In this document: positions 1 through 64,000 of the stretch, piece by piece | How positions within the stretch are numbered: position 1 is the first letter of the stretch | How the letters are laid out: every line of letters begins with the position of its first letter | NCBI GenBank assembly: GCA_027308685.1 | Contig: DAIDEE010000016.1 | Location: forward strand, 62,001-126,000 | DNA: 64,000 bases | Direction of reading: 5' to 3' | Source of the DNA: Acidocella sp. | Lineage (GTDB): Bacteria > Pseudomonadota > Alphaproteobacteria > Acetobacterales > Acetobacteraceae | The notes under the pieces: generated by a model | Told to the model about the DNA's origin: nothing | The model's database searches: none | Seen by the model: the letters and a program-made list of their open reading frames with translations, nothing else | Position numbers and translations under genes: made by a program

Positions 1-1343
1 AATGTCACCAGCCAGGTAGCACTCACGATCCCAACTGCCCAACCAACCAGCAAGGCCCAACCATTGAAGAAACGGGTGAACAACGAAAAAACGATGGCGG
101 GAAAGGTTTGGATAATCCACATACCACCCAGCAATTGCAGTTGTACCGCGTAGGTGCTGGGGATTACCATAATAAACACCAGCGCCCCGACCACCATAAA
201 AATCGAAAATAATTTCGCCACCCGCGTGTCGGTCTGCGAACGGCTGGATGTTCCGAATTGCGAATAAATATCCCGGGTAAAAATATTCGCTGATGCAATC
301 GCCATAATGGCGGCCGGTACCAAGGCGCCGATCGCTATCGCCGCAAACGCCACGCCGGCAAACCAGGCGGGGAATGAATTCAACACCAGGGCTGGAACCG
401 CAAAGCTCGGGCCATATTGCTTAAACCCGGCGGCAAACTGCGGCATACTGCTTACCCCCGAGGCTACCGCCATAAAACCCATCAGCGCCAACAGTCCGAG
501 CAGGAAAGAGTAGGCCGGCAGGAACACCGCGTTACGGCGGATCACCCGCGGGCCTGAGGCACTTAGAATGGCCGTTGTGCTGTGCGGATATAAAAACAAT
601 GCCATGGCAGACCCCAACGCCAGGGTTGCATAGCCAGTATAAGCCCCCGTGCTGCCCGCTGGCGGCGCTGCCAACAGCAATTTGGCTGGCGAAATTTTGG
701 CAAATATGGCGCTAAAGCCGCCAAGTTCCGAGGGTATGACGATAACGGCTGCGATCACGGTTATATAAATCAATAAGTCTTTCACAATCGCGATCATCGC
801 CGGGGCGCGCAGGCCAGAGGTGTAGGTGAATGCTGCCAAAACACCGAAAGCGATAATCAGGGGCAAATGACCAGGAATACCCAAGGCCCCAATCACGGTC
901 TGCATACCGATGAGCTGCAATGCAATATATGGCATGGTGGCGAAAATACCGGTTACACCGATGGCAAGGCCCAGGTACTTGTTGCCATAGCGCCCACGCA
1001 CAAACTCCGGCCCGGTGATGTAGCCGTGTTTATGCGCCACTTTCCATAGTTTAGGAAACACGATGTAGAGGATAGGATAGCAAACGACCGTGTATGGTAC
1101 TGCAAAAAAACCAATGGCGCCAGCGCCGAACATCAAAGCCGGGATGGCGATGAACGTGTATGCCGTATAGATATCGCCCCCGATCAGGAACCAGGAGATC
1201 AGTGTCCCGAAGCGGCGGCCTCCCAGACCCCACTCCTCGATGTGGCTCATATCACCGGCTTTCCAGCGCGCGGCGCTAAAGCCGAGTAAAATAACAAACG
1301 CGATGAGCGCCAGAAAAATAACTGTTGCGGTCGGATAAGTCAT
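1..1343 (-). CDS. MctP-type sodium:solute (monocarboxylate) symporter, C-terminus cut off by window edge
   Basis: Inner-membrane SSS-family carrier that would import small monocarboxylates such as lactate, pyruvate or alanine. Translation from ATG 1341-1343 on the minus strand gives about 447 codons with no stop before base 1. The N-terminus has a hydrophobic helix, then GLGGRRFGTLISWFLIGGD and YTAYTFIAIPALMFGAG, which are typical of the SSS fold and the MctP subgroup. Its start overlaps the end of the upstream DUF3311 gene by 4 bp, so the two are translationally coupled. DUF3311 plus MctP is a known gene pair, which supports the subgroup call. Substrate is inferred from the family. Confidence 0.85.
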   Translation of the reverse strand, partial: MTYPTATVIFLALIAFVILLGFSAARWKAGDMSHIEEWGLGGRRFGTLISWFLIGGDIYTAYTFIAIPALMFGAGAIGFFAVPYTVVCYPILYIVFPKLWKVAHKHGYITGPEFVRGRYGNKYLGLAIGVTGIFATMPYIALQLIGMQTVIGALGIPGHLPLIIAFGVLAAFTYTSGLRAPAMIAIVKDLLIYITVIAAVIVIPSELGGFSAIFAKISPAKLLLAAPPAGSTGAYTGYATLALGSAMALFLYPHSTTAILSASGPRVIRRNAVFLPAYSFLLGLLALMGFMAVASGVSSMPQFAAGFKQYGPSFAVPALVLNSFPAWFAGVAFAAIAIGALVPAAIMAIASANIFTRDIYSQFGTSSRSQTDTRVAKLFSIFMVVGALVFIMVIPSTYAVQLQLLGGMWIIQTFPAIVFSLFTRFFNGWALLVGWAVGIVSATWLVT

Positions 1344-1525
1344 TTTGCGCCTGCCTTTTTATCTTCGACGAGAAACACGATAGAAGTCAGGACAGCCGAA
1401 ACCAGGATGACCGCCATCTGGTACCAGTAAAAAAATGGAAAACCGAACAAGGTCGGGCTTGCCTGATTAAAAAACGGCACCGGCAACGCCAGCAAAAAAA
1501 TGACGACTAACAGCCATCTGATCAT
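1340..1525 (-). CDS. DUF3311 small membrane protein, symporter partner
   Basis: A 61-residue protein with two hydrophobic segments (about residues 1-18 and 33-53) separated by the DUF3311 hallmark PFFNQASPTLFGFPFFYWYQ. It has no known biochemical activity and is almost always encoded directly before an SSS symporter, as here, where the genes overlap by 4 bp. The ATG at 1523-1525 is chosen over one five codons upstream because a GGGGGG ribosome-binding sequence sits about 7 nt before it. It is likely an accessory or assembly subunit of the transporter (inference). Confidence 0.8.
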   Translation of the reverse strand: MIRWLLVVIFLLALPVPFFNQASPTLFGFPFFYWYQMAVILVSAVLTSIVFLVEDKKAGAK

Positions 1526-1622
1526 GTTTTTTCCCCCCAAGGTTCGTTTTATGGCTTTATGTTACCATTAAAATCGAAAAACTTAAATTTTTAAAACGTT
1601 GCAATCCACAGCGGATAAATGA

Positions 1623-2465
1623 TCAAGCCACCAACTGCAAGCGCGGAACCGGCTTTTTAATCGCCGCCAACAAGGCCCGCACTTCGGTTCGCGCTGCCAC
1701 ATGCGAGAGCCCCATGGCGATCCCGATATTGGCTTCACGAACATCCATCAGGGTCAGCCCTTGCAGATAAAGCTCGCGAAAAATCACCCGCTCGCCAAAA
1801 CCTTTTAGCGTGCGAAACCCAATCCGCTTGGCCAGCGCATCAAGGGTTTCACCCACATCGCGCTTGTTGCGGGCCTCGGAGCCAGCGAGCCGGTTACGCA
1901 TGACAATCCAGTCGATTTTACCGCGGTCGATGCCGAAGCGGCTCTTGCGAGCTTCCCACACCATCTCGGAATAAATGCTGGGCTTTACGATGTCATGGTT
2001 GTCGGGATCGACTTTTGCCAACATCGAGAAATCGACGAAGCTGTCATTGATCGGCGTGATCAAGGTGTCGGCATGCGCGTGTCCGTAGCGCGAGAGGTAT
2101 GTATCAGCTCCCGGACAATCGACCACGATGATCTCGCAATCAACGGCCAATTCGTCAAACGCAGCATTAAACAGGCTACGTTCCTCGGCCTCGGCCTCCA
2201 GCCGGTTATCAAGTGTGCTGCGATGCACTGAGCGGAATGGCGGGAGCGGGAGCGGGATATTTTTCGTCTCAACAAAATGCTTACGGCCTGCCAGCGTGCC
2301 GGCTAGCGTACCCTGCCTGGCGTCCAGATCCATCGCGCCAACGCGGTAACCCTCACGCAGCAATCCAACAATAATATGGATAGCAGTGGTGGACTTACCC
2401 GACCCTCCCTTCTCATTGCCTAGCACAATGACGGTCGGCTTGGTTTCAGCGGTGATGGTCGCCAT
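1623..2465 (-). CDS. mipZ: MipZ, ParA-like ATPase positioning the division plane
   Basis: A 280-residue cytoplasmic P-loop ATPase. In Caulobacter, MipZ binds ParB near the origin and forms a polar gradient that inhibits FtsZ, restricting the Z-ring to midcell. Visible motifs are the deviant Walker A GNEKGGSGKST (residues 16-26), the switch I-like DLDARQGT (46-53) and Walker B IIVVDCPG (112-119). A longer frame runs upstream into the flavoenzyme gene, but ATG 2463-2465 has GGAG about 8 nt before it and yields the usual family length. The gene lies 64 bp downstream of the nitronate-monooxygenase-like gene on the same strand. A GANTC site sits just upstream of the start. Confidence 0.9.
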   Translation of the reverse strand: MATITAETKPTVIVLGNEKGGSGKSTTAIHIIVGLLREGYRVGAMDLDARQGTLAGTLAGRKHFVETKNIPLPLPPFRSVHRSTLDNRLEAEAEERSLFNAAFDELAVDCEIIVVDCPGADTYLSRYGHAHADTLITPINDSFVDFSMLAKVDPDNHDIVKPSIYSEMVWEARKSRFGIDRGKIDWIVMRNRLAGSEARNKRDVGETLDALAKRIGFRTLKGFGERVIFRELYLQGLTLMDVREANIGIAMGLSHVAARTEVRALLAAIKKPVPRLQLVA

Positions 2466-2477
2466 AGACAGAACTCC

Positions 2478-2482
2478 GACTC
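2478..2482. promoter_or_regulatory. GANTC (CcrM methylation) site just upstream of mipZ
   Basis: GACTC lies 13 bp upstream of the mipZ start codon. In Caulobacter, mipZ expression depends on GcrA and CcrM methylation at GANTC. A single GANTC is expected about every 256 bp, so it is suggestive only. A gcrA homologue is encoded in this window. Confidence 0.35.
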
Positions 2483-2529
2483 GGGTTTTGCCTGACTTTA
2501 GCTGATGCAGCGTAACCCCGGGAGGATAA

Positions 2530-3945
2530 TTATTTACCTGTGAGGATGCGGTCCACCAGTTCCCGTACCGTTGGAATGAACCCATTTGAGTAATACGGAT
2601 CTGAGCCAAACCGATAGGCGTTATGCCCGGCAAACATCAGATTATTCTCCAGTGCCATTTCATCATGGGGGTCCGCGTGGGCGATATCCTGCAAGGTTTT
2701 CTGGATGCAAAAGCTGCGCGGGTCAGCTTTTTTACCATTATCGAAATCAGGGCCTTCCTGCGACCAGTTCGAGAACCGGCATTGGCTCAAGCAACCCATG
2801 CAGTTCACCTGATCACGGTGAATTTCCTCAGCCTTCGCGGACTCCACAAAAATCAGAGTGGAATCGGGCGTGCGCAGAGCTTCAACAAACCCAGCATCCT
2901 CCCAATCCTTCACCCGGGCGTAATCCGGCGCGGTGAGGTACACCGCCCGCTTGCGTGCCCCTACACCGTATTCAACCAGATGCTCTCCCACCGGTTCAGT
3001 GGTGAAGGCCACCTGACGCTCGGAACGGCCGCGTAGTTCCTGGATGAAGTTATTATTCACGGCTGACGAGTAAAAACCCGTTGGCGAAAATTTATTCAGA
3101 AACACATCCCCAGGCTTGAGCTTCAGCAAACGCTGCTTCCAGCCATCACTAATGGGGCTTTCCTTGGTCAGGAGCGGGCGTGTGCCAAACTGAAAAGCAA
3201 TCGGCCCAAGTTCGGGGTTGTCGATCCAGTTTTCCCATTCTTCCAGCGCCCAGACACCGCCGGCCATGATAATCGGGGTCTCGCCCAGGCCAAACTCACG
3301 CATGATTTTGCGCAGAGCCAGCACACGGGGGTACGGGTCCTCGGGTTTTTGCGGGTTCTCGCTATTGGAGAGGCCATTGTGGCCGCCGGCCAGCCAAGGG
3401 TCTTCATAAACGACGCCACCCATTAAATCGGCGACTTTGGAGTAAGCGCGCTTCCATAAAGCCGAAAAAGCCCGGCCTGAGGAGACGATGGGATAATAAT
3501 GCACGTTGAACTTGGCGGCGATCTCGGAGAGGCGGTACGGCATACCGGCACCACAGGTGATGCCATTCACAATGCCCTTGGTGCGCTCCAGAATGCCGGT
3601 GATCACCCGCTCTGCCCCACCCATCTCCCATAGGATGTTAGCGTGAATGCGACCCCTGCCACCTGAAATATCATACGAACGGCGCGCTTGAGTAACGCCA
3701 CCCTCAATGGCGTAAGCCACCAGTTCCTCATGGCGCAACCGGCGGGTTGTGCCATGATATTCCTGCGGAATGGCAACACCATGCACATCGTAACTGTCTG
3801 CGTTGACCGCGCTGAACGTGCCTACGCCACCACCGGCGGCCCAATGGCCGGACGTGATACCGTTCGACACAGCGACCCCTTTGCCGCCCTCAACCAATGG
3901 CAGAACCTCTGTGCCGCCCATCCGGATGGCATTTATCAGTTTCAT
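2530..3945 (-). CDS. Nitronate monooxygenase-like flavoprotein with C-terminal Cys cluster
   Basis: A 471-residue TIM-barrel FMN oxidoreductase of the nitronate monooxygenase / 2-nitropropane dioxygenase superfamily. The N-terminal half has SNGITSGHWAAGGGVGT, a glycine-rich region typical of FMN-binding NMO-like proteins, and IIMAGGVW near residue 225 matches the phosphate-binding strand of the barrel. It is longer than classic NMOs (about 320-380 residues). The extra C-terminal segment carries C382-x2-C385-x3-C389 followed by C413, a plausible Fe-S or zinc site. Substrate is unknown. It could equally be an enoyl-reductase-like or dehydrogenase member of the family. It is divergent from the marC-family gene and upstream of mipZ. 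Confidence 0.7.
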   Translation of the reverse strand: MKLINAIRMGGTEVLPLVEGGKGVAVSNGITSGHWAAGGGVGTFSAVNADSYDVHGVAIPQEYHGTTRRLRHEELVAYAIEGGVTQARRSYDISGGRGRIHANILWEMGGAERVITGILERTKGIVNGITCGAGMPYRLSEIAAKFNVHYYPIVSSGRAFSALWKRAYSKVADLMGGVVYEDPWLAGGHNGLSNSENPQKPEDPYPRVLALRKIMREFGLGETPIIMAGGVWALEEWENWIDNPELGPIAFQFGTRPLLTKESPISDGWKQRLLKLKPGDVFLNKFSPTGFYSSAVNNNFIQELRGRSERQVAFTTEPVGEHLVEYGVGARKRAVYLTAPDYARVKDWEDAGFVEALRTPDSTLIFVESAKAEEIHRDQVNCMGCLSQCRFSNWSQEGPDFDNGKKADPRSFCIQKTLQDIAHADPHDEMALENNLMFAGHNAYRFGSDPYYSNGFIPTVRELVDRILTGK

Positions 3946-4118
3946 AACGTGTTAACCCTAATGCGCGCGCCAGAAAATTATCCCCGGCAGGCTGTAATTC
4001 CCCAAACTTCAAAGACTATTACCAGATTGACACACGGCGTGAAGTGGCCGGAGCATCAATTCTCCGTTCAGCCAACCCTAAAGACCGGTGACTTACCCAC
4101 ACCAGGCCGTACTGATAT

Positions 4119-4802
4119 ATGGGTCTCATGATACTAAGCGCCGGTTTACAAGCCTTGTTGCTTGCCTTCCCAGCCCTGTTTTCCATCGTTAACCCGCTGG
4201 CAGGCGCCATTATTTTTAATGAAGTAACGCTTGCACAGACCCACCAGGACCGCACCGCCCTCGCCCGCAAAGTGGCGCTGTACTCAACGATGACCATGCT
4301 GGTGGCACTGTGGGCCGGGAGCTATATTCTCAGTTTTTTTGGTATCTCCCTCAATGCGTTGCGCATAGCGGGCGGCATTGTTGTCTCAGTGCGTGCTTAT
4401 GAGATGCTCTCAGCTCCCGAGGCCCCCGTACAACGAAAAGAGGAACAAGCCGCCACAGTTGAACGCTCAGGTGGCAATCTGTCCGGCTACGCGTTTTTCC
4501 CGCTGACTATGCCGTTCACCACCGGCCCCGGCACGATTGCAGTCGCCGTTTCTCTTGGCACCGAACGCCCCGATGGATGGCTGAACGCCCTCATCTTTTT
4601 CGCCGGGGCATCATTGGCCGTGTTAGCAATGGCGGTTATTATATGGATTTTATATAGTACATCAGACCGAATGGCGGGCGTACTAGGACGCTCAGGCCGT
4701 CAGGTCGTCTCACGCATCGCGGCGTTTTTATTGCTTGGGATCGGCGTTCAGATTGTGCTCTCGGGAGCAATCCCGGTTCTGCATGGTGCACTTAGCCCTT
4801 GA
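4119..4802 (+). CDS. MarC family integral membrane protein (UPF0056)
   Basis: A 227-residue inner-membrane protein with six predicted hydrophobic helices in two triplets. The segment FPALFSIVNPLAGAIIF near the N-terminus and FPLTMPFTTGPGTIAV around residue 127 are the two MarC signature loops (NP and GPG). The family was once linked to multiple antibiotic resistance and NAAT-type amino acid transport, but the function is not settled. A second ATG lies three codons downstream (4128). Neither start has a strong ribosome-binding site. The 3' end overlaps the convergent glycosyltransferase gene by 11 bp. Confidence 0.8.
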   Translation: MGLMILSAGLQALLLAFPALFSIVNPLAGAIIFNEVTLAQTHQDRTALARKVALYSTMTMLVALWAGSYILSFFGISLNALRIAGGIVVSVRAYEMLSAPEAPVQRKEEQAATVERSGGNLSGYAFFPLTMPFTTGPGTIAVAVSLGTERPDGWLNALIFFAGASLAVLAMAVIIWILYSTSDRMAGVLGRSGRQVVSRIAAFLLLGIGVQIVLSGAIPVLHGALSP

Positions 4803-5703
4803 TAAACCAATAGCTGAAAAGAATATTCTCAAGCCAAGACACCCGCCTGAAGCGAGAACAGCTTAGCGCCTGCATGCGGCTTGAGAAATTTCCAGATAAT
4901 GCTGCCTGTACTTTTGTTAAATCTGCGACCACCTCGGGTGGTAAGGATAATTTTATCCCCTCCAGTGCTCCGGCGTGCCGGCGCATCATAGTCATAAATA
5001 TAAAAGGTCCGCGCCGTAGGGCATTCATCGCACGCTTCAGAAAAGGCTGCTCGCGGCCGATCATATTATTTCCATGCAACCGGTATAATACCTGTGGCTC
5101 GGGATCGAAAATTACGCGGCCACCACAAGCTGAAACAACGATGTAACTCCACCAATCATGCAATGAAACCTCCGGCGCTACAGCCATCGTGACCAGCGCA
5201 GCAGCACGGCGATTCATCACCAAGGTATTTCCATTTGCGATATTTTGCGTCAAGCATGCGGGAAACCCCTTGTCGGAATGTAGTGCCGATAGCCGGTGGC
5301 CACGTAAATGCTTATCGACCAGGAACTGCCTTGCACAATAAAGCACTGGCATATTTTCCAACGCCTGAATTTGCTTGACGGCGTTTAATAGTTTGTCAGG
5401 CAACCAAACGTCATCCTGATCGGCAAACGCCACCATCGCCGCCTCTGAACTGGCTCCCAGCAGGCGTAAAAAACTTCTCGCGGCACCGTAATGAATACCA
5501 GAATCCGACAATTCGGAGCAACGTTCAGGACCAATGGAAGCAGAAAATTTGCGCATTAAAGCAACACTACCATCTGAGGAGCCGTCGTCACGCCATAACA
5601 AACGCCAATTTACAAAACTCTGCGCCACAAAACTCCCAAGTTGCTCAGGAAGATACGCTTCGCCATTGAAAGTCGAGAGCAGAATTGTGAGTGCCTCACT
5701 CAT
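4792..5703 (-). CDS. GT2 family glycosyltransferase, probable rhamnosyltransferase
   Basis: A 303-residue GT-A fold glycosyltransferase. It starts with TILLSTFNGEAYLPEQL, has the nucleotide-binding DDGSSDGS at about residues 39-46 and ADQDDVWLPDKL near residue 92, which holds the metal-binding aspartates. The ADQDDxWLPxKL form is common in rhamnosyltransferases. The start overlaps the rfbD stop by ATGA, making it the last gene of the dTDP-rhamnose operon, so dTDP-L-rhamnose is the likely donor and an envelope polysaccharide or lipid the acceptor (inference). An in-frame extension upstream into rfbD is rejected because of the coupled ATG. Confidence 0.8.
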   Translation of the reverse strand: MSEALTILLSTFNGEAYLPEQLGSFVAQSFVNWRLLWRDDGSSDGSVALMRKFSASIGPERCSELSDSGIHYGAARSFLRLLGASSEAAMVAFADQDDVWLPDKLLNAVKQIQALENMPVLYCARQFLVDKHLRGHRLSALHSDKGFPACLTQNIANGNTLVMNRRAAALVTMAVAPEVSLHDWWSYIVVSACGGRVIFDPEPQVLYRLHGNNMIGREQPFLKRAMNALRRGPFIFMTMMRRHAGALEGIKLSLPPEVVADLTKVQAALSGNFSSRMQALSCSRFRRVSWLENILFSYWFIKG

Positions 5704-6602
5704 GGAACCAACGCATCCTGCGCGATGAGGGAAGCGACGATTGGTGGCAATGAGGCCTGCCAAGGAGGGAATGTCACACCAAACGTTTTTTCAATCTTGC
5801 CACAATTTAGACGCGAATCTGCCGGCCGTTTGGCTGGCGTTGGCCAGTCGGCTGTCACGATCGGCGATAGCGAAGGACGCGGAAACGCCGCCGGTGTCGC
5901 TGCAAATATAGCCCCGGCAAAATCAAACCAGGTTGTCTCGCCCTGGCCAGTCGCATGATAAATGCCCCGGTAGGCTGGGTCCCACCCGCCAGATTGAAGA
6001 GCGCTCACAATATCTAGAATCGCGGCTGCCAAATCGGGGGCGGCGGTGGGCGTACCACGTTGATCCGCTACCACGCGCAACGCGTTGGTTTTGTGCGCGG
6101 CATTCAGCATGGTGCGCACAAAATTTTTCCCGTGTGCGGCGTAAACCCAAGATGTACGAAGAATAATTGCTTTTGCCGTCGTCGCTAGAATCGCCACTTC
6201 GCCATCGCGCTTTGTCAACCCGTAAACACCCGTTGGGGCGGTTATATCGTTCTCGAAATAAGGACTGCCTTTATAACCGTCAAACACATAATCCGTTGAA
6301 ACATGTATGAACGGAATATCTGTGGCTGCACACAAGTTTGCCAGCTTTAATGGGCCAATATGATTACCAGCTTTCGCAGCCTCATAATGACTCTCAGCGG
6401 CATCAACCGCCGTGTAGGCAGCCGCGTTAATTACCAGCGAGGGTTGGGCCGCTGCAAAGCAGGTTTCCACTGTTGGCAAATCATTGAAGTCAAATTCCGG
6501 CCGGCTGACAGTGACAATCTTCAAGCCACTCTGACGGCTAAGCGCTTGCAAGGCGTTGCCAAGCTGGCCTGTTCCACCGGTAATCAGGATCGTACCGCTC
6601 AC
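5700..6602 (-). CDS. rfbD: dTDP-4-dehydrorhamnose reductase
   Basis: Last step of dTDP-L-rhamnose synthesis: NAD(P)H-dependent reduction of dTDP-6-deoxy-L-lyxo-4-hexulose. The extended-SDR fold shows GGTGQLG at residues 9-15, STDYVFDG at 102-109 and the catalytic Tyr127-x3-Lys131. The proposed start is GTG 6600-6602, which overlaps the rfbC stop as GTGA and has GAGGAG about 11 nt upstream. An earlier in-frame GTG at 6614 has the purine-rich site touching it and is less likely. Length (300 residues) is normal for RfbD. Confidence 0.93.
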   Translation of the reverse strand: MSGTILITGGTGQLGNALQALSRQSGLKIVTVSRPEFDFNDLPTVETCFAAAQPSLVINAAAYTAVDAAESHYEAAKAGNHIGPLKLANLCAATDIPFIHVSTDYVFDGYKGSPYFENDITAPTGVYGLTKRDGEVAILATTAKAIILRTSWVYAAHGKNFVRTMLNAAHKTNALRVVADQRGTPTAAPDLAAAILDIVSALQSGGWDPAYRGIYHATGQGETTWFDFAGAIFAATPAAFPRPSLSPIVTADWPTPAKRPADSRLNCGKIEKTFGVTFPPWQASLPPIVASLIAQDALVP

Positions 6603-7156
6603 TTGAGGAACCACTCCTCACAATCAGCAAGGCGCGGCAGCATTTTATCTTTATCCGATAATATTGCCAAAGCCGGCGCCACTGGCCAGGGTAAGGCCAG
6701 ATCCGGGTCGTTCCAAATAACGGCTCGTTCAGCCTCGCGGTTATATCCGGCGGTGACTTTGTAAATCACCTCGGTGTCCGGTTCGATGGTACAAAACCCG
6801 TGTAAAAACCCCCCTGGGATCCACAGCTGCTGCCAATTTTCAGCGCTCAAAATAGCTGCCGCAAATTTTCCAAATGTCGGCGAGCCACGCCGCACATCAA
6901 CAGCAACATCCCAAATCGCACCGCGGATCACCCGCACGAGCTTACCCTGAACGGCGGGGGCAACTTGGCAGTGCAAACCGCGCACTGTACCCACCTCGCG
7001 CGACAGGCTTTGGTTATCCTGCACAAAACATTCATCAAAGCCTAAGGCAGCCAACTTTGCTGCATTCCATGTCTCGGAAAAGAACCCGCGGCTGTCTTCA
7101 AACTTTGGCGGCGTAATCAATAAAACATCTGGAATATTGAGGGGCTCAATTTTCAT
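6599..7156 (-). CDS. rfbC: dTDP-4-dehydrorhamnose 3,5-epimerase
   Basis: A 185-residue cupin-fold epimerase converting dTDP-4-keto-6-deoxy-D-glucose to the L-lyxo form, third step of the rhamnose pathway. Family motifs seen are SRGFFSETW (22-30), the active-site VRGLHCQ with His62, IRGAIWDVAVDVRRGSPTFG (77-96) and PGGFLHGF (114-121). The start overlaps the rfbA stop by one base (TAATG), and the stop overlaps the rfbD start. Length and motif order are canonical. Confidence 0.95.
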   Translation of the reverse strand: MKIEPLNIPDVLLITPPKFEDSRGFFSETWNAAKLAALGFDECFVQDNQSLSREVGTVRGLHCQVAPAVQGKLVRVIRGAIWDVAVDVRRGSPTFGKFAAAILSAENWQQLWIPGGFLHGFCTIEPDTEVIYKVTAGYNREAERAVIWNDPDLALPWPVAPALAILSDKDKMLPRLADCEEWFLK

Positions 7157-8037
7157 TATAAATGAGTCCCATCAGCAATATCGTTGAGAATTCGGCCAAG
7201 CTCGGTTTTGCCGATCAACTTCGCGCAAGAGCGCAAAGCATCGGCATCGATGTATTTCATCCTGAACGCAATTTCTTCCGGGCTGCCAACAAGGTTTCCT
7301 TGTCTCAATTGAATCGTCTGCACAAACGTTGCCGCCTGTAATAATGAATCAGGTGTGCCAGCATCAAGCCAAGCGGTACCACGGCCTAAACGCTCGACAT
7401 GCAATGAGCCTTCATTGAGATACCAATGATTGATATCAGTAATTTCGAGCTCACCGCGGGCGGATGGTGTAATTTTTTTAGCAATTTCAGTGATACGTTT
7501 ATCATAGAAATATAGACCCGTGACAGCCCAGTTGGACTCTGGCTTCACCGGCTTCTCGACAATATCAATTGCCTTTCCATCAGCACCAAACGAAACAACA
7601 CCATAGCGTTCTGGGTCACGTACTTGGTAGGCGAATACGGTAGCACCTTCCGGCCGTGCGCTTGCCGCCCGCAACAAAGTTGAGAGATGATCACCATGAA
7701 TCAAATTATCGCCGAGCGCCAGAGCACAGGCTTCGCCCGCAATCCACGCCTCGCCGATTAAAAATGCCTGTGCTATGCCCTCGGGCTTAGCCTGTTCAGC
7801 GTATGAAATACGGATACCAAGGTGCGAACCGTCATGGAACAACCTTTGAAATTGCGGCAGATCCGCTGGCGTTGAAATCACCAGCACCTCCCGAATACCC
7901 GCAAGCAGTAAAGTGGACAACGGATAATATACCATCGGCTTATCATAGACCGGCAGTAATTGCTTGGATGTCGCCTGTGTGGTGGGGTGCAACCTGGTGC
8001 CGGAGCCGCCAGCCAGCAATATACCTTTACGAATCAT
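7156..8037 (-). CDS. rfbA: Glucose-1-phosphate thymidylyltransferase
   Basis: First step of the dTDP-rhamnose pathway: glucose-1-phosphate plus dTTP to dTDP-glucose and pyrophosphate. The N-terminal nucleotide-binding loop [12 protein letters not shown] (7-18), [19 protein letters not shown] (25-43) and [19 protein letters not shown] (161-179) are diagnostic of RfbA/RmlA. It is 293 residues, the normal length. The start overlaps the rfbB stop by 4 bp, and the gene order is rfbB-rfbA-rfbC-rfbD. Confidence 0.95.
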
Positions 8038-9089
8038 GCTGCGGTTCCCAGTCTTTCGCCGTGATATTTTTTAGCGCGGATCGCCTGCCACCAGTCCTGA
8101 TGAGCCAGGTACCAATCAATCGTCGCTTCAAGACCAGCCTCAAAATCATGCTCCGCTGTCCAGTTCAAGTAAGACTCGGCGTTGGAGGGGTCAATTTCGT
8201 AACGGAAATCATGGCCTGGACGGTCGCGAACGAAAACGATCAATCGTTCACGCGCGCCATCGGGGCTGGGCAATTTGCGATCGAGTATTCTGCAAATGGC
8301 CTTAACAACATCCAGGTTGTTGCGGGGTTGGCGCGCACCGATGCAATAGGTCTTGCCAGGTTGAGCGGTTTCCACAAGTTTCACCAAAGCCTTTGCATGA
8401 TCCTCGACAAACAGCCAATCGCGTATGTTCGTCCCATCACCATAAACCGGTAATGGCTTTTCTTCGATGGCACTAATAATCATGAGTGGAATTAATTTTT
8501 CAGGAAACTGCCACGGACCGTAATTATTAGTGGTATTCGAGACAATCACCGGCAAGCCATAGGTATGATACCATGCCCGCACCAAATGGTCGGAAGCTGC
8601 TTTGGTCGCCGAATAGGGGCTGCGAGGGTCATAGGCTGTTGCCTCGTGAAAAGCTGGTTCACCAGTTTCAAGCGCACCAAAAACCTCATCGGTGGAGATA
8701 TGATGAAACCTGAACTTCGCGCGTCCTTCTGCCGACAAGCCCGCAACATAATTGCGCGCCGCCGCCAGCAAGGTGAAGGTGCCGACAACATTGGTTGAGA
8801 CAAAATCTGCGGGACCATCAATTGAACGGTCAACATGGCTCTCGGCAGCTAAATGCATTACTGCTTCAGGTTGAAACTCATCAAATGCTTGTCGCACTGC
8901 GGCGGCATCAGTGATATCTGCAACCACCAGTTTATGTCTTGGGTGATGGCCGCCTGTCTCTAGTGCTAATTCGGAGGCCGCATACGTCATTTTGTCATAA
9001 TTAAGAACCTGATGTTGCGTGGACTTCAACACATGGCGAACGACTGCCGAGCCAATAAATCCACAACCTCCTGTTATAAGTAGTCTCAT
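8034..9089 (-). CDS. rfbB: dTDP-glucose 4,6-dehydratase
   Basis: Second step of the rhamnose pathway, an NAD+-dependent extended SDR enzyme of 351 residues. Seen are GGCGFIGS (7-14), [15 protein letters not shown] (80-94), STDEVFG with the catalytic Asp-Glu (about 132-138), and [11 protein letters not shown] with the Tyr-x3-Lys pair (about 159-169). It is first of the four rfb genes and lies 46 bp downstream of the large glycosyltransferase gene, so it may be part of the same transcript. Confidence 0.95.
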
Positions 9090-9135
9090 CCAAGGTCCGC
9101 CATGTCCTAATCGTTCAAGTAATGAATTGGTTTAA

Positions 9136-12100
9136 TCAGACCTTAGGTTTACGTGCAATAACAGGTTTAATTTTGTGTGAAGCTCGCAGGTGGTGTTTAT
9201 TTTCGGTTTTTGATACCGATAACAAGTTTTGAACGGAACGAAGATAATTTTGTTGATTTGCCCGCTCGGCGGCATCTAAACCGCATTTTTCTGCCAAAAT
9301 TTCGTGCATTTTCTGAATTTCATCAATATGCTGCTGCGCGATTGCACGCCCTACGATGCTGTCTTTATGCCGGCGATGACGATTGAGCGGTTCAGCAACG
9401 TAAGCCACCCTGCCCTTCTCATGGGTCAATATCTCAAGGTAGAGGCGCCAATCGCCCGCAACAGCCCAGTCGCGCAAAGAATCACCACAGCGACGTAACG
9501 CAGCGAGCAGTGCGTCCCGTCGCCACACAACCGCGCTCACATTGTAAATAAGATTTTGTACCGATAGACACTGCTTTGTAAACTCGCTCGCCGGCCAAAC
9601 GCCCGAATTACCCAGCATTGATGCGCCAGCTTCACGATAATGGCTCTGATAGTTAGGCGCGATGAGCGCCCCGGTGTCATCAATCATCTGACTGTCTGAA
9701 AATCCCAGTGTCACATCATCGGCCCCCTCCATTGCCGCAATAACCCGGCTGAGAAACTGTGGGTCGCAATCATCATCAGCCTCTGCGATCCAGATATACT
9801 CGCCCCGCGCTGCCGTAACCGCATTTTCCCATTGCGCGAATACCTGCGCAGCATTTTGCAAATTCGCCATGATTTGCAATTTCCGGTCATATGTCTTAGC
9901 AATTGTTGCTGCGAGCGTGCGCGACTCGTCGTTTGAACCATCATCAAAAAACAATACCTCTGCCACCGGATAAGACTGCGCAAAGACCGAGTCTAAACGT
10001 TGTTGCAAATACCGGGCGTAATTATAATTCACTACACATACGCTAACGGCTTTCAAGCCAGGTTGCGCCAACCACAACAGGTCCTGTGCATAATGCGCGA
10101 AGGAAAATAACGCGCTTGCCAATGTTACCAGCCTTGGGCGATCCACCGCTAACGTCGGATGGTGTAAAACAGATAGTAATTTATCTCGAAAATCCTCGAC
10201 ATTCCCATATTCAGCGCTAAGTCCAGCCGCGTATTTGCGCAACATATCGGGAGTACCACCCGACTTGTCGAACGCGATCACTGGCACGCCACAGGCAATA
10301 GCCTCCATCGCAACGGTTGGGTATGGGTCTTCACGCGATGTAAGAGCATAAACGTCGGACGCTGAGTAATATTTCTCCACGTCGTCGTTGAAACCGACGC
10401 GAAAAAACCGTCCCGATGCCTGAGCGGTTTGTATTTCGATATTTAGATGAGCCCGCAATAACGGCTGAATTTCGCCGACCCATAAAAAATATACATCGTC
10501 TCGCGACTTTATAAAATATCTGGAAATTTGGAGAAATAAATCAAAGCCCTTGCGTACATCAGCAAATCCGACACCCAACACGAGGAAGGCCGCATCCGGT
10601 ATTCCAAACCTCGCCCTAACCTCAGCGCGCGACAACGCAGAATATGTGATTTCCTTATAATTTCCCTGCGGTAAAATCGTTGCAAAATTTAGGTCTATTT
10701 GCAGCGATTCACAAAAGCGCTGGCGTGGATATGCCGCCGGGAATACCACGTTACGTGCCGCCATCGCGCCGAGCTTTGCCTGCGTATGCAGATTATATTC
10801 GCTCAGCAAATTTGGCATTTCGTGGACCAACAAAGTTACCGCTATACCATGCTCAGCCAAAGTCGGTACCAACCTGGCTGATGCAGCACTGTTCACAATG
10901 GCCGTCCGAATCCCCAAATCGGCACAGCGGCCAATAAAACTGGCGATCTCGGCTTTATCGCTCGTCAAAAATGGTTTCGATGCCCGTTGAAATTCCGGCA
11001 CCAAAGACCCAGGCCCGAGTAGTAACACGTGAACATCTATTCCGCAAACGAACTTATAATGACGCGCCAAATTCAACATGATCATCTGAGCGCCATGGGG
11101 TTGTGCGTCATGCCCCACCATGAGCAAACTCATCCTGGTCTCCGGCATAACCTGGCAAATTGCGCGGCCTGTCGCGTTCAAAAATGCGGCACCGAAATGT
11201 ACATCTGGCTCCAAAAACGCACCTTCAGCCCACTCATTCCAGGCATTCACACAAATAATCGGCTCACCGTAAAATGGCTGTTCATTCGCCCGGGTCACCA
11301 ACGCCTCAAGCCAGGCCTGATATTTCGCCGGGGTGGCATCATACAGCACCAACCCTTTACCCTCGCGGCGCGGGTCATTATCCCAACCAGGCGCAATGGT
11401 TTTAATCAGTGGATAACCGGGGTCAGGTGTGGCGAGTGACGCATCAGCGACATCCTGATATTCATAAACTTTGGCGCTAAATTCCGGGTCGAGTAAATCC
11501 AACTTTGCATTGATCGGCGCCAGAAGATCGGCAATTTTATGTGGTGGAAACTCGACAGCACCATCCAGACCGTAAGGCGTCGGATCACAATCACCGATGC
11601 TCTGCACCATGACGATTATTGGGCTTTCTCCATGATTTTTCTGGAACAACGCACGCCATGCGGCAATCCGCGATACGGCGTCTGGAATTAATGTTGCCCG
11701 GTAAATCATCAATAATGGCCGGCCATCAATGCGAATATATCGCTGGTCGGCGAACAGGCCGGCGAAACAGGCAATAAGCGCCTCATCATCGGATTCCCGA
11801 TATTCCTGCGCCAATAATACCTCGCGCTCAAGCCCATCCCAGCGGCGCGTCCAGTTCTCGTTGGCCCAGCTCACGCAAAATGGAAACGCCAACTGCTGAT
11901 CCGACAGCAGTATATTCAGGGGCGCATCCAGAAGGCGTTGACGATTGAACCAGTAAAAATGGAATACAAACCCGCCAACGCCTGCCCCTTGAGCGAGCTC
12001 CATCTGCCGACGCAGGGTTTGCGGATTATCCAACGCGTAGAACCCTAAATCGCGCGGCACGCGCGGCTGCAGGTGCCCTGCGAAGCGCGGCAGCCCACGC

Positions 12101-12915
12101 GCCAGATTAGTCCAGTCAGTAAACCCTTTGCCCCACCAGGCATCGTTCTCTGGCACCTGATGAAATTGTGGCAGATAAAATGCCAATAACTTGGCCCGCC
12201 GCGTCGCATGCACGGGCACGGGTCGGAATTCCTCGAAAAATGCACCTGCTCTCGTGGCGTGCTTTACCGCACCAGGGATCAACGTCTCATGCTCGGGTCG
12301 GGCCGGAAAAAACGTCCCTTCGCCTCGGTTGGCCAGATAATGCAACAAGGGGTTCAGCCCCCCCAACACCGCAGCGTAGCGCGCGGTGTAAAACTGCATG
12401 TCAAATTCTGCCGAAGGGTTGCGCGCCTCGGCGGTGCCAAACACCAGAAAATGTTCGAACGGGTCTGAGCCCGCGGTCGCTACATCCTGATTATTTTCAA
12501 AATAATAGGCCGGGTCAAACATCGGCACCGGCGAGACCTGGCCGGTGAAACGGCGTTCCAGAAAATGCTTCAAAGCGTTTTCACCGAGCGGCACCTGATA
12601 TTGCTCACGATACCAAGCCACATGAAAAAAAGCACAGGGGTCACGGCCTTCTTTGTCCCCATGGGTGACGTAATGCAACAATGGGTTTAACCCGGCGCGG
12701 GCGACATCCGGGTTGGCCGCCAAGTAGTAACCTGGGTCGAAATACGGGTTTGGCAAATCGCCCTGCCGCCAGCCGATTTTGCAAAAATACCCCAGCTGGT
12801 CGGCGCCGGGCTTTGCCAATTCAGGATGCCGTTCAACGTACCAATCTGCCAAAAACAGCCCACTCGCATGGATATAAGCCATCTCGGCCTGCATATACTG
12901 TTCTGAAATCGACAT
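9136..12915 (-). CDS. Giant multidomain glycosyltransferase (repeats + WbsX/GH99-like + GT4 + GT2)
   Basis: A 1,259-residue protein probably assembling a surface polysaccharide. Residues 20-205 hold about five repeats of roughly 40 residues patterned as FDPxYYxxNxDVAxAGxxPxxHY. Residues 240-590 form a WbsX/GH99-like domain (AFYLPQFHQVPEND, SWANENWTRRWDG, NAWNEWAEGAFLEPD). Residues 595-950 are a GT4 domain with the E-x7-E motif in EDPYPTVAMEAIACG (about 862-876). Residues 957-1190 are a GT2 domain (VCVVNYNYARYL, FFDDGSNDES, AEADDDCD). Three ATGs are in tandem; the third (12913-12915) has AGGA 6 nt upstream. Sits next to dTDP-rhamnose genes, so rhamnose may be one substrate (inference). Confidence 0.85.
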   Translation of the reverse strand: MSISEQYMQAEMAYIHASGLFLADWYVERHPELAKPGADQLGYFCKIGWRQGDLPNPYFDPGYYLAANPDVARAGLNPLLHYVTHGDKEGRDPCAFFHVAWYREQYQVPLGENALKHFLERRFTGQVSPVPMFDPAYYFENNQDVATAGSDPFEHFLVFGTAEARNPSAEFDMQFYTARYAAVLGGLNPLLHYLANRGEGTFFPARPEHETLIPGAVKHATRAGAFFEEFRPVPVHATRRAKLLAFYLPQFHQVPENDAWWGKGFTDWTNLARGLPRFAGHLQPRVPRDLGFYALDNPQTLRRQMELAQGAGVGGFVFHFYWFNRQRLLDAPLNILLSDQQLAFPFCVSWANENWTRRWDGLEREVLLAQEYRESDDEALIACFAGLFADQRYIRIDGRPLLMIYRATLIPDAVSRIAAWRALFQKNHGESPIIVMVQSIGDCDPTPYGLDGAVEFPPHKIADLLAPINAKLDLLDPEFSAKVYEYQDVADASLATPDPGYPLIKTIAPGWDNDPRREGKGLVLYDATPAKYQAWLEALVTRANEQPFYGEPIICVNAWNEWAEGAFLEPDVHFGAAFLNATGRAICQVMPETRMSLLMVGHDAQPHGAQMIMLNLARHYKFVCGIDVHVLLLGPGSLVPEFQRASKPFLTSDKAEIASFIGRCADLGIRTAIVNSAASARLVPTLAEHGIAVTLLVHEMPNLLSEYNLHTQAKLGAMAARNVVFPAAYPRQRFCESLQIDLNFATILPQGNYKEITYSALSRAEVRARFGIPDAAFLVLGVGFADVRKGFDLFLQISRYFIKSRDDVYFLWVGEIQPLLRAHLNIEIQTAQASGRFFRVGFNDDVEKYYSASDVYALTSREDPYPTVAMEAIACGVPVIAFDKSGGTPDMLRKYAAGLSAEYGNVEDFRDKLLSVLHHPTLAVDRPRLVTLASALFSFAHYAQDLLWLAQPGLKAVSVCVVNYNYARYLQQRLDSVFAQSYPVAEVLFFDDGSNDESRTLAATIAKTYDRKLQIMANLQNAAQVFAQWENAVTAARGEYIWIAEADDDCDPQFLSRVIAAMEGADDVTLGFSDSQMIDDTGALIAPNYQSHYREAGASMLGNSGVWPASEFTKQCLSVQNLIYNVSAVVWRRDALLAALRRCGDSLRDWAVAGDWRLYLEILTHEKGRVAYVAEPLNRHRRHKDSIVGRAIAQQHIDEIQKMHEILAEKCGLDAAERANQQNYLRSVQNLLSVSKTENKHHLRASHKIKPVIARKPKV

Positions 12916-12965
12916 CATCATTCCTGCATGGACACTGGTATCATGCCGGAATGTGCGGGAACCGT

Positions 12966-14513
12966 CTAATCCATAACGGCGTGTGCCGGGCTGGCCGGCG
13001 CCTCAACGCCAGCGGGCGGCTTGCGCATCAGTAGCAGGCAGGCCACCGCCGGGATGGTGGTGAGCAGCATCAGTTTATAATCATCAACATAGGCGATAAT
13101 CTGCGCCTGGGTGTTGATCAGACTATTCAGTAACGAGGCGCTGGCCGGCGAGGCCGGACTCAGCATTTTGCTTACCGTCCCGCCCCCCTGCAAAGGCCGG
13201 GTGAAGGGCGTGACATATTGCGCCAACACCGAATGCTCAACCTGAGTTTGACGGTCCAGCAAGGCCGAGGTAATGGAGATACCGATGGCGCTGCCGACAT
13301 TACGCACCAGGCTGAGTAAACCAGTGCCCTGGGTGCGCAACACCGGTGATAATGTATAAAACGCTACCACTTGCAACGGTACAAATACAAAGCCCAAACC
13401 AGCGCCCTGAATGATGATGGTGGTGGTCATGTAACCCACTGAAACCTCCGGGGTCCAACCTTCCAGCATATAGATCGAAAGGCCAAGCATCCCATATCCC
13501 ACCAGCATGATGACCCTTGGGTCCACCTTGTTGGTGAGCCTGCCGGCAATCATCATCGCGCCCATCGTGCCGATGCCACGCGGCGCCATAATCAAGCCTG
13601 CCGTCGCCACCGGATAATTGCCGAGATTTTCCAGATACGGTGCGAGCAGGGCGGAGGAGGCGAGCAGGATCATCCCCACCGAAAACATCGTAATCAGCCC
13701 CGCATTAAGGTTCATGTCACGGAAGGTAGCGCGCGGAATGAACGGGTCCTTCGCGGTCATCATATGCACAATGAATAGATAAAACCCCAAACCGGCCAGT
13801 ATGGCAGCCACCACAATCTCCGGGTTGCTAAACCAATCTAGCTCCTCACCACGGTCGAGCATGATCTGCAGCGCCGCCAGCCCCAATGCGAGTACGCCAA
13901 ACCCCAGCCAATCAAACCGCCCGGTGGCCGCCTGCTTCACGCGCGGCATTAAAAACAACAAGCCCAGCACAGCAATGATGCCAAACGGCAGATTCACGAA
14001 AAACACATAACGCCAGTTATAATAATAGGTCAGATAGCCGCCCAGGGTCGGCCCCAAAATCGGCCCTACCATAACACCCATACCCCAAACCGACATCGCC
14101 ATACCGCGCTGCTCAACGGGGTAGATATCCAGCATGGTGGATTGTGAGAGCGGCACCAGCGCCGCGCCAAAGCAACCCTGCAGAAACCGGTAAACAACCA
14201 TCTGTACCAACGAATCGGCAATGCCGCACAGCATCGAAGCCACAGTGAAACCCACCAGACAAGCGATGAATAAATTCTTGCGGCCAAACCTTGCCGCCAG
14301 CCAGCCAACCGGTGCCGTCATGATAGCGGCGGCAATCACGTAGGATGTCAGAACCCAGGTGATTTCATCATACGAAGCCGAAAGACTGCCCTGCATATAG
14401 GGCAACGCCACATTGGCGATGGTCGAATCCAGCGCCTGCATCAGGGTCGCGATCATCAGACAAATGGTAATCAGTGTCCGGTGCGGCGTCTCCACCAAGG
14501 CAGGGCCCGGCAT
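12966..14513 (-). CDS. emrB: DHA2-family MFS multidrug exporter, EmrB-like
   Basis: A 515-residue drug:H+ antiporter with 14 predicted helices. DSTIANVALPYMQGSL (29-44) is the DHA2 motif D1 and GWLAARFGRKNLFIA (70-84) is motif A. GPILGPTLGGYL (about 151-162) is the antiporter motif C. It pairs with the HlyD-type adaptor encoded immediately upstream (TAATG overlap), as in the EmrAB tripartite pump. An outer-membrane channel gene is not in this window. Regulated most likely by the MarR repressor at the head of the operon. Substrates are unknown. Confidence 0.9.
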   Translation of the reverse strand: MPGPALVETPHRTLITICLMIATLMQALDSTIANVALPYMQGSLSASYDEITWVLTSYVIAAAIMTAPVGWLAARFGRKNLFIACLVGFTVASMLCGIADSLVQMVVYRFLQGCFGAALVPLSQSTMLDIYPVEQRGMAMSVWGMGVMVGPILGPTLGGYLTYYYNWRYVFFVNLPFGIIAVLGLLFLMPRVKQAATGRFDWLGFGVLALGLAALQIMLDRGEELDWFSNPEIVVAAILAGLGFYLFIVHMMTAKDPFIPRATFRDMNLNAGLITMFSVGMILLASSALLAPYLENLGNYPVATAGLIMAPRGIGTMGAMMIAGRLTNKVDPRVIMLVGYGMLGLSIYMLEGWTPEVSVGYMTTTIIIQGAGLGFVFVPLQVVAFYTLSPVLRTQGTGLLSLVRNVGSAIGISITSALLDRQTQVEHSVLAQYVTPFTRPLQGGGTVSKMLSPASPASASLLNSLINTQAQIIAYVDDYKLMLLTTIPAVACLLLMRKPPAGVEAPASPAHAVMD

Positions 14514-15598
14514 TAGAACAGGTCCGACAAATGCCGATGGTGATTCGTATCAATCGAAATAACGGCACTCATGCCATCGCGCAGCACAAACCCCTTTGGG
14601 CCTGATTTGATCTGTACCCGCAACGGAATCCGCTGCACCACTTTTACCCAGTTACCCGACGAATTCTGCGCCGGCAGAATGGAAAATTCCGAACCGCTGG
14701 CGGGGCTGATGCTTTGCACCACGCCCGTCCAATTCTCACCAGGGTACGCATCGACCGTAATATCCACGCTCTGGCCTGGCTTCACCCAGGTTAAATCACT
14801 TTCTTTCGGCTGTGCCGTCACCCAAATATCAGTGTCGGAAACCAGCCCGAAGGCGGCGGTGCCGGCCGGTAGAAACATGCCCGGCTGCAACTGCTCCACC
14901 ATCGTCACGGTACCGGAATAAGGTGCCCGCACGATGCTGTGGGCCTGCTGCAGTTTGGCATTGTTCAACTGCGCCAGGGCCGATTGATATTCAGGGGTCT
15001 GCGCGGGATCGATGTTGGGGTTATTGGCCAATTTGGCCAGTTGTACGCCAGATTCATCCTGCAACTGCGTCAGCTTCGACTGGTCAGCCGCCAGTTTGAA
15101 CCGGGCATCATCGTAAGTCGCCCGCGTCACGCCGCCCGAGCCGACCACCGAGGCGTATTTTGAGAGGTTCGATTGGTCATCCTGGATTTGAATCCGCTGC
15201 GCGGCAATCTCATCCACCGCCTCAGCATAACCGCGCTTGGCCGAGGCCACATCTAATTGCGCCTGCGCCAACTGCGCCTGGGCGGCGGCCACCGCGATAT
15301 CAAACTGCGCCTGACTCAGCTTGAACAAAACCTGACCAGCCTCGACATGCTGATTATCCTTCACGTCCACTTCCGAAACCAGACCCGAGACATCAGTGGA
15401 AAGTGAGACCTTCGCTGCATCCACGTAAGTATCATCCGATGATACATACCGACCACCAAACAACCAGAAAATTAACGAGACAATCAGCACGACCAGCACA
15501 CCACCCAGCATCAATACGGGCCGCAGCAGTTTAATGCGGTTGGCCCGGCGGAACCCGGCATTGCTGGTATTGCGTGGTACGGTGTTGGCCTGAGACAT
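14513..15598 (-). CDS. emrA: HlyD-family membrane fusion protein, EmrA-like
   Basis: A 361-residue periplasmic adaptor for the EmrB-like exporter. One N-terminal transmembrane helix (about 26-48) is followed by a biotinyl-lipoyl-like half (TDVSGLVSEVDVKDNQHVEAGQ), a long alpha-hairpin rich in Ala/Gln coiled coil (about 95-210) and a second barrel half (SIVRAPYSGTVTMVEQLQPG). The stop overlaps the emrB start and the start overlaps the marR stop, each by one base, so the three genes form one translationally coupled operon. Confidence 0.9.
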   Translation of the reverse strand: MSQANTVPRNTSNAGFRRANRIKLLRPVLMLGGVLVVLIVSLIFWLFGGRYVSSDDTYVDAAKVSLSTDVSGLVSEVDVKDNQHVEAGQVLFKLSQAQFDIAVAAAQAQLAQAQLDVASAKRGYAEAVDEIAAQRIQIQDDQSNLSKYASVVGSGGVTRATYDDARFKLAADQSKLTQLQDESGVQLAKLANNPNIDPAQTPEYQSALAQLNNAKLQQAHSIVRAPYSGTVTMVEQLQPGMFLPAGTAAFGLVSDTDIWVTAQPKESDLTWVKPGQSVDITVDAYPGENWTGVVQSISPASGSEFSILPAQNSSGNWVKVVQRIPLRVQIKSGPKGFVLRDGMSAVISIDTNHHRHLSDLF

Positions 15599-16068
15599 TA
15601 CGCAACCTCCTTGATTGTACCTGAAGGCACTAACGGCATATTCAATAAATTGGCTTTCATCTGATTCAGGCCGGTGAGCATGGCGTTTCGCACTTCATCG
15701 GGCACTCCGGCGCCGATCTCCGCCGCCAGCGCTCGCTTCAACACTGCCAGTTCCTGCAAAACCGGCTCGGCGGCAGGCAGCAGATGCAGCCGCCAGATGC
15801 GTCGGTCCGCCGCATCCGCCCGCCGCTCGATCAAACCGCTCGCCGCTAGCCGGTCCACCAACCGCGCCACCGAAATCGGCTCCACCTCCAACAAATCGGC
15901 AATTTCCTTCTGCGAGAGACCAGGGTTCCGGGCCAACCGGGATAGCAACGCCCATTGCGCCCTGGTCACGCCATGCGCACTGGCACGACGATCCGCCTCA
16001 ACCCGTAACATTCGGGCGACATCGTGCAGCAGGAACAGTAAATCATGGTCGGCATACTGGCTCATCAC
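15598..16068 (-). CDS. MarR-family repressor of the emrAB operon
   Basis: A 156-residue winged-helix regulator. GLSQKEIADLLEVEPISVARLVDRL (54-78) is the recognition-helix region and ADRRIWRLHL (about 88-97) the wing. It is first in the marR-emrA-emrB operon, with a TAATG overlap into emrA, so local autoregulated repression relieved by pump substrates is the likely role (family knowledge plus context). No ribosome-binding site precedes the ATG, and a near-perfect palindrome with a -10-like TATAAG lies 2 bp upstream, so the transcript may be nearly leaderless. Confidence 0.88.
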   Translation of the reverse strand: MMSQYADHDLLFLLHDVARMLRVEADRRASAHGVTRAQWALLSRLARNPGLSQKEIADLLEVEPISVARLVDRLAASGLIERRADAADRRIWRLHLLPAAEPVLQELAVLKRALAAEIGAGVPDEVRNAMLTGLNQMKANLLNMPLVPSGTIKEVA

Positions 16069-16070
16069 AG

Positions 16071-16085
16071 TGCTTATAATAAGTA
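16071..16085. promoter_or_regulatory. Candidate MarR operator upstream of marR-emrAB
   Basis: TGCTTAT-A-ATAAGTA is a 7-1-7 inverted repeat with one mismatch, typical in size for a MarR-family operator. It starts 2 bp upstream of the marR ATG and covers a -10-like sequence, so binding would block transcription of the efflux operon. It could also influence the divergent 68-residue gene. Confidence 0.4.
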
Positions 16086-16197
16086 CGCTTACAGGTTTTT
16101 ACGATATCGCCACATCACAATTCTGCCCCCCTAAAATTGCTTGGCGGCAGCCTCGAAACAGTCATATGGTTACTTCAATAATAACTGGAGAACGCAT

Positions 16198-16404
16198 ATG
16201 CCCGAGCCTATTTTGCCGATTCTCGAAGCCATGAAAGCCAGCCATACCCTGCACCTGGAGCGGCTGGTTAAGTTCAAGGAAGCTGGGGGGAGGTTGGACG
16301 ACGACCCCAACCATGAAACCATCGAGGAGTTGATCAACCGCGAGCGGCTCGCTGTCAGCCGGTTCGCCTCCTCCATCGAGCATATGAGCAAAGTGCAAGT
16401 CTGA
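16198..16404 (+). CDS. Small hypothetical protein, 68 residues
   Basis: I do not recognise this family. The protein is soluble, hydrophilic and probably helical (LPILEAMKASHTLHLERLVKF, then an acidic turn GGRLDDDPNHET and a second helix). ATG 16198-16200 is supported by TGGAG about 8 nt upstream; a longer frame to 16141 has no such site. It is a single-gene unit, divergent from the marR-emrAB operon and closed by a strong rho-independent terminator 3 bp after the stop, which supports real expression. Confidence 0.65.
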   Translation: MPEPILPILEAMKASHTLHLERLVKFKEAGGRLDDDPNHETIEELINRERLAVSRFASSIEHMSKVQV

Positions 16405-16407
16405 ATC

Positions 16408-16436
16408 AAAAAGGCCCGGGTTTTCCGGGCCTTTTT
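16408..16436. terminator. Bidirectional rho-independent terminator
   Basis: A 12-bp perfect stem AAAAAGGCCCGG / CCGGGCCTTTTT with a 5-nt loop. The A-tract and T-tract make it work on both strands, ending the small plus-strand gene and the convergent pnt operon, whose last stop is at 16451. Confidence 0.92.
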
Positions 16437-16450
16437 AGTTTTTGGGCGGC

Positions 16451-17854
16451 TTAGTGGTTAAGCGCCTGCACGATCTCTTCGGTCATCTTTTTGGCATCGC
16501 CGAACAACATCATGGTGTTGTCGCGGAAGAACAACTCGTTATCGACACCGGCATAGCCAGAGGCCATCGAGCGCTTCACGAACAGCACAGTTTTGGCCTT
16601 ATCGACTTCCAAAATCGGCATCCCAAAAATCGGGCTGGCCGGGTTGGTTTTAGCCGCCGGGTTGGTCACGTCATTCGCGCCGATCACGTACACCACGTCC
16701 GCGGTGGCGAACTCATTATTGATCTGCTCGAGCTCGAACACTTCATCATACGGCACATTGGCTTCCGCCAGCAGCACGTTCATGTGCCCCGGCATCCGGC
16801 CAGCCACTGGATGAATGGCGTATTTCACTTCCACATTGTCTTTTTTCAGCGTGTCGGCCATCTCGCGCAGCGCGTGCTGGGCCTGAGACACCGCCATGCC
16901 GTAACCCGGCACGATGATGACCTTGGAGGCATTCTTCATGATGAACGCCGCATCCTCGGCCGAGCCGATTTTCACGGCCTTGTCACCGCCCGGCCCGGCC
17001 ACAGCCGCCTCGCCAGTGGTGCCGAAGCCACCCAGGATCACATTGAAGATGCTGCGGTTCATGCCCTTGCACATAATGTAGGACAGAATGGCGCCCGAGG
17101 AGCCTACCAGCGCACCAGTCACGATCAAGGCCAGATTCCCAATGGTGAACCCGATGCCCGATGCCGCCCAGCCCGAGTAGGAGTTCAGCATCGAAACCAC
17201 CACCGGCATGTCGGCACCGCCGATCGGGATGATGAGCAAAAAGCCAATGGCGAGCGCTAAAATCGCCACCATCCAGAACACCACCTGGCTGCCGCCCGAG
17301 ACGATGAACGCCACGATCAACACCAGCAGCAATATGCCAAGCCCCAGATTGATCTGGTGCTGGCCCTTAAAGGTGATCGGTGTGCCCTTCATCAGCGCCT
17401 GCAACTTGGCAAACGCGATCAATGAACCGGTGAAGGTGATGGCACCAATCGCCAGCCCAAGCGACATCTCGATCAGGCTCTCAACGTGAATATGGCCAGG
17501 CGAGCCAATGCCAAAGCTCTCCGGCGCGTTCAACGCGGAAGCCGCCACAAACACCGCCGCCAAACCCACCAGCGAGTGGAAAGCCGCAACAAGCTGCGGC
17601 AGGGCGGTCATTTTAATCCGCAGCGCCGCGACCGTACCGATGGAACCGCCAATGGCGACCCCCAGTACGATCATGAACACGCCACCGAGCGACATGCCGC
17701 CGTGCAAAAGGGTTGCGACAATGGCAATACCCATGCCGACAACGCCCATCTGGTTGCCACGGCGCGAAGTCAGGGGATGAGACAGGCCGCGCAGCGCCAG
17801 AATAAACAGGACAGCAGCGACGAGATAGGCAAAAGCAGTAAATGACTCGTTCAT
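16451..17854 (-). CDS. pntB: Proton-translocating NAD(P)+ transhydrogenase, subunit beta
   Basis: A 467-residue inner-membrane subunit that couples proton entry to hydride transfer from NADH to NADP+. The N-terminal half (1-about 270) has eight or nine helices. The C-terminal domain III binds NADP(H): VIIVPGYGMAVSQAQHAL (about 307-324), HPVAGRMPGHMNVLLAEA and GANDVTNPAAKTNPASPI are characteristic. Third gene of pntAA-pntAB-pntB, 13 bp after pntAB. It ends at a strong terminator. Supplies NADPH for biosynthesis. Confidence 0.96.
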   Translation of the reverse strand: MNESFTAFAYLVAAVLFILALRGLSHPLTSRRGNQMGVVGMGIAIVATLLHGGMSLGGVFMIVLGVAIGGSIGTVAALRIKMTALPQLVAAFHSLVGLAAVFVAASALNAPESFGIGSPGHIHVESLIEMSLGLAIGAITFTGSLIAFAKLQALMKGTPITFKGQHQINLGLGILLLVLIVAFIVSGGSQVVFWMVAILALAIGFLLIIPIGGADMPVVVSMLNSYSGWAASGIGFTIGNLALIVTGALVGSSGAILSYIMCKGMNRSIFNVILGGFGTTGEAAVAGPGGDKAVKIGSAEDAAFIMKNASKVIIVPGYGMAVSQAQHALREMADTLKKDNVEVKYAIHPVAGRMPGHMNVLLAEANVPYDEVFELEQINNEFATADVVYVIGANDVTNPAAKTNPASPIFGMPILEVDKAKTVLFVKRSMASGYAGVDNELFFRDNTMMLFGDAKKMTEEIVQALNH

Positions 17855-17867
17855 GTGGGCGTTTGCC

Positions 17868-18260
17868 TTATTGCTTCTTGCGGAACATCGAGAGCATGCG
17901 GTTGGTCACCACAAAGCCGCCGAAAATATTAACACTCACCAGCACCACGGCCAGGAAGCCAAAGGAATGCGCGGCAAAATTGCCATGCAGCCCGGCGGCC
18001 AGCATGGCCCCCACGATAATCACCGAGGAAATCGCGTTGGTTACCGCCATCAAAGGTGAATGCAACGCCGGGGTGACGTTCCAGACCACATAATAACCAA
18101 CAAAAATCGCCAGCACGAAAATGCTGAACAGATACACAAACGGCGCCGCCGGTGGCGCGTGCTGGGCTGCGATTGCCGCCACCCCGGCAGCGTTCTGCGC
18201 CAAAATAGAGGCCTGGTGGGCTAGGTCTGCCGCCTGGCTGGCAAGATCAGTAGGGGTCAT
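17868..18260 (-). CDS. pntAB: NAD(P)+ transhydrogenase, subunit alpha part 2 (membrane)
   Basis: A 130-residue protein with three to four helices, forming the membrane part of the alpha subunit. It is separate here, as in other alphaproteobacteria. The segment [25 protein letters not shown] (about 54-78) is the conserved proton-channel region of PntAB. The N-terminus is Ala/Gln-rich. It is placed between pntAA and pntB with 13-15 bp gaps. Confidence 0.95.
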
Positions 18261-18275
18261 GTTCAGGTTCCTTGA

Positions 18276-19415
18276 TTACGCGGCAGCGGCCGGCTGAAAA
18301 TTCGGGTGGACAATCTGTCCGCCCTTGGTCAGCAGCACGCCTTTGATGATGTCATCGGTCTCAACCAGCTTCGGCGCTTTGGCCTCTTTATCCCAGAAGG
18401 TGGTGATGAAAGTGAGCAGGTTACGGGCGTAAAGCTGGCTCGCCGCCACGCCGATGCGCGAAGGCCAGTTGCGGTAACCCAAAATCCGCACACCGTTTTC
18501 AGTGATGATCAACTCACCCGGCACAGTGGCGGCGCAGTTGCCGCCGGAATCCGCTGCCAGATCAACGATCACGCTGCCCGGCTTCATCGCAGCCACCATC
18601 TCGGCGGTAACGATGGTGGGAGCCTTGCGGCCCTGCACCAGCGCGGTGCAGATCACCATGTCATTCTTCGCAACGGTCACGGCCATCAAATCGGCCTGCT
18701 TCTTGCGAAATTCATCGGACATCTGGCCGGCATAGGGGCCGGTCTGCTTGGCGGATTCTTCGTCATCAACACCAATATATGTCGCACCCAGTGAGCGGAT
18801 TTCTTCCTTGGCGGCCGGACGCACGTCGGTACCCGAAACGATACCACCCAAACGACGCGCGGTGGCGATGGCCTGCAAGCCAGCCACCCCGGCGCCGATC
18901 ACCAACACACGGGCGGGTGGCACCGTGCCGGCGGCGGTCATCATCATCGGGAAGCCGCGGGCAAACGCGTTCGCCGCCTCGATCACGGCCCGGTAACCGG
19001 CCAGGTTCGCCTGGCTGGAGAGCACATCCATGCTCTGCGCGCGGGTGATGCGCGGCATCATCTCCATTGCCACGCCGTCAATCCCGGCGGCAGCCAGCGC
19101 TGGCACCAGGGTGGGGTCTGCGAAGGTGTTCATGGTGCACACCAACAAAATACCCTTGGGCATCAGCGCGCGAACATCGGGCCCCGGTGCCTGCACGGCG
19201 AATAGAATGCCGGTATCCTTGAGAGCTGCTGCAGGATCAGCCACAATTTCGGCTCCAGCCGCGCTGTAGTCGGCATCGGAAATCGACGCTTCCAGCCCAG
19301 CACCGGCCTCCACCGCTACGCTCAAACCCAAAGCAATCAATTTTTTGACCGTATCCGGTGTGGCAGCCACACGGGCCTCGCCAGATGCACGTTCTTTCAA
19401 AACCGCCAGACGCAT
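18276..19415 (-). CDS. pntAA: NAD(P)+ transhydrogenase, subunit alpha part 1 (NAD-binding)
   Basis: A 379-residue soluble domain I that binds NAD(H) on the cytoplasmic face. It resembles alanine dehydrogenase: RLAVLKERASGEARVAATPD at the N-terminus and the Rossmann loop VLVIGAGVAGLQAIATARRLG (about 170-190). GTDVRPAAKEEIRSLGA follows. It heads the pnt operon. Upstream, 19416-19540 holds no gene I can support. Confidence 0.95.
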   Translation of the reverse strand: MRLAVLKERASGEARVAATPDTVKKLIALGLSVAVEAGAGLEASISDADYSAAGAEIVADPAAALKDTGILFAVQAPGPDVRALMPKGILLVCTMNTFADPTLVPALAAAGIDGVAMEMMPRITRAQSMDVLSSQANLAGYRAVIEAANAFARGFPMMMTAAGTVPPARVLVIGAGVAGLQAIATARRLGGIVSGTDVRPAAKEEIRSLGATYIGVDDEESAKQTGPYAGQMSDEFRKKQADLMAVTVAKNDMVICTALVQGRKAPTIVTAEMVAAMKPGSVIVDLAADSGGNCAATVPGELIITENGVRILGYRNWPSRIGVAASQLYARNLLTFITTFWDKEAKAPKLVETDDIIKGVLLTKGGQIVHPNFQPAAAA

Positions 19416-19540
19416 TTAACCATCCCCATAAGCCATTGAAGCCGATACTTTAGACCGGCTGTGCCATTAACTGCACCATGATGGAGCAGCGCAACAGATG
19501 CAATAGTTTCAGCCATTACCACAAAGCAAGGCCGTAATTC

Positions 19541-20239
19541 TTACGTAATTACAACAGCCACGTGGCCCTTCTCGGCGGCCACACCGATATAGCGATAACG
19601 AAGGCCGCTTGCAGCAATAAACTCTTGGAAAGCCTTGTATTCATGGGCGCGCCATCCGGGGTAATTGAAGTATTCATCAAACACGATCACGGTTCCGGTT
19701 TTGATCCGCGGCTGCAGCAGCGCAAAAATACATGCCGTAGATGTGTAAATGTCACAATCCACATGGATCAGCGCACAGGCCTCCGGGTGGGTGGCGAGGA
19801 ACTCCGGCAAAGTGGCGTCGAACCAGCCAACATGAAGCTCGGAATTAGCCAAAATTTTCGGCAGTTTCCCCTTGAGGGAAAACGCGCCGGCAGCCTCCTT
19901 GGTGCCGCCCCAGTCACCGGGCAGACCCTCGAAACTGTCGAACCCATGCACAACGCGCTGGGTATTGGCCGCCAGATGGCGCAAGGAAGCCCCCTTCTCA
20001 ACGCCAAACTCCAACACCAATCCTTGCGCCGGGGCCCGGGCAATGGCGAATTTCAGCAGATCAAAGCGGTCCGGCAACACCATCGCTTCAGGCATGTGCG
20101 CAATGATATAGTTGACGGCCTCGCGCTTGGCATTCAGCCGCAAGTCAAGCCATAGGTCGTTCGCATAGAACTTATGGAGCCACCTACGGTAAAGCCCGGC
20201 CGTGATCCCTTCTCGCCAGCCTTTTTTAAAGATCGACAT
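19541..20239 (-). CDS. TylF/macrocin-O-methyltransferase-like SAM methyltransferase
   Basis: A 232-residue class I methyltransferase. FGVEKGASLRHLA (about 78-90) is motif I for SAM, VVHGFDSFEGLPGDWGG (about 96-112) motif II, and IHVDCDIYTST followed by VIVFDEYFNYPGW (about 157-190) carry the metal-binding acidic residues of TylF-type O-methyltransferases. Such enzymes often modify sugars of polysaccharides or secondary metabolites. No adjacent pathway genes decide which, so the substrate is unknown. It stands alone between pntAA and the ABC1 kinase gene. Confidence 0.72.
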   Translation of the reverse strand: MSIFKKGWREGITAGLYRRWLHKFYANDLWLDLRLNAKREAVNYIIAHMPEAMVLPDRFDLLKFAIARAPAQGLVLEFGVEKGASLRHLAANTQRVVHGFDSFEGLPGDWGGTKEAAGAFSLKGKLPKILANSELHVGWFDATLPEFLATHPEACALIHVDCDIYTSTACIFALLQPRIKTGTVIVFDEYFNYPGWRAHEYKAFQEFIAASGLRYRYIGVAAEKGHVAVVIT

Positions 20240-20305
20240 AATTCCGATGGATCTCCACGCATTATGGCTCGCGCCTAGGCGGTAACGCCGGTGAAAGCAA
20301 TACCG

Positions 20306-21658
20306 CTAGATGGTCGCGGGCACGCCCGCCGTGGCCAACGCCTGGGTCTGGCGTGTCTCAAGCGCGGCCTCGTTAAAATCTGCCACTGTTTCATGGAAAA
20401 GCCGGCTCCAGTTAACCTCGGCTTTCAGGCGCAGAAACACGCTGCCCAGGCCAATAGCGGAGCGGTCCATCAACACAAATTCACGCGGCGGGCGCACGCC
20501 GCCGGTGCGTTGTAGCCCGGCATGCACCTTCTCGGCGATTGAGCGGCCATATTGGGTGTCGCTGTTTTCCTGGATGGGCCGGACCCGGTCCTGCACCAAA
20601 GGCTCGTATAAAAACCGCGCCCAGTCGTTGAGCACATGCACCTGCTCGCGGGTGATACCCTTGAAACCCCATATATCATAGGCGTGCATCGAGCGATCTT
20701 CATCGTTGTCGCGCACCGCAGCATAAAGCTCCAGCACGCCAGTCACGAATTTACCTGGGAAAACCCGGATCGAGCCAAAATCCAGCAGGTTCAACCCACC
20801 CTCCGGACTCACCTGATAATTGCCCAGATGCGGGTCGCCGTGCAGCACGCCAAAACGGTAAAACGGGGTGTACCATGCGCGGAACAGGGCGGTGGCTAAT
20901 TTATTACGGGCTTCCTGCGAGGGGTCGCTCTCCAGCCAGTTTTTCAGGCCGGTGCCGTTGAGCCATTTCATCGTGATCAGCCGGGTGGTGGTAAACTCCA
21001 TCACTGGTTCGGGCACGTTCACATCGGGGACATCATGCAAAATGGTACTGAATAACCGCATCTGTGCGGCTTCGCGGGTGTAGTCGAGCTCCTCGCGCAG
21101 GCGCTCCACCAGTTCCGTGTAGATATCGTCCTGAATGATGGCGTTATCCATGCGCTGATACACCGCCATTGCCATTTTCAACTGCTTCAAATCGGCCTCA
21201 ACCGTGCTCGGCATATTCGGATATTGCAGCTTGCAGGCGACATCTGTGCCGTCGGGCAGGGTGGCGCGATGGACCTGGCCTAAACTTGCGGCGGCGGCGG
21301 CTTCATGGCCAAAAACCTGGAATTTTCTCTCCCAATCCGGCCCCAATTCCCCGGCCATCCGGCGGCGTACAAACGCCCAGCCCATTGGCGGCGCATTGGC
21401 CTGTAATTCCGCCAGTTGAGCCGCATATTCCGGCGGCAACGCGTCCGGAATGGTTGAGAGAAACTGCGCCATCTTCATCATCGGGCCCTTCAAGCCGCCC
21501 AGAATGGCCTTCAAATCCTCGGCGTGTTTGGCTTGATTGGTCTTGATCCCAAACACCCGCTCGCCGGTGATGCGCGCCGCGATGCCGCCGACCGCGCCTG
21601 AGGTCCGGGCAAAGCGGCGGATTTCGCCAAACATGCTGCTGCCATCACGATCAGCCAT
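20306..21658 (-). CDS. ABC1/UbiB-family atypical kinase
   Basis: A 450-residue protein of the ABC1 (AarF/COQ8) atypical kinase family. GGLKGPMMKMAQFLSTIPD near residue 60 corresponds to the KxGQ motif, but reads K-M-A-Q. AAAASLGQVHRA (about 109-120) replaces the P-loop, VACKLQYPN holds the ATP-contacting Lys, and VLHGDPHLGNY and LLDFGS are the catalytic and metal-binding loops. There is no obvious pair of C-terminal membrane helices as in canonical UbiB. A role in ubiquinone biosynthesis or lipid homeostasis is possible but not shown. It lies 1 bp after the pepF stop. Confidence 0.78.
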   Translation of the reverse strand: MADRDGSSMFGEIRRFARTSGAVGGIAARITGERVFGIKTNQAKHAEDLKAILGGLKGPMMKMAQFLSTIPDALPPEYAAQLAELQANAPPMGWAFVRRRMAGELGPDWERKFQVFGHEAAAAASLGQVHRATLPDGTDVACKLQYPNMPSTVEADLKQLKMAMAVYQRMDNAIIQDDIYTELVERLREELDYTREAAQMRLFSTILHDVPDVNVPEPVMEFTTTRLITMKWLNGTGLKNWLESDPSQEARNKLATALFRAWYTPFYRFGVLHGDPHLGNYQVSPEGGLNLLDFGSIRVFPGKFVTGVLELYAAVRDNDEDRSMHAYDIWGFKGITREQVHVLNDWARFLYEPLVQDRVRPIQENSDTQYGRSIAEKVHAGLQRTGGVRPPREFVLMDRSAIGLGSVFLRLKAEVNWSRLFHETVADFNEAALETRQTQALATAGVPATI

Positions 21659-21659
21659 G

Positions 21660-23474
21660 TTAAGCTGCCAACTCGTCGATGAACCCGGAAATTACGTCCA
21701 GACCTTTTTGCCAGAATTGCGGATCACTTGCATCCAGCCCAAACGGCGCCAGCAGTTCCTTGTGTCGCAACGTACCGCCAGCCTGCAGCATGGCGAGATA
21801 TTTTTCAGTGAAGTCAGCGGCCTTGCCAGCAGTTTTTTGCTCGGTGTAAACCGCATACAGCGCATTCACCAAACAATCCCCGAACGCATAGGCATAAACA
21901 TAAAACGGTGAGTGAATGAAATGCGGCACATAGGCCCAAAACAACCGGTACTCTTCGGTAAAATTGAAGGCAGGGCCAAGGCTTTCAGCTTGCACGTCCA
22001 GCCAGATTTCACCAATGCGCTCGGGCAGAATTTCGCCATGCCGGCGCTCCTCGTGAATTTTTTTCTCGAACTGATAAAACGCAATCTGCCGGACCACCGT
22101 GTTCAGCATGTCCTCGACCTTTTGCGCCAGCATTATTTTTCTCCGGCGCGGATCGGTCTCAGCATCGAGAAGTGATCTGAACGTCAGCATCTCGCCAAAC
22201 ACGCTGGCGGTTTCAGCCAAGGTTAGCGGCGTGCCGGACATTAAATAGCCTTGCTTCGCGGCTAGTACCTGATGCACCCCATGGCCAAGCTCATGCGCCA
22301 ATGTCATCACATCGCGCGTGCGGCCATGGAAATTCATCAGCACAAACGGGTGCGCCGAGGGCACGGTGGGATGCGCAAACGCCCCACCGGATTTGCCAGG
22401 ACGCAAAGCGGCATCAATCCAGTTCTTCTCGAAAAACGGCTTGGCGGTGGCGGCGAGTTCCGGCGTGAAGGCGCCGTAGGCATCCAGCACGCAGGCCTTC
22501 GCTTCCGGCCACGAAATTACCTTATCGCCATCATCCGGCAACGGTGCATTACGATCCCAATATTCAAGTTTCTCCAGCCCCAGCCACTTGGCTTTCATTG
22601 TGTAGTAGCGATGCGAGAGCTTACCATAGGAAGACACCACAGCAGCGGACAGCGCGTCCACCACCTCATCCTCCACCATGTTCGAGCGGTTACGATAGCT
22701 CGATGGCTTCGGATAATGCCGCCATTTATCGTCGATCTCTTTATCTTTAGCGAGCGTGTTGGTGATCAGGGAAAACAGCTTCTCCTGCTTCCCGATCGCC
22801 TCACCAATGGCCTTGCCGGCCGCTTCACGAATTTCGCGCGAGGGGTCGGAGAGCTTGTTCAGCACCGCTGACAACGTGAGGTCCTCACCGCGCAGCAAAA
22901 TCCGCATGCCTGCGGTGGTTTCATCGAACAGCCGGCTCCAGGCGGAATGGCCCGTTATGTCCTTCTCGAGCAGTATTTTCTCAAGCTCATCGGAAAGCTG
23001 ATGCGGCAGAAACACCCGCAAATCGCGCAGCCACGAGGCATAATGCGCCAACGCCGGGTCTTGCAGTTTCACCGCCAGATCGACCTCGGCAATGCGGTTG
23101 ATCTCGAGCGTGAAGAACAGCAAAAATGTGTTGATACTGGTGCCGCGCTCGCTCATCGTTTGGTAGAACTTACCGCAAGCGGGGTCAGTGGAATCGGCGG
23201 CGAACAGCAGTTGCGCGTAGGACAGCACCCGGCCCAGCCGTTCCTCGATCTGCTCATAAGTGGCTATCGCGGCACCGAGTTCAGCACCCGAAAGCGTGGC
23301 GACATTACCCTTGTAGCGCGCCTCGAACACTTCGGCTTCGTGCTCTATCCCGGCGAGGTCGGTGGTTATGCGCGGGTCGGTGGCGGCACTGTAAAGATCG
23401 CTTAAATCCCAGACTGGTATTTCGACGCTGCCCCCCATACCTTCGGGCAGATAGGCTTGTCCTGAATTGCGCAT
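21660..23474 (-). CDS. pepF: Oligoendopeptidase F (M3 zinc metallopeptidase)
   Basis: A 604-residue cytoplasmic thermolysin-type peptidase that cleaves short peptides. The zinc site LAHELGHGVHQ (HELGH at about 394-398) and the downstream Glu in LAETASVFGEM are the M3B signature. N-terminal domain (about 1-200) is the usual helical lobe. ATG 23472-23474 is preferred, with AAGGAG about 10 nt upstream; a TTG one codon before it is possible. It is followed by the ABC1 kinase gene with a 1-bp gap, so the two are co-transcribed. Confidence 0.93.
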   Translation of the reverse strand: MRNSGQAYLPEGMGGSVEIPVWDLSDLYSAATDPRITTDLAGIEHEAEVFEARYKGNVATLSGAELGAAIATYEQIEERLGRVLSYAQLLFAADSTDPACGKFYQTMSERGTSINTFLLFFTLEINRIAEVDLAVKLQDPALAHYASWLRDLRVFLPHQLSDELEKILLEKDITGHSAWSRLFDETTAGMRILLRGEDLTLSAVLNKLSDPSREIREAAGKAIGEAIGKQEKLFSLITNTLAKDKEIDDKWRHYPKPSSYRNRSNMVEDEVVDALSAAVVSSYGKLSHRYYTMKAKWLGLEKLEYWDRNAPLPDDGDKVISWPEAKACVLDAYGAFTPELAATAKPFFEKNWIDAALRPGKSGGAFAHPTVPSAHPFVLMNFHGRTRDVMTLAHELGHGVHQVLAAKQGYLMSGTPLTLAETASVFGEMLTFRSLLDAETDPRRRKIMLAQKVEDMLNTVVRQIAFYQFEKKIHEERRHGEILPERIGEIWLDVQAESLGPAFNFTEEYRLFWAYVPHFIHSPFYVYAYAFGDCLVNALYAVYTEQKTAGKAADFTEKYLAMLQAGGTLRHKELLAPFGLDASDPQFWQKGLDVISGFIDELAA

Positions 23475-23554
23475 CAAATTTGGGCTCCTTGATCACCACC
23501 TGATGTAAGCGCTCATGCGCTGACGTCAAACATATATTGAATAGGAGCGAGGCA

Positions 23555-25114
23555 TTGCCGACAAGCGGGTTACGACGGGACGCGGGCAAGTTTGGGTTAT
23601 TATTTGCCAGCCTGGGCGGCATGATCGGCTCGGGCTGGCTGTTCAGCGCCATGAACGCCGCCAGAATCGCCGGGCCGGCTTCCATCATATCCTGGTTCAT
23701 CGGCGGGGCGGCGGTACTGCTGCTGGCGTTCGTCTATGCCGAACTCACCACCATGTTCCCCAAACCCGGCGCGGTGATCGTGTTCCCCAAACTCTGCCAT
23801 GGCCACCTGGCCGCCCAGATCATGAGTTGGGTTAATTTTCTGGCCTATGTGTCGGTGGCGCCGGTCGAGGCGGTGGCGGTGGTGTCCTATACCAATAACT
23901 ACCTCCCCGGCCTGGTGGTGCCCGAGACCGGGGTGCTCACCCTGCCCGGCGTGGCGGCGGCGGCAGCGCTGATGGCGCTGTTCATCGTTATAAATCTGCT
24001 GGCCATTCGGCTGGTGCTGGCGGTGAACAACGCCATTACCTGGTGGAAGCTGGCGGTACCTGCCCTCACCGTGGTGGCACTGATGCTGGTGCATTTCCGC
24101 GCCGCCAACTTCACCCAATTCGGCTTTGCCCCCGCCGGGATGAACGGGGTATTCGGCGCGGTATCGGGCGCCGGGATTATCTTCACCTATCTGGGCTTCC
24201 GCCAGGCCATTGAGTTGGCGGGGGAGTCATCGGACCCCAAGCATAATCTGCCCTTTGCCATCGTTGGCTCGGTGTTATTTTGCGTGCTGCTGTATGCGGG
24301 GCTGCAAGTGGCGTTCATCGGCGCGCTTGACCCCGCCGACCTTGCCCACGGCTGGAGCCACGTCAGTTTCCCCGGTATTTCCGGGCCGTTTGCCGGGCTT
24401 GCCAGCCTGCTGGGGCTAAGCTGGCTGGCGGTGCTGCTGTATGCGGACGCCGCCATTTCCCCCGCCGGCACCGGCATTATTTACAACACCACGGCGGCGC
24501 GGGTGATCTACGCCAGCGCGCGGGAAGGCTACCTCACCCGCCATTTCGCCACGCTCTCCCGCGCCGGGGTGCCGGTGAGCAGCCTGATACTCAGTTTTGT
24601 GGTGGGATTGTTGTTTCTCGCCCCGCTGCCCTCATGGCGGCTGCTGGTGACGTATCTCTCCTCCATCGGCGTGCTGGCCTACGGGATGGGGCCGCTGGTG
24701 CTGCTCTCGTTCCGCAAAACCCTGCCCGAGCACGAATTCCCCCGGCCCTTCCGGCTGGCCTGCGCGCCATTATTCGCCACACTGGCCTTTATGGTGTCAA
24801 ATTTCGTGGTGTTCTGGGCGGGAGCGAGTGTGGCTAACCATCTGTTTGGCGGGCTGGGCATCGCGTTTGTGGTTTACTGCGCCTACCAATTCGCCACCCG
24901 CCGCACGCTCGGCCACCTCGAATGGCGGGGTGCCTGGTGGTTCACACCTTACTTCGGCGGGTTATGGGCGATTACAGTGTTTGGCGGCACAGGATGGGTG
25001 CCTTCAGTGCTGCTGGTGGTATTCAGCATGATCATCATCGCGTTCGCCCGCGGCGCCGCGATGCCCGAGCCAGTGGAAGCGAGAGAGCATTTTTATGATC
25101 ACGATCATACGTAG
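23555..25114 (+). CDS. APC-family amino acid permease
   Basis: A 519-residue inner-membrane transporter with about twelve helices. FGLLFASLGGMIGSGWLF near residue 15 contains the GxxIGxG-like helix 1 break and ELTTMFPKPGAVIVFPK the helix 2 region of APC carriers. The C-terminal tail is His/Asp-rich (EHFYDHDHT). The TTG at 23555 has AGGAG at a good 7-nt distance; an in-frame TTG at 23537 lies before that site. Divergent from pepF, perhaps functionally linked to peptide/amino acid use (inference). Substrate unknown. Confidence 0.85.
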   Translation: MPTSGLRRDAGKFGLLFASLGGMIGSGWLFSAMNAARIAGPASIISWFIGGAAVLLLAFVYAELTTMFPKPGAVIVFPKLCHGHLAAQIMSWVNFLAYVSVAPVEAVAVVSYTNNYLPGLVVPETGVLTLPGVAAAAALMALFIVINLLAIRLVLAVNNAITWWKLAVPALTVVALMLVHFRAANFTQFGFAPAGMNGVFGAVSGAGIIFTYLGFRQAIELAGESSDPKHNLPFAIVGSVLFCVLLYAGLQVAFIGALDPADLAHGWSHVSFPGISGPFAGLASLLGLSWLAVLLYADAAISPAGTGIIYNTTAARVIYASAREGYLTRHFATLSRAGVPVSSLILSFVVGLLFLAPLPSWRLLVTYLSSIGVLAYGMGPLVLLSFRKTLPEHEFPRPFRLACAPLFATLAFMVSNFVVFWAGASVANHLFGGLGIAFVVYCAYQFATRRTLGHLEWRGAWWFTPYFGGLWAITVFGGTGWVPSVLLVVFSMIIIAFARGAAMPEPVEAREHFYDHDHT

Positions 25115-25208
25115 CCGTTGTTAACGAAACGAGGCGACTGCAAGCTCAGGTCGCATAGACGCAGCGTTATCCGGCTGGCGGTGATGAAGCTGTAAAAATC
25201 ATTGCGAA

Positions 25209-25223
25209 TGAAAATCATTATGA
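25209..25223. promoter_or_regulatory. Fur-box-like palindrome upstream of the dihaem cytochrome gene
   Basis: The 15-mer TGAAAATCATTATGA matches the 7-1-7 Fur consensus (TGATAAT-N-ATTATCA) at 12 of 14 fixed positions. It lies 71 bp upstream of the cytochrome start. Iron-responsive control is plausible for a haem protein. Alphaproteobacterial Fur/Mur/Irr motifs differ, so the regulator is uncertain. Confidence 0.45.
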
Positions 25224-25293
25224 TTTGCACAGCGTTTTTCAAAGTTTTCTTGTTGTAAAATGCAAACAGGACTATGAAAACATCGGGGGCCAC

Positions 25294-26166
25294 ATGAAAA
25301 ATTTTCTGGTGACAGTCGTTGCTTTAACTATTGTCGCGGGTTCGGCGCATGCCGCCTCGACGGCTCTACAAAATTTGCCGCCAGGGCCTTTTGGGCAGTC
25401 AGTTCAGCGCGGCTACGATACCATCATGAACACCACCACCGACCCCGAATCCAAAGTTCATGTTGGCAACGCGCTGACATGCAACAGTTGCCACACAGAT
25501 GGCGGCAACAACGACCACCCTGGCAATTTCCTTAAAACTGCCACTAAATTTCCGTCGTTCTCCCCGCGCGAGGGCGCTGTGATCACCCTTGAGGACCGGA
25601 TTGCCAACTGCTTCATGCGCAGCATGAACGGCATGCGCCCGAGCACCGATAGCCAACTGGTTGTCGATATGACCGCCTATATCAGTTGGCTCGACCACGG
25701 CAAGGAGATATTAGCCCCAGCGCCTGCCACCAAAACCAGTCCTTTTCCGGCAATGTTCAAGGCTGCCACCCACGCCGATGTTGTAGCCGGTACCGCCGTT
25801 TATAAAACTGATTGCGCGGCCTGCCATGGCGCGCAGGGCGCAGGCGTACCAGGCACTTTCCCGCCGGTGTGGGGCCCCAACAGCTATAACGCGGGCGCGG
25901 GTCTGGCCAATGTGCCAAAACTCGCTTCCTGGGTAAAAGGCAATATGCCCCTGGGCAATGCTCACTTGAGCGATAAGGACGCCTCTGATGTGGCGCTATA
26001 TATAGATACACAACTACGCCCGGATTTTGTGCTCACCCAGCATCTACCTGCCGGTTCGCCAGCTGACGATTATAACGCCGCGGTCAGAACCGAGACCGAC
26101 ACAGTGGCGAGCAATCTTAAAAAGGCCGGGTTATCTCTGCCTGCCTTGCTGGGGACAACTCCCTAA
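25294..26166 (+). CDS. TsdA-like dihaem cytochrome c (thiosulfate dehydrogenase family)
   Basis: A 290-residue periplasmic protein with a clear signal peptide (1-20, cleavage after SAHA). Haem site 1 is CNSCH (63-67) and haem site 2 is CAACH (174-178). LEDRIANCFMRSMNGMRP (99-116) matches the TsdA block in which the Cys (here Cys106) is the unusual axial ligand of haem 1. GNMPLG near 216-221 offers a Met for haem 2. TsdA enzymes oxidise thiosulfate to tetrathionate or run in reverse. Substrate is inferred from the family, and no other sulfur-oxidation genes are nearby. GGGGG lies about 5 nt before the ATG. Confidence 0.75.
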   Translation: MKNFLVTVVALTIVAGSAHAASTALQNLPPGPFGQSVQRGYDTIMNTTTDPESKVHVGNALTCNSCHTDGGNNDHPGNFLKTATKFPSFSPREGAVITLEDRIANCFMRSMNGMRPSTDSQLVVDMTAYISWLDHGKEILAPAPATKTSPFPAMFKAATHADVVAGTAVYKTDCAACHGAQGAGVPGTFPPVWGPNSYNAGAGLANVPKLASWVKGNMPLGNAHLSDKDASDVALYIDTQLRPDFVLTQHLPAGSPADDYNAAVRTETDTVASNLKKAGLSLPALLGTTP

Positions 26167-26167
26167 A

Positions 26168-26187
26168 CGCCTGCTGCACGTCAGGCG
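26168..26187. terminator. Possible hairpin between convergent cytochrome and argG genes
   Basis: CGCCTG / CAGGCG form a 6-bp stem with an 8-nt loop directly after the cytochrome stop and 7 bp before the argG stop. There is no T-tract, so it may be only a weak or rho-assisted terminator. Confidence 0.35.
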
Positions 26188-26193
26188 GGGGTC

Positions 26194-27420
26194 CTACAGA
26201 CTCCCACCCCGCCGGCCGATCGCCGCACCTAACCGCAACCTTAAAGAATTCAGCTTGATGAACCCGGCCGCATCCTGCTGGTTGTACGCCCCGGCATCAT
26301 CTTCAAATGTCACCATCCGGGTGGAATACAGCGAGTTCGGGCTCTCGCGGCCGATGACCGTCACATTGCCCTTATAGAGTTTCAGCCGCACCGTACCTGT
26401 AACTGAGTGCTGACTGGTATCGATCAGCGCCTGCAGCATCCGCCGCTCGGGCGAGAACCAGAAGCCGTTATAGATCAGCTCAGCATAGCGGGGCATGATG
26501 CTGTCCTTGAGGTGCCCGGCTTCGCGGTCCAGCGTGATGCTTTCAATGCCACGATGTGCTGCGAGCAAAATGGTGCCGCCGGGGGTTTCATACACACCGC
26601 GGGATTTCATTCCCACAAATCGGTTCTCCACCAAATCGAGCCGGCCGATGCCGTTGGCTTTGCCGTATTCGTTCAGGCGGGTGAGGATGGTGGCGGGCGA
26701 GAGGCTCTCACCATTGATCGCTACCGCGTCGCCCTGGTGGAAATCCACCGAGATGATGGTGGCCCGATCCGGCGCATCCTCGGGCGAAATGGTGCGCTGG
26801 TACACCACTTCCTCGGGCTCCACGGCGGGGTCTTCGAGGATTTTGCCTTCCGAGGAGGAGTGCAGCAAATTCGCATCCACTGAGAACGGTGCCTCGCCGC
26901 GCTTATCCTTGGTCACCGGAATCTGATGCGCCTCGGCATATTCCAGCAGCTTGGTGCGCGATGTCAGTTCCCACTCCCGCCACGGCGCGATCACCTTGAT
27001 ATTCGGGTTCAGCGCGTAATAACCCAGTTCAAATCGCACCTGATCGTTACCTTTGCCGGTCGCGCCATGTGCCACCGCATCCGCCCCCACCATCTCGGCA
27101 ATCTCGATTTGCCGCTGGGCGATCAAAGGCCGGGCGATCGAGGTGCCCAGCAGATACTGGCCCTCATACAGCGCATTGGCCCGGAACATCGGGAACACGA
27201 AATCCTTCACGAAGGTCTCGCGCAAATCCTCGATGAATATTTGGCGGATACCGAACATCTCGGCCTTCTTGCGGGCCGGCTCCAGCTCCTCGCCCTGGCC
27301 CAGATCCGCCGTGAAGGTCACGACTTCGCAATTATAGGTATTCTGCAGCCAGCGCAGAATGACGGAGGTATCGAGCCCGCCCGAGTAGGCCAACACGACT
27401 TTTTTGATTTTCTGGTCCAT
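26194..27420 (-). CDS. argG: Argininosuccinate synthase
   Basis: A 408-residue cytoplasmic enzyme joining citrulline and aspartate with ATP, the penultimate step of arginine synthesis. The N-terminal pyrophosphatase loop AYSGGLDTS (11-19), [14 protein letters not shown] (about 117-130) and the downstream GVYETPGG region are diagnostic. Length is canonical. It is a single-gene unit, convergent with the cytochrome gene. argH and carbamoyl phosphate genes are not in the window. Confidence 0.97.
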
Positions 27421-27469
27421 GAACGAGGCTTCTATTAGTCCATGAAGCCTCTGCCAAGAGTGGCCGGAT

Positions 27470-27853
27470 TTAATCTTTCGGCCTAGGAAACTGCCGTTTC
27501 TTACCCTGGCCGATAACCATTAGGAGCCAGCCAGCCAAATCCCATATTTCCGGTCCCCCTTCCCATTCAAATGCCTCCATTATCCGCTGAATATTAAAAT
27601 CCCGCTGATCCTGGCGAAGGTGGCAGAAGCCTTCAATGGACAAAACAACAATCGTGTTGCGCAGAGAGACTGCCCATACCCGTTTTACAGTAACTCCACG
27701 CTTTGTGATCTCACCCTGAGTGTCTTTGAAATGGATGAATATATCGATATCGGGTGACGCAATTCTGATTTTGGGAAGTGTGATTTTTTGATCCAAGGCT
27801 GCTGGATCGAAAGGTTTATCGTCTGTGTCAGCCTGTTCCGATTGGTCGGCCAT
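27470..27853 (-). CDS. Small stand-alone WYL-like domain protein
   Basis: A 127-residue soluble protein. After an acidic N-terminus (1-20), residues 35-95 resemble a WYL domain: [17 protein letters not shown], then [20 protein letters not shown] and QRI, which follow the WYL pattern of a strand, an R-V-T/P turn, a C-x-x-R-x-D-x-R-x-F block and a terminal RI. No HTH is attached, whereas most WYL proteins are transcription factors. ATG 27851-27853 has AAGGGG 6 nt upstream; the earlier TTG overlaps that site. It lies 45 bp after the hydroxylase gene and may be the tail of that operon. The domain call is by eye. Confidence 0.55.
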
Positions 27854-27898
27854 CAGCAACCCCTTATAAATATTGATTAATTATCAGATGAACGCCTT

Positions 27899-28837
27899 TT
27901 AGCCGCGCTTAAACATGGCTCCGGCAAACATCTTCGCCCCGGTCCATTGCTGGGCCAGGTAGCCGCCCGTCGCCAGGGCCTCGGGGGCGCGGGCATCGCC
28001 GGTGGGCAGGTACAAATCTGAGAAATCAGCCGTGCCGAACATCATGTCCCAATAGGGGAACACCCCGCCATAGTTGCAGGATTTGCGCCCGGCGCCCTTC
28101 AGCGCATGGTGCAGCCTATGAAAGCGCGGCGAGACCAGCAGCCGCTCGCCCAGCCAGCCGAACGACAGGCGGATATTGGCGTGTGAGAGGCTCTCGATAA
28201 AGCGTAGCAGCAAAATCAGCAGCGGGAATTGCAGCGGCGGAATACCAATGGCGAGGCCAATCACGAAGAACCAGACGAACGAGATCAGGTCATCGAGAAT
28301 ATGATTGCGGTCATCAGACCAGAAACTCATCTGCCGCTGGGCATGGTGCAGCGCGTGCAGCGCATACCAGGCCCGGAAGGTGTGGCTCAGGCGGTGCCGC
28401 CAATAATCAGCAAAGTCCAGAATCAGCGCGTAGATGAGGAACGTGATAACGGGGTGCCCAAACAGCGCCGGTATCCACATTTCCAAATCCGGCGGCACAA
28501 ACCCCCAATCCACCAGCGTGCCAGTGAACACCACCTGCAGCTGATAAAACAGCAGGAAGCTGACAATCGGGATCACCCCCACCCGGTTGAGAATGGTATA
28601 AAGCACATCCACCCCCACCGCCTTGCGCGACGCCCAACGCTCGACCGGGAATAGTGCCTCCAACGGCCAGCACACCGCGTAAGTGACGATGACCGCGAAC
28701 ATACCATAGACGCAGATCAACGCCCAATCGAACGAGAGTTCTTCCCACTCCATCCAACCAAAATGATACAAGACAGGCAAAATCAGCCACTGGTCGATAT
28801 CGCCGGCAATGATGCTGAAGAAGCGGTCTAGGAACAT
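27899..28837 (-). CDS. Fatty acid hydroxylase / sterol desaturase superfamily protein
   Basis: A 312-residue integral membrane di-iron enzyme. Histidine clusters typical of the superfamily are HRLSH (148-152), HALHH (161-165) and HRLHH (240-244), arranged after four or more membrane helices. Such enzymes hydroxylate or desaturate lipids, including lipid A acyl chains, sphingolipids, carotenoids or sterol-like molecules. It follows the beta-propeller gene with a 3-bp gap, in an operon that begins with an O-antigen ligase-like gene, so an envelope lipid substrate is a reasonable inference. Confidence 0.8.
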   Translation of the reverse strand: MFLDRFFSIIAGDIDQWLILPVLYHFGWMEWEELSFDWALICVYGMFAVIVTYAVCWPLEALFPVERWASRKAVGVDVLYTILNRVGVIPIVSFLLFYQLQVVFTGTLVDWGFVPPDLEMWIPALFGHPVITFLIYALILDFADYWRHRLSHTFRAWYALHALHHAQRQMSFWSDDRNHILDDLISFVWFFVIGLAIGIPPLQFPLLILLLRFIESLSHANIRLSFGWLGERLLVSPRFHRLHHALKGAGRKSCNYGGVFPYWDMMFGTADFSDLYLPTGDARAPEALATGGYLAQQWTGAKMFAGAMFKRG

Positions 28838-28840
28838 GCG

Positions 28841-29845
28841 TTATAAGGTCTCCGCCGTCAGCTTACCTGGTTTGCGCATGGCGGTGTTGAGGAAAATACC
28901 ATGCGGAGAGCGGCCAACATCGATTTTACTAAAATCACCGCTCACCGGGTCCAGCACCGCCACCGCTTCGGCAAAGCGCAGCGCGATCCATAATTTACCG
29001 TCCGGCGCCTCGCCGAGGTCATCCGGGCCACCGGGAATAGTATAGTTGCGGCGCACCGCCAGCGTTGCCGGGTCAAGCGCGGTCAGCGTGCCGCCGATGC
29101 GATTCGAGACGTAAATCGTTGCTTTATTTTCAGTGATGAAAATATTATGTGCCCCCTTGCCGGTCTCAACATGGCGCAGGATCTCGCCGTTCACCGGGTC
29201 AACTTCAATAATGCCGTTGGCACCCATGATGCACACCAGGATTTTGCCGTTATGCCACAATACGCCGGCCGGGGTGGGACCCACTTTCACGCTCCAGCGG
29301 GTGGTCATGTCGGTCAGGTCGAACGACACCAGCGTATCGCTACCTTGCATGGAGTTGAAACTCCATTTGCTATCGGGCGAAAAATCCAGATGACTGGGCA
29401 TTTTGCCCGGTGAGAAGCGCTTCACAAGCTTTAAGGTCACGCCGTCATAAACATCGACATGGTTGATGCGCAGCGCGTTCACGACGAGATATTTTTGATC
29501 CGGCGTATAACCTAATTGATACGGGTCAGCGATGGTCATATGACCTAGCGGTTGGGCGGTGAGCGGGTCCACAATGAACAACGCATTACCGCTGGCATCA
29601 CAAATAAAAAGCTTGCTGCGGTCCGGTGTCAGCACCCAATGGCTCGGCTCACGGTAGGTGGGTAGGGTTTTAATCACCTCGCGAGTGGTCATGTTGATGA
29701 CGCTCACCGTCGCCTCACCGGAATTCATCACCATGGCGAGTGGCGCGGATGCGCCGGGGGCCAGTGGCGGCGGTGCATCGGCGTCGGCCAGAGCAGAGGT
29801 AAAACCAAGCAGCGGGAGCGAAAACAGGGTGCGGCGGAGGATCAT
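28841..29845 (-). CDS. Exported YVTN-type beta-propeller repeat protein
   Basis: A 334-residue protein with a signal peptide (1-about 22, LPLLGFTSALADA). The mature part has repeated blades of about 42 residues such as VSVINMTTREVIKTLPTYRE, LFIVDPLTAQPLGHMTI and LTALDPATLAVRRNYTIPGG. These fit a seven-bladed YVTN/lactonase-like propeller. No catalytic residues can be assigned. It overlaps the ligase-like gene by 4 bp and is followed by the hydroxylase gene. It may act as a periplasmic scaffold or binding protein (inference). Confidence 0.78.
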   Translation of the reverse strand: MILRRTLFSLPLLGFTSALADADAPPPLAPGASAPLAMVMNSGEATVSVINMTTREVIKTLPTYREPSHWVLTPDRSKLFICDASGNALFIVDPLTAQPLGHMTIADPYQLGYTPDQKYLVVNALRINHVDVYDGVTLKLVKRFSPGKMPSHLDFSPDSKWSFNSMQGSDTLVSFDLTDMTTRWSVKVGPTPAGVLWHNGKILVCIMGANGIIEVDPVNGEILRHVETGKGAHNIFITENKATIYVSNRIGGTLTALDPATLAVRRNYTIPGGPDDLGEAPDGKLWIALRFAEAVAVLDPVSGDFSKIDVGRSPHGIFLNTAMRKPGKLTAETL

Positions 29846-31083
29846 AAATCCCCTTTAGGCCTATTGGAAGCTGTTGCGAAGAGCGCACTGACCCAAACGA
29901 AGAAAATGCTGCTTGTTGTTGCAATTAAAACATTATCTGTTGCTGCGTGCAGTGCAAAAGCAATGAAAATCAATCGCAATAAACGACGTTGCGCACGGGG
30001 TAAAAACCGGCTGCCGCGCCATGCCCAAAGGCCGATGAACACCGCCAGCAATGCTAGCCCGATAAACCCACCCTCAGCGCCAATGCGCAAATATTCATTG
30101 TGCGCAGCGTTGGTGCCGATGCTGGCGCTTAAGGTAGAGGTAACCGGCAGTACGTATTTGCCAGCCCCCACGCCCCAGCCCACCCAGGGTGAGTTGGCAA
30201 TGGCACTCTCGAAATACGGCCAGACCAAGTCTCGGTGCGATAGGTTAACCGCCTCGCCAAGCTGCACCAGGTCGAACACCCGGATGAATGAGAGCGCATT
30301 GGCAAATATCACCGCCAGGCTGGCCAGGGCACCACAAGCCGCGAGAAACATGATTTTGCCGCGCGCGGCGACGGGCGAATACGGTTGTAAAACCGCAAAG
30401 ACCGTCACCAGCACCGCCAAAGCCAGCGGCACCCGAGCGCCGGTGGCAAACAGTACCGCGAAATTCACCAGCAGCCAGACGACCTCCATGCGCCGGACGC
30501 CCGCTGAAAGCACCACCAGTCCGGCGTAGATGCCGATCAGCGCAAACCCCGCCAGAAACGCTGGTTCACCTGAAGCCCCCAACCGTAATGCGCCTTGCTC
30601 CAGATCATACATCACATGCACACCGGCCAGTTGCAGCACCACGCCGAACAGCACCGTACAAAACGGCGCTGCGATCACCGTGCGCACCACGGCCCGGCTC
30701 CAACCCGACGGCGGTTTGACGAACCCAAAGGCAAACGGCGCCGCCGAGCCCACCAATGAGCGCAGGCTGGAGAGCAGACTGAGCCCCGGATACAGCCCAT
30801 GCGCTAACCCGGCGATGAACATCGCCCCATAAGCAACGCCCGGATTATAGCGGTCAGACTTTACCCCGCCGCGCAACGCCAACGCCAACGCCAGAGCCAG
30901 CCCGATACCCTTCATGGCGCCAATGATGACCTCATAGCCGCCCACCAACCCGGCCAGCCAGATATCGGGCGAGGTTTCGAGAAACAATACCCAAAGCACC
31001 ACCGCCGCCAACGGAAACCACAGAGCCACGCCAAAAGTGCACAGCAGACCCACACCCCCCAGGCCAAGTGCCAATGTCGTCAC
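29842..31083 (-). CDS. O-antigen ligase/polymerase-like membrane protein (Wzy_C)
   Basis: A 413-residue polytopic membrane protein with about ten to twelve helices and a large periplasmic loop. The motif AHNEYLRIGAEGGFIGL (about 335-351) is the Wzy_C/WaaL signature, and GWGVGAGKY precedes it. It would polymerise or ligate O-antigen or exopolysaccharide. The proposed GTG start (31081-31083) has AAGG 6 nt upstream. Longer in-frame starts would run under the divergent esterase gene. Heads the ligase / propeller / hydroxylase operon. Confidence 0.78.
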   Translation of the reverse strand: MTTLALGLGGVGLLCTFGVALWFPLAAVVLWVLFLETSPDIWLAGLVGGYEVIIGAMKGIGLALALALALRGGVKSDRYNPGVAYGAMFIAGLAHGLYPGLSLLSSLRSLVGSAAPFAFGFVKPPSGWSRAVVRTVIAAPFCTVLFGVVLQLAGVHVMYDLEQGALRLGASGEPAFLAGFALIGIYAGLVVLSAGVRRMEVVWLLVNFAVLFATGARVPLALAVLVTVFAVLQPYSPVAARGKIMFLAACGALASLAVIFANALSFIRVFDLVQLGEAVNLSHRDLVWPYFESAIANSPWVGWGVGAGKYVLPVTSTLSASIGTNAAHNEYLRIGAEGGFIGLALLAVFIGLWAWRGSRFLPRAQRRLLRLIFIAFALHAATDNVLIATTSSIFFVWVSALFATASNRPKGDL

Positions 31084-31128
31084 GCGAGGCCTTGAGCATT
31101 TTGTTTCATACGCCGATGTTAGCGGTAT

Positions 31129-31887
31129 ATGATTCTTAACTCCATCGAACAGGGCGCCGGCCCGCCGTTGATTTTGTTGCACGGGCTTTTTGGTTCGGCC
31201 AAAAACCTTGGCGCCATCGCGCGCGGCTTGGCACCGCAGTTTCGCGTGGTCTCGTTGGATTTACGCAACCACGGTGACAGTCCGCATGACGCCGCCATGA
31301 GCTACCCGATTATGGCCGATGACGTGGCTGAGACCATCGCCACCCTTGGTATCACCACCGCAGTTCTTGCGGGCCATTCAATGGGCGGCAAAATCGCCAT
31401 GCATGTGGCGCTCGCCCATCCTGGCCTGATTACCAAACTGGCGGTGCTTGACATTGCCCCCGTAACCTACATGCACGGATACGATGACTTTGCCGCGGCG
31501 ATGCAGGCGCTGCCTCTAACCTCGTCTCTCACCCGCAGCGCCGCTGATGCCGCACTAGCTGCCGCCATCCCCGAGCCCACCTACCGCGCCTTCCTGCTCA
31601 ATAATCTGATCCTGGGCGGGCAGCCGCGCTGGCGGGTAGGCTTGGACGAGATCCGCGCCGCGATGCCTGAGATGCTGAAGTGGCAGGACCCGCTTAGCGC
31701 CCCCTTCCACAACCCCGCTTTATTCCTGCGCGGCGGCAACTCGGATTATCTGCGCGAGTCCTCGCATGAAAAAATCACCGCGCTGTTTCCACATGTCACG
31801 ATCAAGACCATTGAGAATGCCGCCCACTGGCTACACGCCGATCAACCAAAGGCCGTCATCGCCGCCTTGCAGGAGTTTTTGCTGTAA
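31129..31887 (+). CDS. Alpha/beta-hydrolase, YbfF/ABHD11-like esterase
   Basis: A 252-residue cytoplasmic serine hydrolase. LLHGLFGSAKNLGAI (16-30) is the oxyanion-hole loop with the GLFGS feature of YbfF/ABHD11 esterases, GHSMGG carries nucleophile Ser84, and ENAAHWLHAD (about 230-239) the catalytic His. Substrate is unknown; acyl-CoA thioesters and acyl esters are known for relatives. The stop overlaps the start of the next gene (TAATG). The start has only a weak ribosome-binding site. Confidence 0.82.
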   Translation: MILNSIEQGAGPPLILLHGLFGSAKNLGAIARGLAPQFRVVSLDLRNHGDSPHDAAMSYPIMADDVAETIATLGITTAVLAGHSMGGKIAMHVALAHPGLITKLAVLDIAPVTYMHGYDDFAAAMQALPLTSSLTRSAADAALAAAIPEPTYRAFLLNNLILGGQPRWRVGLDEIRAAMPEMLKWQDPLSAPFHNPALFLRGGNSDYLRESSHEKITALFPHVTIKTIENAAHWLHADQPKAVIAALQEFLL

Positions 31888-32996
31888 TGTCTATCCATTT
31901 TGACGTGCTGATCATTGGCGCCGGCATGGTGGGGGCCGCCACCGCCGCCGCGCTGAGCACCACCCACAAGGTCGGGCTGGTCGAGGCTGAGGAACAGGCC
32001 GGCTACCACACCACCGGCCGCTCCGCAGCCATCTGGATTCTCAATTACGGCCCGCCCGAAGTACGGGTCCTCACCGGCCTGTCTCGCGATTTTTTCCTTA
32101 ACCCGCCGCCCGACATAGCTACCACATCGCTCGCCATCCCACGCCCAATCATCTATCTGGCACCCGAAGAGCAAACCAGTTTCCTCGACGCGCTGATCGC
32201 CCAGGACCTTGGTATCCGGGAAATTTCCATCGCCGAGGTAAAGGCCCAGATACCTGCCTATATCGACGGTTACGCCATCCGCGCCGGGTTAGAGGAGTCT
32301 TCCTTCGACATGGATGTCGCTGCCCTCCACCAAGGTTATCTGCGCTGCGTCCGCCAAAATGGCGGTCAACTGATGCTGCGCAGCCGTGCTGGTAAAATTA
32401 CCCGCAAGGACGGCAACTGGCATGTTGAAACCAGCGGCGGCACCATCGTCACCGCCCCGGTCGTGGTCAACGCCGCCGGTGCCTGGGGCGATGAGGTCGC
32501 TGGCATCGCCGGACTGCCGCCCATCGGCCTGGTGCCCTGCCGCCGCACCGCTGCCGTCATCGACCCCGCCCCCTATGACGTTGCCCAATGGCCGCTGGTC
32601 CAGGCCGCCGACCATAGCTGGTATATCCGCCCGGAAGCCCGCTCTAAACTCATGGTCACCCCCTGCGACGAAACCCCGATGCACCCGCACGACGTGCAAC
32701 CCGATGAGCTCGACGTCGCCATCGGCATCGACCGTATGCAGCAGGCCCTCAACATCGATGTCCGCCGGGTCGAACATTCCTGGGCGGGCCTGCGAACCTT
32801 CTCCGCCGACCGTAACCTCGCGTTCGGCTTCGACACCGAAGCCCCCGGCTTCTTCTGGTGCGTCGGCCAAGGCGGCTATGGCATCCAAACCGCCCCTGCC
32901 GCCGGCCAGCTCACCGCCAACATGATCGCCAACCGCGACCCAGGACCCGCCGCCAGTATCATCCCGGCGATTAACCCCATGCGATTTAGGACCTAA
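31887..32996 (+). CDS. FAD-dependent oxidoreductase of the DAO family
   Basis: A 369-residue flavoprotein. The dinucleotide-binding loop VLIIGAGMVGAATAAAL (7-23) opens the chain, VVNAAGAWGDEVA (about 193-205) is the second FAD-contact block, and GFFWCVGQGGYGIQTAPAAG (about 328-347) the C-terminal one, as in D-amino-acid dehydrogenase, sarcosine and glycerol-3-phosphate oxidase relatives. The specific substrate cannot be read. It is translationally coupled to the esterase gene and followed by a hairpin. Confidence 0.82.
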   Translation: MSIHFDVLIIGAGMVGAATAAALSTTHKVGLVEAEEQAGYHTTGRSAAIWILNYGPPEVRVLTGLSRDFFLNPPPDIATTSLAIPRPIIYLAPEEQTSFLDALIAQDLGIREISIAEVKAQIPAYIDGYAIRAGLEESSFDMDVAALHQGYLRCVRQNGGQLMLRSRAGKITRKDGNWHVETSGGTIVTAPVVVNAAGAWGDEVAGIAGLPPIGLVPCRRTAAVIDPAPYDVAQWPLVQAADHSWYIRPEARSKLMVTPCDETPMHPHDVQPDELDVAIGIDRMQQALNIDVRRVEHSWAGLRTFSADRNLAFGFDTEAPGFFWCVGQGGYGIQTAPAAGQLTANMIANRDPGPAASIIPAINPMRFRT

Positions 32997-33027
32997 GGCC
33001 AGGGGGCCGGGGGCAGCGCTCCTGGCC
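32997..33027. terminator. GC-rich hairpin after the oxidoreductase gene
   Basis: GGCCAGG and CCTGGCC form a 7-bp stem around a 17-nt GC-rich loop. It begins right after the stop codon. No T-tract follows, so the terminator function is uncertain. Confidence 0.35.
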
Positions 33028-33038
33028 TTGCCCCCTAA

Positions 33039-34361
<1,323 letters not shown>

Positions 34362-34365
34362 AATA

Positions 34366-34391
34366 AAAGGGGGCGTTGAGCCCCCATTTTT
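34366..34391. terminator. Bidirectional rho-independent terminator after eno
   Basis: GGGGGC-GTTGA-GCCCCC forms a 6-bp stem flanked by an A-run on the left and ATTTTT on the right. It serves eno on the plus strand and the convergent V4R-like gene, whose stop codon overlaps the T-run at 34390-34392. Confidence 0.9.
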
Positions 34392-35730
34392 ATACCGACA
34401 ACAGGTTACGCTCGACCACCACTTCAGAATACGCATCGCCCATCGCGACACACGCCGTCTGGCGGCCCCAGAACCCGGCTTTGGAACGGTTGACCTTGTA
34501 ATAAAAATCCAGCGTGAGGTCCGGCTTTGTGGTGATATCGGCACTGTAAAGCAAATTCATCAATGAGCCGCCGATGCCGGTGAGCAGGTAATCAATCGGA
34601 TGATCGGCTTCACCAAACAGCCGCAGATGGCCGAGAGATTCATAAGGGTGCCAGGCGCGCAGCACCAACCGCTCGTTGGGAATGATCTCATGGATACGCC
34701 ACACGCCCCACCCCAATGCGTTGATGCAGGCGACCACCCCCGATATCCAATCTTCCTTGGTTCGCAATTGCGGCACAATCAACTGGTACCAGGGGTCTGA
34801 ACGCATAATCCCGCCCATGGTATTGAAGCCGCAGATATGGCCGGCCTCGATCAGCAACGTGCTGGCCAGTTCCATGCCTTTCAGGTGACTAAATTTGTCC
34901 TTGTAATAAAACAGCGCCGGATATTCGAACCATAAAACGTCACTGAGATATTTATGCGTCTTTAGGGCTTCGGCCAGTGCGCGCTCATAGCGGAATGAAA
35001 CGAAATTGTAATAATCTGCGTAATGGCGGGTCAGAAACACGCCAAACGCAGGGATCATACCGTTTTCATCACCGGTCAAAGGCAACGTGCCAACCGCCGC
35101 GATGATCGCCGTTTCATCGATATGCAGGCCAACCGTGCGGACCGGCACCTGATCGGCGCGGGGCGGCAAGGATACCGGCACGATCGGCGGCGTATCTAGC
35201 GGAAAGCGGTCACCGGTTGCAGGGGCAATATGAAAACGGCTTTTGTCCGCACCTAAGGAAATCGACTGCGCCTGATCGATCTGCCCGGTTACCGCAATGC
35301 CATCCACAGCGGCGAGCACGCCGACGGCAAATCCTAAATCGAAATAATCACCGGCCCAGCGACGCTTGCCGTAATTCAAGCGCAGGGCGCAACCATAATG
35401 AGAGAACGCTTCCTCGATGAACACGCCCTCGGGGGGCAAAGGCGGAATACCGGCAATCGGCAAATCGCCAAAACCACAAAATCGGTAAAACTCCTCCGCA
35501 TAGGCAAGGCGTGCTGCACGGTTCATGCCCGGGTTGGCGTCGAAATGCGCCCGCATCTGTCGAAAGCTGACCTCTGCTGCGGCGTTGATGAGGATCGGTT
35601 CTCGTTTGATGTAGTGGCAATCCTCCACCACCAACTGCAGTACTCTGTTATAATGATTACAATGAAAGATCACCGGTTCATTATCAATCGTCACGATGCC
35701 GGTGGCATTGTCCCGCTGCGGTACGATCAT
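34390..35730 (-). CDS. Uncharacterised protein with two V4R-like domains
   Basis: A 446-residue soluble protein of no characterised family. The C-terminal part (about 290-446) resembles a V4R small-molecule-binding domain: GMELASTLLIEAGHICGF, INALGWGVWRIHEIIP, a glycine-rich LLTGIGGSLMNLL, and ACVAMGDAYSEVVVER, which fits the C-x-x-x-G-D-x-x-C-E-F-V end but with Ser for the second Cys. The N-terminal part (about 20-170) repeats the pattern (RFCGFGDLPI, SHYGCALRLNYG, DLGFAVGVLAAVDG). V4R domains sense hydrocarbons in XylR/DmpR-type regulators; no output domain is present here. It is divergent from the Roadblock-SCP2-PhnD-like genes. No function is assigned. Confidence 0.6.
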   Translation of the reverse strand: MIVPQRDNATGIVTIDNEPVIFHCNHYNRVLQLVVEDCHYIKREPILINAAAEVSFRQMRAHFDANPGMNRAARLAYAEEFYRFCGFGDLPIAGIPPLPPEGVFIEEAFSHYGCALRLNYGKRRWAGDYFDLGFAVGVLAAVDGIAVTGQIDQAQSISLGADKSRFHIAPATGDRFPLDTPPIVPVSLPPRADQVPVRTVGLHIDETAIIAAVGTLPLTGDENGMIPAFGVFLTRHYADYYNFVSFRYERALAEALKTHKYLSDVLWFEYPALFYYKDKFSHLKGMELASTLLIEAGHICGFNTMGGIMRSDPWYQLIVPQLRTKEDWISGVVACINALGWGVWRIHEIIPNERLVLRAWHPYESLGHLRLFGEADHPIDYLLTGIGGSLMNLLYSADITTKPDLTLDFYYKVNRSKAGFWGRQTACVAMGDAYSEVVVERNLLSV

Positions 35731-36006
35731 GGAAGCATCCTTTAAGCTTTTAATTCCGTAACAATATCATTAACCTTAAGGTCAAGCATGTCTAGGTGCG
35801 CTAGAAAAATCATACCGATGCAACAACGGATGATTTGAAAAATTATCTTAAATTAAACTCAAATTTTGTACAATTTTTATCAATTTTTGCGCGGTTGATT
35901 GCCTTGGATTCACACTTAAACAATTGTCTTAAGTAACGATAATTCTATTGCGCAAATGTAAAAACATTCTAATCCTAAATTGATAGCTCGCTTACGGGAG
36001 GCAGCC
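35731..36006. promoter_or_regulatory. AT-rich divergent promoter region with two palindromes
   Basis: A 276-bp region between the V4R-like gene and the Roadblock gene, clearly AT-richer than the flanking genes. TTGTACAA (35866-35873) is a perfect 8-bp palindrome. At 35914-35934, ACTTAA and TTAAGT flank ACAATTGT, itself a perfect palindrome, making a composite 21-bp inverted repeat offset by one base. These are good candidates for operators of a shared regulator. No gene was seen inside. Confidence 0.45.
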
Positions 36007-36372
36007 TTGCGTGAAAATGAAATAAAAACTGTGCTAACAGACCTTAACAACGGCTCCGTCAGCATCGAGGCTTCGGCGCTCATTTCGACTGACGGGTTGA
36101 TTCTGGCCTCGGCGTTACCGAGTGTAATGGATGAAGACCGTGTTGCGGCCATGGTGGCCGCCATGCTGTCATTGGGCGATCGTACCGCCGCCGAACTGGC
36201 CTGTGGACAGTTGGAACAGGTGCTTGTCAGCGGCTCGCATGGACATATCCTCATCGTTCATGCCGGCAGCGATGCGGTACTCTGCGTGATTGCCAACAAG
36301 GCCGTGAAACTAGGGTTGCTGTTCCTAAATGCAAAATATACCGCTCAGGCGGTGGCGACACTCCTGCACTGA
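36007..36372 (+). CDS. Roadblock/LC7 (MglB-like) domain protein
   Basis: A 121-residue single-domain protein. ASALISTDGLILASALP (about 16-32) matches the central Roadblock strand-turn-strand, followed by VAAMVAAMLSLGDRTAAEL (helix) and VLVSGSHGHILIVHAG (paired strands). Roadblock proteins regulate small Ras-like GTPases such as MglA or form scaffolds, but no GTPase gene is in the window. The TTG start at 36007 is chosen because GGGAGG lies 5 nt upstream; the frame is open to 35980. It is first of three genes in line. Confidence 0.75.
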   Translation: MRENEIKTVLTDLNNGSVSIEASALISTDGLILASALPSVMDEDRVAAMVAAMLSLGDRTAAELACGQLEQVLVSGSHGHILIVHAGSDAVLCVIANKAVKLGLLFLNAKYTAQAVATLLH

Positions 36373-36519
36373 GCCGACGTTATTTTTCCGGGTCACGTCA
36401 AAACCAGGATGTAGCGCGCGTTGCATGAGGACCCCAGATGCGCGATTTGAATGATCGAAATGAATTCATATTGAATTTTTTAATAAAAACTAAAAAACGA
36501 CGATCCAGGGGCTTAAAAA
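36373..36519. other. AT-rich gap between the Roadblock and SCP2 genes
   Basis: 147 bp with no gene that I can support. It contains the 10-bp palindrome ATGAATTCAT (36460-36469) and an A/T-rich stretch before the SCP2 gene, so a separate promoter for the next two genes is possible. No terminator is evident. Confidence 0.4.
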
Positions 36520-36912
36520 ATGACAGCGAAATTTATGAGTGCTGCGTGGATTGAACTGGTGGGCGCCCAATGGGATGCAAACCATGACATCCAAAAAGAT
36601 TTGAAGAACTTCAATGCCTCATGGGAATATTATATCGAGGACAGACCTGAAGTCACGCATGTCATGCTGGTCTGTCAAGCCGGCAAGGTTGTTTACGCCG
36701 GGCCATCGGACGGGCAGGCCCGTGACTTCATCATGTGGGCCAGCCTCGATAACTGGAAAAAAATTCTCTCCGGCGAGGTCAGCGGCAAGGCCGCCCTGAT
36801 GACCAGGCGGTTGAAGTTCAAGGGCTCGATGATGACGGCGATGAAATACATGGCGCCGTTCAACATGCATCTGCAAATTCTAGGCAAGATTCCTGTCGAT
36901 TTTAATATCTGA
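36520..36912 (+). CDS. Cytoplasmic SCP2-type sterol/lipid-binding protein
   Basis: A 130-residue protein with an SCP2-like fold and no signal peptide. Pattern: a strand pair VTHVMLVCQAGKVVYAG (45-61), then MWASLDNW (72-79), RRLKFKGSMMTAMKYMAPF (96-114) and a final amphipathic stretch. SCP2 domains bind lipids, fatty acyl or isoprenoid compounds in a hydrophobic tunnel. AGGGG lies 8 nt before the ATG. Twelve bp separate it from the PhnD-like gene. The secreted protein at 42720 shares the MWA-x-x-NW, RLxFxG and AMxxMxPF motifs, so they look like distant paralogues. Confidence 0.7.
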   Translation: MTAKFMSAAWIELVGAQWDANHDIQKDLKNFNASWEYYIEDRPEVTHVMLVCQAGKVVYAGPSDGQARDFIMWASLDNWKKILSGEVSGKAALMTRRLKFKGSMMTAMKYMAPFNMHLQILGKIPVDFNI

Positions 36913-36924
36913 GGAAGCGGTGCC

Positions 36925-37779
36925 ATGTCAGACTCTCGAACCGGTAACAGTGGCAAGTTAAACTTTACAGTTGATCCGAATTATTCCGGCAAAAATCTGC
37001 CTGGCTGGTTTTTAATAAACACCTATCTGCAACGCCAGCTTGGGGTGGCGATGCGGTTTGCGCCGCATGACAGCTTCGATAATTGCCGGGCTGCCGTACT
37101 CGCAAATGAATATGACCTGGTTTACGCCAACCCGTTTGACTGGGTGCAATATACCCAAAAGCTGGATTTCATTCCCATCGCCAAACCACGCGACCATTAC
37201 GATGAGGTGTATCTCTGCACTGCCGCCGCCAACGCCATCGAGACAGTGGCTGATTTGCCGGAACGCACCCGGATCGCCTCGGCGCACCCTGGCACGCTCA
37301 TCCATATGGTGGGGCTGTTCCTGCTCGATAAGGCTGAGATCGACCGGGCGCGGCTGGAGTTTGTCTTCACCGGCAGTTACCAGGGCGTATTGAAAGCGGT
37401 GCTGCAAAAGCAAGCCGATATCGGATTTTTGTTCGATGAAATCTACGCCGGCGCCAGCGGGCTGATCCGTGACCGGCTGCGCATCATCGACAAATCCGAT
37501 GACGCCTTCGCCTTTCACGCTTTTTGTATCGGCCCCCGCCTGTTGGCGTTGCAAGAGCGCCTCACTGAGGTGCTTTGCCGGATGGACGAGGAGCCGCGCG
37601 GGCAGATGTTATTACAGGATATCGGCTTTACCGGCTTCACCCCGGTCACTGAGGATGAAGTGGCGTGCCTGACGATGTTAGCGGATGAGTATGTCAGCGG
37701 CCATGAAGCAATCGACTTGCGCTCGACCTCGACGCTGGAAATTGCCGGCAGCGCCTTCATAGTGGCCCGCGACGCTTAA
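36925..37779 (+). CDS. PhnD-like substrate-binding-protein fold without signal peptide
   Basis: A 284-residue protein of the phosphate/phosphonate periplasmic-binding-protein family (PhnD-like, type II fold). Family features are DNCRAAVLANEYDLVYANPF (about 50-69), a hinge-like IASAHPGTLIHMVGLFLL (about 112-129) and FVFTGSYQGVLKAVLQKQADIGFLF. The N-terminus (MSDSRTGNSGKLNFTVD) is hydrophilic with no export signal or lipobox, so it appears cytoplasmic, unlike ABC-importer binding proteins. No transporter genes adjoin it. GAGGAAGCGG precedes the ATG. Likely a ligand-sensing protein (inference). Confidence 0.68.
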   Translation: MSDSRTGNSGKLNFTVDPNYSGKNLPGWFLINTYLQRQLGVAMRFAPHDSFDNCRAAVLANEYDLVYANPFDWVQYTQKLDFIPIAKPRDHYDEVYLCTAAANAIETVADLPERTRIASAHPGTLIHMVGLFLLDKAEIDRARLEFVFTGSYQGVLKAVLQKQADIGFLFDEIYAGASGLIRDRLRIIDKSDDAFAFHAFCIGPRLLALQERLTEVLCRMDEEPRGQMLLQDIGFTGFTPVTEDEVACLTMLADEYVSGHEAIDLRSTSTLEIAGSAFIVARDA

Positions 37780-37780
37780 G

Positions 37781-38311
37781 CTATTTCAGATGCTCCAATA
37801 ACCGCGGCATCAATTCCACCAGGTTGCAAGGCCGATGCCTGGAATCCAGTTGGAACTTCAATATATCGTCCCAGCCGTCCTTTACCGCCCCGGTGCTGCC
37901 AGGCAGCGCGAACATATAGGTGCCGCCCGCCACGCCGCCGAGGGCGCGTGATTGAATGGTCGAAGTGCCAATTTTCTGGTAGCTCAGCATCCGGAATAAT
38001 TCGCCAAACCCCTCAATGGTTTTATCCAGCACGCGGCTGAACGCTTCCGGCGTCACATCGCGGCCGGTAATGCCGGTGCCACCTGTGGTGATCACCACGT
38101 CAATGGCCGGGTCAGCCATCCACAAGCGCAACTGGGCTTCAATGAGGCCGGCGTCATCCTTGATAATTTTGCGATCTGCCAAGTGATGTCCCGCGGCAAC
38201 AATGCGGCTTGCCAGCGCATCACCCGAGGTGTCGTTCGACGCATCGCGGGTGTCGGAGACGGTGATGATGGCAATATGAACTGGCAGGAAAATGCGCGAC
38301 TCGTCGATCAT
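37781..38311 (-). CDS. moaB: Molybdenum cofactor biosynthesis protein B
   Basis: A 176-residue MoaB/MogA-type enzyme acting on molybdopterin (adenylylation step in the family). IAIITVSDTRDASNDTSGD (13-31), VVITTGGTGITGRDVTPEA (about 73-91) and FALPGSTGAVKDGWDDIL (about 132-149) are the conserved blocks. The stop is separated by one base from the convergent PhnD-like gene. Upstream lies the lytic transglycosylase gene with a 3-bp gap, so the two are probably co-transcribed. Confidence 0.93.
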   Translation of the reverse strand: MIDESRIFLPVHIAIITVSDTRDASNDTSGDALASRIVAAGHHLADRKIIKDDAGLIEAQLRLWMADPAIDVVITTGGTGITGRDVTPEAFSRVLDKTIEGFGELFRMLSYQKIGTSTIQSRALGGVAGGTYMFALPGSTGAVKDGWDDILKFQLDSRHRPCNLVELMPRLLEHLK

Positions 38312-38314
38312 GGA

Positions 38315-39961
38315 TCAATTAGACGCTGTTGCACTTGCCATGTCACGCAGTTGCGGGAAATTACCCTGGGCGAGATCATCCAGGCTGTTGGGTTTCAGGC
38401 CGATTTCCTCGGCATAAATCCAGCTATCAGCCAGCACATGATGGATAAAATGCCGGGTCTCGTCATTCGAGATTGTTTCAATGAACATCAACGGATCACT
38501 GTCCTGCTGCACCGCGTTATACCAGACAGCCGCAGCCCCCGGCCCGGCATTGTAGCTGGCAAGAATGGCGAGCAGGTTATTGTTGATACCAGCCTGCTGG
38601 CCCAGATAGCGGATATAGCCCTGGCCTAGCGCCAGATTCGCAGAGGGGTCGTTAAGGGCACCTGAAATACCTTCGTCGCGCGCAACGAAATGCGCGGTCA
38701 CTGGCATTAACTGCATCAAACCTCGAGCCCCGCAGGGTGACACGGCATTAACGTTGAAGCCTGACTCCGTGCGGGCCAGCGCATAAACCAACGCCGGGTC
38801 AACCGAGAAACCGCCTGCCGGGTGCAAAGCAGGTAACGGCAGGCTGATGCCCGCGATGTCGTTATTGGCCACCGCTGTCTGTCCGGCCACGGCAATCGCC
38901 ACATCCACCAACCCGGCACGGGCGGCCACGGCCATGACAGCTTGCGCCAAGCCCGCATTGGCTTGGATATCTGGCCACATGGCCCGCAAAGCCAAACCAG
39001 CCTGGTCTGCTTCGCCAATCTGCATCAACTCAAATGCCAAATGCCCATTCGGCACAGCATCAACAGCCGTAATATCCGCTTCAGACAGCGCCGCAGCGAT
39101 ACCGGTTGGGCCGAAACCCTGGCCCAATAAACGGCCCGCAATAATGCCATAAAAGCTGTCCGGCGAAGCTGCCGCGGTGCGCAACCAGTTCAAATAATCC
39201 ACCGGCTGCTGCAAACGCAACGCCGCACGCGCAGCCCAAAAAGCCCCGGCGGCACGGTCATCGTCCGATGCCCCAGCAACATTGGCGGCCTGCACGAATA
39301 GCGGAGCGGCGGCGGCGATATCGCCTCTCTGCCAATCTGCAAGCCCATTGGTAAAAGCATGCCGCCAGGCGGGCAGGTCACTCATGCGGGCAGGTTTGAC
39401 GCTGGCGGCAGAGATATGAGTCTGCTCAGGCAATAATACGGTCTGCGGCGGCGTTAACGTGCCCGGCCGAACCCGCTTGGCCAGCAACTTATAAATTGCG
39501 GCAGCAGCCGGCTGGCCGCTGTATTGACTGTACCAGTTACGAAGCTGTGACGTGGTGGGGTGATAACTGGGTGCCAGATAACGTGCGGCCAAAACGGCCC
39601 CAACCAGTGAAGTGTCTTGAAGACGGCTGATCAACTGGTCAGCCTCGGCGTAAGCACCTTGGTCTTGCAACGCCAGAATACGCTGATACTGCGCCACAGC
39701 GCTGGGAGGCAAAGGCTGCGGCAGAATGACTTCATCGCCAGGACTCGGCGCGTTACGCGGCACCGCGTAGGCCACAGAGCTCCCATCCGACACAGCACCG
39801 GCTGTTGAAAGGGGAATATCCGACCCTGACCCTGACCCCATAGATGAGGGGCTTGCCGATGCGACCGTTGCAGAAACGGTGCCGAAGGCAACAAGCGCGA
39901 CTGCGGCTAATGTGGCCGTCGTGGCGTTCAGGCGGGAGAGCGTTTGGAGGGCTCCGCGCAT
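38315..39961 (-). CDS. Soluble lytic murein transglycosylase
   Basis: A periplasmic peptidoglycan-cleaving enzyme of about 548 residues with an N-terminal signal sequence (about 1-37). A long helical TPR-like superhelix (about 80-370) precedes the catalytic SLT domain near the C-terminus: ALARTESGFNVNAVSPCGAR includes the catalytic Glu, then GLMQLMPVTA and AILASYNAGPGAA. The ATG at 39959-39961 gives a compact signal peptide; an in-frame start at 39985 is also possible, since neither has a clear ribosome-binding site. Confidence 0.88.
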   Translation of the reverse strand: MRGALQTLSRLNATTATLAAVALVAFGTVSATVASASPSSMGSGSGSDIPLSTAGAVSDGSSVAYAVPRNAPSPGDEVILPQPLPPSAVAQYQRILALQDQGAYAEADQLISRLQDTSLVGAVLAARYLAPSYHPTTSQLRNWYSQYSGQPAAAAIYKLLAKRVRPGTLTPPQTVLLPEQTHISAASVKPARMSDLPAWRHAFTNGLADWQRGDIAAAAPLFVQAANVAGASDDDRAAGAFWAARAALRLQQPVDYLNWLRTAAASPDSFYGIIAGRLLGQGFGPTGIAAALSEADITAVDAVPNGHLAFELMQIGEADQAGLALRAMWPDIQANAGLAQAVMAVAARAGLVDVAIAVAGQTAVANNDIAGISLPLPALHPAGGFSVDPALVYALARTESGFNVNAVSPCGARGLMQLMPVTAHFVARDEGISGALNDPSANLALGQGYIRYLGQQAGINNNLLAILASYNAGPGAAAVWYNAVQQDSDPLMFIETISNDETRHFIHHVLADSWIYAEEIGLKPNSLDDLAQGNFPQLRDMASATASN

Positions 39962-40088
39962 GGTGGAGTTTAGGTACACAATCAACCCATGAGAGGCAAT
40001 AGCTTTCGGTGAGACGTTTACTAAAAATTAAGACAGTTTTAATCGATTCCGCGGGTTACGGCCACGCAGTTTACTCACGATCGCGTGA

Positions 40089-40868
40089 TCATGGTGCCGA
40101 ATTTTCATCCCCGAGCCGATCGCGCAACGCTAAAAGATCATGCCACGAATCTCGTTTTGCCGCTGGCATACGCAGCAAGTAAGCTGGATGATAAGTAACG
40201 AGGCACGCGAACGGCGCAACGGCACCGGCGATTTCGATGCTGTACCATTTTCCCCGCAGTTGACCGATTCCTGCATGTCCGTGTTGCATATGAAGCATGG
40301 ATTTGGTCGCCACCGTCCCCAGTAATAATAAGCAATCTGGCTTTAATAATACGATGTGACGGAACAAAAACGGCAAACACACCGCAATTTCCGCTTCGGT
40401 TGGGGGGCGGTCGCCGGGGGGACGCCACGGAACAATGTTGGCCAGGCGCACGTTGCCACGGTTTAATCCGATGCTGGCGAGCATTTTATCCAGTAATTGC
40501 CCAGCAGGCCCGGCAAAAGGTTTACCGGTGCGATCTTCTTCAGCCCCTGGCGCGTCGCCGATCACCATTACCCGTGCATCGGCGGCACCATCGGCAAATA
40601 CCAAATGGGTCGCGGTATCGCGCAATGCGCACCCGCTAAAATCCCGCAGAGCCGCGGCCAAATCCTCGAGAGACGCACAACCATCGGCTATTTTAACCGC
40701 CTCAGCCGGACCTGCGGGCAGCACGGACGCCAGCGGCGGCGGTTTTAGCTTGACTGCAACAGGTTCCGCGGCGGCAGCCTTAGCTGCTCGGCGGTTCTGT
40801 GGCTCGGGCAGCAAAATTTCATCAGCTCCCCATATTATCTGCAGTCGCAATGCGGCCAGTTCATCCAT
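40089..40868 (-). CDS. Uracil-DNA glycosylase, family 4-like
   Basis: A 259-residue DNA repair enzyme that removes uracil. GDAPGAEEDRTGKPFAGPAG (104-123) is motif A, ANIVPWRPPGDRPPT (143-157) follows, and TYHPAYLLR (225-233) is motif B with the catalytic-loop His. Family 4 enzymes have an N-terminal C-x2-C pair for a 4Fe-4S cluster; here only Cys80 (SGCALR) is seen at that place, with Phe where the first Cys would be. Cys164 and Cys179 are candidates for the other ligands. The first 75 residues form a low-complexity linker. Confidence 0.85.
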   Translation of the reverse strand: MDELAALRLQIIWGADEILLPEPQNRRAAKAAAAEPVAVKLKPPPLASVLPAGPAEAVKIADGCASLEDLAAALRDFSGCALRDTATHLVFADGAADARVMVIGDAPGAEEDRTGKPFAGPAGQLLDKMLASIGLNRGNVRLANIVPWRPPGDRPPTEAEIAVCLPFLFRHIVLLKPDCLLLLGTVATKSMLHMQHGHAGIGQLRGKWYSIEIAGAVAPFACLVTYHPAYLLRMPAAKRDSWHDLLALRDRLGDENSAP

Positions 40869-40914
40869 ATAGTGATTTGGGGCGGAGAGCGGGGTTTACG
40901 CAAGCCACGCCAGG

Positions 40915-40932
40915 GTTTACGTATACGTCAAC
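40915..40932. promoter_or_regulatory. Strong palindrome upstream of ETF-QO, LiuR-like
   Basis: GTTTACGTATACGTCAAC is an 18-mer with a perfect ACGTATACGT core and 16 of 18 palindromic positions. It lies 33 bp upstream of the ETF-QO ATG. From memory it resembles operators of LiuR-type MerR regulators of branched-chain amino acid and fatty acid catabolism, in which ETF genes are common targets. The regulator itself is not in the window. Confidence 0.5.
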
Positions 40933-40965
40933 CTTAGTCACTATATATGATTTGAAGGAGTGAAT

Positions 40966-42600
40966 ATGTCCGAGCATTTGGAACCCCGCGAGGCAATGGA
41001 ATTTGATGTGCTGGTCGTGGGCGCTGGCCCCGGCGGACTTGCTGCTGCGATCCGCTTAAAGCAGATCAACCCGGAAATTTCGGTCTGTGTGATTGAAAAA
41101 GGCGGTGAGGTTGGCGCGCACATCCTCTCGGGTGCCGTGCTGGAACCCCGTGCCTTGCTGGAATTATTCCCCGATTGCGACCCCTCGCTCATCGCGCTTT
41201 CAACCCCGGTGGCTGAGGACAAATTCATGTTCCTCACGGAAACCAAAGCCTTCACCATGCCCACCCCGCCACAGATGCATAACCAGGGTAATTACATCGT
41301 CTCGCTGGGCAACGTGGTGCGCTGGTTGGGCCAGCAGGCCGAGGAAACCGGGGTCGAGATTTATCCGGGCTTTGCCGCCGCCGAAGTGTTGACCGAGGAT
41401 GGCCGGGTGGTGGGTGTTGCCACCGGCGATATGGGCATCGGCAAAGACGGCCAGCCCACCGGCAATTTTACCCGCGGCATTGAGCTGCGCGCCACCTATA
41501 CGATTTTCGCCGAAGGCTGCCGCGGCTCGCTCTCCAAGCAGTTGATGAAAAACTTTGACCTGAACGCCAATAACGACCCACAAACCTATGCCATCGGCAT
41601 CAAAGAACTATGGGAGATTAAGCCGGAGAAATTCCGCAAGGGCTTGACCCTGCATACCATCGGCTGGCCGCTGCAGAGCGACACCTATGGCGGCTCATTC
41701 ATGTATCATTTCGGTGAGAACCTGATGTCGTTTGGGCTGGTTGTCGGGCTGGATTATCCAAATCCTTTCCTCTCCCCGTTCGGTGAAATGCAGCGTTTTA
41801 AAACGCATCCTCAGATCGCACCATATTTTGAAGGCGCCAAACGCATCTCCTACGGGGCGCGAGCCCTTAACGAAGGTGGCTTTCAATCGTTGCCGAAACT
41901 CACCTTTCCGGGCGGCGTGCTGATTGGCTGCGCTGCGGGCACGCTGAACGTGCCAAAAATTAAAGGCACGCATACGGCCATGAAATCCGGCATGGTGGCC
42001 GCCGAAGCCATCGCTGCGGCGTTCGCCAGCGGCAAGCCCGCCGAAGTAACGGCTTATTCCGATATGTTGAAAGCCAGTTGGGTGGGGCCGGAGCTGCATA
42101 GCGTGCGTAATATCCGCCCTGGCTTTGCAAAATTTGGCTTATATGGCGGGTTGGTGAATGCGGCGATTGAAACCTATATCACGCGCGGTAAATCGCCTTG
42201 GACGTTAAAGAACCATGCCGATTATGCTTGCCTGGTGAAAGCGAAAGACGCTACCCCGATTACCTACCCAAAACCGGACGGCAAACTCACCTTCGATCGG
42301 CTCTCCTCAGTGTTTATTTCCAACACCAATCATGAGGAAAACCAACCGGCACACCTGCGGTTACTTGATCCTGCGAAGGCCATCGCCGTAAATTGGGCAG
42401 AATATCGCAGCCCCGAAACCCGCTATTGCCCCGCCGGCGTGTACGAAATTACCGGCGAGGAAACCGGCAATCCGCAACTGCAAATCAACGCGCAAAACTG
42501 CGTACATTGTAAAACATGCGACATCAAAGACCCCACCCAAAACATCAATTGGGTGGTGCCTGAAGGTGCCGGTGGCCCAAATTATCCTGGTGGGATGTAA
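40966..42600 (+). CDS. Electron transfer flavoprotein-ubiquinone oxidoreductase
   Basis: A 544-residue peripheral membrane enzyme passing electrons from acyl-CoA and related dehydrogenases, via ETF, to ubiquinone. The N-terminal FAD loop [31 protein letters not shown], and a C-terminal ferredoxin-like end with [19 protein letters not shown], which supplies three of the 4Fe-4S cysteines, are diagnostic. AAGGAG 5 nt before ATG 40966-40968 fixes the start. The gene stands alone behind a strong palindrome and would support fatty acid and amino acid oxidation, as would the enoyl-CoA hydratase at 54.4 kb. Confidence 0.96.
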
Positions 42601-42719
42601 GGCTTTAAGACAGAGCGGTGAGGCCGCCCAGAATAACTGAATCGTCAAACCACATAAACTTGTTCAACCTGAAAATCCGCTTGCGAGTCATAATAAAAGC
42701 GGTTTTCAGGGGAACAGTT

Positions 42720-43250
42720 ATGAAATTCAAGCAAGTATTTTTAACAGCGACTGCCGCGACGTTCTTTCTCAGTAATGTCGCCCTGGCCGACACGGGAGCG
42801 CCAGTGTTCATGTCGCCGGACTGGGCAAATAATTTATGCGACGCCTGGAACCACGCCACCGACCTTACCACCGGCCTCGCAGGTGGTTGGGTTCATAATG
42901 ATGGCGGCAAAGGCTACAAAACCTTAAAAGTGGCCGATTCAATTTGCACCAAGAGTGCGCCGGTTGAGCTGCAAATCTCCTTCAAGGACGGCAAGGCCAT
43001 TTGCATTTATGGTGGTGCCCTTAAGGCTGGCGATATGAATTACGGCGTCGATTACTCGATGTGGGCCACCACGAAAAACTGGCAGAACATGGGCTCACCG
43101 ATGACCGCGATGATGTTTGGTCGGCTAAATTTCCAGGGACCGAAGATAGAAGCGATGTCCAACATGGGACCTTTCGGTGCGTTCCTGCATCTGGTGGCGC
43201 AAGTGCCCGGCAGTGTTGATTATTGCCCGCCGGTTGGCCAAGGCACATGA
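42720..43250 (+). CDS. Exported SCP2-like protein
   Basis: A 176-residue protein with a signal peptide (1-23, FFLSNVALA then DTG). The mature region has strands VELQISFKDGKAICIYGG (82-99), MWATTKNW (114-121), GRLNFQGPKIEAMSNMGPF (134-152) and a closing hydrophobic stretch. These match the cytoplasmic SCP2 protein at 36520 block for block. Four cysteines (40, 76, 95, 169) could form disulfides in the periplasm. SCP2 domains are normally intracellular, so export is unusual. AGGGGA precedes the ATG. Function unknown; lipid or quinone binding in the periplasm is an inference. Confidence 0.6.
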   Translation: MKFKQVFLTATAATFFLSNVALADTGAPVFMSPDWANNLCDAWNHATDLTTGLAGGWVHNDGGKGYKTLKVADSICTKSAPVELQISFKDGKAICIYGGALKAGDMNYGVDYSMWATTKNWQNMGSPMTAMMFGRLNFQGPKIEAMSNMGPFGAFLHLVAQVPGSVDYCPPVGQGT

Positions 43251-43254
43251 TGAA

Positions 43255-43851
43255 TTAAGGATGCAGGTTGCGGGTGGTGGCGCTGGCCGCAGCATCCGCA
43301 ACATCCTCATAGCTGCGCATGATAAAATCGAAGCTGGGGTTGGTGACGCCGAACCAGAGATGCTCATTTTTGAAATGATGCCAGAGATGATATTTTTTGA
43401 TCCACCGGCCCCAGGCGGTGCGCGGCTTGTAGGGAATGTGGGCAACAAAATGCACCCACTTATAATATAGTATCGCCGCCGAAGTGCCCGCCAATAACGT
43501 GCCGACCGAAGCCACCGACGGCCAGATCAACCATGCCAAACCACCCGTGACCACTAGGTTCGGTATCACAAACCACAGCGGCAGAAACAATAAATCAAGC
43601 CGGTTTGGTTCGCTGTGATGGTCATAATGCAGCCGGTGCTGCAATTTAAGAATAAACGGCACGCCATGCGCGGGCGGCGCATGAAACGCATAACGGTGGA
43701 ACGTGTATTCGCTGGTAAAAAACAGCGCAGCACCAAGCAAAAACAACCCAGGATGAACCGGCCAGAGATCGGTGAGCACCATCCATGCCACCAGCACCAC
43801 CACGAGGCCCAGAACCAGATTGCTGCCGTGCTTGCAAAATTCCAACAGCAT
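43255..43851 (-). CDS. Fatty acid hydroxylase superfamily membrane protein
   Basis: A 198-residue di-iron membrane enzyme, shorter than the one at 27899. Histidine clusters are EYTFHRYAFH (48-57), HRLHYDHH (72-79) and KKYHLWHHFKN (149-159), with helices between. Size and motif spacing are like bacterial carotenoid or lipid hydroxylases of the superfamily. Substrate unknown. It converges with the exported SCP2 gene with a 4-bp gap and lies downstream of the decayed permease gene. Confidence 0.75.
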   Translation of the reverse strand: MLLEFCKHGSNLVLGLVVVLVAWMVLTDLWPVHPGLFLLGAALFFTSEYTFHRYAFHAPPAHGVPFILKLQHRLHYDHHSEPNRLDLLFLPLWFVIPNLVVTGGLAWLIWPSVASVGTLLAGTSAAILYYKWVHFVAHIPYKPRTAWGRWIKKYHLWHHFKNEHLWFGVTNPSFDFIMRSYEDVADAAASATTRNLHP

Positions 43852-43947
43852 GAAGTTTCCTCAATTTATGTGCCGTTTTGGGAAAGATGCGCCCGTATGG
43901 GAAAGCAGGCAAGCCATTTTGAGGCAGGGTGTTTCAATCCTCGAAGA

Positions 43948-45127
43948 CTAATTTCGCACTACAGACTCCGGCAGATTGATCTCCACCCGGTCTTCCGCCC
44001 AGCGGGCTTCGAGTTGCAGTTGTAGAACCCCCCGCATCATCAGCCATTGACCGAGGTCCGCGCCCGCAACCCCCACCCGGCCGCCAGATTGGCGAACCAT
44101 TCATCTGCGAGGGTGCCCGCCGCAGTGTCGAGGGGCAATGTCAGTTCAACCCGCTGCGCCACCAGCGGAAGGGTGAGGAGATTCCCCAGAAAAGCGATTA
44201 CCGCACCGAACGACAATGGCGACGCCAAGGCCGGCACCGAAGCCTGAAACGCCAGAGGTGCCACAGCCACCAACACACCGGCAGAAAGGCCAAGCGCCAC
44301 CACCAAAGTACGGCGGGTATCCAGCAACCGTGCGGTAGCCAACTGGCAGCCCTGGGCCATGATAAAGCCTGACACGTAGAGCAGCATGGCGGCTTTGACC
44401 GGTGCGGGCATCAACACAAAAAGTGCCGCCAGCTTGGGGCATAAGGCAACGATGACCAGCAGCGGAACCCATAGCCAAACCACCCGCCGCGCCAAGGTGC
44501 CCGTGCCCACCGACAACCCGACCGCCGCCGTGGCAGGCCCGGGTGGCGCATCGGCCCGAGTCCAGCCGCCATCTGCCGCGCGCTGTAAAACCACAAAACT
44601 GCCGGTGGCGGTCGCCATCAGGGCAACCAATGACAATAAATAAGCCACCAGCGGCGCGGTTGAGACCGCACCAAAATCTGGCAGCCATGGGCCTGGCAAC
44701 GCAAACCAGGGGCGAGCGGCCAAAATGACGGCGGCATATGGCGTACCCTGGCCGAGCCATATCGCCGGCAGAATGCTGACCAACGCGCCGATCAGCATCA
44801 CCACCACCCCGGCAATTTCATTCGGCAGCACAATTCGCAACCTGCCCAGCGCAAAGGTCAACAATATCGCCGCGCCGCCGGTTATCAAAACCATCGCCGC
44901 AATACCGCCAAACCCACTGCCCACATGACCTGCCAGCGCATAGGCGCTCAGCAACGCAGCCGTATGGGTGCCCGGTAGCGGGTAACCGGAACCCACCCAG
45001 CCGCGGGTGAGTAATTGCAAGGCCTGCCAGTAGGTGATTCCTTGCGGAAGGTGATTCCTTGCGGACGCTCCATCCGCCGGTCATGGCTGCGGCCAAAAAA
45101 CTGATCGAGGGCTGTAAGAATTTTCAT
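43948..45127 (-). pseudogene. Decayed NCS2 purine/uracil permease
   Basis: The main open frame (44040-45020) encodes about 326 residues of a nucleobase:cation symporter-2 carrier: RGWVGSGYPLPGTHTAALL and PNEIAGVVVMLIGALVSI are NCS2 blocks, and nine or more helices follow. The true start appears to be ATG 45125-45127 (MKILTALDQFF, then RRMERPQGIT) in another frame. An exact 17-bp tandem duplication at 45032-45065 shifts the frame; deleting one copy joins RPQGIT directly to YWQALQLLTRG. Even repaired, the protein is about 356 residues, shorter than the usual 430-500, and lacks about the first two helices. A further 30-codon piece (43948-44040), beginning inside the stop as TGATG, may be its detached C-terminal end. 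Confidence 0.7.
45032..45065. repeat. Exact 17-bp tandem duplication
   Basis: Two adjacent copies of AGGTGATTCCTTGCGGA (45032-45048 and 45049-45065) lie within the 5' part of the permease pseudogene. Because 17 is not a multiple of 3, it breaks the frame. It looks like recent slippage or unequal repair. Confidence 0.95.
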
Positions 45128-45250
45128 GGGTGCCGCTGTTGGATTGTTTTTTATAATGACGTACCGCTTGGGGTCTGTGCCGCGCTCGTCCATCGCCTCA
45201 CGAAAAGGTCACGTTTGGGGATTGTGCCGGATATCGCCTATAAAACGCCC

Positions 45251-46015
45251 ATGACACTGAAAATAGGAATCGCCGGGATCTCCGGCCGCATGGGCCAAAT
45301 GCTGACCGAGGAAGTCGCCGCCGCAGGGGCGATTCTGGTGGGGGGTGTTTGCCGCCCGGGCGATGATGCCAACGGCGCCACCCTGTTTGCGGATATCGCC
45401 GCCCTGGCTGCCACGTGTGACCTGGTGATCGACTTCACCCACGCCAGCACGGTGATCCCTCACGCTGCCGCCCTGTCCCATGCCGGCACCAGATGGGTGC
45501 TGGGCACCACCGGGCTTTCCCCCACTGACGAAGCTGCCATCGCCGCCGCCGGGATTAAAATCCCGGTCATTGCAGCGCCAAATTTCTCACCTGGCGTGAA
45601 TTTGATGTTTGCCTTGGCCGAGCGCATGGCAGCCGCCCTGCCCGCTAATGCCTACGACGCCGAAATTCTGGAAATGCACCATCGCCAGAAGGTCGATGCC
45701 CCCTCCGGCACCGCTTTGGGGCTGGGCCGGGCCGTCGCCGCCGGGCGCGGGGTTGATCTCAAAGATGTCATCGTCTCCGGGCGAGATGGCCACACCGGCC
45801 CCCGTAAAGACGGCGATATCGGCTTTGCCACCCTGCGCGGCGGGCAGATTGTTGGTAGCCACAGCCTGTTGTTTACGGCGGGCAGCGAGCAGATCACCCT
45901 CACCCACCACGCCTTTGACCGCCGCGCCTTCGCCACCGGCGCGGTGCGCGCTGCCCTCTGGCTGCAGGGCAAAAAACCCGGCCTTTATAGCATGAAGGAC
46001 GTTCTGGGGATGTAA
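45251..46015 (+). CDS. dapB: 4-Hydroxy-tetrahydrodipicolinate reductase
   Basis: A 254-residue enzyme of lysine and diaminopimelate synthesis using NAD(P)H. IGIAGISGRMGQML (5-18) is the nucleotide-binding loop, DFTHAST (about 61-67) follows, and EMHHRQKVDAPSGTAL (about 139-154) holds the catalytic His-His and Lys. VVHG-type and GFATLRGGQIVGSHS blocks close the chain. ATG 45251-45253 begins right at the family N-terminus; longer frames upstream lack homology. A TATAAT hexamer at 45152-45157 could be its -10 element. Confidence 0.95.
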   Translation: MTLKIGIAGISGRMGQMLTEEVAAAGAILVGGVCRPGDDANGATLFADIAALAATCDLVIDFTHASTVIPHAAALSHAGTRWVLGTTGLSPTDEAAIAAAGIKIPVIAAPNFSPGVNLMFALAERMAAALPANAYDAEILEMHHRQKVDAPSGTALGLGRAVAAGRGVDLKDVIVSGRDGHTGPRKDGDIGFATLRGGQIVGSHSLLFTAGSEQITLTHHAFDRRAFATGAVRAALWLQGKKPGLYSMKDVLGM

Positions 46016-46076
46016 CCGGTCTTGACCCAGGGGGGAGTTTCCGCCATCCCGCATCGCCTCAACCAAGGATTTTATG

Positions 46077-47264
46077 ATGCGCGATAAAGGTGAGTATCTC
46101 TTTACCTCTGAGTCTGTTTCTGAAGGTCACCCTGATAAGGTAGCCGACCGGATTTCCGATACCGTGGTGGACGCTTACCTCGCCGCCGACCCCTATGCGC
46201 GGGTGGCTTGCGAAACCTTGGTCACCACCAACCGCATTATCCTGGCCGGTGAAGTCCGCGGGCCGGAGACCATCACCAAGGAGCTTCTGGCGCACCTCGC
46301 CCGCCTGGCCGTGCATGACATTGGCTACGATCAGACTGGTTTCTCATGGCGCAACGCCCAGGTGGATGTGCATCTGCATGCGCAATCCAGCGATATCGCC
46401 GTGGGCGTCGATGCCGCCGGCAATAAGGACGAGGGTGCCGGCGACCAAGGCATCATGTTTGGCTACGCCTGCACCGAGACCGACGCGCTGATGCCGGCGC
46501 CAATTTACTACGCCCACCTGATTTTACGCCGCATCTCCGAACTGCGCCGCGCCAGCGACAGCCGGGTTGTGGGCCTGTTGCCGGATGCCAAGAGCCAGGT
46601 GACGTTGAAATACATCGACGGCAAGCCGGTGGGAGCTACCTCGGTGGTGGTGTCCATCCAGCACCAGGAAGGCATGACCGCCGGGCAGATTAAGGAAATG
46701 CTGCGCCCGATTGTGGCCGCTGCTCTCCCCGCTGGCTGGATGCCACCGGATGAAGAATTTTACGTGAATCCGACCGGTAACTTCGTCATCGGCGGCCCGG
46801 ACGGCGACTGCGGCCTCACCGGGCGCAAGATCATCGTGGACACTTACGGCGGGGCCGCGCCGCACGGCGGCGGCGCCTTCTCCGGCAAAGACCCCACCAA
46901 GGTTGACCGCTCCGCCGCCTATGTGTGCCGCTATCTGGCCAAGAACATCGTGGCCGCGGGGCTGGCCAGCCGCGCCACCTTGCAATTGAGCTATGCCATT
47001 GGCGTGTCACAGCCGCTCTCACTTTATGTTGATATGCACGCCACCGAAAATGACGTTGACCCTGTGAAGCTGGAAAAGACCCTGCGCGGGCTGGTGAATT
47101 TAACGCCGCGCGGGATTCGTGAGCATCTGCAAATGAACCGGCCGATTTACGCGGTCACCTCCGCCTTCGGGCATTTTGGCCGCACCCCAGATGCCGACCT
47201 CGGTACCTTCACATGGGAAAAGACCGATCTGGCGCCTGCGCTGAAAGCTGCGTTTGGCCGTTAA
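46077..47264 (+). CDS. metK: S-adenosylmethionine synthetase
   Basis: A 395-residue enzyme making SAM from methionine and [23 protein letters not shown] (about 8-27), [12 protein letters not shown] (about 121-132) and [19 protein letters not shown] (about 262-280) are the MetK signatures. Two ATGs are adjacent; the second (46077) has AAGGA 7 nt upstream and is preferred. The 61-bp gap after dapB does not fold into a SAM-riboswitch pattern I recognise. Overlaps trmB by 11 bp. Confidence 0.97.
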
Positions 47265-47922
47265 GCCACCTGCTGACCGGCTGTATGGCCGAATAAAGGG
47301 AAAAAAACTCCGCCCGCGCCAGGAATGGCTGATGGCGGCGTTTTTGCCTTTGGTCAGCTATCCAAACGCGCCCTTCACCAACCAGCAGCGTGAGTTATGG
47401 CTGGAAGTTGGCTTTGGCGGTGGTGAGCACGCCTATGCGCTGGCAGCCGCGCACGCTGATGTCTCCCTGATCGCAGCAGAAGTATTTGAAAATGGTATCT
47501 GCTCGCTGCTGTCACGCCTGGCACCTGATGATGTAGAGAACCCGTTACCGCTGCCAAATTTGCGGCTGTTCACCGATGACGCCCGCCCGCTGATCCGCTC
47601 ACTGCCGGATCGTTCGTTAAGCAAAGTGTTTTTGATGTTCCCGGACCCCTGGCCGAAAGCCCGCCACGCCAAGCGCCGCTTCGTCCACCCGCTGATGTTG
47701 CCGGAAATTGCGCGGGTACTGGTAAATGGCGGCGAGTGGCGCATCGCTTCCGATGATCCGACCTATCAGGCCTGGACCGATGAAGTGCTGGCCGCGCAGG
47801 ATTTATTTGCAGTAACACGCACGCTGGCTGAGCGCCCCGAGGGCTGGCCGCCGACACGCTATGAGGCAAAAGCCATCAAGGCCGGGCGATCGCCCGTTTA
47901 CTGGTCGCTGACCCGGCGTTAA
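47254..47922 (+). CDS. trmB: tRNA (guanine-N7-)-methyltransferase
   Basis: A 222-residue SAM enzyme forming m7G46 in t[18 protein letters not shown] (9-23), [17 protein letters not shown] (about 48-64), [10 protein letters not shown] and [17 protein letters not shown] (about 126-142) are conserved. Start is the TTG at 47254, inside the end of metK; no ATG or GTG near the family N-terminus is available. Its stop codon overlaps, on the opposite strand, the stop of the convergent ABC ATPase gene. Co-transcription with metK, which supplies SAM, is likely. Confidence 0.9.
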
Positions 47923-49241
47923 GCCTCCTCTTCTTCGTCCTGTTCCTCCAAACTGAACTGCTGGGCTTCCTCGTCGTATTCGTAAAGCTCCGCAAACCGG
48001 CCCCAGGCGATGACGGTGCGCAAGGTTTCCTCGGCATATTCCGCCGACATATGGTCTTCCAGCTCATCGCGGAAGCGCACGGCGGAAGCGCGATGGTTCC
48101 AACGCTCGTCGAGCACTTTACGGATTTCGGCGACCAGCGGCACATGCGCCAAAATAGTTTTGGCAAAAATTTCCTTACGCTCTTCGGTCTCGGCATTCAC
48201 AAACTGCCGGCCGGCGTCGGTAATCTGCAAGTCACCTTCCTCTAGAATCGCAAACCCGAGCATCGTCAGGGTCTCACCCAACGGCAATAATTCATCGGCC
48301 TCATATTGTAAGGCTGCTGCCAACGCCGGCAAATCGGCCCGGCCTTCATAGGGCGGGTTTTCCAAAGTTTCCAGCAAACCAGACATGATGTTGGTACCCA
48401 CCGGATGTAGCGGCGTCGAGAAGCTGGTGACAGGTGCTGCCGCCTGCGCGGTGGGCACTTTGCGCCGGGTCATAATGCCGTAAATATCATCCACCATCTG
48501 GCGGAACGCCGGGTCGTAGCGGTTACGCGGATGCGGGAACGGCACCTTCAACTCCTGCGCCACCCGGCCTGGGTTTGATGAAAACACCAAAATCCGGTCG
48601 CACATCAGCACCGCTTCCTCGATGTTATGCGTGACCAGCAAGATCGACTTCACCGGGAGTTTTTTATCCATCCATAAATCGATCAAGTCGGTACGCAATG
48701 TCTCAGCGGTCAGCACATCCAGCGCCGAGAACGGCTCATCCATCAGCAGCAAATCAGGGTGCACCACCAGTGCGCGCGCCAGACCCACACGCTGGCGCAT
48801 GCCGCCTGATAACTCCTTCGGGTATGCGGTATCGTAACCACCCAGGCCAATCAGATCGATGGCGGCTTCGGTGCGTTCATCGCGTTCGGCTTTTTTCACG
48901 CCCTGCGCTTCCAGGCCGATTTCCACATTCTCCTGCACGGTCAACCACGGAAACAACGCAAAGCTCTGAAACACCATCGCCACACCGGCGGCAGGCCCGG
49001 TAAGCGGTTGGCCGCGCCACATCACCTCACCGGCGGTTGGTTTCAACAAGCCTGAGACGATACGCAGCAAGGTGGATTTACCGGAACCTGAACGGCCCAG
49101 CAGCCCGACGATCTCGCCCGATTGCAACGTGAGATTAACGTCATCCAGCACGATCAGATCAGCGCTGGCATCCTTATGATACGACTGCCGACAATTACGA
49201 ACAGTGACGAGCGGGCCTTGATGATTAACAATCTGATCCAT
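47919..49241 (-). CDS. ABC importer ATPase with C-terminal AAA-associated domain
   Basis: A 440-residue nitrate/sulfonate/taurine-type ATPase. Walker A GRSGSGKST (about 49-57), signature LSGGMRQRVGLARAL (about 145-159) and Walker B LLLMDEPFSALD (about 164-175) are intact. Residues about 285-440 form the AAA-associated C-terminal domain (PYEGRADLPALAAALQYEAD, DAGRQFVNAETEERKEIFA) ending in an acidic tail. ATG 49239-49241 has GGGAGAG about 7 nt upstream. It is 11 bp after the fused permease gene. No binding protein is encoded nearby, so the substrate is unknown. Confidence 0.87.
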   Translation of the reverse strand: MDQIVNHQGPLVTVRNCRQSYHKDASADLIVLDDVNLTLQSGEIVGLLGRSGSGKSTLLRIVSGLLKPTAGEVMWRGQPLTGPAAGVAMVFQSFALFPWLTVQENVEIGLEAQGVKKAERDERTEAAIDLIGLGGYDTAYPKELSGGMRQRVGLARALVVHPDLLLMDEPFSALDVLTAETLRTDLIDLWMDKKLPVKSILLVTHNIEEAVLMCDRILVFSSNPGRVAQELKVPFPHPRNRYDPAFRQMVDDIYGIMTRRKVPTAQAAAPVTSFSTPLHPVGTNIMSGLLETLENPPYEGRADLPALAAALQYEADELLPLGETLTMLGFAILEEGDLQITDAGRQFVNAETEERKEIFAKTILAHVPLVAEIRKVLDERWNHRASAVRFRDELEDHMSAEYAEETLRTVIAWGRFAELYEYDEEAQQFSLEEQDEEEEA

Positions 49242-49252
49242 TGTATCTCTCC

Positions 49253-50983
49253 CTAACCCAGTGTGGTCCGCCGCGAAGCGTAAGCATATAATGGCCGCCA
49301 TAGAACGCGGTTGAACGTAATCACGAAGGCCGACATGACTGCCACGCCCAGCACAATCCGCGGCGTGTCACCGGCTGTGGTGGCCTGTGCGATGTAAGCG
49401 CCTAGTCCCTGCGCGTGTAAATTCGTAGCACCCCAACTTGCCACTTCCGCCACGATCGAGGCGTTCCACGCGCCGCCGCTGGCGGTAATCGCACCGGTGA
49501 CAAAATACGGCAGGATACCGGGGATCATCACGCTACGCCAGCGCAACCAGCCACGAATACGAAAATTCGCCACCGCCTCGCGCATATCCCCTGGAAATGC
49601 CGCCGCACCTGCGATGACATTGAACAAAATATACCATTGCGTGCCAATCAGCATCAATGGCGTGAGCCAAATATTCGGGCTGACATGGAAATAAACAATC
49701 GCCACCACAAACGGCGGAAACAGCAAATTCGCCGGGAAGGCCGCGAGAAATTGCGCGATCGGCTGGGCAATGCGCGTCGCTCTCGGGCGCAGGCCGATCC
49801 ACACCCCGATCGGCACCCAGACGAGCGCTGCAATTATCATCAATACAACAACCCGGATCATGGTATAAACACCCATCAGCAGCGCCGTCCCCAGGTCGGA
49901 CCAATGCAAACTTGTTGAGATGAAGCCGATGATCTGCGACAGCGCATAGCCTGCCAGCGCCACGATCATCGCAAACCAGATCGCATCAATGACACGCGAC
50001 GGTTTCCGATTTTCATCAACCTGCACCGACGAACTACCACTCAGACGCAGCCTGAAAAAAGCCCCCACCACGATTCCGATTTTATCAAATATCGCCTGAA
50101 ACAACCGTGTCTGGCGGATCAGTTTCAGCATCCAAGGGTCCGGCGTTGCCGCAGCCGCCGTGGTTTCAAACCGAAATTTGCCCGACCATGCCACCAGCGG
50201 GCGAAACACTAATTGGTCATACAGCAATATCACGATTAACATGGCCAGAATGGCATAAAAGATCGCCTGAAGATTTTTCTGCGCCAGTGCTAACGCCACA
50301 TAGGAGCCGATACCCGGCAGCGCAAAACTCGTATTGCCCACCGTAATCGCTTCCGACGCCACCACGAAAAACCACCCGCCGGACATCGAGAGCATGGTGT
50401 TCCACACCAGCCCCGGCATCGCAAACGGCACATCGAGCCGCCAGAATTTCTGCCACGGCGAGAGCCTGAAGGCGCGCGACGCCTCCTGCAAATCATTCGG
50501 CAGGGTGGTGAGCGATTGGTAGAAGCTGAACGCCATGTTCCAGGCCTGGCTGGTAAAAATGGCAAACACACAAGCCAGTTCAGCGCCAACAACGCGGCCC
50601 GGAAACAGGTTCAGGAAAAATACCACGGTGAAGGACAGGAATCCCAAAATCGGCACCGATTGCAGAATATCGAGGATCGGGATCAAAATCAGCCCGGCGC
50701 GGCGGCTTTTGGCCGCCAGGGTGGCGAAGGTGAAGGTAAAAAATAGCGAACAAAACAGAGCGGCAAACATCCGCGCGGTGGTGCGCAGCGCATAGCCCGG
50801 CAGATAGGCTGGGTCGAGATGGATGGTGGTAGCCTCATTGGCTGCCAGCGGCGTAAATAACGTGCTGCGCCCCACGTCCACCAGCCCGATCAGCAGCCCC
50901 ATCACCAGCAGCATCGCCACACCATCCCAGCGGTTGGGCATACGGCGGCCGGACGTGAGCGCTGATGGGGTAAAATTTACCAT
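49253..50983 (-). CDS. ABC importer permease, two fused transmembrane domains
   Basis: A 576-residue permease with two BPD-type domains in one chain, each with about six helices. The EAA-type loops are NDLQEASRAFRLSPWQKFWRL-like in the first half (near residue 180) and GDMREAVANFRIRGWLRW in the second (near residue 485). Each half is followed by a P-x-x-x-P-type helix (VPFAMPGLVWN, IPGILPYFVTG). Such fused permeases are usual partners of ATPases with the AAA-associated domain, as here. ATG 50981-50983 follows AGGCGGG; the frame continues upstream without a better site. Confidence 0.87.
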   Translation of the reverse strand: MVNFTPSALTSGRRMPNRWDGVAMLLVMGLLIGLVDVGRSTLFTPLAANEATTIHLDPAYLPGYALRTTARMFAALFCSLFFTFTFATLAAKSRRAGLILIPILDILQSVPILGFLSFTVVFFLNLFPGRVVGAELACVFAIFTSQAWNMAFSFYQSLTTLPNDLQEASRAFRLSPWQKFWRLDVPFAMPGLVWNTMLSMSGGWFFVVASEAITVGNTSFALPGIGSYVALALAQKNLQAIFYAILAMLIVILLYDQLVFRPLVAWSGKFRFETTAAAATPDPWMLKLIRQTRLFQAIFDKIGIVVGAFFRLRLSGSSSVQVDENRKPSRVIDAIWFAMIVALAGYALSQIIGFISTSLHWSDLGTALLMGVYTMIRVVVLMIIAALVWVPIGVWIGLRPRATRIAQPIAQFLAAFPANLLFPPFVVAIVYFHVSPNIWLTPLMLIGTQWYILFNVIAGAAAFPGDMREAVANFRIRGWLRWRSVMIPGILPYFVTGAITASGGAWNASIVAEVASWGATNLHAQGLGAYIAQATTAGDTPRIVLGVAVMSAFVITFNRVLWRPLYAYASRRTTLG

Positions 50984-51088
50984 GGACCCGCCTGATGAAA
51001 CGCTTGATTGCACAATGGTTTGACCCTGGCCTTAGCCGTCAAGCGCGGTCCTGTCACCCCCACCAATCATTGCGATTTTAAGACAGTT

Positions 51089-51538
51089 TCAGCGCCCGGT
51101 GCTGCCAAAACCGCCGGCACCGCGAGCGGTTTCATCGAGGGTCTCTACCTCCACCCACACCGCCCGCACGACCGGCGCCAGCACCGCCTGAGCAATGCGC
51201 ATACCGCGCGTCACCAAAAAATACTCCTCGCTCGCGTTGAGCATAATCACCTGAATCTCGCCTCGGTAATCCTCATCGATGGTGCCGGGCGTATTCGGCA
51301 CCGTAATCCCGTGCTTCAGCGCCAAACCTGAGCGCGGACGGATTTGCAGCTCAAACCCCGGCGGCAACGCAATGGCGATGCCAGTTGGGATCAGCACCCG
51401 GCCAGCCGGCGGAATTCGCACCGATTTATCAATCGCCGCCAATAAATCCATCCCAGCCGCGCCCATTGTGGCATAGCTTGGCAATTCTAAATCCGCGCCA
51501 TGCGGCAGGCGGCGGAGGCGAACATCAATATTGGTCAT
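51089..51538 (-). CDS. dut: dUTP diphosphatase
   Basis: A 149-residue trimeric dUTPase that keeps uracil out of DNA and feeds dTMP synthesis. All five motifs are visible: AAGMDLLAA (27-35), RPRSGLALK (66-74), [14 protein letters not shown] (81-94), RGMRIAQAV (about 111-119) and the C-terminal GAGGFGSTG (140-148). The start overlaps the coaBC stop by 4 bp, the usual alphaproteobacterial order. Confidence 0.97.
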
Positions 51539-52731
51539 GCAACCTCTTGGGCAATAAGTGCGGCAAGTTTCTGGGCGACCTCATGCTTGTCCATAATGGG
51601 CCAGATTTCCTCGCCTGCGTGGTTGATCAATGTTACCTCGTTGGAATCTCCACCCATGATGCCGGTGCCGCCGACGTTATTGGCGATAATCCAGTCGCAG
51701 CCCTTGCGCTGACGCTTGGCAGCGGCGTGGATATATAGATTTTCGGTTTCCGCGGCGAACCCCACCACCAGCTTAGGGCGGCGCGGACCAGGCATTGAAA
51801 TGATCCGCAGAATGTCGGGGTTTTCGGTGAGTGTCAGCGCAGGCGGCGCTGATCCGGTTTTTTTAATTTTGTGGGCCGCCAATGTTTCCACCCGCCAATC
51901 CGCCACGGCAGCAGCGCATACCGCCACATCGGCGGGTAACGCCTCCTGCACTGCGGCCAGCATCTCCAGTGCGGTTTCCACATGCACCACGCTCACGCCC
52001 AGCGGGTCCGGGATGCTCACCGGGCCGCTCACCAGCGTCACCTTTGCACCCAGCGCTGCCAATGCCGCCGCAATGGCGTGGCCCTGCTTGCCTGAGGAGC
52101 GATTGCCCAAATAACGCACCGGATCGATCGGCTCATGCGTCGGCCCACTGGTCACCAGCGCATGTTTGGCGGCCAGAGGCCCACCTGCCCCCAGCATCCG
52201 CGCGATCGCGGCCAGTATCACCGGCGGCTCGGCCAGACGGCCCGGACCAAATTCGCCGCAAGCCATCGGCCCTTCATCGGGCGGCACGATAGCCACACCA
52301 CGTTTGGTCAGCGTGGCGAGGTTAGCCTGGGTCGCGGCGTGTTCCCACATCCGCACATTCATCGCGGGCACCACCAGAACTTGCTTATCAGTTGCCAGCA
52401 GCAGCGTGGTGGCCAGATCATCCGCCAGCCCCGCCGCCATCTTGGCCAGAATATCGGCACTCGCGGGCACCACCACCACTAAATCAGCCGCGCGAGAGAG
52501 TTCGATATGCCCCATCTCGCTCTCATCGGTTAGCGAGAACAAGTCAGTGTAAATTTTTGCACCCGAGAGCGCCTGCAACGATAGCGGCGTGACAAACTGC
52601 GCCCCGGCCTTGGTCAGCACACAGGTCACGCCGCAATCAGCTTTGGTGAGCAGCCGGATCAACTCCAGCGCCTTGTAGGCAGCAATGCCACCCGAGATGA
52701 TAAGCAGAACCCGCTTGCCGGCCAGACTCAC
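51535..52731 (-). CDS. coaBC: Bifunctional CoaBC (PPC synthetase/decarboxylase)
   Basis: A 398-residue bifunctional coenzyme A enzyme: an N-terminal flavin-dependent phosphopantothenoylcysteine decarboxylase (about 1-185; [47 protein letters not shown]) and a C-terminal CTP-dependent ligase (about 186-398; [30 protein letters not shown]). Overlaps dut and ubiE by 4 bp at its two ends, so the three genes are coupled. Confidence 0.95.
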
Positions 52732-53492
52732 AGCCGCCAGCCCTGATGAATGGCGGCAATGCCGCCGGAGAGGTTACGCACGCTCACCCGCTCCAGCCCC
52801 GCCGTTTCCATCATCCCCTTCAGCGTCTCCTGGTCAGGAAACATCCTGATGCTTTCCGCTAAATATTGATAGCTGGCCGCATTCTTCGCCACCATTTTGC
52901 CAATCGCGGGCATCGCCTTGAACGACCAGGCATCATAAATTTTCTCAAACGCCGAAATCTGCAATTTGGAAAATTCCAGGCACAAAAATTTGCCACCCGG
53001 CTTCAACACCCGCCGCGCCTCGGCCAGCACGCGGTCCTTATTGGTGCAGTTACGCAGGCCAAACGCCATCGAGACGCGGTCCACCGAGCAGTCCGGTAGC
53101 GCCAGCGCCTCGGCATCGGTCACCACAAACGACAGGTCTCCGATAAACCCGCCGGTGGTGGCGCGGTCACGCCCCACATTCAGCATGGCGGCGTTGATGT
53201 CGGATAAAATGACGGGTCCACCACCCTTCTTCAGCCAGCCGAAGCTGATGTCACCAGTGCCCCCGGCGAGATCCAGCAAGGTGCGGTTCGGGCGCGGGTC
53301 CAGTGCTTGAATAAAATCATGCTTCCAGAGCCGGTGGATGCCCAGCGACATCAGATCATTCATAATGTCGTACTTGCCGGCCACTGAGTCGAACACCTCA
53401 CGCACCAGCTTGCGCTTGTCATCGCGCTTCACGGTCTGGAAGCCAAAATCCACGGAATCAGGAGCCGAACCTGGGGGGCTATCATCGTTCAT
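52728..53492 (-). CDS. ubiE: Demethylmenaquinone/ubiquinone methyltransferase
   Basis: A 254-residue SAM C-methyltransferase of ubiquinone synthesis. VREVFDSVAGKYDIMNDLMS (about 31-50), LLDLAGGTGDISF (about 72-84) and FGLRNCTNKDRVLAEARRVL (about 140-159) are UbiE blocks. ATG 53490-53492 gives the normal N-terminus. It heads ubiE-coaBC-dut and is divergent from mutM. ubiB, commonly between ubiE and coaBC in alphaproteobacteria, is absent. Confidence 0.95.
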   Translation of the reverse strand: MNDDSPPGSAPDSVDFGFQTVKRDDKRKLVREVFDSVAGKYDIMNDLMSLGIHRLWKHDFIQALDPRPNRTLLDLAGGTGDISFGWLKKGGGPVILSDINAAMLNVGRDRATTGGFIGDLSFVVTDAEALALPDCSVDRVSMAFGLRNCTNKDRVLAEARRVLKPGGKFLCLEFSKLQISAFEKIYDAWSFKAMPAIGKMVAKNAASYQYLAESIRMFPDQETLKGMMETAGLERVSVRNLSGGIAAIHQGWRL

Positions 53493-53519
53493 GATCTGAC
53501 TATAGCCTAACTTCTGAAA

Positions 53520-54347
53520 ATGCCGGAACTCCCCGAAGTCGAAACTGTCATGCGCGGCCTGGATGCCCGCCTCACCGGCCGTACCATCGCCCGGGCGGTG
53601 CTGCACCGGCCCGATTTACGTTGGCCGATTCCACCCGAATTTGCCGCCACGCTGACCGGCGCCCAAGTGCTGGGGTTCCGCCGCCGTGGCAAATACATGT
53701 TCATGCGCCTCTCCGGCGGCGTCTCAGCGCTGATCCACCTGGGCATGTCGGGCCGGATGCTGATCGACGCGCCCTTCACTTTACACGAGCACCTGACCCT
53801 CGAGACCATTGACGGCGGGCGGGTCGGCTTTATAGACCCGCGCCGGTTTGGCGCCCTCGACCTTATCGCCACCGAGGCCGAGGACACCCACCGGCTGGTG
53901 GCGGGGCTGGGGCCCGAGCCTCTGGGCAATGAATTCAACGCGCCGATGCTGCTGGCAGCGCTGACCGGACGCGCCAGCCCGATAAAAGTAACATTATTGG
54001 ACCAAACTATCGTGGCTGGCATCGGCAACATCTACGCCAGCGAGGCGTTGTTCCGCGCCGGGATCAGCCCCAAGCGGCAAGCCCGCAACCTTGGGGCCAA
54101 GCGGGTGGACCGCCTGGTGCCCGCCATCAAGCAAACCCTCACCGAAGCCATCGCCGCCGGGGGCTCGTCGTTACGCGACTATGTGCAGCCCAGCGGCGAG
54201 CTTGGTTATTTTCAGCACGCCTGGAAAGTTTACGGACGTGAGGGCGAGGCTTGCGCGCAATGCCCCGGCCCGCCCGCCTGCAACGGTATTCGCAAAATCG
54301 TGCAAACCGGCCGCGCCACCTTCTATTGCCCGATGACCCAGGGCTAA
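53520..54347 (+). CDS. mutM: Formamidopyrimidine-DNA glycosylase (Fpg/MutM)
   Basis: A 275-residue bifunctional glycosylase/AP lyase removing 8-oxoguanine. The N-terminal PELPEVETV carries catalytic Pro2 and Glu3, FRRRGKYMF (about 58-66) holds Lys in the conserved position, and the C-terminal finger includes [13 protein letters not shown] and [11 protein letters not shown]. The usual C-x2-C...C-x2-C finger has Thr in place of the last Cys, with an extra Cys in the PGPPAC loop that might substitute. The start is 27 bp from the divergent ubiE start. Confidence 0.95.
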
Positions 54348-54380
54348 TTACGGTGCGCCCCAGCAACGGGAGCGAAAACA

Positions 54381-55154
54381 ATGTCGTATGAAACAATTTT
54401 AGTGGAAACCCATGGCCGCGTCGGCCTGATCAAACTCAACCGCCCCGCCGCGTTGAACGCCCTGTGCGACCAACTCATGAGCGAGCTGGCCACCCAGCTA
54501 AAAGCCTTCGACGCTGACCCCGCCATTGGCGCCATCGTGCTCACCGGCTCGGAAAAAGCCTTCGCCGCAGGCGCCGACATCAAGGAAATGCAGCCGCGCA
54601 GCTACCCCGGCACCGTGCTGGAAGATTTCATCTCGCCCTGGGAAGCCATCACCCACATCCGCAAGCCGGTGATCGCCGCGGTGGCCGGTTTTGCGCTTGG
54701 CGGTGGCTGTGAACTGGCGATGATGTGCGACATCATGATCGCCGCCGACACCGCCAAATTCGGCCAGCCCGAGATCAACCTCGGCGTCATCCCCGGTGCC
54801 GGCGGCTCACAGCGCCTCACCCGCGCGGTGGGCAAGGCCAAGGCGATGGACATGATCCTCACCGCCCGCATGATGGACGCCGCCGAAGCCGAACGCGCCA
54901 GCCTGGTCAGCCGGGTGTTTCCCGCTGCCGAACTGATCCCGGAAGCGCTGAAAATGGCCGAAAAAATCGCTAATCTCTCACCAGTTGCGGTGGCGCTGGC
55001 CAAAAAGGCGGTGAACGCCTCGTTCGAGACCACATTGGCGCAAGGTGTTTCGTACGAACGCGCCAGCTTCCTCGGCCTATTCGGCACCCCGGACCAGAAA
55101 GAAGGCATGGCGGCGTTCATCGAGAAACGCAAACCGCTATTCAGCCAGGGCTGA
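54381..55154 (+). CDS. Enoyl-CoA hydratase
   Basis: A 257-residue crotonase-family enzyme of beta-oxidation. [13 protein letters not shown] (about 21-33), [11 protein letters not shown] (about 61-71), the oxyanion segment [16 protein letters not shown] (about 103-118), and [17 protein letters not shown] (about 131-147) with both catalytic glutamates are typical of short-chain enoyl-CoA hydratase. It lies 33 bp after mutM, a common alphaproteobacterial pair. It would feed electrons to ETF-QO through acyl-CoA dehydrogenases. Confidence 0.93.
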
Positions 55155-55169
55155 CACGGCCCCACCACC

Positions 55170-55276
55170 TTCGCGCGACCCTCGCGCAGGCGAATATCCT
55201 CTGTTCAAACGTGAAGAGTCCCGCCTGCGCGGGAATGACGGGTTTGGGTGCGAGAATGACGAGGTGAGGCAGACGC
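55170..55276. repeat. REP-like intergenic element
   Basis: The gap after the enoyl-CoA hydratase gene contains TCCCGCCTGCGCGGGAATGAC (55219-55239 region), a CCCGC-CTGC-GCGGG hairpin of a kind widespread in proteobacterial intergenic repeats, with degenerate flanking copies (CTCGCGCAGGCGAATATCC and GAGAATGACGAGG). No T-tract. Could help end transcription between convergent genes. Confidence 0.5.
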
Positions 55277-55277
55277 C

Positions 55278-56084
55278 CTAAACCTTCAGCGTCACACTCA
55301 CCGGCACATGATCCGAGGGTTGCACCCAGTCCCGCGCATCAACCAAAATTTTATGGCTCACCAGCCCGCCGGCCAGATCATCCGAGACCCAAACATGGTC
55401 CAGCCGCCGCCCGCGATTCGAGGCGCGCCAATCCCGGTTGCGGTATGACCACCACGTATAAAGCTTCTCCTCGGGCGGGACGAAATGCCGCAGCGCATCG
55501 GTAAAGCCCTCCGCCATCCACGCTTTCAGCCCGTTGGTTTCAACCGGCGTATGGCTGACAATATCGAGGAGTTGCTTGTGATTCCAAACATCGTTCTCCA
55601 TTGGCGCAATATTCAAATCCCCCACCAGTACGGCGCGATGCGGCGGATATTTGGCGAAATGCGCGCGGGCCTCGGCAATAAAATCTAGCTTATGGCCAAA
55701 TTTTACATTCTGCTCACGGTCTGGAATATCACCGCCCGCCGGCACGTAAAAATTATGAATAACAACCGGCGACGCACCAATATGGATTTGCGCTGACATG
55801 TGCCGGCAATCATTCTTCTCGCACCAATCTGGCGTATCGGCCACCAAACTGAGTGGCAGCTTGGAGAAAATCGCCACGCCATTATAACTTTTCATGCTGC
55901 GTTTGAGCACATGCGGAAATCCTATGGCCTCACCAAGGCTTTCAGGAAACGCCTCATCTGGCACCTTGGTTTCCTGCAAACAAATCACATCAGGCCGCAA
56001 CGCGGCGATTAGCGGCTCCAGTAACCCCTGGCGCAACCGCAGCGAGTTAATGTTCCAGGTGGCAATCGTGAGGTTTTTTGTCAT
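55278..56084 (-). CDS. xthA: Exodeoxyribonuclease III
   Basis: A 268-residue AP endonuclease / 3'-5' exonuclease for base excision repair. TWNINSLRLR (9-18), CLQETKVPDEAFP (about 35-47), GDLNIAPMENDVWN (about 148-161), YTWWSYRN (about 210-217) and LDHVWVSDDL plus PSDHVPVSV at the end are the EEP-family residues for metal binding and catalysis. Convergent with the hydratase gene, 31 bp after lolA. Confidence 0.96.
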   Translation of the reverse strand: MTKNLTIATWNINSLRLRQGLLEPLIAALRPDVICLQETKVPDEAFPESLGEAIGFPHVLKRSMKSYNGVAIFSKLPLSLVADTPDWCEKNDCRHMSAQIHIGASPVVIHNFYVPAGGDIPDREQNVKFGHKLDFIAEARAHFAKYPPHRAVLVGDLNIAPMENDVWNHKQLLDIVSHTPVETNGLKAWMAEGFTDALRHFVPPEEKLYTWWSYRNRDWRASNRGRRLDHVWVSDDLAGGLVSHKILVDARDWVQPSDHVPVSVTLKV

Positions 56085-56115
56085 GCCATGGTTTCACCAT
56101 GGCTGAACAATACGA

Positions 56116-56739
56116 TCAACCGCCCGAGGCTGACGTCTGACCTTGATAGGTAAACAATGAGTCCGGAAACGGCCCGCCCGGTGCGATATCATACAAGCTC
56201 ACCCGCGTCTGGCGCTGTTGCGCGTCCATCACAACCCATTGCCGTAGTTCCAGCGGGTTGGTGCCGAACACCAAGGTCAGGCTGCCTTCCTGCGGCTTGC
56301 CGGTACGAATTAACGTAAGATGCACCTCACCAAGTTGGCGATCGACATTGGTGACCGTTACATCGCCCGAAAGCACCACATGGTTGGCCAGCAAAATACC
56401 CAGTGGCGTTGCGCCCAACGGGATATTTGTGGTCTGCGAAAGGTCTGGGTCGTGATACACCAGCAACCCAAATCCGGCGACCAGCAGTTGCTTGTCTGGC
56501 GGATCATATTCAAAGCGCATTTTTCCAGGGCGTTGCAGCCAGGCCTTACCGGTCCTGGTTGAACCATCGGATGCTACTTGCAAAAAATTTGCTGTAAGTG
56601 AGGTCAATCCGTTCAAATAGGTCTGAACCTGATTGATCAAAACCGTATCAGCCGCACTAAGCGGCGCAGCTGATGCGAAACGAACCGGCGCAGCAAATGC
56701 AACGCCGGCTAGCAGGCTCAGTAGTAAACGACGATGCAT
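56116..56739 (-). CDS. lolA: Outer-membrane lipoprotein carrier protein LolA
   Basis: A 207-residue periplasmic chaperone that ferries lipoproteins from the inner membrane to LolB or the outer membrane. Signal peptide 1-about 24 (LAGVAFAAPVRFASA). LTANFLQVASDGSTRTGKAW and RPGKMRFEYDPPDKQLLVA are typical of LolA. Followed by xthA in the same direction and preceded by a MarR-type gene with a 13-bp gap. The usual ftsK neighbour is not seen. Confidence 0.9.
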   Translation of the reverse strand: MHRRLLLSLLAGVAFAAPVRFASAAPLSAADTVLINQVQTYLNGLTSLTANFLQVASDGSTRTGKAWLQRPGKMRFEYDPPDKQLLVAGFGLLVYHDPDLSQTTNIPLGATPLGILLANHVVLSGDVTVTNVDRQLGEVHLTLIRTGKPQEGSLTLVFGTNPLELRQWVVMDAQQRQTRVSLYDIAPGGPFPDSLFTYQGQTSASGG

Positions 56740-56752
56740 CGGCCTGATGGAA

Positions 56753-57133
56753 TCAGGCTGCAGCAGAGCGACGGCTAGCAGCTTCGGTCTTATTCGCGGC
56801 CAAAGCTTCGTTCATGATGTGCCGGGTTTCCCGCAGGAAAGCGGCACCCTTGACGGTACGCTGCACCAGCACACTGCGGCGGTCTGACGGGTCAACCTTG
56901 CGGCGGACAAAATCAAGCTCGGTCAAACGATCAAGCGCACGGGTAATCGCCGGCTTGGAGACGTTCAAATCCTGAGCAAGGCCACGAACCGTATGACCGC
57001 CTTCATTCAGATAGCATGTCAGAAATACACCCAACTGGCGTGCCGACAAATCAACACCATCCCGGCGAACCAGTGAAACGACGGTGTCACGAAGTATGCC
57101 GACCAGTTGGTCGGACGAAAGTTGCGCAGCCAT
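56753..57133 (-). CDS. MarR-family transcriptional regulator
   Basis: A 126-residue winged-helix protein. GHTVRGLAQDLNVSKPAITRALDRL (about 46-70) is the DNA-binding helix-turn-helix and KVDPSDRRSVLVQRT (about 79-93) the wing. It is upstream of lolA with a 13-bp gap and preceded by a perfect 7-5-7 inverted repeat 21 bp before the start, a good autoregulatory site. Its ligand is unknown. The C-terminal tail is basic and Ala-rich. Confidence 0.87.
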   Translation of the reverse strand: MAAQLSSDQLVGILRDTVVSLVRRDGVDLSARQLGVFLTCYLNEGGHTVRGLAQDLNVSKPAITRALDRLTELDFVRRKVDPSDRRSVLVQRTVKGAAFLRETRHIMNEALAANKTEAASRRSAAA

Positions 57134-57417
57134 TTTATACCCTTTCCCACGTAAGGCTTTTCAATTAAAAGCCATAATATCAAAAAACTAAAGATTATCG
57201 ACCGAACTAAGCATTCTCGGCTTCTACAAACAAATCTTCGAGCAACATATGTTTGTATTTATATGCTTGGCAGAGATTTATGATCTAATGATGACTTCGA
57301 CAACCCATCGAAACATGAAAACATTGCAATTTCATTTAATAAATTTTCGATCCAACGGCGTAATGGGATCACGATTTAGCGAGGCAAAATCATAAAATTC
57401 AAAAAATAACCCGAATA
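57134..57417. other. AT-rich intergenic region between the marR-type gene and the M17 peptidase gene
   Basis: 284 bp with no gene that I can support on either strand. It contains the 19-bp inverted repeat near its left end and is otherwise AT-rich without recognised RNA structure. It carries the promoter of the marR-lolA unit. Confidence 0.6.
57155..57173. promoter_or_regulatory. Perfect inverted repeat upstream of the marR-lolA genes
   Basis: GGCTTTT-CAATT-AAAAGCC, 7-bp arms and a 5-bp spacer, lies 21 bp upstream of the MarR-type start. Size and position fit an operator for that regulator. It would then also influence lolA and xthA. Confidence 0.5.
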
Positions 57418-58788
57418 TTAATAGAAATTAAAATTTTCTATAGCAGAAAATAATGCACGTAAAGATTGCGCTTCACCACCCTCGGGCCGTCCGGGCCGCG
57501 CCTGATCATTCCAGCAATACACGTCGATATGCGCCCAGGCGACATCGTGCGGCACAAAACGTTGTAAGAATAATGCGGCAACAATTGCACCCGCGAAAGG
57601 TTTCGCCGAAACTGTGTTCATATCCGCAACATTGCTATCCAGCCACGAGTCATAACCTGGCCATAAAGGTAGGCGCCACAACGGATCATGCGTCGTTTCA
57701 CCACCTGCCAGCAAGGCGTTTGCCAAATTATCGTCGTTACAAAACAATGCTGGCAAATCCGGCCCCAATGCTACCCGCGCAGCACCAGTCAACGTTGCAG
57801 CATCGATCAGCCAATCTGGCTTTTCCTTCGCGGCTTCTGCAAGCAGATCACAAAGCACTAACCGGCCTTCAGCATCGGTATTGCCAACTTCCACCGATTT
57901 ACCGGCATGTGTTTGAAGCACATCAGAGGGGCGCATAGCGCGGCCTGAAATACTATTTTCAACACAGCCAATCCGCACCTGCAAACGGATCGAAAGATCA
58001 GATGCCATAATCAATTTCGCGAGACCCAGCAAAATTGCCGCGCCACCCATGTCTTTTTTCATTCGCAACATGGCTGCGCTTGGTTTCAGGTCATAGCCCC
58101 CCGTGTCGAAGCAGACACCTTTGCCACACAATGAGATCATCGCAGATTGGTCTGTGGCCTTACTGCCACGCCATTCAAACAATGCCACCTGCCCAGGCCG
58201 CTCAGAGCCTGCTGCCACCGCTGCCAACGCAGGATAGCGTTTTTGTAATGGTAGCCCTGCAATTATCTCGGTCCTCGCACCAAACGCGGCGGCCATGCCA
58301 ACGGCCGCCCCGGCTAATTCGACCGGCCCTAAAATATTTGGCGGCGTATTAATCAGGTCACGAGCGAAGCAGACTGCCTCGGCGATCGCCACGCTACGTG
58401 GTTTAATCTGTGCTGACGATAATAAAGCAGGTGCTCGCTTACGTGGTTTGAAAGGCTCATATGCGTATGACCCCAGCAAAAACCCCAGCGCCGCCTCTTC
58501 AGCATCATAATCACCCGCCACCAGGCGCCATACGCTGGCTGCCGGCAACACCGATGCCAGATCTCCCAAAACATATGGCCCGCGCTCCTCGCCCAGACCA
58601 ACCACAGCCCCTGCCAAACCACTCTCACCGGCCAGCAAACAAACGTGCCGGGCGGCGGCTTCAAAGCGATGAGCACGCAATTGCCCCGCCTGCGCTAACG
58701 GCAAGCCTGACAAAAACACTTCCAACTCGGCCGGGCGAACCGCGTAAAGCGGCAGGGCACCCGCGTCATCCACCGTCAAACCAAGCAT
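57418..58788 (-). CDS. M17 leucyl aminopeptidase-family protein
   Basis: A 456-residue di-zinc aminopeptidase. GKGVCFDTGGYDLKPSAAM (about 224-242) and MKKDMGGAA (about 245-253) bring the metal-binding Lys/Asp, NTDAEGRLVLCD (about 300-311) is the M17 signature, and AATLTGAARVALG follows. The N-terminal domain (1-150) is divergent. It has a GGAGG site overlapping a triplet of ATGs; the third (58786-58788) has the best spacing. Its end coincides with an AT-rich gap. Confidence 0.9.
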   Translation of the reverse strand: MLGLTVDDAGALPLYAVRPAELEVFLSGLPLAQAGQLRAHRFEAAARHVCLLAGESGLAGAVVGLGEERGPYVLGDLASVLPAASVWRLVAGDYDAEEAALGFLLGSYAYEPFKPRKRAPALLSSAQIKPRSVAIAEAVCFARDLINTPPNILGPVELAGAAVGMAAAFGARTEIIAGLPLQKRYPALAAVAAGSERPGQVALFEWRGSKATDQSAMISLCGKGVCFDTGGYDLKPSAAMLRMKKDMGGAAILLGLAKLIMASDLSIRLQVRIGCVENSISGRAMRPSDVLQTHAGKSVEVGNTDAEGRLVLCDLLAEAAKEKPDWLIDAATLTGAARVALGPDLPALFCNDDNLANALLAGGETTHDPLWRLPLWPGYDSWLDSNVADMNTVSAKPFAGAIVAALFLQRFVPHDVAWAHIDVYCWNDQARPGRPEGGEAQSLRALFSAIENFNFY

Positions 58789-58856
58789 CATCATCCTCCA
58801 ATCTCGAAGATGCGACTATCAATGATCCTATGGCGTCACGTCCAGTCGTGAAAATT

Positions 58857-59120
58857 TTAGCTGATACGCTCCAGATCGATGGCGGCCACCCGGCCTTCGC
58901 GCTGCTGAAGGGCAAATTTTATCCTCTCGCCCTCATTCAGCTTCCGAAGCCCGGCGCGTTGAACCGCGCTGATGTGGACGAAAATATCTTCGCCGCCGGT
59001 TTCAGGGGCGATAAACCCATAGCCTTTGCCTGGATTAAACCATTTCACCATCCCAACCAAAATGGCTTGTTGGGCTTGGTTTGCTGGAGTGTAGGTTGTC
59101 TCAAGTTGTGCCGTTTCCAT
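58857..59120 (-). CDS. Cold-shock domain protein
   Basis: An 87-residue RNA-binding protein with one CSD. VGMVKWFNPGKGYGFIAPE (about 22-40) holds RNP1 (KGYGFI), and EDIFVHISAVQRAGL (about 43-57) holds RNP2 (IFVHIS). ERIKFALQQREGRVAA follows. A 20-residue Thr/Gln-rich N-terminal tail is additional to the usual 67-residue CspA. ATG 59118-59120 follows AAAGGTG. The gcrA gene lies upstream, separated by a strong terminator. Confidence 0.92.
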   Translation of the reverse strand: METAQLETTYTPANQAQQAILVGMVKWFNPGKGYGFIAPETGGEDIFVHISAVQRAGLRKLNEGERIKFALQQREGRVAAIDLERIS

Positions 59121-59172
59121 GTGAATCACCTTTATTCGCCCATACGAGAGAGCGATGGCTTATTTTATTCCC

Positions 59173-59196
59173 GGCTTAATCTCCGGAATTGAAGCC
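59173..59196. promoter_or_regulatory. Imperfect palindrome in the 5' region of the cold-shock gene
   Basis: A 24-bp imperfect inverted repeat with GGCTT and AAGCC ends and a TCCGGA centre, between the gcrA terminator and the cold-shock gene. It might fold in the leader RNA; leader structures often regulate cold-shock genes. Low confidence. Confidence 0.25.
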
Positions 59197-59241
59197 TAAA
59201 CCCTTAAAGGCGGAAACGGCAAATAAAATATCGGGAAACAT

Positions 59242-59277
59242 TAAAACCTGACAAGCACCCGGCCCGTCAGGTTTTTA
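59242..59277 (-). terminator. Rho-independent terminator of gcrA
   Basis: A perfect 10-bp stem AAAACCTGAC / GTCAGGTTTT with a 13-nt GC-rich loop, followed on the minus strand by a T-run. It starts about 10 bp after the gcrA stop. Confidence 0.9.
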
Positions 59278-59286
59278 AATTCATAT

Positions 59287-59736
59287 TTAGGCGGCATCCT
59301 CACGCCGGTCGCGCACGCGCACATAAGCAATCGCGGCATGCTCTTCGCAGTATGGCTTACCCGCCGCCGCGCTGGCATTGCAGAAATGAAAGCTCGGTTT
59401 GCCCGGCTCGCCAATCGGCCAGCAGCACGGGGTCTCGCGTGAGCTGCTCTTGGGCACGGAAACCACCTGGCGCAGTACCGGCACAGGTGCCCCCAGTGAC
59501 GCTGCGAGCGGCGGCAGGGTTGGGCCTTGCGTACGGCGCGGGGTGGCAGCACGTGGCGCACCATTCTCACCGGTGCCCCGGCGAATTGGCGAAGGCCGCG
59601 GCGGCAGGTTCAGCCGGTGGGCTTTGCCGACCACCGCGTTCTTGGAAATATTCAACCGACGGCCAATTTCAGCGGTAGAAAGACCCTCGGCCCAAAGGGC
59701 GCGAAGTTTAGCAATAATTTCTTCTGACCACTCCAT
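59287..59736 (-). CDS. gcrA: Cell-cycle regulator GcrA
   Basis: A 149-residue sigma70-associated regulator that activates promoters carrying methylated GANTC sites. The N-terminal HTH MEWSEEIIAKLRALWAEGLS and STAEIGRRLNISKNAVVGKA is the GcrA signature. A Pro-rich linker (45-100) leads to the sigma-binding domain with CCWPIGEPGKPSFHFC and YCEEHAAIAY. ATG 59734-59736 follows GAGGAGG; earlier in-frame starts lack one. Two GANTC sites lie upstream, consistent with feedback via CcrM methylation. Confidence 0.93.
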   Translation of the reverse strand: MEWSEEIIAKLRALWAEGLSTAEIGRRLNISKNAVVGKAHRLNLPPRPSPIRRGTGENGAPRAATPRRTQGPTLPPLAASLGAPVPVLRQVVSVPKSSSRETPCCWPIGEPGKPSFHFCNASAAAGKPYCEEHAAIAYVRVRDRREDAA

Positions 59737-59780
59737 ATCGTGGGCCTCCTCTATGTATCTACTACATACAGTAGAGAAGC

Positions 59781-59821
59781 GACTCGAAAACCTCAATATC
59801 TAGACAGCTCAACACCGAGTC
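59781..59821. promoter_or_regulatory. Two GANTC sites upstream of gcrA
   Basis: GACTC (59781-59785) and GAGTC (59817-59821) lie 45 and 81 bp upstream of the gcrA start. They fit CcrM methylation sites in a promoter region. Two in 100 bp is above the expectation of about 0.4 but not decisive. Confidence 0.35.
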
Positions 59822-59836
59822 TTTTCTGTGGACAAC

Positions 59837-60349
59837 TTATTTCACGGCCTCCCCGGGGAAGGCGCCCCAGAAATCAGCGCGATTGAGATATCCCGATTCC
59901 GAGCCTACCGCGACTTTGCACCAGTCTGCACCCGCCTCACAGGTCAGCAGCACGCCAGAAACCCCGAAATCCAGTAATGCGACCAACCCCGACTCGGCAG
60001 ATTCACTTGAATTCAAACGCGCTTTAGGCACCGTGACGATGAAACCACGCCGGGGCCGAATGGTCGCCATATGCACCCAGCCGGTACCGCCATCAGGCGC
60101 CAAAATCTGCCGCCACACGTCAAACTCGCCAATAATCTCCACCGGCAACCCGTCGCGCTGGTAAACCCAGGTCACGGGGTACTGAAACCCCGGCCCGGCA
60201 CGCACATTTACTTTGTCAGTCCGCAAGGACACAAACCGCGGCACCGGCAACTTGCTCACAATGCCCAGCGCCGGGCCGGGGCCAGTACCCTCAGGTGCCG
60301 CTGTCCAGCCCGCCAGTAACAGCACCAAGGCCAGCAGCCAAAACCGCAT
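59837..60349 (-). CDS. Exported bacterial SH3 domain protein
   Basis: A 170-residue protein with a signal peptide (1-about 18, WLLALVLLLAGWTAA). The mature part has two SH3b-like repeats: VSLRTDKVNVRAGPGFQYPV / DVWRQILAPDGGTGWVHMA near 41-93, then VLLTCEAGADWCKVAVGSES / GYLNRADFWG near 128-160. Such proteins may bind peptidoglycan or assist envelope maintenance. Start is the ATG 60347-60349, overlapping the moeB stop by one base (TAATG); a longer start would lie in moeB. Confidence 0.82.
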   Translation of the reverse strand: MRFWLLALVLLLAGWTAAPEGTGPGPALGIVSKLPVPRFVSLRTDKVNVRAGPGFQYPVTWVYQRDGLPVEIIGEFDVWRQILAPDGGTGWVHMATIRPRRGFIVTVPKARLNSSESAESGLVALLDFGVSGVLLTCEAGADWCKVAVGSESGYLNRADFWGAFPGEAVK

Positions 60350-61110
60350 TAGTGGCAAACCTTGCAGTGCGGGTCGCGCTTTAAACGCACAATCCGAAAC
60401 TGCATGGCCAACGCGTCCCATATCAGCAATCGGCCGGAGAGCGTTTCACCAATCCCCATAATTTCCTTCAGCACTTCGGTGGCCTGCAATGTACCCATAA
60501 CCCCGGTCACAGCGCCCAGCACACCGGCCTCGCTGCAACTCGGCACCAGGCCGGGCGGTGGCGGTTCAGGGTAGAGGCAGCGATAACATGGCCCGGTGGG
60601 GTCGGCGTGCGGCTTGAAGGTGGAGAGCTGGCCTTCAAAGCGCAATACCGCCGCTGAAACCAGAGTCCGCTGCGCCGCCACGCAGGCGTCGGCCAGCAGA
60701 AACCGAGTCTCGAAATTATCGGTACCGTCACAAATAATATCGTAGGGCTCGATCAGTGCCCGGACGTTATCCGCATCCAACCGCACCGCAAATGTTTGCA
60801 CATTCACCAGCGGGTTGATCTCATTCATGGCCTGCGCGGCTGACTCAACCTTCAGCGCACCAATCCGGGCGGTGGTGTGTGCAATCTGCCGCTGCAAATT
60901 GGAGAGTTCCAACAGGTCAGCGTCAACAATGCCGATCGTACCAACCCCCGCCGCAGCCAGATACAACGCCAACGGCGAGCCCAGGCCACCGGCACCCACA
61001 ATCAGCACCTTCGCCGCCTTCAGTTTGGCTTGCCCGGTGCCACCCACCTCGCGCAACAAAATATGCCGCGCGTAGCGATTAACCTCAGCCTCGGAAAAAT
61101 CGAAATCCAA
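60349..61110 (-). CDS. moeB: MoeB/ThiF-type sulfur-carrier adenylyltransferase
   Basis: A 253-residue E1-like enzyme that adenylates the C-terminus of MoaD- or ThiS-type sulfur carriers. GAGGLGSPLALYLAAAGVG (about 39-57) binds ATP, DNFETRFLLADACV (about 130-143) follows, CYRC and CKVC bind zinc, and PSCSEAGVLG has the conserved Cys. It could serve molybdopterin (with moaB in this window) or thiamine. Its stop overlaps the SH3 protein start. Confidence 0.88.
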   Translation of the reverse strand: MDFDFSEAEVNRYARHILLREVGGTGQAKLKAAKVLIVGAGGLGSPLALYLAAAGVGTIGIVDADLLELSNLQRQIAHTTARIGALKVESAAQAMNEINPLVNVQTFAVRLDADNVRALIEPYDIICDGTDNFETRFLLADACVAAQRTLVSAAVLRFEGQLSTFKPHADPTGPCYRCLYPEPPPPGLVPSCSEAGVLGAVTGVMGTLQATEVLKEIMGIGETLSGRLLIWDALAMQFRIVRLKRDPHCKVCH

Positions 61111-61113
61111 GTT

Positions 61114-61377
61114 TCACATGCCAATAGCGCGGCGATAAACATCTAACAGGGTTTCCTGCTCCTCGATTTCCGCAGGCTCCTGCTTACGAATTCTGATGAG
61201 CTGGCGAAGTACCTTCACATCGAATCCCGCAGACTTCGCCTCTGAATAAATATCCTTAATATCTGAACCAAGCGCTTTGCGCTCTTCTTCCAGCCGTTCA
61301 ATCCTGTCGACGATGCTGCGCAGCCGCTCGCCGGCAACATTGGTGGGTTTTTCATCAGAGGTGGCATCAAGCGCCAT
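61114..61377 (-). CDS. gapR: GapR-type DUF2312 nucleoid-associated protein
   Basis: An 87-residue DUF2312 protein. In Caulobacter, GapR binds overtwisted AT-rich DNA ahead of replication and transcription and stimulates topoisomerases. RLRSIVDRIERLEEERKALG and DIKDIYSEAKSAGFDVKVLR (about 38-57), then RIRKQEPAEIEEQETLLDVY match the family throughout. The N-terminal half is a coiled coil for dimerisation. It is 3 bp before moeB and follows DUF1244 on the same strand. Confidence 0.9.
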   Translation of the reverse strand: MALDATSDEKPTNVAGERLRSIVDRIERLEEERKALGSDIKDIYSEAKSAGFDVKVLRQLIRIRKQEPAEIEEQETLLDVYRRAIGM

Positions 61378-61431
61378 ATGGTTTGTCCTTAAAGTAGGGC
61401 TGCATGGGATAGAACTGTGCAGCCTGCCGGG

Positions 61432-61749
61432 TCAATGGTTGTGCTGGGCGATGGCCTTCACAAATTCGGCCTGCGTCTCGGCGGAGGCCGGTGTCTGGTT
61501 CTGCGCCTGCCATTCCTTGTAGGGCATCCCATAAATAATCTCACGGGCATCGGCATCGGCCAAAATCAGCCCCTTGGCCTCGGCAGCTTCGCGGTACCAG
61601 CGCGAGAGGCAGTTGCGGCAAAACCCGGCCAGATTCATCATGTCGATATTCTGCACATCCGGCCGCCCACGCAAATGTGCCACAAGTGCGCGAAAAGCAG
61701 CCGCTTCAAGGGCTTGGGTGGTGGCTTCATCAAATTCCGGCTTGGTCAT
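61432..61749 (-). CDS. DUF1244 family protein
   Basis: A 105-residue soluble protein of no known function. AFRALVAHLRGRPDVQNIDM, NLAGFCRNCLSRWY (about 40-53) with the conserved C-x2-C, and YGMPYKEWQ (about 73-81) match DUF1244. The Cys pair may bind metal. It is common next to gapR-type genes in alphaproteobacteria (from memory). Divergent from the glycerate kinase gene. Confidence 0.85.
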   Translation of the reverse strand: MTKPEFDEATTQALEAAAFRALVAHLRGRPDVQNIDMMNLAGFCRNCLSRWYREAAEAKGLILADADAREIIYGMPYKEWQAQNQTPASAETQAEFVKAIAQHNH

Positions 61750-61784
61750 GGTGTTACTCCTCAGGTTTTGGCATATAGGCGCTC

Positions 61785-62909
61785 ATGGGAGATGATAACG
61801 CCAAATTATTGCGCGGCATATTCGCCGCTGCCGTTGCCGCCGCCGACCCGGCTCTCACGCTGGCCAAGCACCTGCCGCCGCCCGGCTTGGGCCGTAACAT
61901 TGTCATCGGCGCCGGCAAAGCCGCAGCATCGATGGCGGTGGCCCTGGAAGCCGCCTGGCCGGATGTGAGCATCGAGGGGGTCGTGGTTACCCGCTACGGA
62001 CATTTTCTGGCCACCCAAAAAATTAAAGTTTTGGAAGCTGCCCACCCGGTGCCGGACAGTGCCAGCGAAGCCGCTGCCCGCGAGATCATGGCCACTGTGC
62101 AAGGCCTGACCCCGCAGGACCAGGTGATCGCCCTGATCTCCGGTGGGGCCTCCGCGCTGCTCGCCCTGCCCGTTCCTGGCCTCACTCTGGCGGATAAGCA
62201 ACTGGTGGCCAAAGCCCTTCTCGCCTCGGGGGCGCCGATTGCCACCATGAACCGAATTCGCCGGCAATTATCGGCGGTGAAAGGCGGCAAACTGGCCGCC
62301 GCCTGTGGTCCTGCCCGGTTAGTCACACTCGCCATCAGCGATGTGCCCGGCGACTCCCCGGCCATCATCGGCTCAGGCCCCACCTGGTTTGAAGGCGCCG
62401 ATTATCGAATGATCGCAACACCGCAAAAAGCCCTGGAAGCCGCCGCTGCATTCGCCCAGACACATCACTTGAAAACCAAAATCCTCGGTGACGCGCTGGA
62501 GGGCGAATCAGCCGAATTAGGCCGCAGCATGGCCGCCCAGGCCTTGGCCGAAAGCGGGCCAGTTGTATTGCTCTCAGGCGGTGAGACCACCGTGACGATC
62601 GGCGACACCAAACCCGGCCGCGGCGGGCGCAACACCGAATTCCTGCTAAGTTTGGCCATCGCCCTCAATGGTGCCCGCAATATCTACGCCATTGCCGGCG
62701 ACTCTGATGGCATCGATGGCACCGAAGATGCCGCCGGTGCCCTGATCAGCCCGGACACATTGGCCAGAGCGCGCAGCGCCGGGCTCGACCCCGCCGCACA
62801 TCTCAAAGCTCATGACAGTTACAGCCTGTTTGCAGCGCTAAACGACCTGGTGATCACCGGCCCTACATTAACGAATGTAAATGATATTCGGGCAATTTTA
62901 ATCGCTTAG
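61785..62909 (+). CDS. Glycerate 2-kinase (MOFRL family)
   Basis: A 374-residue kinase phosphorylating D-glycerate to 2-phosphoglycerate, in the serine cycle or in tartrate/glycolate use; relatives are also annotated TtuD or hydroxypyruvate reductase. NIVIGAGKAAASMAVALE (about 38-55), LISGGASALLALPVPGLTL (about 119-137), and the MOFRL segment GDTKPGRGGRNTEFLLSLA (about 268-286) are diagnostic. Enolase, in this window, would use the product. Confidence 0.9.
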   Translation: MGDDNAKLLRGIFAAAVAAADPALTLAKHLPPPGLGRNIVIGAGKAAASMAVALEAAWPDVSIEGVVVTRYGHFLATQKIKVLEAAHPVPDSASEAAAREIMATVQGLTPQDQVIALISGGASALLALPVPGLTLADKQLVAKALLASGAPIATMNRIRRQLSAVKGGKLAAACGPARLVTLAISDVPGDSPAIIGSGPTWFEGADYRMIATPQKALEAAAAFAQTHHLKTKILGDALEGESAELGRSMAAQALAESGPVVLLSGGETTVTIGDTKPGRGGRNTEFLLSLAIALNGARNIYAIAGDSDGIDGTEDAAGALISPDTLARARSAGLDPAAHLKAHDSYSLFAALNDLVITGPTLTNVNDIRAILIA

Positions 62910-63024
62910 GTAAATATCTCGAGAGACACGGGATGTTTGTAATCTTGGATGGGTTGGGTATCACCGCGAATCAGGGTATCTGCCTTCGAGAAACACGATG
63001 TCTCACGCTCAAAGGCTTTGAAAA

Positions 63025-63696
63025 TTGAATTTACCGACTTTCGCGACCGCATCTGGCAACCGTGCAAAGGCGCTCAAACTATCCGGTTTTTGCATCATGG
63101 CGGCCCTTGCCGGATGTGCAAAACCAGCCCCGTTGGCGCAAGCGCCAGCGCCGCCAGCGCCGGTTGGTCATGTTTATCAAAGCCTGGTTTCGGTGCCGCC
63201 GGCGCCAAAATGGGTGCATATCAAGCCTGACGATCAGGAAAAAATTCAGACTGCTTTTAACGTGATTGGCCTGAAATCGGCTCTGATGGTTGGCGCGTTG
63301 TCATGTGGCCAGCAAAATCAATACGACACTTTTATGCGCGCCTTCCAACCGCATATTCTGGCTGACCAGCATATGATGGACGCCTATTTCAGACGAATTG
63401 GCGGCCAAACCAAGGAGGACCAGTTTGTCACGCTGCTGGCCAACAACCAGTCGGTCGGCGGCCTCGAGCAGGGTAAAATTTTCTGTCTTAACAATGAAGC
63501 CGAATTCGAGCGGGTGGCCAGCTTCAAAACCCCTGAGGAACTCGACAGCTTTGTAACCGACCAATCGCCGACGCCGATCGTTACGGCAGTGGTTGACCCA
63601 ACACCGGTACATCCTAAAAAAATTAAAAAACCGATCAAACATACATCAACCACCAGCACCTCGGAAAAATCGACCGCCAGCCCAACTCATTCATAA
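63025..63696 (+). CDS. Putative lipoprotein with Thr/Ser-rich C-terminus
   Basis: A 223-residue protein that I do not recognise. A lipobox ALAGC (Cys31) after a hydrophobic stretch LSGFCIMAALAG predicts a lipoprotein. A Pro/Ala-rich spacer (33-60) follows, then a probably helical domain (about 66-170) and a low-complexity tail rich in Lys, Thr and Ser (about 195-223). Start is TTG with AAAGG about 10 nt upstream. The stop overlaps the start of the next gene as TAATG. Possibly an Acetobacteraceae-restricted envelope protein (inference). Confidence 0.6.
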   Translation: MNLPTFATASGNRAKALKLSGFCIMAALAGCAKPAPLAQAPAPPAPVGHVYQSLVSVPPAPKWVHIKPDDQEKIQTAFNVIGLKSALMVGALSCGQQNQYDTFMRAFQPHILADQHMMDAYFRRIGGQTKEDQFVTLLANNQSVGGLEQGKIFCLNNEAEFERVASFKTPEELDSFVTDQSPTPIVTAVVDPTPVHPKKIKKPIKHTSTTSTSEKSTASPTHS

Positions 63697-64000
63697 TGAA
63701 TCAACTCATTCCTGCATCTTTGCTGACGGGTGCGAAAAATTTTCGTGCCGTGCGGCCTTACCCGGCGGCCAAGGGGAGGATGTTGCGGGCAAATTTAATA
63801 TATCGCTCCGGAGACCTATCACGTCTCAGTGAAGCCGATCTGGAGATCATCGCCGGATTACACATCCGCCTGGTGTGTGATTTGCGAACCGGGCGGGAAC
63901 AATCCGAGTTCGTCTCGCGGTGGCCAGACGCCCCGGCGCATGTGAAGCTCGATCTGCCTGACCGCAATGAATCCGACGCTGGTCCGCATAAAATATTCGA
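63696..64000 (+). CDS. Tyrosine-protein phosphatase family protein, 3' end outside window
   Basis: The first 101 residues of a Y_phosphatase3-type (DSP-like) protein. GAKNFRAVRPYPAAKGRML (12-30), LIYRSGDLSRLSEADLEII (34-52) and VCDLRTGREQSEF (about 60-72) match the N-terminal part of the family. The catalytic C-x5-R loop would be beyond base 64000. It is translationally coupled (TAATG) to the lipoprotein gene. Confidence 0.7.
   Translation, partial: MNQLIPASLLTGAKNFRAVRPYPAAKGRMLRANLIYRSGDLSRLSEADLEIIAGLHIRLVCDLRTGREQSEFVSRWPDAPAHVKLDLPDRNESDAGPHKIF

Follow-up and report, generated by a model that had tools for sequence, protein, structure and literature searches.

The window analysed here, a 64,000-nucleotide stretch of an Acidocella genome, carries a cluster of four genes (Table 1). 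All four ORFs are present in this genome (G000), with a 446-aa gene divergent from three plus-strand genes, as had been predicted from the letters alone. They encode a tandem V4R-like protein (hereafter V4R446), a Roadblock/LC7 protein, an SCP2-fold protein and a PhnD-like protein, and Pfam bore out the last three family assignments. The Roadblock protein had been taken to be 130 aa long; a start at TTG 36007, giving 121 aa, is most likely because GGGAGG lies just upstream and homologues align from there. The gap between the SCP2 and PhnD-like genes is 12 bp, as first noted. The gap between the Roadblock and SCP2 genes is 147 bp, so co-transcription of all three is not assured. In a DNA alignment of three Acidocella genomes, the stretches of the divergent intergenic region close to both starts are kept. 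The neighbours of the cluster are enolase-like and moaB-like genes (named by inspection), and the consensus scan that located the putative terminator found 7 sites, against 5.3 expected in shuffles.

Table 1. Features of the four-gene cluster in the Acidocella window.
Feature	Position	Strand	Basis
G+C-rich stem flanked on either side by T tails; likely terminator for both directions, enolase (+) / 446-aa gene (-)	34369..34385		consensus scan
446-aa sensor protein with two V4R-like (XylR_N/V4R) domains in tandem, ~residues 1-190 and ~195-446	34390..35730	-	AF2 + Foldseek
Divergent intergenic region; presumed promoters for both directions	35731..36006		DNA alignment
MglB-type Roadblock/LC7 protein of 121 aa with TTG start; proposed signalling hub	36007..36372	+	PF03259 3e-14
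SCP2-fold protein of 130 aa, presumed to bind a hydrophobic ligand	36520..36912	+	PF02036 1.2e-14
PhnD-like binding-protein fold, 284 aa, without signal-like N-terminus	36925..37779	+	PF12974 3.6e-45

The gene order is identical in three Acidocella genomes (G000, G010 and G031). All four families occur together in 3 of the 37 Acidocella genomes searched, namely the window's own and two others, and the exact neighbourhood was not seen outside Acidocella. Purifying selection acts on all four genes, which are real and intact: internal stops are absent, and dN/dS against G010 and G031 lies between 0.02 and 0.14, near the values of the flanking enolase (0.02-0.04) and moaB (0.04-0.07) genes in the same three-genome comparison. 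These values bear on the proposal that the cluster is left over from a transferred Group 3 MglA/MglB operon, as a decaying piece or a passenger, and has no present function. The core genes of such an operon are indeed missing (see below), and the cluster, at 52.4% G+C, lies below the remainder of the window (56.8%), although 10% of same-size windows reach values this low. However, four intact ORFs with constraint close to that of their neighbours mean that this proposal is already disfavoured, and we regard it as highly improbable.

The V4R nature of the 446-aa protein is argued from its fold. Pfam returned no match over cut-off, the V4R profile included, a search of PDB sequences with the 446-aa profile found nothing, and a plasmid search with the protein gave no match. 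Its Halothiobacillus homologue reached 0.042 and 14.4 bits against the Pfam V4R profile (cut-off 31 bits). An AF2 model built from 4 close sequences (pLDDT 40.5) was replaced by one from a 24-row alignment, with pLDDT 84.6 and pTM 0.88, and the top Foldseek matches of the latter were the sensor domains of MopR, PoxR and DmpR. The best was to MopR (E 5.4e-5, probability 1.00); TM-scores to these domains were ~0.52 by target and 0.25 by query with an rmsd of ~7, and TRAPPC3 was matched at E ~0.02. The order of strands and helices is repeated in both halves. The protein is thus predicted to consist of two successive domains with the MopR/PoxR-type aromatic-sensor (V4R) fold, and the tandem V4R-like description given at first sight stands at the level of fold. 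MopR, PoxR and DmpR (XylR_N + V4R) share this fold; unlike them, V4R446 is filled by its two tandem domains, without an AAA+ or DNA-binding part.

No obvious enzyme of a lipid or aromatic pathway, and no obvious transporter, lies next to the cluster (by inspection). Hydrophobicity, taken as the best 19-residue Kyte-Doolittle mean over the first 40 windows of each protein, peaked at 0.61 for V4R446, 1.38 for the Roadblock protein, 0.43 for the SCP2 protein and 0.53 for the PhnD-like protein. By this measure the PhnD-like protein does not start like a signal peptide, in keeping with the original prediction of no export signal. It belongs to the same family (PF12974) as AioX, ArrX, PtxB, PhnD and the sterol-binding BstB, and its profile matches AioX and ArrX besides PtxB. 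AioX and ArrX signal to kinases. In contrast to the transporter binding proteins of PF12974, the window protein has neither a signal-like N-terminus nor ABC permease or ATPase neighbours. A Sphaerotilus plasmid carries a PhnD-like protein, 30.8% identical, after a gene for a SpoIIE-type phosphatase. Meanwhile, the SCP2 protein scored 54.9 bits against a cut-off of 21.3 bits, and a scan of viral contigs with it found no match.

Judged by its sequence, the Roadblock protein is of the kind found in the Group 3 MglA/MglB GTPase operons of beta- and gamma-Proteobacteria, described by Wuichet and Sogaard-Andersen 2014 (PMC4316618), with which it shares its subfamily. It is 59% and 62% identical to Roadblock proteins of two GTPase operons (L027, L028) and 55% identical to that of locus L029. 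In a tree of 108 rows, from which identical rows and domains of ~95 aa or less were left out, it groups with Acidithiobacillus operon Roadblocks with weak support (57/91); the columns are few and the bootstrap is unsettled. By our own matching, not by accession, the REC-like/winged-helix-type protein, the GTPase and the second Roadblock of the relatives fit the Group 3 description in PMC4316618. The original prediction knew of no characterised system of this composition, which agrees with searches of openly licensed papers, but it missed this Group 3 parentage. The Acidocella cluster differs from Group 3 systems in having SCP2, V4R and PhnD-like genes beside the Roadblock gene in place of the core partners.

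From one scan we took the 80 nearest Roadblock loci and counted families within 4.5 kb. As neither the REC-like protein nor the second Roadblock has a Pfam match, models built in this analysis were used to follow them. Core proteins were frequent (REC-like in 68 loci, second Roadblock in 66, GTPase in 62). A sensor gene was present in 56 of the 80 loci: PhnD-like in 43, PAS in 39, protoglobin in 12, CZB in 4, V4R446 in 2 and SCP2 in 1. None of these families was represented within 4.5 kb in the remaining 24 loci, two of which have almost no downstream sequence. Counting every match, sensor genes lay on the strand of the Roadblock gene in 48/49 cases for PhnD-like, 39/40 for PAS, 15/16 for protoglobin and 4/5 for CZB. 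Eleven loci lacked all three core proteins, and 10 of these still had a sensor gene; three of the eleven have at most 1.1 kb of upstream sequence, and of the eight with at least 4 kb, seven had one. In Acidocella, Roadblock and protoglobin are fused in one ORF in all three loci given to Pfam, one of them in the window's own genome (G000:C18). Collectively, this Roadblock subfamily is repeatedly coupled to sensor domains, both by adjacency and by fusion. The available part of PMC4316618 makes no mention of PAS, PhnD, protoglobin or V4R neighbours. Two further genes recurred. A 162-aa protein before the Roadblock gene (L076, L079, L110; present in 4 of the 80 loci) looked V4R-like by eye, but Pfam gave no match for the two scanned (L110, L079), and it is not assigned to a family. 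When ORFs of at least 80 aa were clustered, each having a blastp match in a different locus, 63 of 84 loci shared a conserved gene of ~250 aa that precedes the REC-like gene on its upstream side; it looked FimV-like, but Pfam gave nothing above cut-off for the two relatives scanned (L057, L086), and it is given no name.

Sequence comparison also places homologues of the PhnD-like and 446-aa proteins inside Group 3 GTPase operons. In Halothiobacillus (L110), the order is REC-like, GTPase, second Roadblock, a 157-aa protein, Roadblock, PAS, PhnD and a V4R446 relative that is 69% identical to the window protein, while genome G664 has Roadblock, PAS, two PhnD genes and one Pfam V4R protein. The refuting condition first set was that the four-family neighbourhood does not recur outside this genome: the full set was seen in two other Acidocella genomes only, and V4R446, Roadblock and PhnD meet again in Halothiobacillus. 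V4R446 relatives are also common elsewhere, in 28 of the 42 genomes of another order. Across 37 partly overlapping loci around V4R446 relatives, this Roadblock was found in one (L197, genome G1105), where the V4R446 relative is convergent to Roadblock and two small genes that are CZB-like by eye. A distant Roadblock was matched in L168 at 4e-8, and none was within reach in the others in all frames; the family thus mostly does without Roadblock. The PhnD-like protein is 30-39% identical to those of L027-L029. Searches with PhnD alone at E <= 1e-30 gave nine places, of which seven had this Roadblock within ~1.5 kb (three of them the Acidocella cluster itself) and two had PAS instead; it was found in none of eight weaker places. 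In a PhnD tree of 58 rows, built without L030/L031 and without hits no longer than ~200 aa, the Acidocella proteins form a weakly placed long branch.

The core partners were not found in the window's genome. No GTPase adjoins the cluster, as originally claimed, and a Group 3 GTPase profile that was positive in the controls G614 and G664 had no match at E <= 0.01 in any of six Acidocella genomes, G000 included. Profile searches of G000 likewise found no REC-like (+ winged-helix) protein and no second Roadblock (about 211 aa, of 1:2 systems), while the controls G614, G664 and G695 gave 4e-127 or better and 5e-93 or better, respectively. The Roadblock protein might still control an unrecognised GTPase elsewhere in Acidocella that replaces Group 3 MglA, in an ordinary pathway with dispersed genes. 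Roadblock proteins are predicted NTPase regulators (PMC4316618, available part), and Snodgrassella has an orphan Group 3 mglB (mglB-3) ~1 Mb from its operon, mutation of which alters pilus-linked motility, as far as the accessible text of PMC11112851 goes. Snodgrassella likewise has a Group 3-type Roadblock away from a GTPase, but it retains an mgl operon, and none was found in the window organism. Blank searches for all three core proteins, with positive controls, speak against the dispersed pathway, as does G695, which keeps the REC-like protein, both Roadblocks, PAS and PhnD with the GTPase absent; GTPase loss alone therefore does not end the module. We consider such a pathway unlikely, and the Roadblock adaptor seems to act without its Ras-like switch. 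A type IVa pilus output, considered because of Snodgrassella, is disfavoured: the sole PF00437 gene over cut-off in G000 (the one pilus family searched) resembles TadA/CpaF and has genes like CpaE and TadB beside it (by inspection).

Lipid handling, the other function originally suggested, is less likely than ligand sensing, which gained from the sensor genes in 56 of 80 loci and from the Roadblock-protoglobin fusions. In a module that handles lipids or aromatics, the SCP2 and PhnD-like proteins would be cytosolic carriers of a hydrophobic compound and V4R446 its sensor, with the Roadblock protein incidental or structural. This would agree with the binding of sterols by the PF12974 protein BstB (PMC10942540, in the part available) and with relatives of the SCP2 protein on plasmids, where Rhodococcus accounts for 14 of 18 records and, in 3 of the 4 Rhodococcus places viewed, the gene sits between dioxygenase genes and a gene annotated as 4-vinyl reductase. 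Yet identity to the Rhodococcus proteins is just ~25-31%, no obvious enzyme of such a pathway or transporter stands beside the cluster, and the genes that recur next to the PhnD-like gene are those for Roadblock and PAS. We therefore judge this explanation improbable.

We propose, with a probability of roughly 0.6, that the cluster is a cytosolic sensory module in which an orphan MglB-type Roadblock receives the ligand state of V4R446, the SCP2 protein and the PhnD-like protein. Each of these three would have a small cytoplasmic ligand, the best guess for V4R446 and SCP2 being an aromatic or some other hydrophobic compound; binding would alter a presumed physical contact with the Roadblock dimer, which would integrate these inputs and pass them to a target, with an output independent of a Group 3 GTPase. 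More tentatively, MglB-type Roadblocks may be general cytosolic sensor adaptors, a plug-in hub whose sensors change through gene neighbourhood and fusion; these would include protoglobin (oxygen-type), PAS (redox-type), CZB (zinc-type), V4R, PhnD-like and SCP2 proteins, the last found next to Roadblock only in Acidocella among the Roadblock loci examined (three genomes, one lineage). The Acidocella hub would then be GTPase-free, with another target. In some operons V4R, Roadblock and a Ras-like GTPase would make up the TRAPP fold set. The V4R/Bet3, Roadblock/longin and Ras-like GTPase folds of TRAPP and of the Asgard TRAPPC3-Roadblock-GTPase set (PMC10933270) also meet in the Halothiobacillus operon, a likeness of fold only, whereas the six Acidocella genomes searched gave no Group 3 GTPase.

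To our knowledge, the inputs to bacterial Ras-like GTPase/Roadblock systems are largely unknown. PMC4316618, which defined the Group 3 systems, assigns none in its available part. The gene order and the Roadblock-protoglobin fusions described here provide concrete input candidates, each with a testable partner. If the GTPase-free version is true, Roadblock proteins would have a signalling role of their own.

All four genes occur in identical order in two other Acidocella genomes, G010 and G031 (the latter counted as one genome with locus L032), with proteins 91-96% identical. The window's own genome, G000, spans 2.86 Mb and is an estimated 99.8% complete. Across the three genomes the cluster is free of stops and displayed dN/dS values of 0.02-0.14, close to those of enolase and moaB. 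Of 61 genomes covered by a PhnD search, 3 contain the PhnD-like gene of the cluster, and all three are among the 37 that belong to the genus. The exact four-gene set was seen in Acidocella only.

Features of the cluster and of other loci in the window's genome
Feature	Position	Strand	Remarks
V4R446 gene		-	446 aa; divergent from the Roadblock, SCP2 and PhnD-like genes
Roadblock	36007-36372	+	TTG start; Pfam-confirmed
SCP2	36520-36912	+	Pfam-confirmed
PhnD-like	36925-37779	+	Pfam-confirmed
Enolase-like and moaB-like genes			Flank the cluster on its two sides
Second SCP2-like protein	42720-43250	+	Secreted-looking (by eye, the N-terminus resembles a signal sequence); follows an ETF-quinone-oxidoreductase-like gene
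Two further Roadblock domains	C18 (L138), 6326-8211		Together at one other locus of G000

The second SCP2-like protein matched the cluster's SCP2 model weakly (5e-8) and has relatives in G010 and G031, of which the G010 copy is without a Pfam match.

The 446-residue protein, V4R446, had no Pfam match above the cut-off, and a single-sequence search retrieved only itself from 385 genomes of the class and 398 of the phylum. A profile extended the family to proteins that are mostly near 400 aa in length: among 321 genomes from the class to which G695 (the genome of Roadblock locus L029) belongs, 6 had a relative, as did 28 of the 42 genomes from one order. The AF2 model, based on a 24-row alignment, reached a pLDDT of 84.6 and a pTM of 0.88, and its two halves display much the same succession of strands and helices. 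The top Foldseek hits were the phenol-sensor domains of MopR, PoxR and DmpR (E 5e-5 to 4e-3; TM-score by target about 0.52 and rmsd about 7 against the isolated domains), followed by 4-vinyl-reductase, TRAPPC3 and H-NOX structures. In locus L172, the two halves are adjacent genes. Judged by fold, the original description of the protein as tandem V4R-like is therefore correct. At loci L167-L171, V4R446 relatives come after two small conserved-looking genes (~99-114 aa and 134-181 aa), a separate three-gene neighbourhood.

Among 398 genomes of the phylum, the PhnD search revealed PhnD-like genes adjoining a Roadblock gene at loci L027, L028 and L029. Their Roadblocks share 59, 62 and 55% identity, respectively, with that of the window; a GTPase is present at the first two and absent from the L029 locus. 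Named genomes were also scanned with a Roadblock alignment, and the best 80 loci of at least 592 matching stretches form a sample biased towards the query's nearest relatives. Within 4.5 kb of the Roadblock, these 80 loci displayed core genes (REC-like in 68, second Roadblock in 66, GTPase in 62) and sensor genes (PhnD-like in 43, PAS in 39, protoglobin in 12, CZB in 4, V4R446 in 2, SCP2 in 1), along with a small 162-aa protein in 4; 24 of them had none of the sensor families within this distance. Counting all matches in the best 80 loci, 48 of 49 PhnD-like, 39 of 40 PAS and 15 of 16 protoglobin genes share the strand of the Roadblock. Pfam confirmed protoglobin in the loci scanned, and CZB in L063 and L040. 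When places were taken from PhnD searches, blind to the Roadblock, 7 of 9 strong places (E <= 1e-30) had a Roadblock of this type, three of the seven being the Acidocella cluster, and the remaining two had PAS; none of the 8 weaker places had such a Roadblock, and two had a PAS match. At three Thiotrichaceae loci (L040, L063, L064) a CZB-type gene lies directly 3' of the Roadblock and upstream of the REC-like and GTPase genes; its product is another candidate input.

Several loci tie these relatives to the window's set. The Halothiobacillus locus L110 encodes, in order, a REC-like protein, a GTPase, a second Roadblock, a 157-aa protein, a Roadblock, a PAS protein, a PhnD-like protein and a 446-aa protein that shares 69% identity with V4R446; next come a gene resembling response regulators and one for a CHASE2 kinase. 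G010 and G031 carry an extra PAS and PhnD-like pair at another place, and the PhnD-like proteins of these pairs group with that of L110 in the tree (100/99). In genome G664, a Pfam V4R protein adjoins two PhnD-like genes, PAS and a Roadblock. In G1105 (locus L197) a V4R446 relative is convergent to a Roadblock of this type (3.9e-53), after which come two small genes, CZB-like by eye. Within the genus, 18 of 38 genomes have a Roadblock of the cluster's profile at E <= 1e-6. On C18, one Roadblock is next to a protoglobin gene, and a convergent gene fuses a Roadblock to a protoglobin domain, thereby linking an oxygen-type sensor directly to a Roadblock; Pfam confirmed fusions of this sort at L141 and L144, each in a further Acidocella genome.

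The operon around the relatives' Roadblocks matches the described composition of Group 3 MglA/MglB systems, in which MglA and one or two MglB are accompanied by a protein that is receiver-like at its N-terminus and of winged-helix type at its C-terminus (PMC4316618). These systems are almost confined to beta/gamma-Proteobacteria, and their proposed role is transcription regulation. PAS, PhnD-like, protoglobin and V4R neighbours go unmentioned in the main-text portion of that paper considered here (PMC4316618). The profile of the Group 3 GTPase family, as distinct from other GTPase families, had no match in six Acidocella genomes, with G614 and G664 positive; it also had none in G695, yet the other parts are kept there. 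The REC-like and second-Roadblock profiles had no match in G000, and weak matches in G031 and G010 (5e-4 and 7e-4) covered the receiver part alone. A GTPase was not seen at L029, L050, L065, L066, L072 and L075, which include Neptuniibacter, Amphritea, Pontibacterium and Neptunomonas and keep the REC-like gene and both Roadblocks. These loci are natural GTPase-free versions of the operon, genome-wide absence being established for G695 alone. The one G000 gene above the PF00437 cut-off is TadA/CpaF-like in appearance, and a type IVa pilus ATPase was accordingly not observed in this genome.

The PhnD-like profile match, PF12974, takes in AioX and ArrX, which have a signalling role. Another PF12974 member, BstB, is described as binding sterols (PMC10942540). 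Structure titles in the Foldseek output indicate that the MopR/PoxR fold binds phenols, as does a further paper (PMC10933270). Plasmid matches of the window's SCP2 were mostly at or below 31% identity, with one at 33% over half of the query. At three of the four Rhodococcus places examined (plasmids L011, L203 and L204), the SCP2 gene has dioxygenase genes on one side and an annotated '4-vinyl reductase' gene on the other; a Pseudarthrobacter place has the dioxygenase, the reductase not being among the genes listed, and a Pseudanabaena place has neither. The Rhodococcus arrangement is a separate SCP2-V4R-type neighbourhood. From the MopR/PoxR, PF12974 and SCP2-neighbour analogies, our best guess is that the ligands may be aromatic or other hydrophobic molecules.

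Searches of the open-licence literature found no paper combining roadblock, small GTPase, PhnD and operon, or roadblock with protoglobin. At the level of titles and abstracts, the same literature contained nothing on comparable bacterial operons for V4R domain with roadblock, nor on such a cluster for any two or more of roadblock LC7 domain, PhnD, SCP2, V4R and Acidocella.

We postulate that the sensor proteins would bind their ligands in the cytosol and, once ligand-bound, would act on the Roadblock dimer. The observed basis is the gene neighbourhood, the fusion, the fold, the selection and the absence of the core; analogy with the MopR/PoxR fold and with AioX, ArrX and BstB lends support. 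The Acidocella cluster represents one variant within a widespread, little-studied class of signalling systems.
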